Assembly (NCBI RefSeq): GCF_900009265.2
Contig: NZ_LR735014.1
Location: forward strand, 84,420 to 138,963
DNA length: 54,544 nucleotides
Source of the DNA: Planktothrix paucivesiculata PCC 9631
GTDB taxonomy: Bacteria; Cyanobacteriota; Cyanobacteriia; Cyanobacteriales; Microcoleaceae
Direction: 5' to 3'
Under the pieces are notes generated by a model. That model made no database searches, was not told the DNA's origin, and saw only the letters and a list, made by a program, of their open reading frames with translations. Positions 1 through 54,544 of the stretch are shown one piece after another. Positions within the stretch are counted from its first letter, which is position 1; each line of letters starts with the position of its first letter. The position numbers and the translations under genes were made by a program.

Positions 1-20
1 ATTGAGCAAAATTTACTATA

Positions 21-1101
21 AGTACCTAAACAAAATTAATTGCATATTCTTGACCTAAATTTTCCAGCACTTTTTTCAGATATTTAATTAAGCTTGACCA
101 ACTGGCATAAGCATCGACTTCAATCCATTCATATTTAATAAATTTCCATAAGATTTCAATTAAATTTAGCTTAGGTGAGTAGGTGGGTAGCCAAAATATT
201 TTTAAATTCTTTTGCTCCCATTCGGATAATTTGGAGAGAAAGCGATCGCTGGTATGAATTGAAGCTTGATCGAGAACAACCACAGTAGGTTTAGTTAGAG
301 TATCACTAAATTTATCTAAAAATTTAATCACCGTTTCACTATCAATTGTTTGGAGGTAAATTTCCGAAAATAATTCATTTCTACAATTCATTAATCCCAG
401 CACATTTATTCTTTTACTTTGAGAACTTTTGAGAATTATTGTGGAATTTTTCTCTTGCCAACCATAAGGAATGTAAGGCGTTAACGAAAATCCACTTTCA
501 TCTAAATATCTTAAATCAATTTCGCCTTTTTTATCTTGTTCTTTCAGCTTCAATAATTCTGGTGTTTTCACCTCTAACTCCCATTCATCAGGGGTTTTGC
601 TTAATCCCCTTTTCATTCTTTGACCGGTCATATTCAACTTTTTTATCATTCTTTTTATGGTTTCTTTACTCACCTTAATTCCCCAGTTTTTATGAATTTT
701 TATAACCACCTTATTGAGATTTTTAGGTTCGGCTTTTACCCACTCTTTTACTTCTGCTATTTGTGATGGGCTTAATTTTGCTTTTCTCCCCCTTCCTTTT
801 TCATTATATAGACCGACAAATCCACTTTTTTCCCATCGAGTTACCCAATTATATAGAGTTCTTCGGCTGATTCTAAATATTGTTATTAGTTGCTCGGGAG
901 AAAACCCCTGATAAATCAGGATTATACATTGGGCTCTATTTCTTACTTGAGGAAATTGGCTTGAGCAACTTATTCTGTTTAAAAGTTTGAACATTTCGAG
1001 ATTCATTTCTTTCAGTAATATCATGGATTTTCGAGATTTAGAGTGTTTTTTTAGTATAAATCATTATTTTCTAGTTATGTAATTAATTTTGTTTAGGTAC
1101 T
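21..1101 (-). mobile_element. IS630-family insertion sequence, complete
   Basis: Complete element of 1081 bp. The two ends are perfect 21-bp inverted repeats (21-41 and 1081-1101, outermost bases agtacctaaac), and pairing continues imperfectly to about 26 bp. A TA dinucleotide flanks both ends (19-20 and 1102-1103), as expected of IS630/Tc1-type insertion at TA. A single full-length transposase fills the inside. The right end lies 3 bp beyond the stop codon of the Uma2-type gene, so that gene was not broken. Confidence 0.93.
26..1024 (-). CDS. IS630-family transposase
   Basis: 332-residue DDE transposase that moves the surrounding element by cut and paste into TA sites. The N-terminal third (about residues 20-140) is a winged-helix/HTH DNA-binding region, with a helix-turn-helix near residues 45-65 (ISRRTLYNWVTRWEKSG). 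The catalytic half shows the three acidic sites: YLDESGF, VVLDQASIHTS and the C-terminal YSPKLNLIEILWK. The reading frame is open from end to end, and many cyanobacterial IS630 copies instead need a frameshift, so this copy may be active. The gene reads inward between the 21-bp terminal repeats, and its stop is only a few bases from the left end of the element. Confidence 0.93.
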   Translation of the reverse strand: MILLKEMNLEMFKLLNRISCSSQFPQVRNRAQCIILIYQGFSPEQLITIFRISRRTLYNWVTRWEKSGFVGLYNEKGRGRKAKLSPSQIAEVKEWVKAEPKNLNKVVIKIHKNWGIKVSKETIKRMIKKLNMTGQRMKRGLSKTPDEWELEVKTPELLKLKEQDKKGEIDLRYLDESGFSLTPYIPYGWQEKNSTIILKSSQSKRINVLGLMNCRNELFSEIYLQTIDSETVIKFLDKFSDTLTKPTVVVLDQASIHTSDRFLSKLSEWEQKNLKIFWLPTYSPKLNLIEILWKFIKYEWIEVDAYASWSSLIKYLKKVLENLGQEYAINFV

Positions 1102-1104
1102 TAT

Positions 1105-1686
1105 TTATAAACTGGTTGAATTAAATACCTCGGAGACTTTTAAGTTTAATTCTTTAAGTCCAGGAGAGACAACTAAATCATCGTTGGTAAAATTACCGAT
1201 TTCCCTATAGGTATCTCCAGTTAGTTCTAAGACTAAAATGGTTTGAGTTTGAGGATCAACAATCCAGTATTCGGGAATGCTACAATCTTGATATTGTAAT
1301 TTTTTGGCGATGTAATCTCTCTCTCTTTGGATTTCTCCAGGACTAACCACTTCAATGACTAATAAAGGTGGTGACATGGAAAGAAGAATGGTATTTCTCT
1401 TGGAGAGTAATTGAATATGTTCTTCTCGAATAATGGTCAAATCAGGGTAACGGTTTTTCGGTTCACCTCTGACTTCTAATTCTAAGCCATGACCTCTAAC
1501 TCTATCAGTTCCTAGTATTAAAGCAAAAACCAAAAAAAGGCGATTAGCAATTTGAAAGTTAAGTCCAGATTCTGGTGGCATTTCTACCAATTCTCCATTA
1601 AATAATTCACAGAGTTTTTCTGAATTATCGTCATATTGCAGATATTCAGCAAAGGTTTGAAAGCGAGGTTTCGTGATTAACATCAA
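1105..1686 (-). CDS. Uma2-family (DUF820) putative restriction endonuclease
   Basis: 193-residue protein of the Uma2/DUF820 family, which has a PD-(D/E)xK nuclease fold and is greatly expanded in cyanobacteria; biological targets are largely unknown. Visible family marks are the N-terminal TFAEYLQYDD, the Asp in YPDLTII (about residue 82), the Glu in LLVIEVVSP (about 112), the lysine pair in IAKKLQYQ and the closing PEYWIVDPQTQTILVLEL. The length is normal. The IS630 element sits immediately downstream without cutting the stop codon. An alternative start is the second methionine. The gene overlaps the doubtful ORF upstream by about 40 bp. Confidence 0.85.
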   Translation of the reverse strand: MMLITKPRFQTFAEYLQYDDNSEKLCELFNGELVEMPPESGLNFQIANRLFLVFALILGTDRVRGHGLELEVRGEPKNRYPDLTIIREEHIQLLSKRNTILLSMSPPLLVIEVVSPGEIQRERDYIAKKLQYQDCSIPEYWIVDPQTQTILVLELTGDTYREIGNFTNDDLVVSPGLKELNLKVSEVFNSTSL

Positions 1687-1954
1687 TTTGACTCCGTTTT
1701 AAATGATTTATAATAATAAAGTCTAATATTTTCTCGTTTTTTATAACTCCAACATCAAAGGCTTGTTGATGATTGCGCATAAACTGTAGTCTTTGTTCTT
1801 TAATTCTATCTTTTTGGATTACATTAGCTATCATAAAATGAGAAGAAGACCCCAACCCAATGCCACTGGGGTAGTAAGCTGTTGGCTGGGGTTCATCTCT
1901 CGAATAAGACTCTAACCACCAACCCCAAAAAGATCTAAGTCTCGTCTTGTTCAA
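1646..1954 (-). CDS. doubtful small hypothetical protein
   Basis: Open frame of 102 codons that ends inside the Uma2-type gene. I recognise no family. The upstream part (about residues 1-40, rich in Trp, Ser and Pro) does not look like a normal protein N-terminus. An internal Met at about residue 41 (genomic 1834) would give a 62-residue, Lys/Ile-rich protein that looks more natural. It may be a remnant of a larger gene in this decayed island, or chance. The overlap with the real gene and the lack of a clear ribosome-binding site keep confidence low. Confidence 0.22.
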   Translation of the reverse strand: MNKTRLRSFWGWWLESYSRDEPQPTAYYPSGIGLGSSSHFMIANVIQKDRIKEQRLQFMRNHQQAFDVGVIKNEKILDFIIINHLKRSQIDVNHETSLSNLC

Positions 1955-1991
1955 ACCCCGTGCCAGGTATCCGAAAGCCTCGAATTAACAA

Positions 1992-2016
1992 GGATTGTGC
2001 GTCAATTCGTTGATGC
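1992..2016. other. small hairpin with UUCG loop
   Basis: The stretch gcgtcaa-ttcg-ttgatgc forms a 7-bp stem (one G-T pair) closed by a TTCG tetraloop. It lies between the doubtful ORF and the end of the precursor-peptide relic. There is no following T-run, so it is not a convincing terminator. No function is assigned. Confidence 0.35.
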
Positions 2017-2086
2017 GAACCGTGCGCCTTGGCAAGTAGAAAAAGAGTTTTGACATTTTTTGAGGTGAGTGTTAGAATCAAGGGGA

Positions 2087-2285
2087 CTATTCCGCATCGT
2101 CGCCCGCAAAAAATCTACCAAAATTCGCAGGATGCACGCTCCGCATCGTTGGTTGCAAAAGCTTGACACATCATTTTCTCATTGAAGCCTAGGGGTGTCA
2201 GCCCTGTACCATCCACTGAGGAAGTGGTATTAATTTCCCGTTGTACGGGTGCGGTTTGTTGGGGTTTGATGTTTTTCTTTGTCAT
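2087..2285 (-). pseudogene. cyanobactin precursor peptide (PatE/AcyE type), frameshifted relic
   Basis: The start is ATG 2285, preceded by GGAG nine bases upstream. The leader MTKKNIKPQQTAPVQR carries the KKNxxPxxxxPVxR pattern of cyanobactin precursor leaders, the part recognised by the maturation enzymes. The linker DGTGLTP follows, then a core-like stretch ending in FATNDAE (compare the FAGDDAE follower of anacyclamide-type precursors), then RASCEFW and a TAG stop at 2115-2117. One base out of frame directly after that stop, at 2087-2110, the minus strand reads FAGDDAE followed by TAG. The simplest reading is a precursor with two core cassettes whose last cassette has been lost to a stop plus a one-base shift. 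The currently translated product would be 56 residues (2115-2285). Family recall is from memory; the leader and follower are seen directly. Confidence 0.75.
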
Positions 2286-2467
2286 GGTTTGTGTCTCCAC
2301 ATTTTGATTAAATTAGGTTAACTGTAAACTGCTTTTGAGTTTGTTAAGATTCTCGCAACAACTCTTGACAAAATATTAAATATTTGAGTGTGAGTTTCTG
2401 TCTGCAATTAATCCCACAAATACTCACCCGATTATGTTAGGCTCAAATAACAAAATTTATACGACAA

Positions 2468-2680
2468 ATGCCCAAAAAAGTTGGAGAATTGAAACGAATG
2501 TTACAGAAAGCAGGATTTACACTCTTACCTAAACGGGGAAAAGGTAGTCATTCTTACTGGATTCATCCACTTTTATCAAAACCTATCGTTCTCTCCGGTA
2601 AAGACAGCAATGATGCGAAAATCTATCAGGAAAAAGATATAATGGCAAGCATAAAAGAACTAGAACAAGGAGATGAATAA
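2468..2680 (+). CDS. hicA: HicA-family toxin (mRNA interferase)
   Basis: 70-residue HicA/YcfA-type toxin, a small double-stranded-RNA-binding-fold protein that cleaves mRNA when not bound by HicB. The family marks are visible: the N-terminal K-x-GELKRMLQKAGF, the basic run PKRGKGSHSYWIHP with the catalytic His (about residue 28), and the acid-rich tail. The stop codon overlaps the start of hicB by one base, the usual toxin-first hicAB order. The pair lies between two cyanobactin precursor relics of opposite orientation, which suggests it was inserted there. Confidence 0.88.
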   Translation: MPKKVGELKRMLQKAGFTLLPKRGKGSHSYWIHPLLSKPIVLSGKDSNDAKIYQEKDIMASIKELEQGDE

Positions 2681-2901
2681 TGAATGATCGAATAATGAAA
2701 TATAGTATTTTGATTCAGTGGTCTGAAGAAGATCAAGCTTATATTGCTAGTTTGCCTGAGTGGGGACAATATGCGCGGACTCACGGCGAAACCTATGAAG
2801 AAACACTAAAAAATGCGAAGGAAGTTTTAGAAGATTTAGTGTATGGTTATGAGAAAATAGGAAGATCTTTGCCAGAACCAAAGACATTACAGGTCGCTTG
2901 A
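2680..2901 (+). CDS. hicB: HicB-family antitoxin
   Basis: 73-residue HicB antitoxin with the partial RNase-H-like fold: KYSILIQWSEEDQAYIASLPEW at the N-terminus and the helix GETYEETLKNAKEVLEDLVYGY. It neutralises HicA and normally autoregulates the operon, although this short form has no visible C-terminal DNA-binding domain. The ATG at 2680 overlaps the hicA stop (TAATG). A second ATG at 2695 would start at MKYSIL, the more usual family N-terminus. Its 3' end lies about 35 bp from the point where the second precursor relic stops resembling a cyanobactin leader. Confidence 0.87.
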   Translation: MNDRIMKYSILIQWSEEDQAYIASLPEWGQYARTHGETYEETLKNAKEVLEDLVYGYEKIGRSLPEPKTLQVA

Positions 2902-2935
2902 AAAGGCTGGATCTGATCAATTTGCAATCTACCCA

Positions 2936-2975
2936 TAATAGCGGCTTGTAGGGGTTTGAGGTTTTTCTTAGTCAT
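2936..2975 (-). pseudogene. second cyanobactin precursor leader, truncated remnant
   Basis: The minus strand from ATG 2975 reads MTKKNLKPLQAA and then departs from the family pattern at about 2940 (the expected PVQR is replaced by IMGRLQ). The 5' leader region, with ggagacacaaac just before the ATG, matches the region before the first precursor relic. The open frame continues through hicB antisense to about 2847, but that part shows no core or follower sequence. This looks like a second tandem precursor gene that lost its core when the hicAB segment arrived. Confidence 0.68.
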
Positions 2976-3163
2976 GGTTGTTTGTGTCTCCAGATTAGTT
3001 GAAGTTTGACTGACTGGATGATAATCTGATGCTATGCTGGTGGTTGAGTCTTTGTAATGATTATTAACAATGATTGTGAGCAAATAGGTAAAGTTTCCCC
3101 ATAAGATAATGCTGGCGAGAGCTTCTAATGTAAACTAAAATTATTTGCTCGATAACTATAACC

Positions 3164-3838
3164 ATGCCTGATTTAATTACTATTCCTGGAATACCTGAAC
3201 TTTGGACTCATACTAAAGGAGATTCTCGGATTAAAATTGCTATTCTTGACGGTGCGGCAGACTTAGAACGTGCTTGCTTTAAAGGTGCAAAGATTACTCA
3301 ATTTAAACCCTATTGGTCAGAAGATATTGAACTCAATGATGAGTATTATCATTATCTGAAATTATCTACAGACTTTAACCAAAAACAAAAAGCTAAAAAA
3401 GAAGACCCCGACTACGATAAAGACGAAGCAAAAAAAGAAAGAGAAGCCTTTTTTAAAGATTTCCCTAAAGCCATTCAGAGACGGATTGAATTATCTAGTC
3501 ATGCGACCCATATTGCTAGTACCATTTTAGGACAACATGGCTCTCCTGTTGCTGGTATCGCTCCTAATTGTACAGCGATTAATATTCCGATTTCCTTCGC
3601 TGGAGATTTTTATTTCCTTTGTAAATCTTACCCATGCTATTAACGAAGCCTTAAAAGCTGAGGTCAATATTATTCATATTGCTGCTTGTCATCCTACTCA
3701 GTCAGGAATGGCTCAAGAAATCTTTGCCCATGCTGTGAAACAATGCCAAGATAGTAATATTTTAATTGTGGCTCCGGGTGGTAACGATAAAGGCGAATGT
3801 TGGTGTATTCCTTCGATTTTACCCGATGTTTTAACAAT
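3164..3838 (+). pseudogene. patA: PatA fragment 1 (Asp and His part of the protease domain)
   Basis: The first open piece is 3164-3643 (159 residues), with the catalytic Asp and His. After the T-run at 3607-3611 the true frame moves by one base, and the continuation FVNLTHAINEALKAEVNIIH to DVLT lies in the frame ending at 3860. The last family residues stop at the 7-bp target duplication 3832-3838. There is a charged insert rich in Lys, Asp and Glu at about residues 70-100. The ATG at 3164 is the natural start. Confidence 0.8.
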
Positions 3839-3975
3839 ACGTGAGTTCGATGGAGTTTGATCGCCACACCCTTCGGCTGACGCTCACGGCGAAGCCACAA
3901 GCTGTAAGTTCTCAGGCGGGAAGTGAAATTAGCTTGTCAGTTTTAATGTTTATTTAATGCGCGGGAAATTTGAGT

Positions 3976-4875
3976 TTATTCAAAATGATAAACTGGTTGT
4001 TTAATCTCATACAATGATGGCTTTTCAGGTTGATAAGTATAAGCAATCATTCCGGCTACTAAATTCACCATAAAATTACCTACACTTCGATGTCTTGTAT
4101 GTTCAATTTGGCATAAGTTTTTCAGTTGATCATTCACTGATTCTATTATACCTCTTTTTCTTAATTTCATTTTATCTGACCACAACATTAGTTTATTTTT
4201 CATGTTTTTCTTCAGCCTAGTTATCAGTTGTAAACCTTTTTCATGTAATTGCTTAAATAATTTTTCGGAAATATATCCCTTGTCTCCAAAAATTTTTCCC
4301 ACAATTCCTTCTGTTAATTCTGGGACTACTTTTCGGTCATCAACATTAGCAGGTGTGACTTGAAAATTTAAAATTTCCCCATAGTCGTTGATGATTAAAT
4401 GTAACTTAAATCCAAAATAAAAGCCAATTGAACTTTTCCCCCATTCCGCTAGTCCAGCAAAGACTTTATGGCTATTTGCTCGATTTTCATGACAGACCTT
4501 TAAGGCGGTCGAATCGATAAAACTTGTTCCAGTTACCTCGCCTTTACAACAATATTCAAAGTAACAACATAGTGCTAATAAAGCATAAGACATTAACTCA
4601 ACAAAACGATTATAACTGACTAAGTTAGGCATAGCTTTTGACCAATATGCCATTACTTGTAATCGGTAAAAGTCTTTAAATGTTCGGTAACGTGAACCAT
4701 GAAATCCGATCAATATTGTCATTATTTCACTTAAAGTCAAGCGGGTTTTGGGTCGGCTTTGACCCACCACTTCTGGTAACAACATTTGTGCCAATAAGGG
4801 TTCAAATACTTGACAAAAGTCATCCAGGTCACAAAAAACTTTTGTTATGTCTAAGTGTGATGCTCTGTGATCCAT
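3976..4875 (-). CDS. IS982-family transposase
   Basis: 299-residue DDE transposase of the IS982 family. It has the typical N-terminus (DLDDFCQVFEPLL, then LSEIMTILIGFHGSRYRTFKDFY) and the acidic sites TSFIDSTALKVC, KIFGDKGYIS and KRGIIESVNDQLKN. The frame is uninterrupted, so the protein should be made. It is encoded opposite to the PatA gene it interrupts. Confidence 0.92.
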   Translation of the reverse strand: MDHRASHLDITKVFCDLDDFCQVFEPLLAQMLLPEVVGQSRPKTRLTLSEIMTILIGFHGSRYRTFKDFYRLQVMAYWSKAMPNLVSYNRFVELMSYALLALCCYFEYCCKGEVTGTSFIDSTALKVCHENRANSHKVFAGLAEWGKSSIGFYFGFKLHLIINDYGEILNFQVTPANVDDRKVVPELTEGIVGKIFGDKGYISEKLFKQLHEKGLQLITRLKKNMKNKLMLWSDKMKLRKRGIIESVNDQLKNLCQIEHTRHRSVGNFMVNLVAGMIAYTYQPEKPSLYEIKQPVYHFE

Positions 4876-4947
4876 AAAAGCCTCCTTAATTGTCTAATAT
4901 TTGCTGGTTACATCTCTATTTTCCCACGCTTACTGATTAGATCATAT

Positions 4948-5079
4948 GCCCAATAGTCGTCTGTTTTGTCGCGATCGCCTGCCCAGTAGTCGTCTGTTTT
5001 ATCGCGATCGCTTGCCCAGTAGTCGTCTGTTTTATCGCGATCGCCTGCTCAATAGTCGTCTGTTTTATCGCGATCGCAC
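4948..5079. repeat. four tandem 33-bp repeats, each with a HIP1 site
   Basis: Units at 4948-4980, 4981-5013, 5014-5046 and 5047-5079 differ at only a few positions. Each has the form gcccagtagtcgtctg, then tttta/g, then tcgcgatcgc plus two bases. The HIP1 octamer (gcgatcgc) is at the same place in every unit. The last unit runs into the right terminal repeat of the insertion. There are no spacers, so this is not a CRISPR array. Confidence 0.9.
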
Positions 5080-5100
5080 TCCATCGAACTCACGTTAACA

Positions 5101-6447
5101 ATGGGTGCAATGCGTGATGATGGACAACCTTTTAAATTTAGTAATTATGGTGGTGACTATCAACAAAAAGGGGTAATGGCTAACGGTGAAAATATCTTAG
5201 GAGCCGAACCCGGGACGGATATTCCGATTCGTGAAAAAGGGACAAGTTGTGCCGCTCCTATTATTACTGGAATTTCGGCTTTATTAATGAGTATGCAGTT
5301 ACAAAGAGGGGAAAAACCTAATGCTGAAACCGTCCGTCAAGCTATTTTAAAAAGTGCTATTCCCTGCGACCCTAAAGAAGTAGAAGAACCAGAACGCTGT
5401 TTATTAGGAAAACTAAATATTCCTGGGGCTTACAACTTATTAACAGGAGAACTATTAACAACAGTTGAAATTTCTAAAATTAGATCATCAGAAATTAATA
5501 TTCCGGTTAATACTGTTACTTCTATTAAGAGAATAGAAAACACCATTAACAGCCCATTACTAACTTTACGTGATGTCGTTACTCCTAGCAGTTCTTCAGC
5601 CGTAGCGGTGGCTAATATTACCACGAGTCAACCCATTAATGGTATTACCGCTAGTGCAGCTTCTAAACTGGTTTATGTTTTAGGAACCATTGGTTATGAC
5701 TTCGGGAGTAAAGCCCGAAGGGACAGTTTTAAACAATTAATGCCCGCCGTAGAAATTGATGGTACAACGATTCCTGCTAATCCTTATGATGCTTCTCAAA
5801 TAGTTAATTATTTAGCCGAAAATCCCTCAGAAAGTAAATCTTTAATTTGGACAATTAACCAAGAATTTAACCCAGTTTATGCCCTGGAAGTTAAAGGCGG
5901 ATTTGCGGCTGATGTTTATGAAATGTTAAACTTAATGTTAGCTGGACAAATTGAACCAGAAAGCAGTGATGATTATATTGAAAGAGTGAGTATTCCTGGT
6001 CAAATTACCGATAAAACAATTACCCTATTTTCTGGTCAAGAAGTTCCCGTAATTACGATTAATAATATTAGAGGAATGTACGCTTGGAAAGTCAACGGTT
6101 TAGTGGATGCTGCTTTACAAACCCTTTCTGAAGAACTAGCCGACGCAGAGGAAATCAGAATGCGAAAATCCCTGAGTAGTTTCCTGAAACGAGTTTATTT
6201 TGATTTACAAAACTTAGGGAAAACTTCTAAAGATCGGGCTTTGAATTTTGCCGCAACTAACGCTTTTCAAGCCGCTTCTAGTTTTGCCCAAGCTGTTTCT
6301 ACCGGGATGGAATTAGATACAATTGAAATTGAAAAAAGTCCTTTCTGTCGGATTAATAGTGATTGTTGGGACGTGAAATTAAAGTTTTTTGATCCTGAAC
6401 GGGGTTTGAGAGCCAAAAAGGTTTATCTTTGGTTCTTCAGTATCTAG
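5101..6447 (+). pseudogene. patA: PatA fragment 2 (catalytic Ser and C-terminal domain)
   Basis: 448-codon open frame between the two insertions. True PatA sequence is 5103-6430. It begins in the strand before the active site (MGAMRDDGQPFKFSNYGG), carries the serine motif GTSCAAP, then the PatA/PatG C-terminal domain (LVYVLGTIGYDFGSKARRD, NPVYALEVKGGFAADVYE, NNIRGMYAWKVNGLVDAAL). The last residues, WFFSI, come from the ISL3 end and not from PatA. The remaining C-terminus (about 23 residues) lies beyond the second IS at 7875-7945. Translation would need an internal start, so this is probably not functional. Confidence 0.8.
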
Positions 6448-7866
6448 TATGCTAAAATCATAGTTAATAAAATCAATAAAGACAAAAAATATATCTGGCG
6501 ATGGCTGAAAATCTTTTTCCGGTTGACAGTTAAGCGATATGTGGTGTTAACTAAAATCAGAAAAAGAGTAAATTCAGGGTAAAGGGGTAACAATGGCTTC
6601 AAACAGGGAAATTAAAATGCTCACAGAACTTCTGGGGCTAGAAGGAGTAAAAGTGGGAACACGCCATCAACATAAAGGGATTGGAATAATTTTAGAGATA
6701 GAGACAATCCATCAGGAAAGTATCTGTCCTCGTTGTGGGGAAAAAAGCCATAAATTACATCAAAATCATCGATATCTAATTAAAGATTTACCTTGGGGAG
6801 AATCTCCAGTATTTTTGGAAATAAATAGACGACAGTTCAAATGTAAGAAATGTAAAAAGCCATTTAGTGAGGATTTAGATTTTGTCGGAAAAAGAAGGAC
6901 TTATACAAAAAGATTGGCTGATAGAATCCTACAAGAAGTTTTAGAAAAGGATATAAACAGTGTGGCAAAAAAAGGGTTAGTCACAACAGAAGAAATAGAA
7001 AGGATGTTAAAAGACGCATCATCAGAATTGGCGAATTTTAAACCCACCCATTTAAAAAGGCTAGGAATTGATGAAATAGCATTGATTAAAGGAAAAGGAA
7101 ATTATTGTGCAGTTTTAATAGATTTAGAGAAGTCGGAATTAATTGCCATTCTCGAAAAAAGAACACAAGAAGAAATCAAAAAAGTGTTGATGGGGTGGGG
7201 AAGAGAAGTGTTAGAAAAGATAGAAGAAGTCAGCATAGATCTGTGGAAAGGATACAAAAGTTTAGTCTTAGAAATCATGCCAAATGCTCAAGTTGTAGCG
7301 GATAGATTTCATGTGATGGTACAAATCAATCAGGAGTTAGATTGGCAAAGAAAACAAGAAAGGCGGAAGGAAGAAAATTTGCTAAAAACAGCAAAGTCCG
7401 AATCGGAAAAAGCCAATTCTGAAAAAGTTTTAGCCGGATTGAAGAAGAGTAAATACGCTCTCTTGAAGAATGAAAAAGATTTGAATGAACAACAAAGCCG
7501 GAAACTAGCGGAAGTGAAAGAGGTTTCTCCTACCCTAAAAAGTATGCAGGAATTCAAAGAAAAAATTCGTCAAATTTTTGAGGAAAAAAATGATTGGTTA
7601 GGGGGATTATGGCAATTGGGGATGTGGTTAGATGAAGCTAAAAAGTATTTCCCGAAAAGTCAAAAGACAATTATTCGATGGCTAGATGAAATTATTGCGT
7701 ACTTTGATCATAGAACAACCAGTGGAGTAGTGGAGGGAATTAATAACAAGCTGAAACTGATTAAACGTTCGGCTTATTGATTCAGAAATTTTAAAAACTT
7801 TCAAGCAAGATGTTTACTTAATTGGCATTTTAACTAAATTTTTAGCATACTAGATACTGAAGAACC
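6431..7866 (+). mobile_element. ISL3-family insertion sequence with 8-bp target duplication
   Basis: 1436-bp element. The ends are near-perfect inverted repeats beginning ggttcttcagtatctagtat (about 27 bp, at 6431 and ending at 7866). The 8-bp direct repeat ttatcttt flanks it (6423-6430 and 7867-7874), the size expected for ISL3. Precise removal rejoins PatA codons so that KVYLFTIDV is read. The orientation of the transposase is the same as the interrupted gene. Confidence 0.92.
6593..7780 (+). CDS. ISL3-family transposase, truncated by a nonsense codon
   Basis: 395-residue ISL3 transposase. It starts with the zinc-binding region (CPRCGEKSH near residue 44, CKKCKKPF near 85), followed by the DDE domain with LGIDEIALIKGKGNY, SIDLWKGYKSL, VVADRFHV and the C-terminal Glu in TTSGVVEGINNKLKLIKRSAY. 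The frame stops there at TGA (7778-7780). The next codons, in frame to TAA at 7835-7837, read FRNFKNFQARCLLNWHFN, the usual family ending after Gly. A single GGA to TGA change therefore removes about 19 residues, and this copy may be inactive. Confidence 0.88.
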   Translation: MASNREIKMLTELLGLEGVKVGTRHQHKGIGIILEIETIHQESICPRCGEKSHKLHQNHRYLIKDLPWGESPVFLEINRRQFKCKKCKKPFSEDLDFVGKRRTYTKRLADRILQEVLEKDINSVAKKGLVTTEEIERMLKDASSELANFKPTHLKRLGIDEIALIKGKGNYCAVLIDLEKSELIAILEKRTQEEIKKVLMGWGREVLEKIEEVSIDLWKGYKSLVLEIMPNAQVVADRFHVMVQINQELDWQRKQERRKEENLLKTAKSESEKANSEKVLAGLKKSKYALLKNEKDLNEQQSRKLAEVKEVSPTLKSMQEFKEKIRQIFEEKNDWLGGLWQLGMWLDEAKKYFPKSQKTIIRWLDEIIAYFDHRTTSGVVEGINNKLKLIKRSAY

Positions 7867-7998
7867 TTATCTTTTTACCATTGATGTGAGTTATATGATT
7901 CCAGTTACGTTAGGGCAAGTTCGTTCTTGGTCTGTACCCAAATAGATATGGGTCACTATTATATCTAACTGATGCGGGTTGGGTGTTGACGATTAAGT

Positions 7999-8022
7999 AG
8001 GGGTAATTCATGAATTACCCCT
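7999..8022. terminator. perfect 24-bp palindrome, putative bidirectional terminator
   Basis: A perfect 24-bp palindrome (arms aggggtaattca and its complement), followed on the plus strand by atttatcagttttt. It lies between the end of the PatA relic and the convergent pentapeptide-repeat gene, where a two-way terminator would be expected. The near-absent loop means it could also be a cruciform or a protein site. Confidence 0.5.
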
Positions 8023-8054
8023 ATTTATCAGTTTTTAGACGCATAACTCAAGGG

Positions 8055-9056
8055 TTAATAAACCTGACCATCGGGCATCGTTGTACCATGCAAAATGGCA
8101 TTCTGTAAATCTACTCCAGTGAGTTTAGCATTTCGCAAACTGGCGCCTGTTAAATTCGTTCCTTCCAAACAAGCTCCATCTAAATTAGTCCCCCACAAAT
8201 AAGCACCTTGAAGATTAGCTCCGGTTAAATTGGCGCCGGATAAATCGGCTAAATTCAGATTAGCTCTACTCAAATCTGCATTTCTCAAATCGGCGTCGCG
8301 GAGGTCGGCTTTCATTAAATTAACTAAAACAAATTGCGATCCCTTTAAGATACTTTCATGCAAATCTGCCTGTTGTAAATTTGCTCCTTCTAAGTTAGCG
8401 CATCGCATTTGAGCCGATTGTAATGTAGTTCCTATAAAGTTAGCACCGGACAATTTTGCCCCACTCAATTTAACGTTATTCAGGTCTAACCCACTAAAAT
8501 CAATTCCTTCTAAGTCTAACCCATTGAGAAAGGCACTATTCAAGGTGACTCCATTTAACTGTGCCCCTCTTAAATTTGCCCCACTTAATCTAGCTCCCGT
8601 TAAATTTGCCCAGTTTAAATTAGCTTTTTCTAGGTTAGCAGACCGGAGATTAATTCCCCTTAAGTTCGCGCCACATAAATTCACCCCGCTTAAATTAGCC
8701 CGGAATAAATTTACAGAAAATAGAATAGCACCACTCAGTTTTGCATTCGTTAAATCAACGCAATTTAATTGCGCTCCTTGGAGGTTAGCTTTAGTTAAAT
8801 CAGCTTCAATTAAATTGCTGCCTTTGAGTTTGGCATAGGTTAAATTAATTGCATATAAAAAGGCTCCATTCAAGTTAGAATTCAGCAGGAAACAGCGTTC
8901 TAAACACGCTCTAGCTAAGGAAGCATCTTTTAAAATTGAACTGGATAGGTTAGCTTGATTGAGGGTAACTCCAATTAAATTTTCTGCTGTGAGATCTGAG
9001 CCTCTAAAATCCCGTTCTCCCTTAATATATCTATCAACAATTTGATTATTTTTCAT
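8055..9056 (-). CDS. pentapeptide-repeat protein
   Basis: 333-residue protein made almost entirely of A(D/N)LxX pentapeptide repeats from about residue 18 to 325 (for example ANLSGVNLCGANLRGINLRS). The family folds as a right-handed quadrilateral beta-helix. Functions range from gyrase mimicry to unknown structural roles, and nothing here points to one. There is no signal peptide and no extra domain. The ATG at 9056 has GAGGA eight bases upstream. It is transcribed alone, between the PatA relic and ndhH. Confidence 0.9.
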   Translation of the reverse strand: MKNNQIVDRYIKGERDFRGSDLTAENLIGVTLNQANLSSSILKDASLARACLERCFLLNSNLNGAFLYAINLTYAKLKGSNLIEADLTKANLQGAQLNCVDLTNAKLSGAILFSVNLFRANLSGVNLCGANLRGINLRSANLEKANLNWANLTGARLSGANLRGAQLNGVTLNSAFLNGLDLEGIDFSGLDLNNVKLSGAKLSGANFIGTTLQSAQMRCANLEGANLQQADLHESILKGSQFVLVNLMKADLRDADLRNADLSRANLNLADLSGANLTGANLQGAYLWGTNLDGACLEGTNLTGASLRNAKLTGVDLQNAILHGTTMPDGQVY

Positions 9057-9478
9057 GGTATTATCCTCGAAATCTATTCAAAAAATAATGCAGAGAAAAT
9101 AACTTATTACCAGAAAATTTTGCTGAATAATTGATTTACTTAATCAGGGTTAAACTTTAATGATTAGCGGCTGATTAAGATTGATGAAATATCCAATATT
9201 TTCCTGAAAAAAGTTAGTCAATGTTAGAATGAGACTAAGTTTATTTGAACGCCGACTTTGATCAATCTGACTAAAATCACCGGGAAAAAGATTGATGCAA
9301 ACCGATCTAGTTTTTGTTCAATACTTGCTGGATTAGGTTTCTATTCTTAGTATACAATAACCATTAATTATAATTAGGTGTTTATATAAATTTTTGTAAA
9401 TGCTTTGAATTCTTGAAAAATAGAAATTTTTTGGATATTATAGCACTCTATCAATTGGATTAACTGTCGGGAGATAAA
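9057..9478. other. gene-free stretch upstream of the pentapeptide gene
   Basis: About 420 bp of AT-rich DNA between the start of the pentapeptide-repeat gene and the terminator after ndhH. I see no open frame with family resemblance, no tRNA and no clear repeat. It presumably holds the promoter of the pentapeptide gene, but no convincing -35/-10 pair was found. Confidence 0.5.
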
Positions 9479-9481
9479 AAA

Positions 9482-9508
9482 GCCCGATTTCCGTAGGAAA
9501 CCGGGTTT
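9482..9508 (-). terminator. rho-independent terminator of ndhH
   Basis: The arms cccgatttcc (9483-9492) and ggaaaccggg (9496-9505) pair with one mismatch around a 3-base loop. On the minus strand the hairpin is followed by a T-run (cttttttat). It lies about 35 bp after the ndhH stop. Confidence 0.75.
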
Positions 9509-9542
9509 TACGTGAGAATCTCCTAACCGCAATCCAGTTTCC

Positions 9543-10727
9543 CTAACGGTCAACTGAACCCATAATAATATCGATACTCCCGAGAATTGCTACGAGGTCA
9601 GCGATTTTTTCTCCTCGAACTAATTCTGAGAGAATGGGTAAATTGCAGAAATCCGCGGCCCGAATTTTGAACCGCCAGGGAAAGACATTATCATCCCCAA
9701 TGATATAAATACCTAGTTCCCCTTTGCCACTTTCAATTCTTACATAATGTTCCCCTTTGGGAATTTTGAAAGTTGGGGCGATTTTCTTGCCAATAAATTG
9801 ATAATCAAAACTATTCCATTCGGATTTCGGCCCGCCCATCATCCGTTGGGCTTCTAAATTTTCGTAGGGGCCACCGGGAAGGGCATCGAGGGCTTGATAT
9901 AGGATTTTGAGGGATTCGCGCATTTCCCGAATCCGCACAAAATAGCGGGCTAAACAGTCTCCGGCCGTTTCCCACTGCACATCCCAGTCCAACTCGTCGT
10001 AACATTCATAGTGGTCAACTTTGCGTAAATCCCACTTCACCCCGGAGGCGCGCAACATGGGGCCGGATAATCCCCAGTTAATCGCCTGTTCCCGGGTAAT
10101 TGTGCCTAAACCCTCAATCCGACGTCGGAAAATCGGGTTATTGGTAATTAAGCGTTCGTACTCGTCAATTTTAGGCCCGAAATAATCGCAAAAATCCCGA
10201 CATTTCTGCACCCAACCATAGGGTAAATCGGCGGCGACTCCCCCAATGCGGAAATAGTTATTATTGACCATCCGGTATCCGGTAGCCGCTTCCCAGAGAT
10301 CATAAATGAGTTCCCGTTCTCGGAAAATGTAGAAAAACGGAGTTTGGGCACCGACATCGGCCAGGAATGGGCCAAGCCATAGGAGGTGATTGGCGATGCG
10401 GTTGAGTTCGAGCATAATTACCCGAATATATTGCGCCCGTTTGGGGACGGTGACTCCGGCCAATCGTTCCGGGCCATTTACCGTGACCGCTTCGTTGAAC
10501 ATTCCAGCGGCGTAGTCCCAACGACTAACATAGGGAACGTACATGACAACGCTGCGACTTTCGGCGATTTTTTCCATACCGCGATGCAGATACCCTATCA
10601 CGGGTTCACAGTCCACCACATCTTCCCCATCCAGGGTGACAATTAACCGTAAGACCCCGTGCATGGAGGGATGGTGTGGCCCCATGTTCAAGACCATGGG
10701 TTCTGTGCGGGTTTCAATTCTACTCAT
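9543..10727 (-). CDS. ndhH: NAD(P)H-quinone oxidoreductase subunit H
   Basis: Subunit H of the cyanobacterial NDH-1 complex (the 49-kDa/NuoD-type subunit). It sits in the membrane-extrinsic arm next to the quinone site and serves respiration and cyclic electron flow around photosystem I. Seen here: [21 protein letters not shown] at the N-terminus, [33 protein letters not shown], the long conserved middle, and the closing [17 protein letters not shown]. The start at [10 protein letters not shown] (10727) gives 394 residues, the usual length. An in-frame upstream ATG at 10784 would add 19 residues of no family resemblance ([10 protein letters not shown]). It is transcribed alone, with a clear terminator after it. 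Confidence 0.96.
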
Positions 10728-10867
10728 ACTTTTATCAGTGTTCCCTAACGCGGATTTATGGCTTTCTTGGGATTTTTGTTTCAATTGCTTAATATTATAG
10801 GAATACTTGGATAGTCTGAGATCGAAGTCTTAGCAAAAAATACTGGCAAGGGTCTGTACTTCCCCAG

Positions 10868-10933
10868 AAACCGGGTTTCTGAAACAGAATTTTGATTTTA
10901 TCCATTAAATTAGCCCAGAAACCCGGTTTCTTA
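10868..10933. repeat. inverted pair of 15-bp AGAAACCGGGTTTCT elements
   Basis: agaaaccgggtttct at 10868-10882 and its exact complement at 10919-10933 can form a stem of 15 bp or more around a 36-base loop. The gaaaccgggttt word recurs at about 14740, after the dienelactone hydrolase gene, so it is a dispersed repeat. It lies in the 333-bp gap between ndhH and the ATPase gene; the rest of the gap shows one HIP1-like site and nothing else I can name. Confidence 0.7.
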
Positions 10934-11005
10934 GCTGGTGTAGGATATATGATTAGGTTGTTAGCGATCGCAATTTTATTAATTTATATCTATTGAAAAT
11001 ACTCT

Positions 11006-11068
11006 ATGAACACACCACCCGTTAAAATTGTTGAAGTTATTAATAAGAAAAGGACGCACAATGGTTGA
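11006..11068 (+). other. 20-codon ORF overlapping the ATPase start
   Basis: ATG 11006 opens a 20-codon frame (MNTPPVKIVEVINKKRTHNG) whose TGA stop overlaps the ATG of the ATPase gene (atggttga). It could be a coupling leader peptide or the stub of an older gene. No family is recognised and there is no strong ribosome-binding site. Confidence 0.3.
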
Positions 11069-12347
11069 AAAATTAATTATAGACAACTTTGCCGGAATTG
11101 AACACTTAGAAATAGAGGTTAAGAAGATTAATATTATGATTGGCCCTCAAGCCAGTGGTAAGAGTGTTTGTGCCAAATTGTTATTTTATTTTAAAGAGTT
11201 TGTATCTGAGCTAATTAATTTTGTTGAAAATGAAAAAACAAAACGTCAATTTGACTCTTTTTGCTCTTATAAATTTAAAGAGTATTTTCCGCCTAAGTTT
11301 TGGGGAGATCACAATTTCAATTTAAGATATGAAATTGACAATCATTTTATTAAAATCTCTCGGAATAAATCTAAATTTAATGTGATCATTAGTTATTCTG
11401 ATTCCTATAAGTCTGCCTTGAATAATTTACGCATGATTCATCGTAAAGTAAAAGATGAAATACTTGAAAATCCTAGTTTTATACATAGTAATTTTCTTGT
11501 TTCTAGTTCTTTAGAAACAAAAAATTATTGTGAAAAAATTTTAGGAAAAGAATCTACATATTATCAATCTTTTATACCCGCTATCCGTTCATTTTTTGCA
11601 CATATAGAAAAAAATATTTTTTTGCTTTTATCACATCGAGAATCGTTAGATCCGTTCATTGAAAATTTTGGGAAGTTATATGAAATTACGAAACACTTTT
11701 TGGATAGAAATGAATTGAAAATTGAACAAAAAATACTTACAAACGGACAATTAACACCCTTGGTTGAAAAAATTTTATGTGGTAAGTATTTTCATGAAAA
11801 AGGAGAAGATTTTTTAGAAACTTCAGATGGTAGAAAAATTAGCATTTCTACTTGTTCATCAGGTCAACAAGAAACACTCCCATTAGTAATTATATTATCT
11901 ACGATGCCATTTATACAATCTATCATGCCATTTATACAACCTATTGTTGGAGGTCAAACCATATATATTGAAGAACCAGAAGCCCATGTTTTTCCAACTG
12001 CTCAAAAATATATTGTTGAATTAATAGCTACTGTTTTTAATACTAACCCTGATGGTCTTCAATTTTTTATTACCACCCATAGCCCTTATATTTTAACCGC
12101 AACTAACAACTTACTGCAAGCGGGTTTAATTTATCAGGATGCTAATGATCAAGTGATCGAAAAACTGGAAAAAATTGTTCCTCGCTATAAAACTTTATTA
12201 ACAAAAGATGTAGCGGTTTATTCTTTAATGGATGGTTTCTGCAAATCCATTATTTCTGAAGAAACGGGATTAATTGATACCAATATTATTGACTCTGTTT
12301 CTGAAGAATTAGCTATTGAATTCGATCAACTTCTCGACCTTATTTAA
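11061..12347 (+). CDS. AAA15/OLD-like ABC-type ATPase
   Basis: 428-residue ATPase of the AAA_15/AAA_21 (SMC/OLD-like) type. The N-terminus is KLIIDNFAGIEHLEIEV, with Walker A GPQASGKS at residues 28-35, a variable helical middle (about 50-255), the signature CSSGQQE, Walker B TIYIEEPEAH and the D-loop/switch FFITTHSPYIL. There is no TOPRIM domain. ATG 11061 is chosen because aaGGAcg lies just upstream and the family motif starts at once; a TTG at 11028 is possible. The next gene begins 7 bp after the stop and encodes a PD-(D/E)xK-like protein, so the two very likely work together. Similar ATPases power many anti-phage systems, and that role is inference here. A 21-bp tandem duplication (11904-11945) repeats MPFIQSI/MPFIQPI just before Walker B. 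Confidence 0.85.
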   Translation: MVEKLIIDNFAGIEHLEIEVKKINIMIGPQASGKSVCAKLLFYFKEFVSELINFVENEKTKRQFDSFCSYKFKEYFPPKFWGDHNFNLRYEIDNHFIKISRNKSKFNVIISYSDSYKSALNNLRMIHRKVKDEILENPSFIHSNFLVSSSLETKNYCEKILGKESTYYQSFIPAIRSFFAHIEKNIFLLLSHRESLDPFIENFGKLYEITKHFLDRNELKIEQKILTNGQLTPLVEKILCGKYFHEKGEDFLETSDGRKISISTCSSGQQETLPLVIILSTMPFIQSIMPFIQPIVGGQTIYIEEPEAHVFPTAQKYIVELIATVFNTNPDGLQFFITTHSPYILTATNNLLQAGLIYQDANDQVIEKLEKIVPRYKTLLTKDVAVYSLMDGFCKSIISEETGLIDTNIIDSVSEELAIEFDQLLDLI

Positions 12348-12354
12348 GTGCGAT

Positions 12355-12789
12355 ATGAAAAAGCGTTTTCCAGAGTGCGAAAAAATTGTATATGATCAAC
12401 GAATAACTCGTAAAGAAAATCAGAGTCAAATTATTATTGAAAATCCGAATCAATTTAAAGTTTGTGTAATTGAGGTTGATGGATGTGCAATTAAAGAAGG
12501 TTTGCGTTGTGATTATTTGGTTATTCCTGATCAACAGGATATCAAAAAAATTATAGAAATCTATATTGAGCTTAAAGGGTCTAAAATTTCGCACGCCATT
12601 GACCAACTAGAAGCAACCCTCAAAAAACTTTCTGATGACCCAGCTAAACAAGAAAAGGTTTGTATTATTATATCAACCAGATGCCCTCTCACAACAACTG
12701 AAATTCAAAAGTTTAAGCTCAAGTTCAAAAAGACATATAATGCTAAACTAGAAGTCAAGAATATGACTTATACTTATTGTTTAAGCTAA
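12355..12789 (+). CDS. small PD-(D/E)xK-like putative nuclease, partner of the ATPase
   Basis: 144-residue protein that I do not recognise as a named family. The arrangement [18 protein letters not shown], then [21 protein letters not shown], looks like a PD-(D/E)xK nuclease core: Asp in RCDYL (residue 53), ExK in IELKG (E72 and K74) and a Gln in the next helix (Q84). The start ATG 12355 lies 7 bp after the ATPase stop; an in-frame TTG at 12316 would overlap that gene. The stop is 26 bp before the rsmH start, so the pair is packed tightly between unrelated genes. It has the layout of an ATPase plus effector nuclease module, but activity is not shown by sequence alone. Confidence 0.7.
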
Positions 12790-12815
12790 TATCATTAATT
12801 ATAGGAATAATTACA

Positions 12816-13727
12816 TTGTCTGAAATCGAAGTAGTGGAAGAAAACAATCAAACCGCCTTTCTCCATATTCCAGTATTGAGTCGGGAATTAATTGCGGGGT
12901 TAGAAATTCGTGCGGGGGGGGAATATCTGGATGCAACAGTAGGCGGTGGCGGACATAGTTTATTATTATTGCAAGCCGGGGAGAATATCCAGTTAACAGC
13001 AATTGATCAGGATAAAGAAGCGATCGCCGCCGCCCGGGTTAAATTTGAACAAGCCGATCCTTCTCTACTGGAAAGGGTGCAGTTTTGGCAAGGCAATTTT
13101 GCTGAATATCAGCCCAAATCTAAACAATTTGATGGAATTATAGCGGATTTAGGGGTAAGTTCCTATCAGTTTGATCAGCCAGAAAGAGGGTTTAGTTTTC
13201 GCCATACCGCCCCTTTAGATATGCGAATGAATCAACAACAATCTTTAACGGCGGCGGAGATTATTAACCATTGGGATGAGAAGCAATTAGCGGATATTTT
13301 TTATCAGTATGGGGAAGAAAGGTTATCCAGACGCATTGCTAAACGAATTGTAGAAAAACGCCCGTTTCAAACTACAACGGATTTAGCCTATGCGATCGGC
13401 GGTTGTGTTCCGGCGAGTTATCGTCACGGACGAATTCATCCGGCTACCCGTGTTTTTCAAGCATTAAGAATTGCAGTAAATCAAGAGTTAACTTGTTTAG
13501 AAAAATTTATAGATCAAGCCCAATATTGGTTAAAACCTGGAGGGAGAATTGGGGTGATTAGTTTTCATAGTTTAGAAGATAGAATCGTTAAACATCGGTT
13601 AAAAGAGTCTCCTATTTTACAGGTATTAACTAAAAAACCGATTCAACCCCAACCCGATGAACTAAATAATAATCAGCGTTCTCGTTCAGCTAAATTAAGA
13701 TTAGCAGAACGAAAGATAATAGAATAA
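12816..13727 (+). CDS. rsmH: 16S rRNA (cytosine(1402)-N(4))-methyltransferase
   Basis: RsmH (MraW) methylates N4 of C1402 in 16S rRNA. Family marks: [15 protein letters not shown] at the N-terminus, the SAM site [41 protein letters not shown] and the C-terminal [21 protein letters not shown]. The start is set at TTG 12816 ([11 protein letters not shown]), which has taGGAat upstream and gives 303 residues. The open frame extends back to a TTG at 12777 inside the preceding gene, which is unlikely to be used. The usual mraZ/fts neighbours are absent. Confidence 0.93.
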
Positions 13728-13746
13728 CGTAGAGAGGCTCCAAAAC

Positions 13747-13766
13747 AGACGCGCCATGGCACGTCT
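13747..13766. repeat. palindromic repeat of the GTAGAGACG family
   Basis: A 20-bp near-palindrome, agacgcgccatggcacgtct, just after rsmH. It belongs with the similar palindromes at 28586-28613 and 42761-42789. It may act as an rsmH terminator hairpin, but the T-run is missing. Confidence 0.6.
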
Positions 13767-13878
13767 CTACAGTCCGAAATGCGCGTTCAGGGGATTAGGA
13801 ATTAAGTTAACACCCATGGGGAAGACCCCGCCCCTAGTATTGTTGTAATTTGGGGTAATTTATGCAACGGGCTATAGT

Positions 13879-13887
13879 TGCTATAAT
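13879..13887 (+). promoter_or_regulatory. extended -10 promoter element
   Basis: TGcTATAAT at 13879-13887, 30 bp before the dienelactone hydrolase ATG. This is a perfect extended -10. The upstream -35 (tttatg) is weak, as is common with extended -10 promoters. Confidence 0.55.
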
Positions 13888-13916
13888 ACCAAAATTGAGT
13901 TAATAGTTTATCTCCC

Positions 13917-14738
13917 ATGCTTATGAACATTCTCAAAAAATATTCTGTATTTATTCTGCTGGTGATTGCGATTTTGATCGCTCCCGTTTCGACAATAATT
14001 ACCTCCGCCCAAACCCCCAACACTTTGCAAACTCAAGTTATCGAATATCGTCAAGGAGATGCGGTTTTAGAAGGCTATTTAGCCTATGATTCCTCACAAA
14101 CCGGGAAACGTCCAGGGGTGTTAGTTGTGCATGAATGGAAAGGTTTAGATGAATATGCAAAAAAACGCACGGAACAACTGGCTAGTATGGGTTATGTTGC
14201 CTTTGCTGCCGATATTTATGGTAAAGGAATTCGACCCCAAACCCCAGAGGAAGCGCGAACTCAAGCCACTCTTTATCGCAGTAACCGGACGTTATTACGA
14301 GAACGGGTAAATGCCGCTTTAACAGAACTTCGTAAACAACCTCAAACTGATCCCAAAAAGTTAGCCGCCATTGGCTATTGTTTCGGAGGAACAACGGTTT
14401 TAGAATTAGCCAGAAGCGGTGCAGATGTGGATGGGGTGGTGAGTTTTCATGGTGGTTTAGATAGTCCTAATTCTCAGGATGGAAAACAAATTAAAAGTAA
14501 AGTTTTAGTCTTACATGGGGCTGATGATCCGTTAGTTTCTCAAGAAGATATTAAGGCATTTGAGAAGGAAATGCGAGCCGGGAATGTAGATTGGCAAATG
14601 GTGAATTATGGTGGGACAGTTCACAGTTTTACCAATCCTAAAGCCGGGAATGATCCCTCGAAAGGGAGTGCTTATAACCCGGCTTCTGATCGTCGTTCTT
14701 TTGAAGCTATGAAACTATTTTTTGAGGAGATTTTTTAA
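13917..14738 (+). CDS. exported dienelactone hydrolase family protein
   Basis: 273-residue alpha/beta hydrolase of the dienelactone hydrolase family with an N-terminal signal/anchor segment (about residues 9-30, VFILLVIAILIAPV, then a possible cleavage after ITSAQ). The catalytic set is visible: Cys in GYCFGG, Asp in GADDPLV and His in VHSFTNP; the motif PGVLVVHEWKGL lies near residue 65. The natural substrate is unknown; the family opens lactones or hydrolyses small esters. It is transcribed alone. The second Met (MNILKK) is an alternative start. Confidence 0.88.
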   Translation: MLMNILKKYSVFILLVIAILIAPVSTIITSAQTPNTLQTQVIEYRQGDAVLEGYLAYDSSQTGKRPGVLVVHEWKGLDEYAKKRTEQLASMGYVAFAADIYGKGIRPQTPEEARTQATLYRSNRTLLRERVNAALTELRKQPQTDPKKLAAIGYCFGGTTVLELARSGADVDGVVSFHGGLDSPNSQDGKQIKSKVLVLHGADDPLVSQEDIKAFEKEMRAGNVDWQMVNYGGTVHSFTNPKAGNDPSKGSAYNPASDRRSFEAMKLFFEEIF

Positions 14739-14757
14739 AGAAACCGGGTTTGCAAAT

Positions 14758-14783
14758 AGCCACCCAATCAGGATCGGGTGGCT
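14758..14783. terminator. hairpin between convergent genes
   Basis: Arms agccaccc (14758-14765) and gggtggct (14776-14783) around a 10-base loop, about 20 bp after the hydrolase stop and before the convergent site-2 protease. There is only a weak T-run, so termination is probable but not certain. Confidence 0.45.
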
Positions 14784-14794
14784 AATAACTATTC

Positions 14795-14846
14795 CCAATT
14801 TGTAATTCGTAATTTGTAATTCGTAATTCGTAATTCGTAATTCCCA
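14795..14846. repeat. heptanucleotide tandem array (AATTCGT)n
   Basis: About seven copies of a 7-bp unit, attcgta/atttgta, between convergent genes. The same unit forms arrays at 18427-18462 and 30026-30158. Short tandemly repeated heptamers of this type are typical of filamentous cyanobacteria. Confidence 0.9.
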
Positions 14847-14856
14847 ATTTTAGGAG

Positions 14857-16047
14857 TTAAACCATGGTTTTAGCTAAAGTGGCTAAGGGTAAACCCGGAG
14901 GATAAATTCCTTCTTCCTTAATCCGGCGAATATTAGCATCGGGAATTGGCACTTTCAGATAGCTGGCTACCGATCGCACCACATCCCCGCGATCAATAAT
15001 TCCAGCCACGGCTCCGGCGGGAGATAATACCGTAATTCGACGTAATTCTTGGTCTTCCATCAGATTAATTACCTCCACCAATGAGGCTTTTTCCGATACC
15101 GTAATCAGTTCATTCAGAGGTTGAAGAATTTGATTTAAGGTTTGACTCTCCCACTGACTGCGCTCAATTACCCGCAAGGCTTCCACGGAAACTAACCCCC
15201 GATAACGACCATTAGAAGATGCAAAATACACCGGAATAGTTTCAACCCCAATTAAATATTCATCGGCGAATTGACGTAAACTTAAATCCGCATCTACCAC
15301 TCGAAATTCTCGGGTCATGGTATCCCCCGCTTTAATATTAATTAAAGCTTCTTGGAGATCGGTAACTCGATTATAGGAAGCGGCATTTTGTAAGACAAAC
15401 CAACCAATTAAAGCAATCCATAAACCGCCATAACTTCTAGCTAAAAAAACCGAAGATAAGCCTAAAGAAATCGCTAAAATACCTAAAAACTGTCCGGTTT
15501 TTGCCGCCCAACGGACTCCAGCTAAACGATTTCCGGTAATTTTCCAAACCGTGGCTTTAAGTACCTGTCCCCCATCGAGGGGTAACCCAGGAATTAAATT
15601 AAATATTCCTAAAACTAAATTAATTCGAGCTAATTCCCCAACCACCGAATAAATTAAACTAGAACTGGGTAAGAGTTGGGCGACAAGATTCAGAATAAAA
15701 AATAAGCTAAAACTCACCAGGGGGCCAGCGATCGCCACCTGAAATGCTTGGCCGGGGGTTTTTGATTCTTTGTCAATCGCAGCCACTCCCCCAAACAGAA
15801 ATAGAGTAATCGAGTTGACTCGAATTCCCTGGGATTGGGCTACCAAACTATGGCCCAGTTCATGTAACAACACCGAAGCAAACAACAAGATTGCAATAGC
15901 TAACCCAGCAACCCAAGATAAAGTTTGCCCCCACTCCGCATAACTCTGGCGATTGGCAATCGTAAACAGCACCACAATTACCAACCAAGAAGAATCAATA
16001 AAGAAGGGAATCCCAAATAACGATCCAATTCGCCAACCTGCCTGCAT
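14857..16047 (-). CDS. site-2 protease family (M50) with CBS domains
   Basis: 396-residue membrane metalloprotease. It has about six membrane segments in residues 12-220, with the zinc motif HELGH (residues 62-66) and the second metal site NLIPGLPLDGG near residue 160. Two CBS domains follow in the C-terminal half (about 235-290 and 300-365, for example GDTMTREFRVVDADLSLRQ and ITVLSPAGAVAGIIDRGD). This is the S2P/Rip3-like architecture with CBS pairs that may sense adenine nucleotides. It would cut membrane-bound substrates, possibly anti-sigma factors; no substrate is encoded nearby. Confidence 0.9.
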   Translation of the reverse strand: MQAGWRIGSLFGIPFFIDSSWLVIVVLFTIANRQSYAEWGQTLSWVAGLAIAILLFASVLLHELGHSLVAQSQGIRVNSITLFLFGGVAAIDKESKTPGQAFQVAIAGPLVSFSLFFILNLVAQLLPSSSLIYSVVGELARINLVLGIFNLIPGLPLDGGQVLKATVWKITGNRLAGVRWAAKTGQFLGILAISLGLSSVFLARSYGGLWIALIGWFVLQNAASYNRVTDLQEALINIKAGDTMTREFRVVDADLSLRQFADEYLIGVETIPVYFASSNGRYRGLVSVEALRVIERSQWESQTLNQILQPLNELITVSEKASLVEVINLMEDQELRRITVLSPAGAVAGIIDRGDVVRSVASYLKVPIPDANIRRIKEEGIYPPGLPLATLAKTMV

Positions 16048-16215
16048 GAGATGTCTTTGACTCCGTTTATTTCATTCTAACGGTCTGATGTCTGTGATCA
16101 TCGACCCGGGCTAAAAAATAGTCTGGAAAATTGCGACAGCCTTTACGGTATGATTGGGGTCAATAGAAACATCTATCTAGTCAAACTTTAGCCTGGTTTG
16201 GGCAATGCCATTGTT

Positions 16216-16222
16216 AGGAGGA
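16216..16222 (+). promoter_or_regulatory. strong ribosome-binding site fixing the gap2 GTG start
   Basis: AGGAGGA lies nine bases before GTG 16232. It supports the GTG start ([13 protein letters not shown]) and predicts high expression. Confidence 0.8.
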
Positions 16223-16231
16223 ACAAAGTAA

Positions 16232-17251
16232 GTGATTAAGGTCGCAATCAACGGTTTTGGACGGATTGGACGTAACGTTTTACGCTGCTGGTTAACTCGG
16301 GAAAATAGCAATTTAGAGTTTGTGGGCATCAATGATACTTCCGAGCCCAGTACCAATGCTCATTTGCTCAAATACGATTCTATGCTCGGCACACTCAAAG
16401 GCGTTGATATCAAAGCCGATGAGAATTCCATTATGGTCAATGGCAAAACCATTAAGTGTGTTTCCGATCGTAACCCATTAAATCTGCCTTGGAAAGAATG
16501 GGGTGTGGATTTAATTATTGAATCCACCGGGGTATTTATTACCGAGGAAGGCGCTTCTAAGCATATTACCGCCGGAGCCAAAAAAGTCCTGATTACCGCT
16601 CCTGGAAAGGGAGAAGGCGTCGATACCTTTGTGGTAGGTGTGAATCACCTTGACTACAATCACGATCAACACCGGATTCTGAGTAATGCCAGTTGTACCA
16701 CAAACTGTTTAGCTCCCTTTGCCAAAGTGCTGCATGAAAAATTCGGCATTGTCAAAGGCACAATGACCACAACCCACAGCTACACCGGAGATCAGCGTCT
16801 TTTAGATGCCAGCCACCGGGATGTCCGTCGGGCGAGAGCCGCTGCGGTTAATATTGTTCCGACTTCTACGGGTGCGGCAAAAGCCGTTGCTTTAGTCATT
16901 CCTGAACTCAAAGGAAAACTCAACGGGATTGCTTTCCGGGTTCCCACTCCTAATGTCTCCATTGTGGACTTAGTGGTACAAGTCGAAAAGAAAACTTTCG
17001 TCGAAGAAGTCAACTTAGCTCTAAAAGAAGCGGCTGATGGCCCCATGAAAGGGATTCTGGAATATAGCGATCTGCCTTTGGTGTCTTCTGACTACAAAGG
17101 ACACGATGCTTCTTCTATTGTGGATGCCAGCTTAACCATGGTGATGGACGGCGACATGGTGAAAGTGGTTTCCTGGTATGACAACGAATGGGGTTATAGT
17201 CAACGGGTGGTTGATTTGGCCGAATTGGTTGCTACTAATTGGAAAGATTAG
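16232..17251 (+). CDS. gap2: glyceraldehyde-3-phosphate dehydrogenase, type I (Gap2-like)
   Basis: 339-residue GAPDH. In cyanobacteria the Gap2 form uses NADPH or NADH and works in the Calvin cycle, reducing 1,3-bisphosphoglycerate. Motifs: the Rossmann start [15 protein letters not shown], the catalytic Cys in [12 protein letters not shown], the His in [19 protein letters not shown], and the closing [17 protein letters not shown]. The GTG start has a strong AGGAGGA. Assignment to Gap2 rather than Gap1 rests on overall look ([18 protein letters not shown]) and is inferred. It is transcribed alone, convergent with thiL. Confidence 0.92.
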
Positions 17252-17308
17252 ATTGAATTTGGAGAGCGGTCGCGTTTCGAGTTGTGAAACGCCCCACTCC
17301 TGATTTGA

Positions 17309-18307
17309 TCATCGAAAGTGCTGAAATCCTTGACTCAAGGATAGTTTTTCAACGGTTGAGGGTTCAGCATCATCTATTAATAGAATATCGGGGTTAGCAG
17401 TAATTTCGCCAATGATAGTGGCGGTTTTTCCTAATTGTTGAATCAGCTTTTCCGCTCCATCCGCAGTCACAGACAATACCAGTTGAAAATCTTCGCCCCC
17501 ATACAAGGCCCAATAAACGGCTTTTTCAGGGGAAACAAAGGTTTTTAAGGCTTGAGAAATCGGAATTTGAGGACGTTGGATTTTGGCCCCAACTTGACTT
17601 CCTCGACAAATTTGGACAATCGCATCGGCCAGTCCATCGCTACTATCCATTCCCGCAATAGTTGTGTCGGGATGGGCGTCTAAAAATCTTTGCAATTTCG
17701 GGACAATATCTAAGCGGGGTTGGGGTCGTTGATGGGCTTGAATTAGGGATAAACGCTGATCAGAAGTTAATTGGGCTCCCAATTCGGGATGGAGGAGTAA
17801 TTCTAATCCAGCGCGAGAGTCCCCATGATCTCCAGTCACAATAATTTTATCCCCAGGACGGGCAACCGAACGCCGAATTGCTAATTTTGGGTTAACCCTT
17901 CCAAAAGCAGTAATAGAAATACAAGTTACCGCCGACCGACAAATATCACCGCCCACAATCGGCGTCTGATACTGATTTAAACAGGTGGTTAATCCTTGAT
18001 AAAGTTGTTCAACCCAGTTAACGGTTTTGTTGCCCGTGATCCCTAAAGCGACAGTAATTCCGATGGGAAAAGCACCCATAGCCGCCAGGTCGGATAAATT
18101 AACCGCAGCGCCACGCCAACCCACATCAAAAGCTGATGTAGTGCGATCGCTAAAATGTACTTCATCTACTAACATATCCGTGGTAATCACTAAGGATTCA
18201 TCCCCACAAACCGCCAAAATTGCCGCATCATCCCCCACAATTTCCGAGGGACAAAAACCCTTAACAATTTCCAGTAAACCCTGTTCTCCAATATCTTTAA
18301 TTAGCAT
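17309..18307 (-). CDS. thiL: thiamine-phosphate kinase
   Basis: 332-residue ThiL, which phosphorylates thiamine monophosphate to the active diphosphate cofactor. It has the PurM-like ATPase fold: IVGDDAAIL, the metal-binding TTDMLVDEVHF, the Asn/Asp-rich GWRGAAVNLSDLAAMGA, VGGDICRS, the Gly/Asp loop VTGDHGDSRAGLELL, AGMDSSDGLADAI and YGGEDFQLVL. The length is normal. The start at MLIKDIGEQGL is the family start. The 3' end is 57 bp from gap2 (convergent). Confidence 0.93.
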   Translation of the reverse strand: MLIKDIGEQGLLEIVKGFCPSEIVGDDAAILAVCGDESLVITTDMLVDEVHFSDRTTSAFDVGWRGAAVNLSDLAAMGAFPIGITVALGITGNKTVNWVEQLYQGLTTCLNQYQTPIVGGDICRSAVTCISITAFGRVNPKLAIRRSVARPGDKIIVTGDHGDSRAGLELLLHPELGAQLTSDQRLSLIQAHQRPQPRLDIVPKLQRFLDAHPDTTIAGMDSSDGLADAIVQICRGSQVGAKIQRPQIPISQALKTFVSPEKAVYWALYGGEDFQLVLSVTADGAEKLIQQLGKTATIIGEITANPDILLIDDAEPSTVEKLSLSQGFQHFR

Positions 18308-18420
18308 CGTAAATCAGTTATCAGTCATCAGTCATCAGTTATCAGTTGTTAGTCATCAGTGATGAGTCATCAGTGATGAGTTATCAGTGATGAGTTATTA
18401 GTCATCAGTTACCAGTTTAT
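18308..18420. repeat. ATCAGTTATCAGTCATCAGT tandem array
   Basis: About 110 bp of degenerate 8-10-bp units (cagtcatcagttatcag and similar) between the start of thiL and the end of menF. The same type recurs at 43875-44000 after aar. It is simple-sequence intergenic DNA. Confidence 0.85.
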
Positions 18421-18426
18421 TACCCA

Positions 18427-18462
18427 TTCATAATTCGTAATTCGTAATTCGTAATTCGTAAT
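18427..18462. repeat. heptanucleotide array (AATTCGT)n abutting the menF stop
   Basis: About five attcgta units. The array runs up to the menF stop codon (TAA on the minus strand at 18462-18464). Confidence 0.85.
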
Positions 18463-19943
18463 TACACTAATGCTCTTAATAAAGCCTGTAACTTTAACTG
18501 AATTTCAGCCACTTCTTTTTCCGGTTCTGAACCTGCAACAATTCCGGCTCCTGCATAGAGTCTAGCACGATTTCCGTCTAATAAAGCCGAACGAATCCCC
18601 ACTACAAATTCCCCATTTCCTTGATGATCAATCCAACCAATGGGGGCGGCATAAAGAGAGCGATCAAAACTTTCATAGTGATGGATATGTTGTTGAGCAA
18701 TATCTCTAGGAGTTCCCGCCACGGCTGGAGTTGGATGGAGTTGTGATATAATTTCTAATAGATGAATATTGGTTGAAACTTGACATTTAATCGGTGTCCA
18801 AAGGTGTTGAATATTGGTGAGTTGTCTTAAACAAGGTAAATCCGTTAAATCTGGGGTTAAACCCAAACTTAATAACCGTTCGATAATAAAATCTACTACT
18901 ACTTGATGTTCTCGCAAATTCTTTTCACTATTGAGTAATTCTTGACCTAAATTAATATCTTCTATCGCTGTTTTTCCGCGAGGGGCTGAACCCGCCAAAG
19001 CATCAGTAACTAATTGATTATTTTTCAGACTAATTAACCGTTCTGGACTAGCCCCAATAAACTGTTGACCCTTGCCATTTCCCGTGGAAAAAATATAGCA
19101 ATCGGGATATAAAAGTCTTAAATTATTTAAAGAATGAATTAAATTAAATGGCGTTTTAGCTACCACATCAATCGGTTGAGAAAGAACTAATTTTTTTAAA
19201 GATTTAGATTGAATTAAATCTAAAGCAGAATTCACAGACTGTTTAAACTGTAAATAGGGTTTAGGATCGGTTTCTACTTGTTTTGTTAATAATAAACTAG
19301 AGGTTTCTGCTGAAACTGAAGGAATCGAGGTTTTTTCTAAAGCATTAATTTGTTGACTTTTATACCAGACATCACTCAAAATATTTTCAATTTTAGAGTT
19401 TTTCTTTAAAACAATATTAACGATCAAAATACAGCGATTTTTTTTTCTAATTACTTGCCATTTAGGTAAAAATATGGTAGCAGGAGGGAAATAAACTTTC
19501 TCTTTCTCCAGTGCGTTACTTTCTAGGCAATTTAAGGATAAATTAGGCTGCAAATATTGATCAAAAAAAGTAAAACTACAGCAAAAATAAGGCTTAGGTA
19601 AATAGTTACTTTTAGAACCAATAATAACGGTTTTATCTAAACAAGATTGAATAAATTTTTGCGCTTCAAAAAACCTATTTTCCCCAGAAGTTGTGAATTT
19701 AAGAGCCGTATCAACCGCCACAAAGGACTCCTCAAATTGAGGTTTTTCAAAATAAAAATGAATTAAATTAGGATGATAAAATTGCTGTAAAATTGCTAAA
19801 GGATCAATCCATTGAATTTCATGGGCAATACTCAGAATTTTAGTCTGATAGTCCTTTAATCCATAATTTTGAAACTCTAACAAAAAACGATGCAGTTCTT
19901 GGCGATCTTGCAATAACGGGGTTGCAGAAGGAAAAACTGACAT
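18462..19943 (-). CDS. menF: isochorismate synthase
   Basis: MenF converts chorismate to isochorismate, the first step to phylloquinone. It has the chorismate-binding domain in the C-terminal half: KLVLSQPIDVVAKTPFN, FIGASPERLISL, the ALAGSAPRGKTAIED loop, LLNSEKNLREHQVVVDFI, LWTPIKCQV, LHPTPAVAGTPRD and the end GAGIVAGSEPEKE. The N-terminal half is variable. ATG 19943 (MSVFPSA) is chosen over a TTG five codons upstream. It is divergent from menA across a 355-bp gap. PchA/EntC-type enzymes share the fold, but the men context decides. Confidence 0.9.
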   Translation of the reverse strand: MSVFPSATPLLQDRQELHRFLLEFQNYGLKDYQTKILSIAHEIQWIDPLAILQQFYHPNLIHFYFEKPQFEESFVAVDTALKFTTSGENRFFEAQKFIQSCLDKTVIIGSKSNYLPKPYFCCSFTFFDQYLQPNLSLNCLESNALEKEKVYFPPATIFLPKWQVIRKKNRCILIVNIVLKKNSKIENILSDVWYKSQQINALEKTSIPSVSAETSSLLLTKQVETDPKPYLQFKQSVNSALDLIQSKSLKKLVLSQPIDVVAKTPFNLIHSLNNLRLLYPDCYIFSTGNGKGQQFIGASPERLISLKNNQLVTDALAGSAPRGKTAIEDINLGQELLNSEKNLREHQVVVDFIIERLLSLGLTPDLTDLPCLRQLTNIQHLWTPIKCQVSTNIHLLEIISQLHPTPAVAGTPRDIAQQHIHHYESFDRSLYAAPIGWIDHQGNGEFVVGIRSALLDGNRARLYAGAGIVAGSEPEKEVAEIQLKLQALLRALV

Positions 19944-20140
19944 ATAAAAAAGGAACAAAAAAAGGTTAAAACAGGGAAAACTGTCACCGAAAAATCGTTA
20001 ACTTATGTTATTTTAATATATTTTAACTACTTTCAGAGCGATTTACCCCTTATACATAATCTCCCCTATAAAAATATTGCCCTCAGTCTGTAAAAAAAGT
20101 TCATAATTGTTGACCCATTCCGTCGCTTCCCCTCGTTTCC

Positions 20141-20175
20141 AAGGGTGGGGTACACCAAACACCCGCGCCACCCTT
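20141..20175. other. hairpin in the menF-menA divergent region
   Basis: aagggtgg (20141-20148) and ccaccctt (20168-20175) are perfect 8-bp arms around a 19-base loop, in the 355-bp region between divergent menF and menA. It may be a structured 5' leader of menA or a regulator site. The rest of the gap is AT-rich, with no open frame of note. Confidence 0.45.
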
Positions 20176-20298
20176 TCCCCACTGCTCCTGGCGGCTATTC
20201 GTCAGGTCAATATTAGATTAAACCTTTTTGACGTTCTCTAGCCTGATCAGATAATCTTATGGGACAATAAACCAGTCAAGATTTTAAATCCTTTTTAT

Positions 20299-21198
20299 AT
20301 GACCACAGAACTGATTGCAACTTCAAAAAATAAATTATGGTTAGCGGCGATTAAACCCCCAATGTACAGTGTAGCAATTATGCCCATTTGGGTGGGAACT
20401 GCTGTTGCTGTCTTTGAAACTTCTACAATCAATTGGAATATTTTTACCACCTTTATCGCGGCGGCTATTTTAATTTTAGCCTGGGAAAATATTCTCAATG
20501 ATGTCTTTGACTCGGAAACTGGAATTGACAAAAATAAACATCATTCTTTAGTCAATTTAACCGAAAATAAATCTTTGATTCTTGCCCTGGGGAATAGCTG
20601 TTTAGCCCTGGCAATTTTGGGTCTATTAATGATTTGTTGGTGGCAACAGGATTTAACGGTTTTAGGGTTAATTCTCCTCTGTTGTGGCTTAGGTTATTTA
20701 TATCAGGGGCCACCCTTTCGTTTGGGTTATCAAGGTTTAGGGGAGTTTTTATGTTTCTTTGCCTTTGGGCCCTTGGGAGTTTCTGCCGCCTATTATAGTC
20801 AAACTCAAAACTGGTCTTGGGTCTGTTTGGCTACATCAATTATTGTGGCAATTCCGATTACTTTAGTTCTGTTTTGTTCCCATTTTCATCAAGTAGATGA
20901 TGATATTACCGCCGGGAAAAAGTCTCCGATTGTTCGTTTAGGAACAGAACGGGGTGCACAACTTTTACCCTGGTTTTGTGCTAGTATTTTTACGCTGACG
21001 GGTGGATTTGTCATCAGGGGAATATTCCCGATTTGGACTCTCCTGAGTTTTGTGGCGATTCCTTCTGCTATTAAGCTCTGTCGCCATGTTAGTCAATACC
21101 ATAATCAACCAAACTTAGTCAGCAATTCCAAATTTATTGCCATTTCTGTTCAGTTTTGGAGTGGTTTACTTTTAGGAATGGGCTTTATTTTACATTAA
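20299..21198 (+). CDS. menA: 1,4-dihydroxy-2-naphthoate phytyl/prenyltransferase
   Basis: 299-residue integral membrane UbiA-family enzyme. In cyanobacteria MenA attaches the phytyl chain to 1,4-dihydroxy-2-naphthoate in phylloquinone synthesis. Around eight or nine membrane helices are visible. The two Asp-rich substrate motifs are NDVFDSETGID (about residue 73) and HFHQVDDDITAGKKSP (about 198). The N-terminus LWLAAIKPPMYSVAIMP is family-typical. It is divergent from menF and followed by a doxX-like gene 68 bp on. Confidence 0.92.
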   Translation: MTTELIATSKNKLWLAAIKPPMYSVAIMPIWVGTAVAVFETSTINWNIFTTFIAAAILILAWENILNDVFDSETGIDKNKHHSLVNLTENKSLILALGNSCLALAILGLLMICWWQQDLTVLGLILLCCGLGYLYQGPPFRLGYQGLGEFLCFFAFGPLGVSAAYYSQTQNWSWVCLATSIIVAIPITLVLFCSHFHQVDDDITAGKKSPIVRLGTERGAQLLPWFCASIFTLTGGFVIRGIFPIWTLLSFVAIPSAIKLCRHVSQYHNQPNLVSNSKFIAISVQFWSGLLLGMGFILH

Positions 21199-21265
21199 TT
21201 TAATTTATTTTTAGGGTGGGTCAATTCCACCCGGAATAAAAAAAGCAAATAGAGGTTAAATAATC

Positions 21266-21667
21266 ATGCAATTTATTCCCTTAATCGGCAGAACATTTTT
21301 AGCAACAATTTTTATACACGCTGCTATTAATAAAATCTTCGATTTTGCCCCTACTCAAACCATGATGACAGAAAAAGGATTACCCTTTGCTGGAATATTA
21401 TTAGGAGGAACAATTGTTTTTCAAATTTTAGGCGGATTATCTTTAGTATTAGGATATAAAACTCGTTTAGGTGCTTGGCTTTTAATACTATTCTTAATTC
21501 CAACAACTGTAATCTTTCATAATTTTTGGGATGTTCCCGCAGAAAAAATTGATTTCTTAAAGAATTTATCGATTATGGGCGGGTTACTGATGATTACCTA
21601 TTTTGGGGCTGGGCCAGTTAGCGTTGATGAACATATTACGATGAGTAATACCGATTTTACCGAATAA
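21266..21667 (+). CDS. DoxX family membrane protein
   Basis: 133-residue protein with four membrane segments: the start FIPLIGRTFLATIFIHAAINKI, the family motif GLPFAGILLGGTIVFQILGG, GYKTRLGAWLLILFLIPTTVIFHNFW, and the end IMGGLLMITYFGAGPVSVDE. DoxX-like proteins are membrane proteins linked in various bacteria to quinone or thiosulfate redox chemistry. Placement beside quinone genes is suggestive but proves nothing. It probably shares the menA transcript and is convergent with menE. Confidence 0.87.
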   Translation: MQFIPLIGRTFLATIFIHAAINKIFDFAPTQTMMTEKGLPFAGILLGGTIVFQILGGLSLVLGYKTRLGAWLLILFLIPTTVIFHNFWDVPAEKIDFLKNLSIMGGLLMITYFGAGPVSVDEHITMSNTDFTE

Positions 21668-21679
21668 ATTTATCTCCAA

Positions 21680-23062
21680 TTATACAGCAGTGCGATCGCT
21701 CTCGCTCAAACTGCTGGAGACTAATTGTTTAATCTGTTTTTGATTAATTTTTCCCTGAGAATTGCGAGGTAATTGTTCTACAGGAATCCATAATTTAGGA
21801 TGTTTAAATTTAGATAATTTTCCTAAAATTGCCTGTTCTAATTCAACTTCTGAAACCTGTTTATAATTAGCAACGTACACCGCTACTACAATTTCACCCC
21901 AATATTGATCAGGTTTTCCCAGTACACAAATATCTTTTACTAAACCTGTAGAAAGAATCACCGCTTCTACTTCGGCGGGAAATACATTTTCCCCCCCAGT
22001 AATAATTTTATTACTCTGTCTACCTACTAAGGTTAAATATCCCTGTTCATCCCAATAACCTAAATCATCGGGTGTGAAACAATTAATCCGCAATTGCGGA
22101 TCAAAATTATCTTGATAATATCCTAACATTAAAGAATCGGATTTAATCCTAATTATTCCCGATTGATTGGCTTTTAATTCCTCTCCATTTTGATCATATA
22201 TTTTAATTTCAGCGTGGGGTAAAACATTTCCGCAACTATTATTACCGCCTAAAAAATCCGAGGGTTTTAAACTAACAATTTGGGATGCGGTTTCTGTCAT
22301 TCCATAGGTTAAAGCTAGGGGAATTTGATAGAAACGACTTTGTTCTAATAATTCTAACCAAGGGGGCGCGCCTCCTAATAATACTATTTGAAATTTCGAT
22401 AACCAATGGGTTAAGGAGGGATATTGTAATAAACGGTGGAGTTGAGTGGGAACTAAGGAGATAAAATAATTAGCAGGATTAAAATTAATCCATTCTTCTG
22501 CTTCTACGGTTTTAAAAGATGTTATGATTAATTGTCCGTTTGTTAAAAGCGATCGCATCCACTGCATAAATCCACTAACATGATAAAGCGGTAAAGTACA
22601 AAAACAATTAATATTAGGAGTCTGAAAATATTTTTGAACACCTTGAACTGAAGCGGTTAAACTATCCAAATCATGGACAGTAAACTTGATTTTTCCTGAT
22701 GTTCCTCCGGTGGGAATCATAATCAAATTTTCCAAAATTTCATGATGATTAGATGGATTTTGGTAATCTAAGATTTTACCTTGAGAAATTAATAAATTAG
22801 GTTTAACTAATTCATTAACTTGTTTCCATTCCTGTTCGCCCCATTGAGGATTACATAAAAAAAACGGACATTTTACTGTCACCGCAGCTACAAAAGCCGA
22901 TAAGAATAAAATAGGGTCAGATTCTGATATTAAAATTTTAGGATAATTTTTATTTGAGTTAATCCATTGATCAATAATTTGTAATTGAGTGTTAGAACAA
23001 TCAATTAAAGAGTCTGTATTGTTTGAAGTCAACCTATTTGGAATTTCATCAATTAGATTCAT
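21680..23062 (-). CDS. menE: o-succinylbenzoate-CoA ligase
   Basis: 460-residue acyl-adenylate enzyme. MenE activates o-succinylbenzoate with ATP and CoA. Motifs: the P-loop IPTGGTSGKIKFTVHD, LPLYHVSGFMQWMRS, YGMTETASQIVSL, the Asp in TPDDLGYWDEQGYLTLVGR, the hinge GGENVFPAEVE and the C-terminal lysine region PRNSQGKINQKQIKQ. It reads the same way as menC and menH but is separated from menC by a 332-bp gap holding an inverted-repeat element. Confidence 0.92.
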   Translation of the reverse strand: MNLIDEIPNRLTSNNTDSLIDCSNTQLQIIDQWINSNKNYPKILISESDPILFLSAFVAAVTVKCPFFLCNPQWGEQEWKQVNELVKPNLLISQGKILDYQNPSNHHEILENLIMIPTGGTSGKIKFTVHDLDSLTASVQGVQKYFQTPNINCFCTLPLYHVSGFMQWMRSLLTNGQLIITSFKTVEAEEWINFNPANYFISLVPTQLHRLLQYPSLTHWLSKFQIVLLGGAPPWLELLEQSRFYQIPLALTYGMTETASQIVSLKPSDFLGGNNSCGNVLPHAEIKIYDQNGEELKANQSGIIRIKSDSLMLGYYQDNFDPQLRINCFTPDDLGYWDEQGYLTLVGRQSNKIITGGENVFPAEVEAVILSTGLVKDICVLGKPDQYWGEIVVAVYVANYKQVSEVELEQAILGKLSKFKHPKLWIPVEQLPRNSQGKINQKQIKQLVSSSLSESDRTAV

Positions 23063-23135
23063 ATTTAACCCGGTTGAGATCCCCTTAAATCCCCATTAAA
23101 AAGGGTGACTTTGAATATTAAATACATATTAACCC

Positions 23136-23298
23136 GTAGGGGCGGGTTCAGCAACAATATTTGATAATAACAAACAATCTAAATAAACCCGCCCAACCCA
23201 TCCCAAAACCCGATTAATTGTTAATTCTTGTCAGGGTTTGGGGCGGGTTTAGATAGTTTTGGGGTGGGAATTTGAGATTGACACGAACCCGCCCCTAC
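23136..23298. repeat. 163-bp inverted-repeat element (MITE-like)
   Basis: gtaggggcgggttc (23136-23149) and its complement gaacccgcccctac (23285-23298) bound a 163-bp unit that has further internal pairing (taaacccgcc and ggcgggttta). It lies between menC and menE and fills half of the 332-bp gap. The gtagggg end word is shared with the MITE at 28470. No open frame is present. Confidence 0.72.
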
Positions 23299-23394
23299 AA
23301 ATTTTTTTTACATTTTAGACAATTTGGGTCACTTATAATCCTTCTTCTTGTCTTTGTGTCTTAGTGACTTTGTGGTTAATTCATATTATTTTCA

Positions 23395-24342
23395 TTACAC
23401 AAACCAATGATTAACACCAAATCCCACCGCCCGATTATATAATAATAATTCAGAAGCAAGTTTTAAAGCAGATTGTTGACCGATATCAGTTTCAAAAACA
23501 GAGGAAAAAACAGAATCAATCTGATTATTTTGGCAAAAATTCTTGAGTTTTTTAGGAGAACCAAAAATAGCAGGCTTAATCACAAAAATATCTGACCATC
23601 CTTGTTGATAACAATAGGTTAATTGTTGTAAATTAGCAACGGATTCATCTAAGGCGAGGGGAGTAGAATAGCGATCGCATAATTCTAACATTAAATCAAA
23701 TTGATTAATCGATAAAGGTTGTTCTAAAAATTCAATTTCGATTAACTCTTGAGTTGCATTAATTAAATCACAGGTTTCTAACCATTTTTCTGCTTCTTCA
23801 AGGGTTAAACCGCCATTTGCATCTAACCTGAGACGGATTTTTTGAGAATGGCTTAAAGTTTCTATAATGATATTAACTAACCGTTGAAAAATATTGATTT
23901 CTTCTGTAATTTTATCAACCCCTATTTTCCATTTAAAGGTTTGATATCCTTGCTGAAATAAGGTTTTCCAATGGGTTAAAACCATTTCTCCAGTCGGTAA
24001 TAATCCACTATACTGAAGTTGGGATAAATCAACCGCGTTATTAGAACTTAATTCTATAAATGCAGATTCAAACCCAAATTGACAAGCGGGTAAACAGTCA
24101 GGAATAGTAAAAATTATTTCAGTTGAAATCAGATGGGGAAGTTGTTGACAAAATGCGAGCGCATCTTCTAAGGTTTCCGACCCAAACCAACTTAAAGGCG
24201 CAATTTCTCCTTGTCCTATATTACCATGTTTATCGGTTAAACTTAAAATAATTCCTTCTCGAATTTTCCAAATTCCGTGGGCGGTTTTCAGAGGAATTTT
24301 AAACGGACGTTGATAGGTTTTAAATTGAAAATTATAATTCAT
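23395..24342 (-). CDS. menC: o-succinylbenzoate synthase
   Basis: 315-residue enolase-superfamily enzyme that dehydrates SHCHC to o-succinylbenzoate. The expected residues are present: the Lys pair in TFKWKIGVD, Asp in RLRLDANGGLT, Glu in IEFLEQPL, Asp in LALDESVA and Lys in FVIKPAI. Length fits the short cyanobacterial MenC. The start overlaps the menH stop by four bases (ATGA-type overlap), so the two are translated together. Confidence 0.92.
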   Translation of the reverse strand: MNYNFQFKTYQRPFKIPLKTAHGIWKIREGIILSLTDKHGNIGQGEIAPLSWFGSETLEDALAFCQQLPHLISTEIIFTIPDCLPACQFGFESAFIELSSNNAVDLSQLQYSGLLPTGEMVLTHWKTLFQQGYQTFKWKIGVDKITEEINIFQRLVNIIIETLSHSQKIRLRLDANGGLTLEEAEKWLETCDLINATQELIEIEFLEQPLSINQFDLMLELCDRYSTPLALDESVANLQQLTYCYQQGWSDIFVIKPAIFGSPKKLKNFCQNNQIDSVFSSVFETDIGQQSALKLASELLLYNRAVGFGVNHWFV

Positions 24343-25148
24343 TCCGATAAAAAGTTAACGATCACATTAATCCACTGTTGAGGATTTTCGATTAAAATAT
24401 TATGACCACAATTCGGGATAATTTGCAACCAGGAAACGGGACATAATTGATTAATTTCTTGATTAATCTGTTTAAATTTATGATCCAATTCTCCCACTAA
24501 TAGCAATAGGGGTATTTGATTTGTGGGTAATTTTTCCCAGAGGGAGGGTTGATTTCCCGTGCCCAAATAACGCAGGGATTTTGATAACCCCAGGGGATTA
24601 TTATTTAAACGATGATTAAAAATTTTATCAAATTCAGGATGATTTTTTAAGGTATGAAATAGAGGTTGATGATACCATTGTTCTAAAAATATGGGAAATT
24701 CTAGGGTTTCTAGTTGTTCGGATTTTTGAGTATCTGAAATCAACCTTTGTACCCTTTCTGATTCGGTTTTTAGTCCTGGTGATGTGGATTCTAAGACAAC
24801 TTTTTTAAAATATTGGGGAAAATGTAAGGTTAAATATAATCCTAATCTTCCCCCCATAGAATATCCCATTAAATAACATTGGGAAATATTTAGATGGTTT
24901 AACACCTCTATTAATGCGGCGGCTGTTTCCGGCATTTTATAATAAATATCCTCTCCTAAAACTTGGGTTTGTCCATGTCCAGGGAGGTCAAGGGTTAAAC
25001 AACAAAACTGGGGAAATAGTGGAGAAATCCGGGTATTAAAATCCTGACTATTTCCCAGAAATCCATGTAGAAATAAAATAATAGGTTGATTAATATTGCC
25101 GTTTATAGTATAATAAAAATTATAGTTTTTTAGCTTTAAAAACGGCAT
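24339..25148 (-). CDS. menH: SHCHC synthase (MenH-type alpha/beta hydrolase)
   Basis: MenH eliminates pyruvate from SEPHCHC in phylloquinone synthesis. It has the alpha/beta-hydrolase set: LFLHGFLGNSQDF, the nucleophile Ser in GYSMGGRLGLY, Asp in VGELDHKFKQ and His in NCGHNILIENP. ATG 25148 (MPFLKLKNYNF) gives 269 residues and starts where the family starts. The longer frame to 25208 would overlap the small upstream gene and adds unrelated sequence. It overlaps menC by 4 bp. Confidence 0.9.
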   Translation of the reverse strand: MPFLKLKNYNFYYTINGNINQPIILFLHGFLGNSQDFNTRISPLFPQFCCLTLDLPGHGQTQVLGEDIYYKMPETAAALIEVLNHLNISQCYLMGYSMGGRLGLYLTLHFPQYFKKVVLESTSPGLKTESERVQRLISDTQKSEQLETLEFPIFLEQWYHQPLFHTLKNHPEFDKIFNHRLNNNPLGLSKSLRYLGTGNQPSLWEKLPTNQIPLLLLVGELDHKFKQINQEINQLCPVSWLQIIPNCGHNILIENPQQWINVIVNFLSE

Positions 25149-25165
25149 GGAATTGGGTGAAATTA

Positions 25166-25354
25166 TTAATCTAGTAACCAATGTAAAAACGGAACAGAAG
25201 CGGCACAAAACGCCATAAATCCAAATAATCCAAATAACATTCCAAACAATAGAAATTCTTCTCCTTTTTGTTTAGCTAGTTTAACAATCAAATAACTGTA
25301 CCCATAACAGGCGATAAAAAAAACAATGATAAACCCGGTAAAATAATATTGCAT
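25166..25354 (-). CDS. small two-helix membrane protein, hypothetical
   Basis: 62-residue protein with two clear hydrophobic helices (about 3-25, FTGFIIVFFIACYGYSYLIV, and 34-60, LLFGMLFGLFGFMAFCAASV) joined by a short basic loop (KLAKQKGEE). I do not recognise a family. It ends 17 bp before menH on the same strand and is probably co-transcribed. Coding is supported by the clean membrane pattern. Confidence 0.6.
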   Translation of the reverse strand: MQYYFTGFIIVFFIACYGYSYLIVKLAKQKGEEFLLFGMLFGLFGFMAFCAASVPFLHWLLD

Positions 25355-25535
25355 TGTGTTTAAGTTTAAGTGATATATAGCGACTTTTAAGTCGATTTAC
25401 TCACTATTATACTGAATTTTTGTGCAATAAAACAGAATTGAAATAAAATAAGTTTGGACTTTTTAGCGAATCTGTTCTAAGTGATCAAAAATTATTCAGA
25501 ATGTGTGGCGGTTCTATAACCCCGTCAATTACAAT

Positions 25536-25575
25536 TAAGTAGGTTGTGTGAGCGTAGCACACGCACCATCACATT
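25536..25575. repeat. GTGTGAGCGTAGCACACGCACC dispersed hairpin repeat
   Basis: The sequence around ggttgtgtgagcgtagcac and acacgcaccatcac can fold on the gtgtg/cacac arms. Words like this (tgcgtgagcg...cacgcacc) are common interspersed repeats in cyanobacteria. It lies between the TMEM14 gene and the small membrane protein gene. Confidence 0.5.
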
Positions 25576-25587
25576 CATCAATTTTGA

Positions 25588-25911
25588 TTATAACACCATT
25601 TGCAGTTGATATCCCATCATTGTAACTGCTATAAATCCGGCAATAATCATCAATCCAGAGGGCATAAATTTACGGGTTTTGAGTAAGCGAGAAATGAAAG
25701 TAATTATCAGAAAAACCGATAGGACAATGGAAAATATTAATCCCCAACTTACCCCTTGAACTTGAATAATACCGCCCAGAATTAATAACATTCCCGTGGT
25801 ACAACCTGCAAATAAGGAAATTTTACTTTTAGCTTTGGTATAACCCACAATACCACCCACAAACGCTAATAAACCGTAAGTGATCGCCGCAATTGCTCCA
25901 AAATCCATCAT
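25588..25911 (-). CDS. TMEM14 family membrane protein
   Basis: 107-residue four-helix membrane protein of the TMEM14/UPF0136 family. Marks: AAITYGLLAFVGGIVGYTKAKSKISLFAG near the N-terminus, then MLLILGGI, and FMPSGLMIIAGFIAVTMMGYQL at the end. In plastids the relatives (FAX proteins) export fatty acids; the cyanobacterial role is unknown. The start is set at ATG 25911 (MMDFGAIAA), just after an AGG, rather than at the frame's earlier Met (25953). Confidence 0.85.
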   Translation of the reverse strand: MMDFGAIAAITYGLLAFVGGIVGYTKAKSKISLFAGCTTGMLLILGGIIQVQGVSWGLIFSIVLSVFLIITFISRLLKTRKFMPSGLMIIAGFIAVTMMGYQLQMVL

Positions 25912-26047
25912 ATACCTATGCCCAAAAAACAACTCCAAAGTTCCTTTATACAACTTCGATGAATGTATGGATTAACAATTATTCTAAATTGTATTAAAAT
26001 TTAAAATTTGACGTTATAAAAATTTATGTAATTATTACGTCAATCTT

Positions 26048-26056
26048 TGCTATAAT
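26048..26056 (+). promoter_or_regulatory. extended -10 promoter element
   Basis: TGcTATAAT at 26048-26056, about 50 bp before the DUF815 ATPase ATG at 26105. It is identical to the extended -10 before the dienelactone hydrolase gene. No clear -35. Confidence 0.6.
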
Positions 26057-26104
26057 GCAGAGTTAATCATTAATTTTTTATTAATTAGTTCTTAATCCTA
26101 CTTT

Positions 26105-27424
26105 ATGTCTTCTCTGAATAGCCCCATTATTTCACAGGTTAGGTTCTTACAGCGTCAGGTTGCAACTTTATTGCTGTATCAGGATATTTTTGATCATGAA
26201 ATTGGACAAGCATTTTTATATCTTTTAGAAACATTTCATCATAGTGAATCGAGTATTTTAAATTGTTTAAAAGCCTATGGAACTTGGTTTCAAGTCCAAG
26301 CAAAATATCAACAAAGTTGGCAAGAACATCTAATTACTCAAATTTTAAGGACGGATAATCCCTTTACCCAACAGGCTCAACAAACTACTTTTGATCAATT
26401 ACCTCCGGTATTAATTGAAGCGGCAAAACAAGATTTAAAAATCCTCCAAAGTCTCTATCAATATAATGGCGAAAAAATCAGCCATTGGTTAAGAACCGTC
26501 GCCCAGTTATCGGAAAATCCGATTATTTGGCAACCCCAAGCTGAACCCTTAGAAAAAATCCAAGAATTGCCCTTACGGAATCAATTTAAAACCCTAGAAA
26601 ATTGGTCAGAAGCCCTAGAAAGTTTAGCCAATCATTATCATCAATTTGGAATAGGTTTATTTGCCCAAGCTGATGCGTTTCGTTGGCAAAATAGCCAGTT
26701 AATCCCCATTAATCACCCAGATCCGGTACATTTGACCCAGTTAATCGGATATGAAACTCAACGGGATATTTTATTAAAAAATACGGAAATATTATTAGCA
26801 GGATATCCGGCTTTAAATGTTTTATTGTATGGTAGTCGGGGGTCGGGTAAATCTTCCTTGATAAAAGGATTATTACACCAATATAATGATCGCGGTTTAC
26901 GTTTAATTGAAGTGGCAAAATCCGACTTAAAAGACTTACCATTAGTCATAGAAAAATTGCGAGGAGTACCCCAAAAATTTATTGTTTTTGTGGATGATTT
27001 ATCCTTTGAGGAAGATGACGATGCTTTTAAATCTTTGAAAGTTGTATTAGAAGGAAATTTAACCGCCCGTCCGCAAAATGTGATTGTTTATGCTACTTCT
27101 AACCGCCGTCATTTAATTAGAGAATATTTTGAAGATCGACCTTCCCCGAAAGATCAGGATGAGGTTCATGTTTGGGATACGGTGCAGGAAAAATTATCCT
27201 TTAGCGATCGCTTTGGTTTAACCTTAACCTTTGAACCCGCCGATCAGAATACCTATTTGAATATGGTGCGACATTTAGCCAGTCAAGGGGGAATTAATAT
27301 CAGTCCCGAAGATTTGCAGTTTCGCGCCTTACAATGGGCGACTCGTCATAATGGACGTTCGGGACGAACTGCGCGGCAATTTGTTGACTTTTTGATAGCG
27401 GAATTAGCAGTTTTTGGAAAATAA
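26105..27424 (+). CDS. DUF815 family ATP-binding protein
   Basis: 439-residue AAA-type ATPase of the DUF815 family. The N-terminal half (1-200) is helical and specific to the cyanobacterial form. The ATPase domain follows: a lead-in GYETQRDILLKNTEILLAG, Walker A GSRGSGKSS (near 249), Walker B FIVFVDDLSFEE (near 300), the sensor region NVIVYATSNRRHLIREYF, and the C-terminal DRFGLTLTFEPADQNTYL. Cellular role unknown. It has its own promoter element, and the TerB-like gene is 82 bp downstream. Confidence 0.88.
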   Translation: MSSLNSPIISQVRFLQRQVATLLLYQDIFDHEIGQAFLYLLETFHHSESSILNCLKAYGTWFQVQAKYQQSWQEHLITQILRTDNPFTQQAQQTTFDQLPPVLIEAAKQDLKILQSLYQYNGEKISHWLRTVAQLSENPIIWQPQAEPLEKIQELPLRNQFKTLENWSEALESLANHYHQFGIGLFAQADAFRWQNSQLIPINHPDPVHLTQLIGYETQRDILLKNTEILLAGYPALNVLLYGSRGSGKSSLIKGLLHQYNDRGLRLIEVAKSDLKDLPLVIEKLRGVPQKFIVFVDDLSFEEDDDAFKSLKVVLEGNLTARPQNVIVYATSNRRHLIREYFEDRPSPKDQDEVHVWDTVQEKLSFSDRFGLTLTFEPADQNTYLNMVRHLASQGGINISPEDLQFRALQWATRHNGRSGRTARQFVDFLIAELAVFGK

Positions 27425-27506
27425 ATTGGAAAAAAAACGCAGATAGTGTAATCATAAGCGTGGGAAAAATCTACGATAACGCGAAATCTGTTAGGAGGTT
27501 TTCACA

Positions 27507-27920
27507 ATGTCAAGCGCCATTCAATTTAATTCTGCGGAAGCGTTTGCTGCGATCGCATTAATTGCGGTAGCCGCCGATGGTTATATTACTGGAACTGAAT
27601 CTCAAGCTATTACCACAACCTTCTCTCGAATGCAGCTTTTTAGTGATTATTCCGGGGAAAAAATGCGAGGAATGATTGATCAACTCCTGAAACAATTACA
27701 GGAACAAGGAGGGGATATATTATTAAAAGAGGCAGTGAAAAAATTGCCTGCGGAACTGCGAGAAACTGCCTTTGCTGTCGTTACTGATATTACTTTAGCC
27801 GATGGAGTTATTACCGAAGAAGAAGAAGCCCTATTAGATAAGCTCTTTAATGTTTTAGAGATTTCTGAACCGATGGCTAATAACATTATTGATGTGATGT
27901 TAATCAAAAATAAAGGATAG
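27507..27920 (+). CDS. TerB-like tellurite-resistance family protein
   Basis: 137-residue all-helical protein of the TerB/DjlA-N type. Two acidic signature segments are visible: IALIAVAADGYITGTESQAI near the N-terminus and TDITLADGVITEEEEALLDKLF near residue 97. TerB proteins bind metal and sit on membranes in stress responses; the cyanobacterial homologue has no known job. The gene has a good AGGAGG ribosome-binding site. Confidence 0.85.
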   Translation: MSSAIQFNSAEAFAAIALIAVAADGYITGTESQAITTTFSRMQLFSDYSGEKMRGMIDQLLKQLQEQGGDILLKEAVKKLPAELRETAFAVVTDITLADGVITEEEEALLDKLFNVLEISEPMANNIIDVMLIKNKG

Positions 27921-27966
27921 TAGAATTAAAATTGATTCGGTGGGCCTACCCACCCTGAAATTATTA

Positions 27967-28034
27967 GGTAATGGGTAATGGGTAATGGGTAATGGGTAAT
28001 GGGTAATGGGTAATGGGTAATGGGTAATGGGTAA
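27967..28034. repeat. heptanucleotide array (TAATGGG)n
   Basis: Nine or ten nearly perfect copies of taatggg, ending 17 bp before the menI start. It lies in the presumed 5' region of menI. Confidence 0.92.
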
Positions 28035-28051
28035 TAGATGACTAATAACTG

Positions 28052-28465
28052 ATGACTGATTTAGGATATATCTATAAGCGAACGATTCGTTTTCAAGATA
28101 CGGATGCTGCGGGGGTGGTTTATTTTGCTAATATTTTAGCAATATGTCATGAAGCCTATGAAGCATCTCTAAATCAGGCTGGAATTAATCTTAAAAGTTT
28201 TTTTGTTAATCCTGATTTTGCTATTCCGATTGTTCATGCGAGTGTTGATTTTCGGTTTCCCCTATTCTGTGGAGATCAAATTTTAATTGAGTTAAATTCT
28301 GAAATCATCAATGAAAATTCTTTCAAAATTCAGTATGAAATTGGATTAGATAACTCTAATCAATTAATTGCTGAAGCGATAACAAAACATATTTGTATTA
28401 ATCCTAAAACTCGTCAACGCCAACCTTTACCCTCTGCAATTATTCACTGGTTAGAAAAAGCATAA
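28052..28465 (+). CDS. menI: 1,4-dihydroxy-2-naphthoyl-CoA hydrolase
   Basis: 137-residue single-hotdog thioesterase of the cyanobacterial DHNA-CoA hydrolase type (Slr0204-like). It frees DHNA from CoA before prenylation by MenA. The catalytic segment [25 protein letters not shown] carries the Asp (about residue 16); the family core [20 protein letters not shown] follows. Length and motif match. It stands 7 kb from menA, with an intervening ATPase and TerB gene. YbgC-type thioesterases are the alternative. Confidence 0.87.
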
Positions 28466-28469
28466 TAAT

Positions 28470-28559
28470 AGGACTTACGCAGAATACCCAATTATACGAC
28501 ATCTGTAGGGGCGAACGGCCGTTCGCCCCTACTAGATATAGTTGTTTTGCGTAAGTCCT
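28470..28559. repeat. 90-bp MITE with aggacttacgc ends
   Basis: The ends are inverted: aggacttacgc at 28470-28480 and gcgtaagtcct at 28549-28559. The centre is a palindrome (gtaggggcgaacggcc followed by its complement, 28505-28532). The same element in the other orientation starts at 54474. It encodes nothing and could fold into a long hairpin at the end of menI. Confidence 0.88.
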
Positions 28560-28585
28560 GAATAAGATATATAGGAATCCGCGCA

Positions 28586-28613
28586 GTAGAGACGTTGTAT
28601 ACAACATCTCTAC
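28586..28613. repeat. palindromic repeat GTAGAGACGTTG...
   Basis: A 28-bp near-perfect palindrome (gtagagacgttgta and its complement with one mismatch) between convergent menI and the holin-like gene. Same family as 13747 and 42761. It could act as a two-way terminator. Confidence 0.75.
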
Positions 28614-28631
28614 TTATTAATCACTAATTTT

Positions 28632-29015
28632 TTATGGGTTTAAGGACTCCTGAGAACTAAATAATTGGGGATATTTTTCAACAAAATAACCATTGAGGAA
28701 AGCATTAACGGCGGATAAAATCACAGGGCCTAAAATAAAAGCTAATAAACCCTGTACTTGAAATCCAGGAATAAAAACCGAAGCTAACCAGAAACAGAAA
28801 CCATTAACAATGAAGGAAAAACCACCTAAACTTAAAATATTTAGGGGAATGGATAAGGTTGATAAAATCGGTTTAATAAAAGCATTGACTCCGCCAATAG
28901 CCGACGCCGCGATTAAAGCTGCTACAAAGGTAGATAAATTTACCCCGGGTACAACTATATCAACCACTAATAAACTTAGGGCTGTTGCTACCAACGTTAA
29001 TAATGATGCGATCAT
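28632..29015 (-). CDS. phage holin family IV-like membrane protein
   Basis: 127-residue protein with four membrane segments of the YvlD/mycobacterial holin superfamily IV type (PF04020). Marks: SAIGGVNAFIKPILSTLSIPLNILSLGGFSFIVNGFCFWLAS and PVILSAVNAFLNGYF. Despite the name, no phage genes are near; the family is widespread on chromosomes, with unknown function. The gene reads in the same direction as the coiled-coil protein 28 bp upstream. Confidence 0.87.
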   Translation of the reverse strand: MIASLLTLVATALSLLVVDIVVPGVNLSTFVAALIAASAIGGVNAFIKPILSTLSIPLNILSLGGFSFIVNGFCFWLASVFIPGFQVQGLLAFILGPVILSAVNAFLNGYFVEKYPQLFSSQESLNP

Positions 29016-29043
29016 AAATTTTGCCTCAGATTGTGTTGCGGTT

Positions 29044-29865
29044 TTAAAGGGTATCTTTGTTTAAATTGGATGAATCCTCTTTTTTTTCATCAGGTTGGGA
29101 CTGATTATTAGTAAAGGTTTCAGAAATCGATTTCCACAGATCGTTTAAACGTTGTTTAATTTGTTTTTCTTTTTGAGCGATCGCCGTGCCTGCTTCTCCT
29201 AACTTAGCTTCAAAATCTTGGCGTTTCTCATCAATTTTTTCAGTATAAATTTCTGGTTCATCCTTGGCTTTTTCATACCAAGATTTCGCCTCCTCTAAAT
29301 AATCCTTAACCTCCTCATAACGTTGTCCATAGCGTCCGACTAAGTTAGCATTAACAATTGCTAATTGAGCTTTGAGTTGGGCATAACGTTTCTGCATTAG
29401 CGTAGATTCTTCGCTATTTTTAATGGTTTTAATCGCAGATTCAACCGCCGTTTTAACCTGATCTGACTTATTCGTTCCAACTTCTTGAATATCACTCAAA
29501 GCCAAATTAATATTATTTTGTAACTCCTGTTCGTGCTGATCAATTCGAGCTTGGAGTTGTTTCACCTCCGCTTGAGTTTTAGCAATCGACTCCTGTTTTC
29601 GTTGACTAATACCGTCAATCACTCCTTCAATAGAAGCGGTCACATTTTCTTGAACTTCCTCCCCTTTTCCTTTAACAGTTTCTAAAACGGTTCCTACAAC
29701 CTGTTTAACTAAATCCCGGATTTCTTGAGAACCACCTTTAAATTCTGAACCGACTTCTGAGATGGAAGATTTAACAATTTCCCGAATTCGTTCAGCCCGT
29801 AATTTACCTTCAGATTGGGCTTTTTCTAAATCCGAGGTAAGTTTGTTTTCAGTTGTTTCTGACAT
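29044..29865 (-). CDS. coiled-coil hypothetical protein
   Basis: 273-residue protein rich in Glu, Lys and Gln, mostly helical, with long coiled-coil stretches (about 15-170 and 195-260, for example EVKQLQARIDQHEQELQNN). No signal peptide, membrane segment or catalytic motif is visible, and I know no function for it. The start ATG 29865 (MSETTENK) has GAGGA seven bases upstream; an earlier ATG at 29871 would leave almost no spacing. It is probably co-transcribed with the holin-like gene. Confidence 0.72.
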   Translation of the reverse strand: MSETTENKLTSDLEKAQSEGKLRAERIREIVKSSISEVGSEFKGGSQEIRDLVKQVVGTVLETVKGKGEEVQENVTASIEGVIDGISQRKQESIAKTQAEVKQLQARIDQHEQELQNNINLALSDIQEVGTNKSDQVKTAVESAIKTIKNSEESTLMQKRYAQLKAQLAIVNANLVGRYGQRYEEVKDYLEEAKSWYEKAKDEPEIYTEKIDEKRQDFEAKLGEAGTAIAQKEKQIKQRLNDLWKSISETFTNNQSQPDEKKEDSSNLNKDTL

Positions 29866-29953
29866 GGCCATATCCTCAATAATAGGCTAAAGTTCTCCTC
29901 CATGATAAACAAATTTTTCCGATTCTGTGAGTAAAGTTTTCTACACTCTACAT

Positions 29954-30158
29954 ATAGGAATAGGGAATAGGGAATAGGGAATAGGGAATAGGGAATAGGT
30001 AATGGGTAATGGGTAATGGGTAATGGGTAATTCGTAATTCGTAATTTGTAATTCGTAATTCGTAATTCGTAATTCGTAATTCATAATTCGTAATTCGTAA
30101 TTCGTAATTCGTAATTCGTAATTCATAATTCGTAATTCGTAATTCGTAATTCGTAATT
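29954..30158. repeat. three adjoining heptanucleotide arrays
   Basis: About 200 bp made of (aataggg)n, then (taatggg)n, then (attcgta)n. It fills most of the 285-bp space between the GAF protein gene and the coiled-coil gene. An open frame through it on the minus strand (repeating NYELRIT) is a by-product of the 7-bp period and is not called. Confidence 0.92.
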
Positions 30159-32472
30159 ACCCATCCCCCATTTCTGTAACAGCAACCCGGGCATAATTCA
30201 ACCCACTAACCCCCGGAAGGGGATCGACAACTCCAAATTCGATTTTATCCGTTACCCACCCTTCCCGATGCAAATAGCGTAAATACTGTGCATATTCTTC
30301 CCATTCTTCTTCCGTTGAATAAACAATAGTTAGCATTCCCGATTGAGTAATACGGGTTTTTGTTTCCCTATCAATTCCTTTATCAATGCGTTTTTTAACA
30401 ATTTCATAACGGATGTCGCGGGTTCCTCGCACTGAAAAAATGCTTTCGGTATTTTCATCATGAAAAATATCAATCGGGGTATGCTGGACTAAAACTAAGT
30501 GGACTAAATCTAGGGTGATTTTATGTTCTGATTTTAATTGAAATATAGTTCGGGCACAATCACACATTGCCCGCAGTTGTTCATAGCGGAGACTGCAAAT
30601 ATGAAAGGAAGTAAACCGTGAATCAATAGATTTTCCCGCATAGATAATATAATCCATGCCATCGCTAATTTCCATATCATAATAATGGGGAATAATCATC
30701 TGCATTTGCTTTTCCCATTTTGTCCAGGTTTGTTGTAAATGATGGGTAATTTGATGTAACATTTCATCATAGTGAGAGCGGGCTTTATACACACATCCAT
30801 GTTCATTATTACAGGCTTGTTCATATTGTTTTAAAGCCTCTTGTACCTGGGGATTACATTGAGAAAAATAATCAAAATAAATTTCTAAATGTTTTTCTAA
30901 ATAATCCGTTGCACTCATTTCAATTTCAACACTGATCTCGGATTCAAGTTCAGTTAAATAAGTCTGTAAATCCTGTTTAAGTTGTTCCCCCAAGGCTGAA
31001 TCTTGAGTTTCACATAAAACCTCAACAATATTAATTGCTAATTGAAATTGTTCTAATAAATCTTCTTTAATCGCACAATTGCGTTGTTCGGATGAGCCCC
31101 GAATATCTGAAATTCCATACAGGGGATAAACGGTTTCAAAGACAATGGTTTCTGGTTTAAATCCCCAACCGCGACGTTCGGCTTCCTGTAAAAATCGCCA
31201 TTCAACTGAAGGATGAATATTGCGTAATTTGGTGAATTGTTGTTGTAAGGAATGACAAAACGCCGTAATAAAACCGGGAATTAATTCCTGGGCATTTTTA
31301 ACATCAGTCAGGGTAAAATGATTGGGGTGATCGCTAGTTAACCCTACCACCCCTAAAATTTGTTGACTGCCTTTTAAATTAACTGATTGAATTACTAAGG
31401 GAATTAACAACAAAGAACGGAAATTAAGTTTGCGTAAATAGCGTTCAAAATCCGTAGGACATTGTTGGCGAAGATCAGAAATATTAATCACTTGATTCTG
31501 TTGAACTGCTTCAATGATTGGAGAGTCATTCAGCGTATCTAAAGAATAAATAATCGGTTGGGTAATCTTGGTATTTAAGCTCAGAGAGAGTTTAGCTTCT
31601 TGACCTTGAAGACGTAATAATAAACAGTTGGTGACTCTAAACAAAGAATGTAATTGCTGTTCGATTTGTTCCCACTTTTGAGATTGAATAATTAAATCTC
31701 GGCTAATTAATTGATAGGTGACGCGGCGCATTTGTTCTGCTTGGGTAATTTCCAACCCTTCTAACAACAAAACTCCTTCTATTTGATAGTTATCTAAATT
31801 TAACTTTTGGGCAAGTTGATTAAAATTTTCAGGATTGGAAAACCAAGCCTCTCGCTCAGAAACGGGGATTAATTTGAGTTTAAAGGTGGCAAATTCATCT
31901 TGTTTAGGATTTTGTCGTTTAATTTGTAGTAAATCGGAATTTACCCAAATTCTAATAAATTTTTGTTTGAAGGTTTTAGGGTTGTTTAAAATTGCGATCG
32001 CCGACTGTTCAATGATTTGTAAAGATTGCAGATCAATGCCATAATCCTGCTGCAAAATTTTATGGAGTAAATGATAACGATAGAGTTCTTCTAAAGTTAA
32101 ATTATCCCAGTGTTGAAAGATATCTTGAATTTTCAGGTTTAATCCGTTTAAAAGTCGATCTTCAATGTCAATATTTTTATGCTTTCTCTGTGAATTTACG
32201 GATAACCCCGTTTCTGCGTCTAATAGGGTTGTATGCAGTTGACAAACCCGACAAAACGACTGATTCCCGTAACGCACTGTTAAGGTTTGAGGATCAATAA
32301 TCGCCATCAACAGATGACTACGACTTTGTAAATAAAATAACTGCTCAATAGTCTGTTTCAAATCCTCGGGTGTTTCGAGTTTTTGATAGGAAGTTAATTG
32401 CTGTGTAGACTCAGAGGAGACAGTATTTTCAGACACTTTACTGCTGGGGGAAAGGGACTTAGAAATTGTCAT
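30157..32472 (-). CDS. GAF-domain signalling protein with conserved C-terminal region
   Basis: 771-residue soluble protein. The N-terminal region (about 35-160) has PAS-like features (LLMAIIDPQTLTVRYGNQSF with a CRVC pair). A GAF domain covers about 255-415 (FRSLLLIPLVIQSVNLKGSQQILGVVGLTS). The C-terminal 340 residues contain a motif I recall from other GAF proteins but cannot name (PLYGISDIRGSSEQRN near 465), then a helical part and an Asp/His-rich end. There is no kinase, cyclase or HTH domain. It begins 20 bp after the hybrid kinase gene ends, in the same direction, so the two likely form one signalling unit. Confidence 0.8.
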   Translation of the reverse strand: MTISKSLSPSSKVSENTVSSESTQQLTSYQKLETPEDLKQTIEQLFYLQSRSHLLMAIIDPQTLTVRYGNQSFCRVCQLHTTLLDAETGLSVNSQRKHKNIDIEDRLLNGLNLKIQDIFQHWDNLTLEELYRYHLLHKILQQDYGIDLQSLQIIEQSAIAILNNPKTFKQKFIRIWVNSDLLQIKRQNPKQDEFATFKLKLIPVSEREAWFSNPENFNQLAQKLNLDNYQIEGVLLLEGLEITQAEQMRRVTYQLISRDLIIQSQKWEQIEQQLHSLFRVTNCLLLRLQGQEAKLSLSLNTKITQPIIYSLDTLNDSPIIEAVQQNQVINISDLRQQCPTDFERYLRKLNFRSLLLIPLVIQSVNLKGSQQILGVVGLTSDHPNHFTLTDVKNAQELIPGFITAFCHSLQQQFTKLRNIHPSVEWRFLQEAERRGWGFKPETIVFETVYPLYGISDIRGSSEQRNCAIKEDLLEQFQLAINIVEVLCETQDSALGEQLKQDLQTYLTELESEISVEIEMSATDYLEKHLEIYFDYFSQCNPQVQEALKQYEQACNNEHGCVYKARSHYDEMLHQITHHLQQTWTKWEKQMQMIIPHYYDMEISDGMDYIIYAGKSIDSRFTSFHICSLRYEQLRAMCDCARTIFQLKSEHKITLDLVHLVLVQHTPIDIFHDENTESIFSVRGTRDIRYEIVKKRIDKGIDRETKTRITQSGMLTIVYSTEEEWEEYAQYLRYLHREGWVTDKIEFGVVDPLPGVSGLNYARVAVTEMGDG

Positions 32473-32492
32473 TTGATTCTAACAGATCTTGA

Positions 32493-35400
32493 TCAAATTA
32501 CCGAGTTCCGAATTCGATGGGTTAAAGTAGCAACCCAAGCCCGCAATTCATCGGCTACCATAGGTTTACCCGCGTGTAGAAATCCCGTGTCCCGGATGAG
32601 GGAGCCGTTTGTTTTTGCCGTATTAGCTGTTAATCCAATCACCGGAATCGATGATCTGTTTCTAACCCCATTCCTACACAGATAGGCCTCCATATCGGCC
32701 ATCCCCAGATCAGATACTAAGACATCGGGGGAAAACTCCCCAATCAAGAGGGCCTCGGTGGGGGAGCTTGCTACTTTCACCTCGGCTCCGGCTTGGGTTA
32801 GGCTCGATTCGACTAAATTGAGAATCTCCGCTTGATCATCAATGACTAAAACCCGCAAACCCTTTAAATCAACGGGCTCGGTCGCGGGGTTTGGGGCCGA
32901 GGGCGGTTGTAGTTCAGATTTAATTAAGGGTAATTGCACGGTAAAGGTGGCTCCTAAATCTTTTCCTAAACTGTCTGCACTGACTGTCCCCCCATGTAAT
33001 TCCGTCAGGTGTCGGACAATGGCTAGTCCCAGTCCCAACCCCCCAAATTTGCGGGTGTTTGTCCCATCCTGTTGACGAAAATAGTCAAAAACATAGGGTA
33101 AAAACTGCTGATTGATGCCAATTCCGGTGTCTTTGATTTGAATTCGAGCGTGATCGGCTTCACACCCTAAGCAAATCTCCACCAAACCACCCGGGGGAGT
33201 AAATTTAATCCCATTAGACAATAGATTCCAGATGATCTGTTGCAGCCGGGCTGCATCTCCCAAAACATAGATGGGCAAAGGAGAAAAACCAGAATTTTGA
33301 GCGATTTCAAACCTAACTTGAATCCCTTTAGCTTCCGCAGCTAACTTAAAGGTTTCTAGGGCTGATCGGATAGTTGTGATTAAATCCACGAGTTGGTTGT
33401 GTAAGACCATTTTTCCGCGCAAAATTCGAGAAATATCTAATAAATCCTCAATCAGTTGGGTTTGTAGTTTCGCATTCCGCTCGATGGTTTCTAAGGCCCG
33501 GGCCGTGGCTTGGGAATCGAATTTACGAGTTTGTAGGAGTTTTGTCCAACCCAAAATTGGATTTAAGGGCGATCGCAATTCATGGGATAAAACCGTGAGA
33601 AACTCATCCTTAATCCGGTTGGTCATTTCGGCTTGCTCCCGGGCAGCCTGTTCCCGGATTAGCAGTTGTTCCCGTTCCTGTTCGACTCGTTTGCGATCGC
33701 TCACATCCAAAAACGCCCCAATCACCCCCCGAACCTCCCCCGCTTCATCTCGTAAAGGAACCGCCCGACCATAAATAAAACGCACTTCCCCATTTTCAAA
33801 GACAAACTCAAATTCCGATTCAATATTTTCTCCCGTCCGTCCCGCCTGCTGCATGGGCAAATCTTCTAGGGGAATGTCTTGGCCCTGGTGTTGAATCTTG
33901 AATTCAAAGGGATAGGAGCCATCCTCGGGGGTCGCCGTCACCACTGCTCCCGGGGTCAACTGCACCAATTCATGGGCAGCCCGGTTCGCCGTCATCTGCT
34001 GGCACTGGGGGTCATGGGCAATCCAGACCGCGGCCGGAACGGTTTCCATAAAGGTTTTCAACTCCTCGGCCCTAGCCCTAGCCTGGGTTTCACTTTGACG
34101 CAGGGCTAATTCAATCCGTTTGTATTCAGAAATATCAACGGCCGCACAAGTGATCCCGATAATGTCCTGGTCAGGATTGTGTAGGGGCTCAATGGTCAAA
34201 TCAAAACAGTATTGCTGTCCGTCGTTGAAAAGAAGAACTTCCTCCCGCGTCCCGATCCCTGTTTCCAGAACCCGGCGTTTGAGTTGAGTTAGTCGAGTCG
34301 CTTCCTCCTCGGGGAACAACTCAAAATCCGTATAACCGATAATCTCCTGGTCGGAGCGTTTGAGGGTGGGATTGTGAACCCAGGTGTAGCGGAGGGTTTG
34401 ATCCTGATTAAATAGAGTAATTGGCGCACTTTTCAGGGCCACCCGTAATCGTTCTTCACTTTTGAGCAAAGTCACTTCTGCCTGTTTGCGTGTAGTAATA
34501 TCTCGCCAATAAATGGCTAAACCCTTTTCGTAGGGGTAAACATGAACTTCATACCAGAGGTTGTCTTCAACCAAACAGGTTTCAAAATGATCCGCGACCT
34601 GAGTTTGGATCACCTGAGACAGTTTTTCCTGACAATTTAAACCCAATAAATGAGCATAAGTCTTCCAAAAATTACGCCCTAATAATTGTTCTCGGGTTTT
34701 ACCAAAGAGCCGTTCTGAAGCTCCATTCACATAGGTTAATTGCCACTGATGATCTAAGGATAAAAAGCCATCGGTAATGTTTTCGAGAATATCAATTACC
34801 TGGGCTTTGGTATTAATTAATTCTTGTTCTCGAATTGTGGCTTCTTGACGGAGTTGGGTCATTTCCAAAATCGACCGGACGCGGGCTAGGAGTTCCCGAG
34901 CCGAAAAAGGTTTAATCAGATAGTCGTCGGCCTTAGCTTCTAGGCCTTCAATCAGGGCATTTTCTCCCGCCCGGGCCGAAAGCAGAATAATCGGAATCTG
35001 TTCAGTGCTAGGATCATGGCGCAGAATTTGCAGAAGTTCCAAGCCATTCAATTCCGGCATGATTACATCGGTAATCAGTAAATCTGGTTTGTGTTCCCGA
35101 ATCCAATCTAAGGCAGCTAATCCGGTATTTAACGCTTTTACCTGATATTTTTGACTCAGTAAACGCTGAACATAATTGCACAGATCGGCATTATCATCCA
35201 CCACCAAGATCTGGGGAAGGGCGGATGGGGGCGGCGGCATCTGTTGCACTTCAACCCCACCATCTGTTTCCGCAGACCAACTTTTGACTTCATCTAAATA
35301 GGTCGCCGTCATCTTGGAGGAGGTCACAGGAGTAATGACCAGGGGATTTTGGGGGTTTAGATCGACTTGTTCCGCCGGGAGATGACTATAGCCAGAGGGA

Positions 35401-36143
35401 ATAAAAACTTTGAAACAACTGCCCTCTCCGGGGACACTGGTGACATCAATACTGCCCCCGTGTAACTGGATTAATTCCTTAACCAAGGATAAACCCATTC
35501 CCGATGAGCCTTCGTAGTTTCTCCCCCGCACTTCCCGAGCGCGATAAAACCGTTCAAATAGACGGGGGATTTCTTTGGCTCGAATCCCAATTCCGGTATC
35601 CTGTACTTGCAATTCAACACCCTGGCTAACCGAGCGCAGGGAGAAGATAATTTGACCTTTAAACGTAAATTTAAAGGCATTAGACAAAAGATTCATCACT
35701 ATTTTTTCCCACATTTCCCGGACAACATAAATCGGTTCGGGTAGGGGGGGACAGTCTATAATCAACTGTATTCCCGCCCGTTCGATGGTGGAGCTAAACA
35801 TACTCGCCAATTCCAATGTCAAGGTAGCTAAATCCGTCCGTTCATAAACTGCTTGAATCCGTTCGGCTTCAATACTAGAAAAATCTAGGAGAGTATTAAC
35901 CAATTTGAGTAATCGTAAACTATTACGTTTGGCGACTTTTAACTGTTCTCGTTCACAGAGCTTCAGACCGTCCGCACTCAAAAGAATTTCTTCAACTGAA
36001 CCCAGAATTAAGGTCAATGGCGTGCGAAATTCACGACTAATATTACTTAAAAACGCCGTTTTTGCTTGGTTGAGTTCCGCTAGGACTTCTGACCTTTGCT
36101 TTTCGGCTTCGTAGGTTTGAGCATTCGAGAGGTTAGTGTTCAC
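32493..36143 (-). CDS. hybrid histidine kinase with two kinase modules, two receivers and PAS domains
   Basis: 1216-residue hybrid kinase. Order: HisKA/HATPase 1 (about 20-255), receiver 1 (about 310-430, Asp in LLITDVIMPELNG), PAS domains (about 445-825), HisKA 2 with intact His (DEFLTVLSHELRSPLNPILG, near 850), HATPase 2 (about 900-1070), and a C-terminal receiver (about 1085-1205). The first module has Arg in place of the phospho-accepting His (residue 37; SNISREFRTPL instead of SHEFRTPL), although its ATP-binding motifs VMNLLSNAFKFT and VQDTGIGI remain. The start is GTG 36143. The opening NAQTYEAEKQR is what usually follows a GAF domain, so an N-terminal sensor may have been lost. Confidence 0.9.
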   Translation of the reverse strand: MNTNLSNAQTYEAEKQRSEVLAELNQAKTAFLSNISREFRTPLTLILGSVEEILLSADGLKLCEREQLKVAKRNSLRLLKLVNTLLDFSSIEAERIQAVYERTDLATLTLELASMFSSTIERAGIQLIIDCPPLPEPIYVVREMWEKIVMNLLSNAFKFTFKGQIIFSLRSVSQGVELQVQDTGIGIRAKEIPRLFERFYRAREVRGRNYEGSSGMGLSLVKELIQLHGGSIDVTSVPGEGSCFKVFIPSGYSHLPAEQVDLNPQNPLVITPVTSSKMTATYLDEVKSWSAETDGGVEVQQMPPPPSALPQILVVDDNADLCNYVQRLLSQKYQVKALNTGLAALDWIREHKPDLLITDVIMPELNGLELLQILRHDPSTEQIPIILLSARAGENALIEGLEAKADDYLIKPFSARELLARVRSILEMTQLRQEATIREQELINTKAQVIDILENITDGFLSLDHQWQLTYVNGASERLFGKTREQLLGRNFWKTYAHLLGLNCQEKLSQVIQTQVADHFETCLVEDNLWYEVHVYPYEKGLAIYWRDITTRKQAEVTLLKSEERLRVALKSAPITLFNQDQTLRYTWVHNPTLKRSDQEIIGYTDFELFPEEEATRLTQLKRRVLETGIGTREEVLLFNDGQQYCFDLTIEPLHNPDQDIIGITCAAVDISEYKRIELALRQSETQARARAEELKTFMETVPAAVWIAHDPQCQQMTANRAAHELVQLTPGAVVTATPEDGSYPFEFKIQHQGQDIPLEDLPMQQAGRTGENIESEFEFVFENGEVRFIYGRAVPLRDEAGEVRGVIGAFLDVSDRKRVEQEREQLLIREQAAREQAEMTNRIKDEFLTVLSHELRSPLNPILGWTKLLQTRKFDSQATARALETIERNAKLQTQLIEDLLDISRILRGKMVLHNQLVDLITTIRSALETFKLAAEAKGIQVRFEIAQNSGFSPLPIYVLGDAARLQQIIWNLLSNGIKFTPPGGLVEICLGCEADHARIQIKDTGIGINQQFLPYVFDYFRQQDGTNTRKFGGLGLGLAIVRHLTELHGGTVSADSLGKDLGATFTVQLPLIKSELQPPSAPNPATEPVDLKGLRVLVIDDQAEILNLVESSLTQAGAEVKVASSPTEALLIGEFSPDVLVSDLGMADMEAYLCRNGVRNRSSIPVIGLTANTAKTNGSLIRDTGFLHAGKPMVADELRAWVATLTHRIRNSVI

Positions 36144-36513
36144 AGGTTCGGCCCCATTTTGCTCGGTGATTCAGAAAAATCTTGGCTAAAAAAATCTTGA
36201 ATGATTTGATGTCATCATTGCCTAATCCAATTTTATCCTAATGTGCAAGGTTCAGTTTGGTTATTTGACCCCCGATTAAGACTGTGGAAAGACACACCCA
36301 ATTTTAAAGCCAGTTGGACTAGGAATCAATTCAAGCAAGAGGGAGTTTAATCCGTTAATTCTGCTACCGTTTGTTGATCTTTAACATTGATAAAGCCATG
36401 TAAAAATTATCAGTTATTAGATGCAATTTATCAGATATTATGTTAGACTTAGCATCTACCTAAAGATAGACTTGTTTTTTAAATCTCAACTTTAGAAAGA
36501 TCAAAAACTCATA
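36144..36513. other. gene-free stretch upstream of the hybrid kinase
   Basis: About 370 bp, AT-rich, without an open frame of note. The kinase frame extends 12 codons upstream of the GTG to a TGA, so a longer N-terminus is not hidden here in frame. I see no repeat or RNA gene. It should contain the promoter of the kinase and GAF genes. Confidence 0.5.
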
Positions 36514-36559
36514 AAAAATGCAGTAGAGATAATCGATTATCTGTCTCTACTGCATTTTT
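36514..36559. terminator. strong terminator-like hairpin with A and T tails
   Basis: Sixteen-bp perfect arms, aaaaatgcagtagaga (36514-36529) and tctctactgcattttt (36544-36559), around a 14-base loop. It lies 50 bp after the YkvA gene stop on the minus strand, with a T-run on both strands, so it can work in both directions. Confidence 0.8.
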
Positions 36560-36608
36560 GATTTATATTAGAATTAGGAAATAGTCTCAGAAGCGATTGC
36601 CATTCTAT

Positions 36609-36914
36609 CTAGCTCGCGGAAACATCCACAACGGTTGGATCAGTACCCATAGAATCAACTTGATTAACTTCTGTTGCCTTCTGGGTTTGTTTGCGACGGT
36701 TTAACCCTTCAATTAGTAATTGAGATACCTCGGTTACTAAAATTGTAGCAATAATCCCATCATCTAACCATCCGATAATCGGCAAAAAGTCCGGGGCAAT
36801 ATCTAGGGGACTCACTAAGTAAATTAAACTTCCTAAAATTACAACCCAGCGATATTTTGTATTCCGCAGCGTTACACGATACCAATTATAAAAAGATTGA
36901 ATCAGATTTTTCAT
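36609..36914 (-). CDS. YkvA family (DUF1232) membrane protein
   Basis: 101-residue protein with the DUF1232 core: helices WVVILGSLIYLVSPLDIAPDF and PIIGWLDDGIIATILVTEV, containing the typical SPLDIxPDxxPxxGxxDD motif. Function unknown. ATG 36914 (MKNLIQSFYNW) is chosen because GGA precedes it and the family starts there; an earlier ATG at 36962 adds unrelated residues. It follows the SAM hydroxide adenosyltransferase gene in the same direction. Confidence 0.85.
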   Translation of the reverse strand: MKNLIQSFYNWYRVTLRNTKYRWVVILGSLIYLVSPLDIAPDFLPIIGWLDDGIIATILVTEVSQLLIEGLNRRKQTQKATEVNQVDSMGTDPTVVDVSAS

Positions 36915-37016
36915 TTCACGGTTTCCATATTGTCTACTTGTATCCAATATGCCAAATCTCACGGCGATCGATAAGTGTAGAAAACCCTGTAGGGTTGTAG
37001 GGATGTTTCACCCCTG

Positions 37017-37970
37017 CTAGTTCCGTAATCCTCTGGTGTCCCCTAGTATAGCTTGTATCTTTGTCCCCCAATCCACTTTTAATTTTTTTTGAGCATTTCC
37101 CCCATTCAATGCGATTTCCACCCACCCATGGGAGCCCACCAAGGCGACCAAGTGACCCCCGGGGACATCGCCATAGGTTTGACCCGCACCAATCAGGTAA
37201 GATGAACCTGAAAGCATTTGCAAGGGAGAATTAAAGATTTGTTTGAATTTCTTTTGCTGCTTTTTACTCAATTTTTTGCTTTTCTGCTTTTGGCTTTTTT
37301 TGTTTTTTTCTTGACGAATTTCCACATACCAATTTTTATCCCCTACCGCTTCCCCTGGAATATTTGTGACTAAATTGCCAAAATGATCAATATATTGAAT
37401 ACATCCTTGGATTTTTGAACCATTGACTTGATAGGGCGGTAAAGATAACCTAACTAAAGTTTTGGGATCAATTATAGTTCCCACTTTTTCTAAGGGAACA
37501 CCCGAGGCTAAATGGGCACCAACTGAGGCAAAAATATCTCGACCATGAAAGGTTGTACTAGGTTTGGTAGTGCGCCAATATTCAGGATAATTTAATTCAA
37601 CTGCAATTACGTTGTTACGATTTATCACCTCCACTTCACAAGTCAAAAAAGGTTCTAATATTCCTGTTAATAATCCATTATCCGGCCCGACTAAATAACT
37701 ATTATTTAATTGAATTGCGATCGCTCGTCTTTGGGTTCCCACTGCCGGATCAACTACCGCAATATGAACGGTTTTTTCGGCAAAATAGGGATAAGCATTC
37801 AGCAAATTAAATCGCCCCGCCGCAATATTTTGGCGTGGGATTTCATGGGTTAAATCAATAATATTAATTTGGGGATTAATTTGATGAATTACCCCTTTCA
37901 TTACACCAACATAACTATCCTTTAATCCAAAATCTGTCAAAAGTGTTATGATTTTATGATCTTGTGTCAT
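37017..37970 (-). CDS. SAM hydroxide adenosyltransferase (DUF62, chlorinase/fluorinase family)
   Basis: 317-residue protein of the SAM-dependent halogenase/hydroxide adenosyltransferase family, most members of which split SAM with water to adenosine and methionine. Marks: LLTDFGLKDSYVGVMKG, DLTHEIPRQNI, AVVDPAVGTQRRAIA, VGPDNGLLTG, TFHGRDIFA and QYIDHFGNLVTNI. Around residues 223-243 it has an unusual insert of nearly pure Lys, Gln and Ser (KNKKSQKQKSKKLSKKQQKK). ATG 37970 (MTQDHK) is chosen over a TTG two codons upstream. It is divergent from the DUF3598 gene, 30 bp away. Confidence 0.9.
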   Translation of the reverse strand: MTQDHKIITLLTDFGLKDSYVGVMKGVIHQINPQINIIDLTHEIPRQNIAAGRFNLLNAYPYFAEKTVHIAVVDPAVGTQRRAIAIQLNNSYLVGPDNGLLTGILEPFLTCEVEVINRNNVIAVELNYPEYWRTTKPSTTFHGRDIFASVGAHLASGVPLEKVGTIIDPKTLVRLSLPPYQVNGSKIQGCIQYIDHFGNLVTNIPGEAVGDKNWYVEIRQEKNKKSQKQKSKKLSKKQQKKFKQIFNSPLQMLSGSSYLIGAGQTYGDVPGGHLVALVGSHGWVEIALNGGNAQKKLKVDWGTKIQAILGDTRGLRN

Positions 37971-38000
37971 GATCAATCTTATTAATTAATTGAAATTAAA

Positions 38001-38831
38001 ATGAACAGTCAATGGCAAAACTTTCTCAAAAATTTGGGAGAATGGCAAGGATCTTTTACTCAACTATCACCCCAAGGAGAAATAATCAACGATATTTCTA
38101 GTCATCTCACCCTAGAAAGTTTGAATGACAATCAAAAAGTACAACTGACCCTAAAAAGATTTTATCCCAATTCCGACCCCGCAGTTCAAGAATTAGTCCG
38201 AGAATATCAAACTTTAGGACGAGATATTTTATTTTTTGAGAATGGGGCATTTTCCCAAGGCACAATTCAACTCTCCCCCGTTTCAAAATCCGGTGCAGAA
38301 TTCGGATTTATTCATGAAAACCGACGGTTACGTTTAGTCGAACTTTTTAACACCGATGGGGATTTAGAAAGTCTAACGTTAATTCGAGAAAAACGTCAAA
38401 ATACTGATGCTGTTGAATCTCCACCCCTAACCCTGGAAGCATTATTAGGAGAATGGCAAGGAGAAGCAATTACCCTTTATCCTGATTTACGTTCTCCCGA
38501 TCTTTACTCTACTAAAATGCGTTTATATTTAGAAAATGACTACCTGGTACAAAATTTAAGTTTTGGATCTCCTGAAATTAAACTATCTTCAAAAGCCAGA
38601 ATTGCCGGATCAATTCTTCACTTTTATCAGGGCAAACAACCTGTTAAAGTAATATTATTACCCGGCGGCGCATCGGTAACTATTCCCCAAAAAGTAGAAT
38701 TAAGAAAACCCCTATTTTTTGAAGCTGGTTGGTTAATTAAACCCAACCTCAGACAGCGTTTAATTCGTCAATATAATCAACAGGGAGAATGGGCAAGTTT
38801 AACCTGGGTTACGGAATATAAAAAAACCTAG
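38001..38831 (+). CDS. DUF3598 family protein
   Basis: 276-residue protein of the cyanobacterial DUF3598 family. Two similar lipocalin-like halves begin NFLKNLGEWQGSFTQLSPQG and LEALLGEWQGEAITLYPD. Both halves have the GEWxG start seen in calycin-fold proteins such as CpcT/CpeT-type relatives, so ligand binding is likely. No substrate is known. There is no signal peptide or membrane segment. It is convergent with rtcB across a hairpin. Confidence 0.85.
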   Translation: MNSQWQNFLKNLGEWQGSFTQLSPQGEIINDISSHLTLESLNDNQKVQLTLKRFYPNSDPAVQELVREYQTLGRDILFFENGAFSQGTIQLSPVSKSGAEFGFIHENRRLRLVELFNTDGDLESLTLIREKRQNTDAVESPPLTLEALLGEWQGEAITLYPDLRSPDLYSTKMRLYLENDYLVQNLSFGSPEIKLSSKARIAGSILHFYQGKQPVKVILLPGGASVTIPQKVELRKPLFFEAGWLIKPNLRQRLIRQYNQQGEWASLTWVTEYKKT

Positions 38832-38862
38832 GATGCTCGTTTCTAGTTAATCTAACATTACA

Positions 38863-38881
38863 GGGCGAGGAGAACTCGCCC
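38863..38881. terminator. hairpin between DUF3598 gene and rtcB
   Basis: Perfect 7-bp arms gggcgag (38863-38869) and ctcgccc (38875-38881), followed by ctacgaaattttt. It sits between two convergent genes and probably ends both transcripts. Confidence 0.6.
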
Positions 38882-38892
38882 CTACGAAATTT

Positions 38893-40074
38893 TTACCCTT
38901 TGACACATAGAATTTGTTTCAAAGTCGCCACAACTTCAACTAAATCAGATTGTTGTTTCATGACTTCATCAATGGATTTATAAGCGCCCGGAATTTCATC
39001 AATAATTCCTGTATCTTTCCGACATTCAACCCCTTGGGTTTGTTGAACTAAATCATCTAAAGTAAAGGTTTTTTTTGCTTTAGTTCGAGACATTAAGCGC
39101 CCCGCCCCATGCGAGCAGCTACAGTAACTCTCATGATTTCCCTTGCCTTTCACAATAAAAGATTTTGCCCCCATGGAACCCGGAATAATCCCATAATCTT
39201 GTTCTGCTGCGCGCACAGCACCTTTACGAGTTACATAAACTTCCTCGCCAAAATGTACTTCTTTTTCAGAATAATTATGATGACAATTAACCTCTAATAA
39301 GGCTTTAGTTGGTTTCCCTCCCGCCACGGCTGTTTCTACAATTCGTTTAAACCGTGCCATCATAATATCTCGATTAAATCGAGCGTAATGTTGCGCCCAT
39401 TGTAAATCATTCCAATAGGCTGCAAATTCAGGAGTTCCTGATACAAAATAGGCTAAATCAGGATCGGGAAGTTTAAGTTCTGCTAATTTTGCTAGGTTTT
39501 TTGCGGTGTCAATATGATTCTGGGCTAACATATTACCAATATGTCGAGAACCGGAATGCAACATTAACCAAACATTGTTTTCTTCATCTAAACAAAGTTC
39601 GATAAAATGATTCCCTCCGCCTAAAGATCCCATTTGTTTAATCGCTTTTGATTCTAAGTTTTGAACCTTAGAATGCAGGTCTTTAAACTCTTGCCATCCT
39701 TGCCAGTTGGTGACGGCTTTTTCAATATGTTTATTTTGATCAAATCCCACTGGAATTGCGGCTTCAATTTCCTGGCGAATTTTTTTGAGTTTCCCCTCCA
39801 CTTGTTCCGCAGTAAAAGGTAATTTGATCGCACACATTCCGCAACCAATATCAACCCCGACCGCCGCCGGAATAATGGCTTCTTTTGTCGCAATTACGGA
39901 ACCGACTAATGCCCCTTTTCCTAAATGAACATCGGGCATTAAAGCAACGTGCTTAAACACAAACGGCAAAGAAGCAACGTTTTTTGCCATTTGGGTTTCT
40001 GCTGAACCTAAATCATGATTCGCCCAAGATAGGACGGGTTTAGGGGTAGAAAGATTTAACGTTTCGTAAGGCAT
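38893..40074 (-). CDS. rtcB: RNA-splicing ligase RtcB
   Basis: 393-residue RtcB, which joins RNA 2',3'-cyclic phosphate and 5'-OH ends using GTP and Mn2+. Metal and nucleotide motifs are present: VALMPDVHLGKG, AVGVDIGCGMCA, MGSLGGGNHFIEL, MLHSGSRHIGN, NCHHNYSEK, and the nucleotidylated His region YCSCSHGAGRLMSR. The length is of the short bacterial type. No archease or rtcA gene is near. A BlaI/CopY-like palindrome lies 43 bp upstream, so it may be induced by stress. Confidence 0.94.
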   Translation of the reverse strand: MPYETLNLSTPKPVLSWANHDLGSAETQMAKNVASLPFVFKHVALMPDVHLGKGALVGSVIATKEAIIPAAVGVDIGCGMCAIKLPFTAEQVEGKLKKIRQEIEAAIPVGFDQNKHIEKAVTNWQGWQEFKDLHSKVQNLESKAIKQMGSLGGGNHFIELCLDEENNVWLMLHSGSRHIGNMLAQNHIDTAKNLAKLAELKLPDPDLAYFVSGTPEFAAYWNDLQWAQHYARFNRDIMMARFKRIVETAVAGGKPTKALLEVNCHHNYSEKEVHFGEEVYVTRKGAVRAAEQDYGIIPGSMGAKSFIVKGKGNHESYCSCSHGAGRLMSRTKAKKTFTLDDLVQQTQGVECRKDTGIIDEIPGAYKSIDEVMKQQSDLVEVVATLKQILCVKG

Positions 40075-40116
40075 AGAAATTTTATGGGGTATCTTAATTT
40101 CAATTAATATCCAGTT

Positions 40117-40134
40117 ATACTACATTTGTAGTAT
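40117..40134. promoter_or_regulatory. BlaI/MecI/CopY-type operator upstream of rtcB
   Basis: The sequence atactaca-tt-tgtagtat is an 8-2-8 palindrome whose centre is TACAttTGTA. That core matches the TACAnnTGTA pattern bound by BlaI/MecI/CopY repressors. It lies 43 bp upstream of the rtcB start and 168 bp before the secreted-protein gene on the other strand. No regulator of this family is in the window. Confidence 0.6.
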
Positions 40135-40230
40135 TGTGTCAAGAGTTACGCGAATTTATTCCCGGGTTGACTTAATTTGCTCATCTGCCATCCCTGCTGT
40201 TTTATTGAAGATCCGAACCCAAAATCGGGT

Positions 40231-40236
40231 TATAAT
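40231..40236 (+). promoter_or_regulatory. -10 element before the secreted-protein gene
   Basis: TATAAT at 40231-40236, 66 bp before ATG 40302. The nearest -35-like hexamer (TTGAAG, 40205) is 20 bp away, longer than usual, so only the -10 is proposed. Confidence 0.35.
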
Positions 40237-40301
40237 ACCGTCGGGATAAATCCTGTCAATAACAGGTATGGTTAATTTACTCAATAAAAACAACAGTTAA
40301 A

Positions 40302-40937
40302 ATGGACACCAACAAAAATATTAAGAACGGTGCAACACTTTTCTTAACGGGATTAGCAACGGTGGGTTTAGTTTTAGGAGAAGCGGTATTTTCCTCAGCC
40401 AGCGCTGCTCAACAGTTATTTTGTAATGGACGGATGAACAATGGTTGGACTTATTCGGCCCAGTTTCTTAATGGTCGTTTCACAGAAATCCGTTGGGAGC
40501 GCCCAGGACAGCCCCCCCTCGTCTCCAACTTGACTTTTCAATCCACCAATGAGGCCAGACAACCTGTTTATACAGGGTCAATCATGGCAGCCACAATGGT
40601 AACTTTAGTTGATTTGTCCCGGGGTAATGTGCGCTCGGGTTCACAAATATTGGTTACGGCGGAAGAATGGGGCACTAGCACCGGAAATTGTGGTATCTCG
40701 TCGGATAACTCGATGGGAAACTCCTCTGACTGGTTTACCACTGCACGGAAAAATCTAGTCGGTTCTAATGCAAATCAAGCCAGACGTTGGCTCAAAAGAA
40801 ACAATTTTTTCTTTAATCAAACCTTAGAACAAACTAATCGGCGCATCGTTGAACGTTGGAATCGCAATAACCCCAACGGAGCCATTGATGTGATTTTTGT
40901 TAATAACACGGTGTCTGATGTGGTCATGGCTCGTTAA
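40302..40937 (+). CDS. secreted hypothetical protein
   Basis: 211-residue protein with a signal peptide: basic start MDTNKNIKNG, hydrophobic core LFLTGLATVGLVLGEAVF, likely cleavage after SASAA. The mature part is rich in Asn, Trp and Arg, has three Cys and no domain that I recognise. The C-terminal part (NQARRWLKRNNFFFNQTLEQ) is probably helical. It is convergent with the ABC permease gene only 15 bp away. Confidence 0.75.
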   Translation: MDTNKNIKNGATLFLTGLATVGLVLGEAVFSSASAAQQLFCNGRMNNGWTYSAQFLNGRFTEIRWERPGQPPLVSNLTFQSTNEARQPVYTGSIMAATMVTLVDLSRGNVRSGSQILVTAEEWGTSTGNCGISSDNSMGNSSDWFTTARKNLVGSNANQARRWLKRNNFFFNQTLEQTNRRIVERWNRNNPNGAIDVIFVNNTVSDVVMAR

Positions 40938-40952
40938 CACTATTCCAGGCTT

Positions 40953-41768
40953 TTAATTCTTAATTCCGGTGGTGGCAATTCCGCGAATAAATTGTTTTTG
41001 TCCGATCAAAAATAATACAATCACCGGAATCGAAGAAATGACCACCGCCGCCATTAATAATTGCCAACTATTGGTATATTGTTCTTGAAATTCTGCGAGG
41101 ACTAACTGCACGGTTTTTAATTGGGGTTTAGTGGTAAAAATCAGGGGTTTAAATAAATCATTCCATTCCCCAATAAAGGTAAATAAAAATAACGTTACCA
41201 GGGCGGGTTGAGCCAGGGGTAACATAATTTGCCATAAAATCTGCCATCGGTTAGCCCCATCCAAGGCGGCGGATTCTTCTAATTCCACCGGAATTGTTAG
41301 GAAATATTGACGCAGGAGAAAGATCCCAAAACCATTAACCGCCGTGGGTAAAATTAAAGCCCAATAGGTATTAAGTAAGTGTCCCCATTTCAAAACTAAA
41401 AATACTGGAATCACCAATAACTGAAACGGAATCACCAGAGTTGCTAAAACAATCAATAATAGGGTTTGTCGTCCCCGAAACTTTAACCGGGCTAAGGCAT
41501 ATCCAGCTAAAGCCGAGGTAACCACCTGAAATGCGGTTACTCCCAAAGCCACTAGGGTGGAGTTGGCAAACGCCAGGAGAAACCGACCTCGACGCCAAGC
41601 TTCTTGATAATTGGCGAGGGTAAACTGAGTCTCGCCAACGCTGTTGGGGGTGGAAAAGGACGTGACTAAGACCACGAATAAGGGCAATAAGACAATTCCA
41701 GCACCGAGCAACAATAGACCCCAACTACATCCGACTAATATTTTTTCCCTGGGAATGGCTTTTCTCAT
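40953..41768 (-). CDS. carbohydrate ABC transporter permease (MalG type)
   Basis: 271-residue inner-membrane permease with six membrane segments and the EAA loop ELEESAALDGANRWQILWQIMLPLAQPALV, by which it contacts the ATPase. This is the MalG/CUT1 half that normally pairs with a MalF-type permease, a binding protein and a MalK ATPase. None of these is in the window, as is common in cyanobacteria where the parts are scattered. The substrate cannot be told; sugars or glucosylglycerol are possibilities. Confidence 0.9.
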   Translation of the reverse strand: MRKAIPREKILVGCSWGLLLLGAGIVLLPLFVVLVTSFSTPNSVGETQFTLANYQEAWRRGRFLLAFANSTLVALGVTAFQVVTSALAGYALARLKFRGRQTLLLIVLATLVIPFQLLVIPVFLVLKWGHLLNTYWALILPTAVNGFGIFLLRQYFLTIPVELEESAALDGANRWQILWQIMLPLAQPALVTLFLFTFIGEWNDLFKPLIFTTKPQLKTVQLVLAEFQEQYTNSWQLLMAAVVISSIPVIVLFLIGQKQFIRGIATTGIKN

Positions 41769-41977
41769 AAGTAAGTAACGGGTTGCTATCCTATTTTGGT
41801 TAAGGAAAAGTTATGATACCCTCTCCGGTCTTCCCTGAAGGCGGATTTAATCGGATGTCCAAGTACATCCCAAGCTGAAAAGACGTGGGTTTTGTGCGAG
41901 AATCGCTATAAGCTTAATTAATTAAGTTGTTTGGTAAAAACATCAACTCTCCGACCCTATCTTAAGGTGATCCCAAA

Positions 41978-41993
41978 GGGAGGGGGAGGGGGG
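41978..41993 (+). other. G-rich run upstream of ado
   Basis: gggagggggagggggg, 48 bp before the ado start, in otherwise AT-rich DNA. It could affect transcription or mRNA folding. The remaining 270-bp gap between the permease gene and ado shows a short ggatgt/acatcc hairpin (about 41858) and no gene. Confidence 0.4.
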
Positions 41994-42041
41994 TGTAAAC
42001 TAGCAATAATAACTCATTTGTGATCGGGAGATTGTAAATCT

Positions 42042-42734
42042 ATGCCACAGCTTGAAGCCATTGCGATTGACTTCCAATCTGAAACCTATAAAGATGCCTA
42101 TAGCCGAATTAACGCCATTGTGATTGAAGGAGAACAGGAAGCCTACGACAATTACATCAAGCTGGGTGAAATGTTACCGGAGCAGAAGGAGAATTTAGCG
42201 GGTTTAGCTAAAATGGAAATGCGCCATAAAAAAGGGTTTCAGTCCTGTGGTCGGAATTTAACCGTCACACCGGATATGGAATTTGGCCGGGAGTTCTTTG
42301 CTTCCTTACACCAAAATTTTCAGGATGCGGCCACCCAAGGTAAAGTTGTCACCTGCTTGTTGATTCAATCTTTAATTATTGAATGTTTTGCGATCGCCGC
42401 TTACAACATTTACATCCCCGTAGCCGATGATTTTGCCCGCAAAATTACCGAAGGGGTGGTTAAAGACGAGTATCTACACCTCAATTTTGGCGAAGAATGG
42501 CTCAAAGCCAACTTTGAAACCTCCAAAGCAGAACTCGAAGACGCTAACCGCCAAAACCTGCCGATTATTTGGAGAATGCTCAACCAAGTTACCGATGATG
42601 CCCGTGTTCTAGGAATGGAAAAGGAAGCATTAGTCGAGGATTTTATGATTGCTTATGGGGAAGCTCTAAGCAATATCGGGTTTTCGACCCGCGATATTAT
42701 GCGAATGTCCGCCTACGGTCTCACCGCCGCCTAA
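42042..42734 (+). CDS. ado: aldehyde-deformylating oxygenase
   Basis: 230-residue ferritin-like di-iron enzyme that converts fatty aldehydes to alkanes or alkenes, the last step of cyanobacterial hydrocarbon synthesis. Metal ligands are visible: Glu in [13 protein letters not shown], ExxH in [10 protein letters not shown], Glu in [13 protein letters not shown] and ExxH in [14 protein letters not shown]. Length and sequence are typical. It is followed 114 bp on by aar, its partner enzyme. GGGAG eleven bases before the ATG serves as the ribosome-binding site. Confidence 0.96.
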
Positions 42735-42760
42735 AATACCCTTGGGATTTTAGATTACCC

Positions 42761-42789
42761 GTAGAGACGTTGCACGGCAACGTCTGTAC
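42761..42789. repeat. palindromic repeat GTAGAGACGTTGC between ado and aar
   Basis: gtagagacgttgc (42761-42773) and gcaacgtctgtac (42777-42789) pair with one mismatch around a 3-base loop. Same family as 13747 and 28586. In this position it may attenuate read-through from ado into aar. Confidence 0.75.
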
Positions 42790-42848
42790 CCAGACTGCGG
42801 CCTTGGACGTTAAACTCTAAAATCCATCTTAAAATCTATAGTTGAATC

Positions 42849-43874
42849 ATGTTTGGTTTAATCGGTCATCTTACCAGCCTAGAACACGCCCAAGCCGTTG
42901 CCAGAGATTTAGGATATCCTGAATATGCTGACCAAGGGTTAGATTTTTGGTGCAGCGCCCCGCCTCAAATCGTTGATGATATCAAAGTTACGAGTATTAC
43001 GGGTCAAATTATTGAAGGCAAATATGTAGAGTCTTGTTTTTTGCCGGAAATGTTAGCCAGTCGTCGCATCAAAGCAGCTACTCGCAAAATTATTAATGCG
43101 ATGGCTCATGCTCAAAAAAATGGAATTAATATCACAGCTTTAGGGGGATTTTCCTCAATTATTTTTGAAAATTTTAACTTAGAACAAATTCAACAGGTTC
43201 GGAATATTAAGTTAGAGTTTGAACGGTTTACCACCGGAAATACTCACACCGCCTATATTATCTGTCGTCAGGTAGAAAACGCGGCGGCTCGGCTAGGGAT
43301 TGATTTAACTAAGGCTACCGTTGCTATTTGTGGAGCTACAGGGGATATTGGCAGTGCGGTTTGTCGTTGGCTCAACAGCCACACAGAGGCCGGAGAATTG
43401 TTATTAATTGCCCGGGATAAGGAACGTCTTAATGCCTTACAGGAGGAGTTGGGACGGGGAAAAATTATGGGATTAGAAGAAGCCTTACCCCAAGCGGATA
43501 TTATTGTTTGGGTGGCGAGTATGCCTCGAGGAGTTGAAATCAATCCCTATACCTTGAAAAAACCCTGTCTGCTCATTGATGGCGGTTATCCTAAGAATTT
43601 AGCCACGAAAATTCAACATCCTGACATTTATGTCTTAGACGGCGGAATTGTGGAACACGCCCTTGATATTGACTGGAAAATTATGAAAATTGTCAATATG
43701 AAGTTACCCGGACGTCAACTCTTTGCCTGTTTTGCGGAATCAATGTTACTGGAATTTGAGAAAATTTATACTAATTTTTCCTGGGGTCGCAATCAAATTA
43801 CCGTTGAAAAAATGGAACAAATTGGTAAGGTTTCTGTAAAACATGGTTTTAAACCTTTAGCTTTACCATTGTAA
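42849..43874 (+). CDS. aar: long-chain acyl-ACP reductase
   Basis: 341-residue acyl-ACP reductase that makes the fatty aldehyde used by Ado. The N-terminus [34 protein letters not shown] is typical. The acyl-enzyme Cys is probably in the VSCFLPEML-like segment ESCFLPEML; the NADPH Rossmann motif is [16 protein letters not shown]. The C-terminal [10 protein letters not shown] closes the family pattern. With ado it forms the standard two-gene alkane unit. Confidence 0.95.
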
Positions 43875-44000
43875 TCAGTTATCAGTCATCAGTTATCAGT
43901 TATCAGTTTAAGAGTTATCAGTTTGGGAGTTACCAGTTATCAGTTATCAGTCATCAGTTATCAGTCATCAGTTTAAGAGTTATCGGTTATCAGTTGTTAT
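43875..44000. repeat. ATCAGTTATCAGTCATCAG array
   Basis: About 125 bp of repeated cagttatcag and cagtcatcag words between aar and the convergent HAD gene. Same type as 18308-18420. Confidence 0.88.
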
Positions 44001-44003
44001 GAA

Positions 44004-44756
44004 CTAGGAGAAGTAAGAGGATATTAAGGCTAAATCTAAATAGCATTTTTGGGGAATTTTGCCCGCTAAGACTGTAAACGGTTGATCGGGTTCACCTAGA
44101 TGATTTACTACTAAGAGAGCATCGGTAAAATTTTGATTTTTGGTATAATCATTGACAGTAATAATTGTTTTTAATCGGGCTTGTTTAGAGGCAGAAAATC
44201 CATGATAGGAGTCTTCAAATACTAAACAATCTTCTGGATTTAATCCTAACTTTTCTAAGACATAAAAATAAATATCTGGGGCGGGTTTTTTGGCGGGAAC
44301 AATATCCCCGGCGGCGATGATTTCAAACCAATTAGGATCAATGGCTGTATTTTCTAATAAGGCTAACACATTCGGTAAGGCGCTAGTTGTAGCGATCGCT
44401 AACCTAATTTCTGCTTCCTTGACTTCTTGAATCAACCGTTGTACCCCAGGACGCAAAGGAATTGAACCCTGATCTAATAATTTTCGATAATATTCATTTT
44501 TTAACTGGTGTAAACTTGTAATTAAATCATTTAAGTTGTCTGTTAATAAAAAGTCTGGTTCATATTGTTCAATATAATAACGAATTCGCTCTTTTCCTCC
44601 ACCAATTGCTAATAATTTACCATACAAATCTATAGACCAATTCCAAGACAAACCCACTTGAGAAAAAGCTTGATTAAACGCAATTCTATGACCATCCCGT
44701 TCCGTATCCGCTAAAGTACCATCCACATCAAAAATCAAAGATTTGAGTTTTCCCAT
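44004..44756 (-). CDS. HAD-family hydrolase (CbbY-like)
   Basis: 250-residue haloacid dehalogenase-type phosphatase/phosphomutase. Motif I is LIFDVDGTLADTE, with a helical cap domain (about 17-95), motif II LAIATTSALPNVL, motif III in PAKKPAPDIYFYVLEKLG and motif IV VFEDSYHGFSASKQA. CbbY-type proteins remove xylulose-1,5-bisphosphate or similar Rubisco inhibitors in phototrophs; whether this one does is not shown. It lies alone between aar and the small PCP_red gene. Confidence 0.88.
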   Translation of the reverse strand: MGKLKSLIFDVDGTLADTERDGHRIAFNQAFSQVGLSWNWSIDLYGKLLAIGGGKERIRYYIEQYEPDFLLTDNLNDLITSLHQLKNEYYRKLLDQGSIPLRPGVQRLIQEVKEAEIRLAIATTSALPNVLALLENTAIDPNWFEIIAAGDIVPAKKPAPDIYFYVLEKLGLNPEDCLVFEDSYHGFSASKQARLKTIITVNDYTKNQNFTDALLVVNHLGEPDQPFTVLAGKIPQKCYLDLALISSYFS

Positions 44757-44841
44757 ACTTTTAAATTTCCCATACTTTTAAATTCAATATTTTTTCTATT
44801 CCCTATTCCCTTGTTACTGAGCGAAGTCGAAGTATTCCCTA

Positions 44842-44997
44842 TTAATTAAATTTTTGTTTAGCCTGATCATAAACCTCAACGGTAATTTGAGTAACACCTA
44901 ATTCCTGAGCAAACTTTTCAATCTTTTTCCGAGCCGCCGGACGGACAAAAAAAGGAATTTCTTTCAAACGAGTTTCAGCTTCTGCTGTCCATTCCAT
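44842..44997 (-). CDS. small PCP_red-domain protein
   Basis: 51-residue protein: MEWTAEAETRLKEIPFFVRP, then AARKKIEKFAQELGVTQITV and EVYDQAKQKFN. It matches the PCP_red domain (the ~45-residue C-terminal domain of ChlB-type protochlorophyllide reductase subunits), with the core W(T)xEAExRLxxIPFFVRxxAR and GVxxIT. Stand-alone copies exist in cyanobacteria with unknown function. Start ATG 44997; it stops before the HAD gene and is divergent from the kinase gene. Confidence 0.8.
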   Translation of the reverse strand: MEWTAEAETRLKEIPFFVRPAARKKIEKFAQELGVTQITVEVYDQAKQKFN

Positions 44998-45033
44998 GAT
45001 CATCAATTAAGAAAGAGGATAATTACATTAATA

Positions 45034-45039
45034 TATAAT
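45034..45039 (+). promoter_or_regulatory. -10 element of the Ser/Thr kinase gene
   Basis: TATAAT at 45034-45039, 35 bp upstream of ATG 45075, followed by a ribosome-binding GGAG (45060-45063). No good -35. Confidence 0.45.
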
Positions 45040-45074
45040 GGAATCAGAAAGGGCGCAATAGGAGAATCATCAAT

Positions 45075-46436
45075 ATGACTCTATACCAACCCAATGATAT
45101 TATTGCTCAACGCTATCGCATCGTTACCACTTTGGGTGAAGGAGGCATGGGAATTACCTATGAAGCCGAAGATCTCACCAATTATCAACGAGTTGCCGTT
45201 AAATCAGTTTCCCTGCGACAGATAAAAGACTGGAAAATCTTAGAATTATTTGAACGAGAAGCGAAAGTTCTTGCCCATTTGCATCACCCAGCAATTCCTA
45301 AATATTTGGATTATTTTCACCTAGATACCGATGAAGATCGACAATTTTATTTAATTCGAGAATTAGTTTCTGGAGATTCTTTAAATACTTGGCTGGAAAA
45401 AGGTTGGCATCCCACGGAAGCCGAAATTAAGCAAATTGCCCTGCAAATTTTAGAGATTCTCAGCTATTTACATCAACTCAATCCCCCAATTATTCACCGG
45501 GATATTAAACCTCAAAATATTATTAGAAAAGCAGATGGAACAGTCTTTTTAGTGGATTTTGGAGCCGTTCAAGATGTTTACCGTAACACCATTTCCTTGA
45601 GTGGAACCTTTGTGGGAACGATTGGATATATGCCACCGGAACAGTTGCGAGGAAAAGCCTATCCTGCATCGGATTTGTATAGTTTGGGAGGAACTTTATT
45701 ATATTTATTAACCAACCGTTCCCCGGATGAACTGCCTCAAAAACGAATGAAAATTGATTTTGATTCCATTGTTAATATTTCGCCCGAATTTGCTGACTGG
45801 TTAGAGATGATGTTAGAACCCATCTTGGAAGATCGATGTCAGTCTGCAACCGCAGCTTTAACAGCACTGAAAAATAATTCTACTATCACGTCTTCTAATG
45901 CTTCTGGGATTCAGGTTTGTCATAAAAAGCCGAAAGGAAGTCGAGTTAAAATTCAAAAAACATCCAGAAGCTTAGTTGTTGATATTCCCCCTGCGGGTTT
46001 TCGGAGTGACGATCTATTTTTATGGTTTTTTGCTATTTTTTGGAATGGAATGATCCTCTTACCTGTCCTATCTAATGGCATTCCATTTCTATTCTCACCT
46101 ATTATTCTTTTTGTAATAGTAGGTGGTGTTTCACTTTATTATCTTCTCTGGACTTCCTTCAGCAAAATTCAAATTAACATTGATCAGAAAGATTTTATAA
46201 TCCACAAAAAACTATTCTTTAAAAATTGGATATCACAAGGAAAAACAGCAGATCTAGATAAAATTTTGGTCAACAATACAGGAACTACTATTAATCAAAA
46301 ACCCGTGATCAATTGTATCTTGTATGAAGGAATTATCAAGCATCAATTTGGTTCTTTCTTGGAGCAGCAGGAAAAAGAATGGCTAGTGGCTGAGATCTCT
46401 GATTTTCTGCAAAAATTAAAGGGGAGAAAAAATTGA
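45075..46436 (+). CDS. serine/threonine protein kinase with membrane-anchored tail
   Basis: 453-residue Hanks-type kinase. The kinase domain is at about 12-275: the Gly loop LGEGGMGITYEAE, Lys in RVAVKSV, catalytic HRDIKPQNI, DFGAV (the DFG form usual in cyanobacterial kinases) and GYMPPEQLRGKAYPASDLYSLG. After a short linker come two hydrophobic segments (about 313-335 and 338-362, LPVLSNGIPFLFSPIILFVIVGG) and a small C-terminal domain of unknown kind. It is probably bound to the membrane with the kinase in the cytoplasm. No substrate is evident. Confidence 0.92.
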   Translation: MTLYQPNDIIAQRYRIVTTLGEGGMGITYEAEDLTNYQRVAVKSVSLRQIKDWKILELFEREAKVLAHLHHPAIPKYLDYFHLDTDEDRQFYLIRELVSGDSLNTWLEKGWHPTEAEIKQIALQILEILSYLHQLNPPIIHRDIKPQNIIRKADGTVFLVDFGAVQDVYRNTISLSGTFVGTIGYMPPEQLRGKAYPASDLYSLGGTLLYLLTNRSPDELPQKRMKIDFDSIVNISPEFADWLEMMLEPILEDRCQSATAALTALKNNSTITSSNASGIQVCHKKPKGSRVKIQKTSRSLVVDIPPAGFRSDDLFLWFFAIFWNGMILLPVLSNGIPFLFSPIILFVIVGGVSLYYLLWTSFSKIQINIDQKDFIIHKKLFFKNWISQGKTADLDKILVNNTGTTINQKPVINCILYEGIIKHQFGSFLEQQEKEWLVAEISDFLQKLKGRKN

Positions 46437-46455
46437 TCAAAATCTTGATTCTCAC

Positions 46456-49400
46456 CTATAATATACTGCTAACGGCTCGATTTCGTCCTTGGGTTTTCGC
46501 CTGATATAGAGCATGATCCGCACCATTAATTAAATCCAAAGGAAACCGCTCGACCGTAGGAATTAAAGTACAAATCCCAATACTCATTGTTACCCGGTCA
46601 GCAACGTTAGAACTACGATGGGGTAGGTTAAACCGTTCCAGGACATCTTGAATTTTCTGAGCCACTTGCAATGCCCCTTCCTGATCGGTGTGGGGTAAAA
46701 TTACCACAAATTCCTCGCCCCCATAACGGGCAACTAAATCAACAGAACGCTGAACACCCTGTTGCAAAGCCTGAGCCACCTGTTGTAAACAAATATCTCC
46801 TTGAGAATGTCCATAGGTATCATTATATTGTTTAAAATAATCAATATCAGAAAGTAGTAAAGAAAGGGGACGTTGTTCTCGGATTAAACGATTCCATTCT
46901 TGATTTAAGATCTCGTCAAAACACCGACGATTAGCAATTTGGGTGAGTTGATCCACCATGGCTAAATTTTGTAATTGTTGATTAGCCAGTTGTAATTGTT
47001 GATGAAGTTCTGATTGGTGAATAGCGATCGCTAACTGAATTGCCAATTGCTTCAAAAGTTCAGTTTCTAAGGGATGCCATTCCCTCGGCCCAGTGCAATG
47101 ATGGGCAACTAATAACCCCCATAAACCCGGACTTTGCAAAATTGGAACCACTAATATTGCTCGAACCTGTAACTTTTCTAATAACTCCAAATGACAGGGG
47201 TTAATCTCGGCGTTATAGATATCAGAAGTCTGTTTAAGAGTGTTTTGCTCATAGGATTTTCCCTGATTTTCCACAAAATAGCTATCTGTAATTTTTTGAT
47301 TCAAAACTGATTTTGTCCCGGCACTAACAGACTCCTTAACCACAACACCGCTCCAATCTGGATTAAACCGATAAATGATCACCCGATCAGTCTGTAAAAA
47401 CTGACGAACTTCAGCGACAGTGGTTTGTAGAATTTCATCTAAATCCAAAGACTGACGAATTCTTTGGGTAATACCATAAATCATCCGTTCCCGTTCAGCC
47501 TGTTGTTTTAAGGTTTCTTCCGCTTGTTTCCGAACCGTAATATCTGAAAAAGAGGCAACAACTGCATAGGCTTGGGGTCGATCAGCATGAAATAAGGGTT
47601 GGGAATTAATCGAAATCCAAGTTAGAGTCCCATCGGGTTTATGAACTCCCATAGTCACATCAAATTCGGGTTTTCCGGTGCGTAACGTCACCATCGCCGG
47701 ATGGTTTTCCCCTGGAAATGGAGAACCATCATTTTGAATCGCTCTCCACCGGGCGTCAATAGAAGTTAATCCCGTCATTTGATGGATCGTTAAACCTAAA
47801 ATCTTTTCCGCGCTTTGATTACAGGCGGTGATCTGACCATCGGCTTGCTGTAGTACAATGCCTTCACCCATCGCCGCAATTACAGAGCGATAACGTTCTT
47901 CACTTTCCTTCAGATTGATTTCTACCTGTTGGCGATCGCTAATATCCTCAAAAATATATAACCGTCCAAAATAGTGATCGTCTTGATCTCGAATTTGACT
48001 TGAAAAACGGCGAATAGTACGCCCATCAGAAAAAGCAATTGCATCCTCAATTACCATCCGATTTTCTTCTGATTGTAAAGGTTTACAGGACTCAGCAAAA
48101 GCCGGAACATCAGCAATTAAAGGAATACAATCGGGAATAATATCATTATTTTTTAAAACTCCTTCTAACATTTTAATTTCTAAGTGTTCAATTTGCCAAA
48201 TTTCACAAAAACGATGATTAAAATAGAGAATATTATCCGTCCGATTATCAACTACAAAAAATGCCAAGTTAGACGTATCCGTCATCGAACGTAATAAGGC
48301 TTCTTTCCAGCGCAATTCTTGTTCAGTATGCAGATATTGGATTAGGGCTGATTGTTTTTCGGTAATATCTTTTTCATTCACAAGAAGCATGGCATTTCCT
48401 GTTACTGGATCACGGGTACAACGCACATCTAAACCATGCCAACGAATACCATTTAAAGTATAAACCTGAGTCTCAATACTAAAAATTGCCCCGGATTGGG
48501 CGGTTACGATGGCGGTTTCTCCAATCTTAGGATCAACAAAATGGCGGACAAAGGCATTATCGTTATTGAGATTGGGATGGAGGGTATCGCCATAACACTC
48601 AAGAGCGGAGGGATTTTGCATTAAGGGGACACCCTCCAGGGTATATAGGGAAATCATCACGGTGGTATGATTCAGGACTTCAATCGCCCGCAGGGTTTCA
48701 GGAGAGCTTTGATTAGCAACTTCTGTAATCCCTTCCACTAACATCGCCATTCGACCCGTTTCAATCTGAATTTCAGAACAATTACAACGAACTGACATCG
48801 GTTTACTTTCGGGGTAAAATGTCCAGGTTTCGGTGATATTTTTTTTGTATTTAAATTGTTGTAAATAAGCGTTTAAACGAATCCTAGTAGCTTCTGAAAT
48901 ATCGTGAAAATTACGTTGAATTAATTCTTCTCGATCAGTAGCATTCCAGATATGAAGTGCCGCCCGGTTAGCCCACCACATTTGTAAATTCTCAATATCA
49001 AAAATCCAGATTGGGGTTTGGAGTCGATCTAGCCCATTTAATTCGGTAATTGATATAGCATTATTAGATTTTTCAGTTAAATATTCATTACCCAAATCAG
49101 AACATTGGCAATCGTGTGTGGCGTTTATTTCTTGGATAGGTAGTGATATTCCTTGGGGTTTTTGTTGATATAATTGCCGGAGATGGTGGTCAGCTTCCCT
49201 ATATTGAATAGCAATCCCTAATTGCATCGCCATTTGTTGCATAAATTTAATGTCTAGGGTTGTCCAGTGACGGGAACTTTGACATTGATGAACAATCAAT
49301 AAACCCCAAAGATCGGGCAAGGTGGGAGAAGTTTGAGGCGATGGGGATCTGGGGAGTAAAATCGGGACAACAAGATTGGCAGCGATTTGTAATCGTTGTA

Positions 49401-49761
49401 AAAGCTCTTTGTAACAAGCTTGAAGCGGCCTAGTCTCTACATCTTCAATTGAGCTAATCTGTCCATGGCGATATCGGTCTACCCACTTGGCTTGAAAGCA
49501 GGGATCATAGATTAGTTGTCCTAAAATTGGTGTCGCTTCAGGACTGACGGATTCTTCTGCTACGACCCCATCGCCATCAGGTAAGAAACGATAGACCACA
49601 GCCCGATCGCAACCCAAGATTGCCCTAATTCCTTTGACCATTACGTTTAAAATCTCACCTAATTCAAGATTTTGGTGAATTTGTTGCGTAAGTGTCATGA
49701 TTTGATCCAAGGTTTGCTCCGAAGTAAATTGGGATACCAATAGAAGATCATCAAAGACCAT
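46456..49761 (-). CDS. GAF/PAS sensor diguanylate cyclase
   Basis: 1101-residue signalling protein. Order: GAF 1 (about 20-195, with ILGCDRAVVYRFLPDGDGVVAEES, a cyanobacteriochrome-like or phytochrome-related look), PAS regions (about 245-740), GAF 2 (about 765-915, LQTDRVIIYRFNPDWSGVVVKES), and GGDEF (about 935-1100) with the active motif RYGGEEFVVILPH. It should make cyclic di-GMP. Neither GAF shows the usual Cys with an adjacent His of a bilin lyase site. No EAL or HAMP is seen. Upstream lies a perfect inverted repeat that may regulate it. Confidence 0.92.
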   Translation of the reverse strand: MVFDDLLLVSQFTSEQTLDQIMTLTQQIHQNLELGEILNVMVKGIRAILGCDRAVVYRFLPDGDGVVAEESVSPEATPILGQLIYDPCFQAKWVDRYRHGQISSIEDVETRPLQACYKELLQRLQIAANLVVPILLPRSPSPQTSPTLPDLWGLLIVHQCQSSRHWTTLDIKFMQQMAMQLGIAIQYREADHHLRQLYQQKPQGISLPIQEINATHDCQCSDLGNEYLTEKSNNAISITELNGLDRLQTPIWIFDIENLQMWWANRAALHIWNATDREELIQRNFHDISEATRIRLNAYLQQFKYKKNITETWTFYPESKPMSVRCNCSEIQIETGRMAMLVEGITEVANQSSPETLRAIEVLNHTTVMISLYTLEGVPLMQNPSALECYGDTLHPNLNNDNAFVRHFVDPKIGETAIVTAQSGAIFSIETQVYTLNGIRWHGLDVRCTRDPVTGNAMLLVNEKDITEKQSALIQYLHTEQELRWKEALLRSMTDTSNLAFFVVDNRTDNILYFNHRFCEIWQIEHLEIKMLEGVLKNNDIIPDCIPLIADVPAFAESCKPLQSEENRMVIEDAIAFSDGRTIRRFSSQIRDQDDHYFGRLYIFEDISDRQQVEINLKESEERYRSVIAAMGEGIVLQQADGQITACNQSAEKILGLTIHQMTGLTSIDARWRAIQNDGSPFPGENHPAMVTLRTGKPEFDVTMGVHKPDGTLTWISINSQPLFHADRPQAYAVVASFSDITVRKQAEETLKQQAERERMIYGITQRIRQSLDLDEILQTTVAEVRQFLQTDRVIIYRFNPDWSGVVVKESVSAGTKSVLNQKITDSYFVENQGKSYEQNTLKQTSDIYNAEINPCHLELLEKLQVRAILVVPILQSPGLWGLLVAHHCTGPREWHPLETELLKQLAIQLAIAIHQSELHQQLQLANQQLQNLAMVDQLTQIANRRCFDEILNQEWNRLIREQRPLSLLLSDIDYFKQYNDTYGHSQGDICLQQVAQALQQGVQRSVDLVARYGGEEFVVILPHTDQEGALQVAQKIQDVLERFNLPHRSSNVADRVTMSIGICTLIPTVERFPLDLINGADHALYQAKTQGRNRAVSSIL

Positions 49762-49832
49762 GATAGTAGTAGAAGACTTATATATGTATTATTAACTACT
49801 GCCCCTGTCCCTGCACCGATTCGGTTTAAAAC

Positions 49833-49851
49833 TTCATCAAAATTTGATGAA
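49833..49851. promoter_or_regulatory. inverted repeat upstream of the cyclase gene
   Basis: The perfect 9-1-9 inverted repeat ttcatcaaa-a-tttgatgaa, 72 bp upstream of the cyclase start. Size and position suit a dimeric repressor site. No regulator family can be assigned. Confidence 0.45.
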
Positions 49852-50036
49852 AACTTGAGAAAAGGGGGTCTGAACTTTATTAAAAATTTACAATTGCTCC
49901 CCGGCTCAATAATACACTGGAGCAATCTTTAATTAGGTATCGCAGTCGCGCGCCTGGCGGTATTTGACAAAAACTGATCCAGAAAACCTGATGGTGAAAT
50001 TTTTCCCACCTATTACCTAGGGCAAGATTGCCTAAA

Positions 50037-50073
50037 AAAAAAGCGGGTAGGTATCATTTTTCCCCGCTTTTTT
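50037..50073 (-). terminator. rho-independent terminator after the acidic membrane protein gene
   Basis: aaaaaagcggg (50037-50047) and cccgctttttt (50063-50073) form an 11-bp stem around a 15-base loop, with T-runs on both strands. It ends the minus-strand gene whose stop is at 50181. The remaining part of the 419-bp gap up to the cyclase start has the inverted repeat at 49833 and no open frame that I trust. Confidence 0.82.
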
Positions 50074-50180
50074 AGTATTACTATTGTTTTTTATACGCAG
50101 ATAAATAACTTTACCAGAAAAAAATTCTGATGACATCTCTGAATTAAAATACAGTTAAAATAGAAACCATCAACCATATT

Positions 50181-51161
50181 TTAATTCGGAGCCGTGGCAG
50201 CTTTTTGTTCCGCTATCTTCTGATTATTAGCATATTGGACGGCTCTATCTTCAGCCACCGTAAACTTAGGATGGGACTTAGGAACTTTTTTCATCAACTC
50301 ACTAGCCCGTTTCCATTCCGTCCCCACTTTTGTCCATTCCGCTTGGGTTTGGGCTTTCTGGGCTAAATTGGCAGTATTGATCGCAGTCTTAACCGCTTCC
50401 GAAAACGGATCTACCGTCACTGCTGCGGATGTAGTTGGTTTAGGAGAATCGGAAGCCACGGGCACAGAGGGGGTATCGGCAGATTCACCCGAGGAGGAAG
50501 ATCCGGCGGGTAGGAAAGGTAGGCGGAATATTCCGGCAAAATGCAATCCCCCCAAGATGGCCAAAACTGCTAAAACCCCTAACAGGATCAACGGTAAAAC
50601 CTTGCTTTTGGGCTTTTTGGGTTCAACCTGTCGGGTGGTTTCCTCAATTTCATCATCGGGATCATCATCCTCCTCGGGATTGTAGGTGGCTGCTACATTA
50701 TTATTATGGTTGGGCAAATATTCATCTTCATCATTGATGAAGTCATCCTCGATGATTTCGTCATCAATATTGTAATCTTCGTCTTCGTCATCGACTAAAG
50801 GGACAGACGATTGATCTAAATCAACATCATCGGCGGGATTCATCATCGGTTCTGGCGGGGTTCTCAGAACAATTTCTTCTTCCCAAACGGGTAAATCATC
50901 TCCGAACTGACGCCCATAAACCCGAACGGTGTAAATCGTTTCAACACCGAGGCGATCCATACCATTTCGGACTAATTTAACCAAATCTTTTTGATAGTGA
51001 GGAACCTGATCCCCCTCCATCATAACATGGAGACAGCCGTTATCTCGCATGACATCAGCCTTAATTCCTTTGGATATTAGGGAACGGTTAATGGCGTCTG
51101 CGATTACTTTGGGATCGCCCTGTTTAGCCAGTTCTCGTGGGCTTTGATCTTGTGATGACAT
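50181..51161 (-). CDS. membrane protein with acidic linker, hypothetical
   Basis: 326-residue protein of unknown function. Residues 1-108 form a compact domain (SPRELAKQGDPKVIADAINRSL to PVWEEEIVL) that I have seen in cyanobacterial proteins but cannot name. Residues 109-185 are extremely acidic (many Asp/Glu runs such as DDEDEDYNIDDEIIEDDF), then a basic RQVEPKKPKSK, one membrane helix (about 188-212, VLPLILLGVLAVLAILGGLHF), and a C-terminal Ser/Ala/Pro-rich then helical part. The N-terminal side is probably cytoplasmic. The gene is followed by a strong terminator and lies 75 bp downstream of holA on the same strand. Confidence 0.72.
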   Translation of the reverse strand: MSSQDQSPRELAKQGDPKVIADAINRSLISKGIKADVMRDNGCLHVMMEGDQVPHYQKDLVKLVRNGMDRLGVETIYTVRVYGRQFGDDLPVWEEEIVLRTPPEPMMNPADDVDLDQSSVPLVDDEDEDYNIDDEIIEDDFINDEDEYLPNHNNNVAATYNPEEDDDPDDEIEETTRQVEPKKPKSKVLPLILLGVLAVLAILGGLHFAGIFRLPFLPAGSSSSGESADTPSVPVASDSPKPTTSAAVTVDPFSEAVKTAINTANLAQKAQTQAEWTKVGTEWKRASELMKKVPKSHPKFTVAEDRAVQYANNQKIAEQKAATAPN

Positions 51162-51236
51162 AGCTAAAATGATTTCACCTGTCCATGACTAATGATAGTA
51201 TCACTGATTAATCGTTGTGCAACTATTTTCTGGAAA

Positions 51237-52238
51237 TTAGCCCCGTTGAAATAGACGACACAGTTCAATAATGTGGATTTGTAGGGTAGAGAGTTCTTCC
51301 CCACCGCGTTTGAGATGGGCTTCTAGTTGCAGCAACAGGGGTAAACTCTGTTGAAATTGCTGAATTGTGGGAGTTTGGACTTCTTTTTGCAGAAAAAATA
51401 CCCGGTTAGGGTTGCCAATTTCGGCGGTTTTAGCAATTTCGACTTTATCCCGAACTCCGGTTTCCATCATTAATTTAATCCACAACCAAGTCCGAAACTG
51501 ACTAACTAAAGTTGCCACAATTTTCAGGGCGGGTTCATTATGTAACAGTAGATCGGCAATTAACTCTAGGGCGTCGCTGGTTTGTCCAGATTTAATACAA
51601 GTGGCAAGTTTTAGGCTGTTTTGAGTATTGGACTGAACTAATCGGGAAATGTCCTCCACACTCAAGGGTTGACGAGTATTTTGACTAAAAAGTTGGAGTT
51701 TTTCCAATTCGTTATACAGTTGTCGGATATCATTTCCGACTAACTCCGCCAGGAGGGCGATGCCATTGGGGGTAAGTTTTACCCCACGTTCGGTGGCCAG
51801 GGTTCTAACTTGCTGTTCTAACTTGTCGGTTTCCCAGGGTTTGATCCGCGAAAATTCCCGCAATTCTCCTTTGGATCTGCGAATCTGGTCTTCTAAGAAT
51901 TTAGTGGATTTTAGGCGTTTATCGGGTTTGTTGGAACCCGTTAATAGTAAGGTGGTAGTATCGGGGATCGCGGGAAGTGTTCGTTCTAACTCCTGATAAA
52001 CCTCCGTGGGACATTGCTGCATCAAGGTGGTATCGGCCAACCAAACAAAGCGTCCCCCCAGCCCAAACGGGGGAGTCATGGCTTGATTGAGTCCTATAAC
52101 GATAGAATTTGCTTGATCGGACACAATTCTGTCAGAATTGAAACTATCCCAACTGGGATCAACGACGGCCGATCGCAATCGTTCCACCGCTTGCAATAAG
52201 GAAAAGTCATCGTCTCCCCAGTACAGGTAGATTGGCAT
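51237..52238 (-). CDS. holA: DNA polymerase III subunit delta
   Basis: 333-residue HolA, the subunit that opens the sliding clamp in the clamp loader. It has the family start IYLYWGDDDFSLLQAVERLR, the AAA-like N-terminal part with LLLTGSNKPDKRLKSTKFL, the middle VKLTPNGIALLAELVGNDIRQLYNELEKL, and the C-terminal collar LLLHNEPALKIVATLVSQFRTWLWIKL. Length is normal. Divergent from the 2H phosphoesterase gene, 34 bp away. Confidence 0.9.
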   Translation of the reverse strand: MPIYLYWGDDDFSLLQAVERLRSAVVDPSWDSFNSDRIVSDQANSIVIGLNQAMTPPFGLGGRFVWLADTTLMQQCPTEVYQELERTLPAIPDTTTLLLTGSNKPDKRLKSTKFLEDQIRRSKGELREFSRIKPWETDKLEQQVRTLATERGVKLTPNGIALLAELVGNDIRQLYNELEKLQLFSQNTRQPLSVEDISRLVQSNTQNSLKLATCIKSGQTSDALELIADLLLHNEPALKIVATLVSQFRTWLWIKLMMETGVRDKVEIAKTAEIGNPNRVFFLQKEVQTPTIQQFQQSLPLLLQLEAHLKRGGEELSTLQIHIIELCRLFQRG

Positions 52239-52272
52239 AATAACTTAATTTTTTCAAAAGAGGCGATTAAAA

Positions 52273-53058
52273 TTGGACGATACTTATCAAGTTTATGTGA
52301 ATCGGGTGGCGCGGTTAACGCTGCCAGAATCCTATCACTCTCAGTTGGAGTATATCCAGGAGTCCCCTAAGTTTAAACCTGACTCCCAGGGTAGACGCCA
52401 AGCTGTGCCTTTCCCGGGTTATACCATTATTACGCCTCCGGCGACGGAGGACTTGGATAATCAAGAGTTCTATAAAAATCTCCAAACTTGTCAACAGCAA
52501 CTGGGTGAAAAGTTTGATCCTAATTTTTTAATTACTATCCCCCCGGATAGTTTACATTTGACTCTGGCTGATTTGGTCTGGGATAGTGCCTATCGAGATG
52601 CTAGTCAAGATCCTAATTTTGAGCCGAATTTGCATGAAGCGATCGCTCAATCTTTTGAGACGTTTAAATCAACCCCGATTTCTGCGGGTATCCGTTGGCA
52701 AATTTTTGGTTTTATGTTATTACCAAGGGCGATTACCGTTTGCTTGGTTCCCCGAGATCAAGAGTCCTATGAAAAAACTCTTGAATTTCGCCGATCTATC
52801 TATCAAAATCCCAGTTTAATTCCGTTAGGTGTCGATCAACAATATTATTTAACGGCGCACATTACCTTGGGTTATTTTGGTAGTATTCCTGAAGATTTAG
52901 ATCGGGCAAATTTCTGCAATATTCTATCTTCTTTTAATCAACAATGGTTGGATTCAACTCAACAAATCTGGGTTAACCGAGCCGAACTTCGTAAATTTGA
53001 TGACATGAATCGCTATTATCGAGAACCAGACTGGCCTGTTTTAGAATTTAAATCCTAG
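52273..53058 (+). CDS. DUF1868 family 2H phosphoesterase-like protein
   Basis: 261-residue protein of the DUF1868 family in the 2H phosphoesterase superfamily. Two HxTx motifs are present: SLHLTLADL (near residue 97) and AHITLGYF (near 197), the expected pair of active-site histidines. Relatives act on cyclic phosphates of RNA or nucleotides; this protein's substrate is unknown. The start is TTG 52273, as the family N-terminus (YQVYVNRVARLTLP) begins there and no better ATG is near. Confidence 0.85.
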   Translation: MDDTYQVYVNRVARLTLPESYHSQLEYIQESPKFKPDSQGRRQAVPFPGYTIITPPATEDLDNQEFYKNLQTCQQQLGEKFDPNFLITIPPDSLHLTLADLVWDSAYRDASQDPNFEPNLHEAIAQSFETFKSTPISAGIRWQIFGFMLLPRAITVCLVPRDQESYEKTLEFRRSIYQNPSLIPLGVDQQYYLTAHITLGYFGSIPEDLDRANFCNILSSFNQQWLDSTQQIWVNRAELRKFDDMNRYYREPDWPVLEFKS

Positions 53059-53163
53059 GGGTTGATGATTTGTTGTTCGGGTGTTGATCGTTAATTTTTA
53101 ACGATCAACACCTGTTAAAGAAGGAACGGGGACAGGGCAACGGGCAATAGGGAATCCTGATCG

Positions 53164-54456
53164 ATGATTCATGTGATTGGCATTGGGTTAGAAGGGGCAT
53201 TGGGACTGAGTGAGTCTGTGCTTGATTTAGTTAGGGGAGCGACGGCATTAGTCGGGAGCGATCGCCATTTAAGTTACTTTCCTGAATATTTAGCCTCGCG
53301 GTTGGTGTTAGGAGACTTAACCGAAACAATTATAGCAATCCGTCAACAACTGATCAGATGGGAAATCGAAAATAAGCCATCTGTTAATAATTATATTGTA
53401 GTTTTGGTATCGGGTGATCCGTTATTTTTTGGATTGGGTCGTTTATTAGTAGCCGAATTTTCCCCCGATAAATTAACCTTTCATCCCCATGTTAGTTGCA
53501 TTCAATTAGCTTTTAATCGCATTAAAACTCCTTGGCAAGATGCTCAAATTCTCAGGGCCCAGGGTCGCTCAATGGAAACCTTAATTCAAGCCTTACAACA
53601 AGGTATAGAAAAAATAGCAATTTTAACAGATAATATTTATAATCCCCCCGCGATCGCTCAATTAATCAGTAGTTTGGATTTACCTAGTAGTTATCAATTT
53701 TGGGTTTGTGAAAATTTAGGCGGAAATGATGAACGAGTCCAACTATGGGATATAGAAACATTAAAAACTCAAGTTTTTTCACCCTTAAATATTGTTATTT
53801 TATTACGTCAATCTCGATCAGAAATACAACCATTAGATTTATCTAAAATTTCAACTTTTGGTATTCCCGATCAACTATTTTTCAGTTATAGCGATCGCCC
53901 GGGACTCATGACCAAACGGGAAATTAGAACTTTAGTATTAGGAGAATTGGGTTTACAACCCAAACAAACGATCTGGGATATTGGCGCCGGAATGGGTTCA
54001 GTTTCCATAGAAATTGCTCGCCTTTTTCCTGATTCTACCATTTATGCAATTGAAAAAACAGCAGCCGGAACCACATTAATTGAACAAAATCGTCAACGGT
54101 TTAAAGTTAATAATGTTATTTCAATTCATGGAGAAGCACCGGATATTTTACATCATTTACGTTCTCCTAATCGAATTTTTATTGGCGGAAGTGGGGAAAA
54201 TCTCAGCGAAATATTAGGAATTTGTAGTATTCGTTTAAGTCCCGGTGGTATAATTGTTTTAGCCTTAGCAACTATTGAACATTTAAACACAGCCTTAAAT
54301 TGGTTAGAACAACGAAAACGGATTGAACGCAGTTGGAGTTATCAGATTCTCAATGTACAGTTATCTCGTTCGGTTCCTATTGCTAATTTAACCGGTTTTT
54401 CTCCCCTTAACCCGGTCACTATTTTAACTATTTATCACCATAGTTTATTCGCCTAA
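53164..54456 (+). CDS. cobL: precorrin-6Y C5,15-methyltransferase (CbiET/CobL)
   Basis: 430-residue fusion enzyme of corrin (vitamin B12/pseudocobalamin) synthesis. Residues 1-215 are the CbiE-type tetrapyrrole methylase (IHVIGIGLEGALGLSESVLDLV, LVGSDRHLSYF, LVSGDPLFFGLGRLL). Residues 235-430 are the CbiT-type decarboxylating methyltransferase with the SAM motif IWDIGAGMGSVSIEIARLFP and GGSGENLSEIL. The start at ATG 53164 is the family start. A truncated MITE copy begins 18 bp after the stop. Confidence 0.93.
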   Translation: MIHVIGIGLEGALGLSESVLDLVRGATALVGSDRHLSYFPEYLASRLVLGDLTETIIAIRQQLIRWEIENKPSVNNYIVVLVSGDPLFFGLGRLLVAEFSPDKLTFHPHVSCIQLAFNRIKTPWQDAQILRAQGRSMETLIQALQQGIEKIAILTDNIYNPPAIAQLISSLDLPSSYQFWVCENLGGNDERVQLWDIETLKTQVFSPLNIVILLRQSRSEIQPLDLSKISTFGIPDQLFFSYSDRPGLMTKREIRTLVLGELGLQPKQTIWDIGAGMGSVSIEIARLFPDSTIYAIEKTAAGTTLIEQNRQRFKVNNVISIHGEAPDILHHLRSPNRIFIGGSGENLSEILGICSIRLSPGGIIVLALATIEHLNTALNWLEQRKRIERSWSYQILNVQLSRSVPIANLTGFSPLNPVTILTIYHHSLFA

Positions 54457-54473
54457 CGCCCTTGATTTTCAAC

Positions 54474-54544
54474 AGGACTTACGCAAAACAACCATATCTA
54501 GTAGGGGCGAACGGCCGTTCGCCCCTACAGATGGTGTATAATTG
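54474..54544. repeat. MITE copy, cut by the window end
   Basis: aggacttacgcaaaacaacc at 54474, then the central gtaggggcgaacggcc palindrome. It matches the reverse complement of the element at 28470-28559 with only a few differences over 71 bp. The other end lies outside the window. Confidence 0.88.

Follow-up and report, generated by a model that had tools for sequence, protein, structure and literature searches.

A decayed pagE-type cyanobactin precursor gene with two follower sequences in different frames in Planktothrix paucivesiculata PCC 9631

Introduction

Near one end of a 54,544-nucleotide stretch of the genome of the freshwater cyanobacterium Planktothrix paucivesiculata PCC 9631 (referred to here as the window; contig C143:84420-138963, in an assembly of 6.15 Mb in 184 contigs), a short minus-strand gene resembles a cyanobactin precursor but carries two follower-like sequences in different reading frames. 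This raises the question of how a precursor gene came to have two followers, and whether it is the remnant of a gene that once encoded two core peptides. During cyanobactin maturation, cleavage ahead of the core is the work of the A protease, and the G protease both takes off the follower and performs the ring closure (PMC4663559); where a precursor has more than one core, the same review describes each as being flanked by both recognition sequences. An initial annotation, made from the sequence alone, interpreted the gene as a fossil precursor in which a second cassette had been thrown out of frame by a small lesion, perhaps in a run of A residues. Here we describe the gene, the cluster around it and its relatives, and weigh that interpretation against others.

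Results

A PirE/PagE-type precursor gene with an altered end

The minus strand from 2285 to 2087 encodes a cyanobactin precursor of the prenylagaramide/piricyclamide kind, and we regard 2087..2285 as a pagE/pirE-type precursor remnant extending from the ATG to the canonical gene end. Translation from the ATG at 2285 gives MTKKNIKPQQTAPVQREINTTSSVDGTGLTPLGFNEKMMCQAFATNDAERASCEFW and a stop codon, which divides into the leader MTKKNIKPQQTAPVQREINTTSSVDGTGLTP (2193..2285), including the GLTP site before the core, a core region LGFNEKMMCQA (2160..2192), a first follower FATNDAE in the leader frame (2139..2159), and a tail RASCEFW with its stop (2115..2138), the frame-0 TAG lying at 2117-2115. Behind this stop, FAGDDAE and a TAG occupy 2110-2087 in the +1 frame relative to the leader. 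The leader, the FATNDAE follower and the FAGDDAE sequence one base out of frame behind a TAG are thus as the initial annotation described them, and the A-run at 2108-2113 is present, with six A residues. The residues DGTGLTP, which it had termed a linker, are also there, but the label does not apply, as GTGLTP is the usual leader end in Planktothrix pagE copies.

Assignment to the family is clear from profile matches along the whole length of the product. The open reading frame matches TIGR04446 (anacyclamide/piricyclamide precursor) with 64 bits (E=1.1e-17, cut-off 35; residues 1-49 on model positions 1-51) and PF19158 with 66 bits (E=3.9e-18, cut-off 25), in agreement with the earlier identification as a cyanobactin precursor. 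Its C-terminus is not an in-frame FAGDDAE or near variant, but an in-frame FATNDAE with seven further residues; we therefore classify the gene as a PirE/PagE member by profile but a decayed copy. The leader DNA is 87.7-94.2% identical to other Planktothrix pagE leaders (the 14 best matches), and differs from the copy at L038:16642 by four synonymous and three nonsynonymous codons among 31. The 3' flank (1838..2089, minus strand) is homologous to that of relatives, with 91% identity over 255 bases to L039:11366-11619 and 88% over 250 bases to L040:12261-12503. Between these two conserved parts, positions 2112-2190 have no DNA match in the nine loci compared at E 1e-3.

Both follower sequences are real

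The second follower is identical to a natural Planktothrix follower at 21/21 bases and has the family 3' flank directly behind it, and we therefore take FAGDDAE-TAG as the canonical gene end. For the first follower, the nearest among ten natural variants agrees at 17/21 bases. A chance test covering 339,970 positions (both strands of the window and of seven other loci) returned no unrelated site at 17/21 or above; the only other sites at that level were two exact followers, namely the second follower itself and one in locus L096, and the nearest misses were two sites at 16 and eight at 15. In view of these matches and the lack of any unrelated site at 17, both followers are real, and we take the first to have drifted from FAGDDAE.

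The two followers start 126 and 175 nt from the ATG, a spacing of 49 nt that is 1 modulo 3. The 28 nt ahead of each follower agree at only 10/28 positions, so the follower unit has not recently been copied whole, and a simple tandem duplication of a complete core-follower cassette is rejected on the same evidence. An old duplication with diverged cores could still be accommodated. No GLTP-like (RSII-like) site is present in any frame between the followers, ahead of the putative second core. The arrangement thus differs from that of a multi-cassette precursor, in which every core is bracketed by an RSII and an RSIII of its own, all in a single frame; here the followers are in different frames.

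The A-run does not account for this arrangement by itself. In the sense of the gene, the TAG at 2117-2115 lies 5' of the run, and a change in run length alone would leave that stop in front of FAGDDAE; a slip in the run is therefore rejected as the sole lesion.

The surrounding pag cluster is dead

DNA comparison shows that the window locus has the same order and orientation as the pag loci of three other genomes (G045, G046 and G051), with a Uma2 gene (1102-1749), the precursor region (1838-2305), a small two-gene pair (2460-2903) and a divergent PagG-type protease region (to 7945). The small pair itself is matched in L038 of G045 (92% DNA identity) and in L040 of G051, and not in L039 of G046. 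It comprises two small overlapping open reading frames at 2468-2901 (plus strand) without an NCBIfam match of weight, presumably resembling a HicA/HicB pair, and is placed between the precursor gene and a second precursor remnant described below. An IS630-like transposase gene (26-1024, minus strand) directly adjoins the Uma2 gene of the syntenic block; in G046 the A-type protease is located on that side.

A frame change and two insertion sequences divide the PagG-type subtilisin-like macrocyclase gene into four pieces. Its N-terminal part (3164..3838, plus strand; TIGR03895) changes frame between 3607 and 3609, and against the L039 protease of 690 aa its two frames give 91% identity (148 aa) and 97% identity (77 aa); its best PDB matches are 4h6x and 4aks. 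The first insertion sequence (3839..5094) was delimited by Pfam and DNA comparison, encodes a DDE_Tnp_1_3 transposase at 3976-4875 on the minus strand, and is flanked by 8-bp repeats, with TTAACAAT at both 3831-3838 and 5095-5102. Beside this transposase, a short repeated coding-like stretch (SRLFYRDRLP repeats) is seen at 4946-5098 on the plus strand. The middle and C-terminal portion of the protease follows at 5095..6430 (plus strand), with PatG_D and PatG_C domains in Pfam, 613.8 bits to TIGR03895, 90% identity over 452 aa to the L039 protease and PDB matches to 4uvq and 4h6x; its reading frame continues into the next insertion to 6447. That insertion, an ISL3-family element (6431..7866; transposase ORF 6593-7780), was likewise identified by Pfam and DNA comparison and is flanked by 8-bp repeats, TTATCTTT being present at 6423-6430 and 7867-7874. 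Finally, a cut-off C-terminal end lies at 7867..7942 (plus strand), with 81% identity over 31 aa for 7850-7942 and a match to TIGR03895 positions 583-606. The best PDB chains for the protease pieces are named thiazoline oxidase/subtilisin-like protease, which we take to be the PatG/PagG type.

Other components of a functional pag cluster were sought and not found in the locus. The A-type protease of G046, used as a query against the window and L045, picks up the G remnant and nothing else, and the only two other TIGR03895 matches above cut-off in the genome are both on contig C128. The PagF prenyltransferase of L039 has no tblastn match in the window or L045, and the two genome-wide matches to the prenyltransferase family TIGR04445 are again both in the C128 cluster. 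PagF is reported to be absent from some producing strains (PMC9366434). Pancrace et al. (2017) list PCC 9631 (184 scaffolds, 6.07 Mb, MiSeq sequencing at about 150-fold) with one cyanobactin cluster that is pat-like and a pag cluster that is incomplete, 'partGEF' (PMC5259702); the F gene of that listing was not recovered here, and on this point our analysis and theirs disagree. The window locus is a Planktothrix pag locus, and it is dead; the fossil status proposed for the precursor is well supported by this context of a broken PagG-type gene and cluster partners that were not found.

A second precursor remnant is present at 2850..2975 on the minus strand. It begins with a pagE-like MTKKNLKP leader start (MTKKNLKPLQAA), has no follower, and scores below cut-off with both profiles (TIGR04446, 13.9 bits against 35; PF19158, 18.9 bits against 25). 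The 5' region ahead of this leader start is shared with the first precursor of relatives, which begins MIKKNIRPQQ, and the DNA matches L038, L039 and L040 over 2946-3836, and L042 over 2941-3836. The remnant has the look of a recombinant that was cut off after about 12 codons.

Contig C128 holds a second cyanobactin cluster. Two proteases of the PatA/PatG family score above cut-off there, and one shares 66% identity with the A-type protease at the G046 locus; the two prenyltransferases mentioned above also lie in this cluster. Its precursor (L043:12737, plus strand) has three identical GVDAS-MCPCVC-SYDG cassettes, all in one frame, and its leader and SYDG followers differ from those of pagE.

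Relatives have at most one follower for each precursor gene

In five other Planktothrix genomes (G045, G046, G049, G051 and G052) the protease is encoded by a single open frame (693-700 aa) that shares 91-93% identity with the window's long piece; G052 has further partial protease matches on two small contigs. Precursor copies in relatives are often several and in tandem. TIGR04446 matches number 13 in G045, four in G046, three in G051, four in G052 and one in G049, and four of the nine other genomes of the genus have none.

We surveyed PirE-type genes in a selection of loci, which does not take in every TIGR04446-type match, starting from 68 open reading frames that have a leader-like pattern and are distinct in their first 140 bases, the window's own included. 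A filter retained 59 and dropped nine, which by eye comprise two single-follower genes (FAGGDAE or FAGDDAV), four pag/pir-type genes without a recognised follower, and three precursors of other types (L043 and two in L065). Out-of-frame followers were sought within 330 bases or to the end of the locus. At least L046:3587 and the remnant at 2975 in the window itself escaped the leader pattern, and contig-end copies without a leader start were left out. Among the 64 other distinct PirE-type genes, 55 (53 plus the two recovered by eye) have one in-frame terminal follower, five have a follower only out of frame (L038:14706, L038:17624, L008:2302, L087:1501 and L091:2380), four have none recognised, and none has two by the patterns used. 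Core frameshifts thus seem to recur in the PirE/PagE family. The initial annotation had proposed that its model would be wrong if relatives kept the same short frame under purifying selection and no homologue had FAGDDAE in frame, and on this the outcome is mixed: 55 of the 64 relatives do have an in-frame follower of the FAGDDAE type, but it is their sole and terminal one. Its remark that cysteine in the core would be unusual does not hold, as several intact-frame relatives have Cys before the follower (e.g. ASTECDILTRQCTP and SCTYCDIETRMCTP), and piricyclamide precursors with two Cys have been published (PMC3428304).

The positional counterpart of the window gene is L040:12114, in another Planktothrix species (G051), with 75% identity over 103 nt upstream, 89% in the leader and 88% in the 3' flank. 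It is a single-cassette gene, and its one follower is at an offset of 126, the same as that of the window's first follower. Better matches are found elsewhere for the leader (L038, 94%) and for the 3' flank (L039, 91%). A chimera with its 5' part from the first copy and its 3' part from the last copy of an array is not supported, in that 2306-2470 matches the region upstream of L040:12114 and the 3' flank also resembles that copy. A genome contig scan led to one locus, in P. rubescens PCC 7821, and at L039:11345 of this strain an orphan follower with its 3' flank has no leader seen in its frame; this flank is the closest to that of the window.

In the searches made, the window's precursor allele was found in one genome only, its own; drift and selection are therefore not separable for it. 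A donor search with 2105-2200 against ten genomes of the genus returned the site itself and weak matches (best other E=0.02). When up to three mismatches are allowed, the window's own genome contains a single site for a 33-base pattern centred on the second follower region.

Discussion

The likely explanation for this locus is that it holds an ordinary decayed pagE gene to which recombination has probably added a second follower. The ancestor would have been a precursor of the prenylagaramide/planktocyclin group (TIGR04446), with a leader, a GLTP cleavage site, one hypervariable core and a FAGDDAE follower. With the PagG-type gene in four pieces and its partners not found outside the C128 cluster, the pag locus is dead, and the precursor would consequently have been free to drift. 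Recombination within or between precursor copies most likely added another core end, with its follower, after the first follower; the join would not have been a multiple of three, leaving the canonical end out of frame, and the first follower may then have drifted to FATNDAE after the join and the death of the cluster. No product would be expected. This explanation is supported by the 64-bit family match, the two real followers, the synteny with three other pag loci, the broken protease, and the tandem and decayed copies in relatives. Against it, no stop interrupts the reading frame between the leader and the first follower, and this frame scores above the family cut-off, so that the precursor ORF by itself is not broken, and the leader is little changed. 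Further points on that side are that the allele was found in one genome only, that the donor searches in the pag loci and in ten genomes of the genus gave nothing convincing, that L040:12114 is the best match only upstream, and that an F gene is listed for the partial pag cluster of PCC 9631.

The initial annotation was right about a precursor in a decayed cluster and about two followers in two frames; its central proposal, that a single small indel broke a gene with two complete core cassettes, we consider unlikely. It would explain why two proper followers lie 49 nt from each other, separated by a stretch of peptide size, and multi-cassette precursors do occur in other cyanobactin types, one with three repeats being present in this very genome. 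That 49-nt spacing, the 10/28 agreement ahead of the followers, the missing GLTP-like site and the flanking of every core on both sides in known multi-core precursors all argue against such an ancestor, as do the absence of two followers from 64 PirE-type relatives, the single cassette of the positional counterpart, and the TAG that precedes the A-run. A further interpretation is that single-core PirE/PagE genes occasionally gain a second follower by copy-to-copy recombination as a short-lived intermediate toward a multi-cassette gene, here frozen one base out of frame in a dead cluster; we view this as rather doubtful.

It is quite improbable that the gene is a working single-core precursor, with LGFNEKMMCQA as core, FATNDAE as follower and a harmless seven-residue tail, on which the C128 protease pair acts in trans. 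The open frame and little-changed leader are compatible with this, as are the two C128 proteases and the similarity of one of them to an A-type pag protease, but FATNDAE does not stand at the end of the product, the G protease of the pag locus is broken, the precursor on C128 differs in its leader and carries SYDG followers, and the two of seven follower residues that have changed are the G-D pair, which by eye is kept in 52 of the 55 relatives with a single terminal follower. If FATNDAE were instead a chance resemblance in a long core, the gene would be a plain single-cassette copy frameshifted in its core; the hypervariability of cores and the single-cassette copies whose follower is out of frame (5/64) would fit this, but the 17/21 match, unequalled by any unrelated site among the 339,970 positions, is in frame and at an offset present in other copies, which makes coincidence very improbable indeed. 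Least credible is recoding, by which a +1 ribosome shift near TGG-TAG would reach FAGDDAE and yield a bipartite precursor: FAGDDAE does lie in the +1 frame just behind the stop, but none of the 64 relatives has this arrangement, and we know of no recognised slippery +1 site near TGG-TAG.

The preferred explanation, a decayed pagE with a second follower joined on, is best seen beside known systems. The window gene shares with the PagE genes of Planktothrix agardhii and P. rubescens the leader, the GLTP site, the 3' flank and a place between the PagG-type protease and the Uma2 gene, and in those relatives copies lie in tandem. The relatives have at most one follower, at the gene end, whereas the window gene has a drifted first follower and a canonical second one out of frame, with enzymes that are broken or were not found. 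Multi-cassette precursors of the patellamide, trunkamide and aeruginosamide types also have more than one follower motif per gene, but each of their cores has its own N- and C-terminal recognition sites, unlike in the window gene (PMC4663559). A parallel in decay is the inactive pir cluster of Microcystis aeruginosa NIES-843, with insertion sequences in pirA and a frameshift in pirG, and with frameshifted precursors in other strains (PMC3428304); it shares with the window a protease gene broken by insertion sequences and a frameshift in a protease gene, and the section of that paper on this cluster mentions no precursor with a second follower. Planktothrix strains are reported to have from 1 to 12 pagE copies, some being without an active pagE (PMC9366434), and in one of four strains pag genes were accompanied by no detected product (PMC6784222).

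Cluster decay, and a partial pag cluster in PCC 9631, are thus already in print, and the double follower itself is a new example. We found no description of a double follower in the portions of the literature searched, and the word FAGDDAE appears in none of the papers among the matches listed, which is not proof of its absence from print. No concept is changed by these observations, and the locus amounts to a mild curiosity, not to a new system. It does add a documented case of the death of a ring-peptide cluster, in which the macrocyclase gene has taken up insertion sequences, few precursor copies are left, other enzymes were not found and the precursor is drifting, and its double follower is a small hint as to how multi-core precursors could arise from tandem single-core genes.
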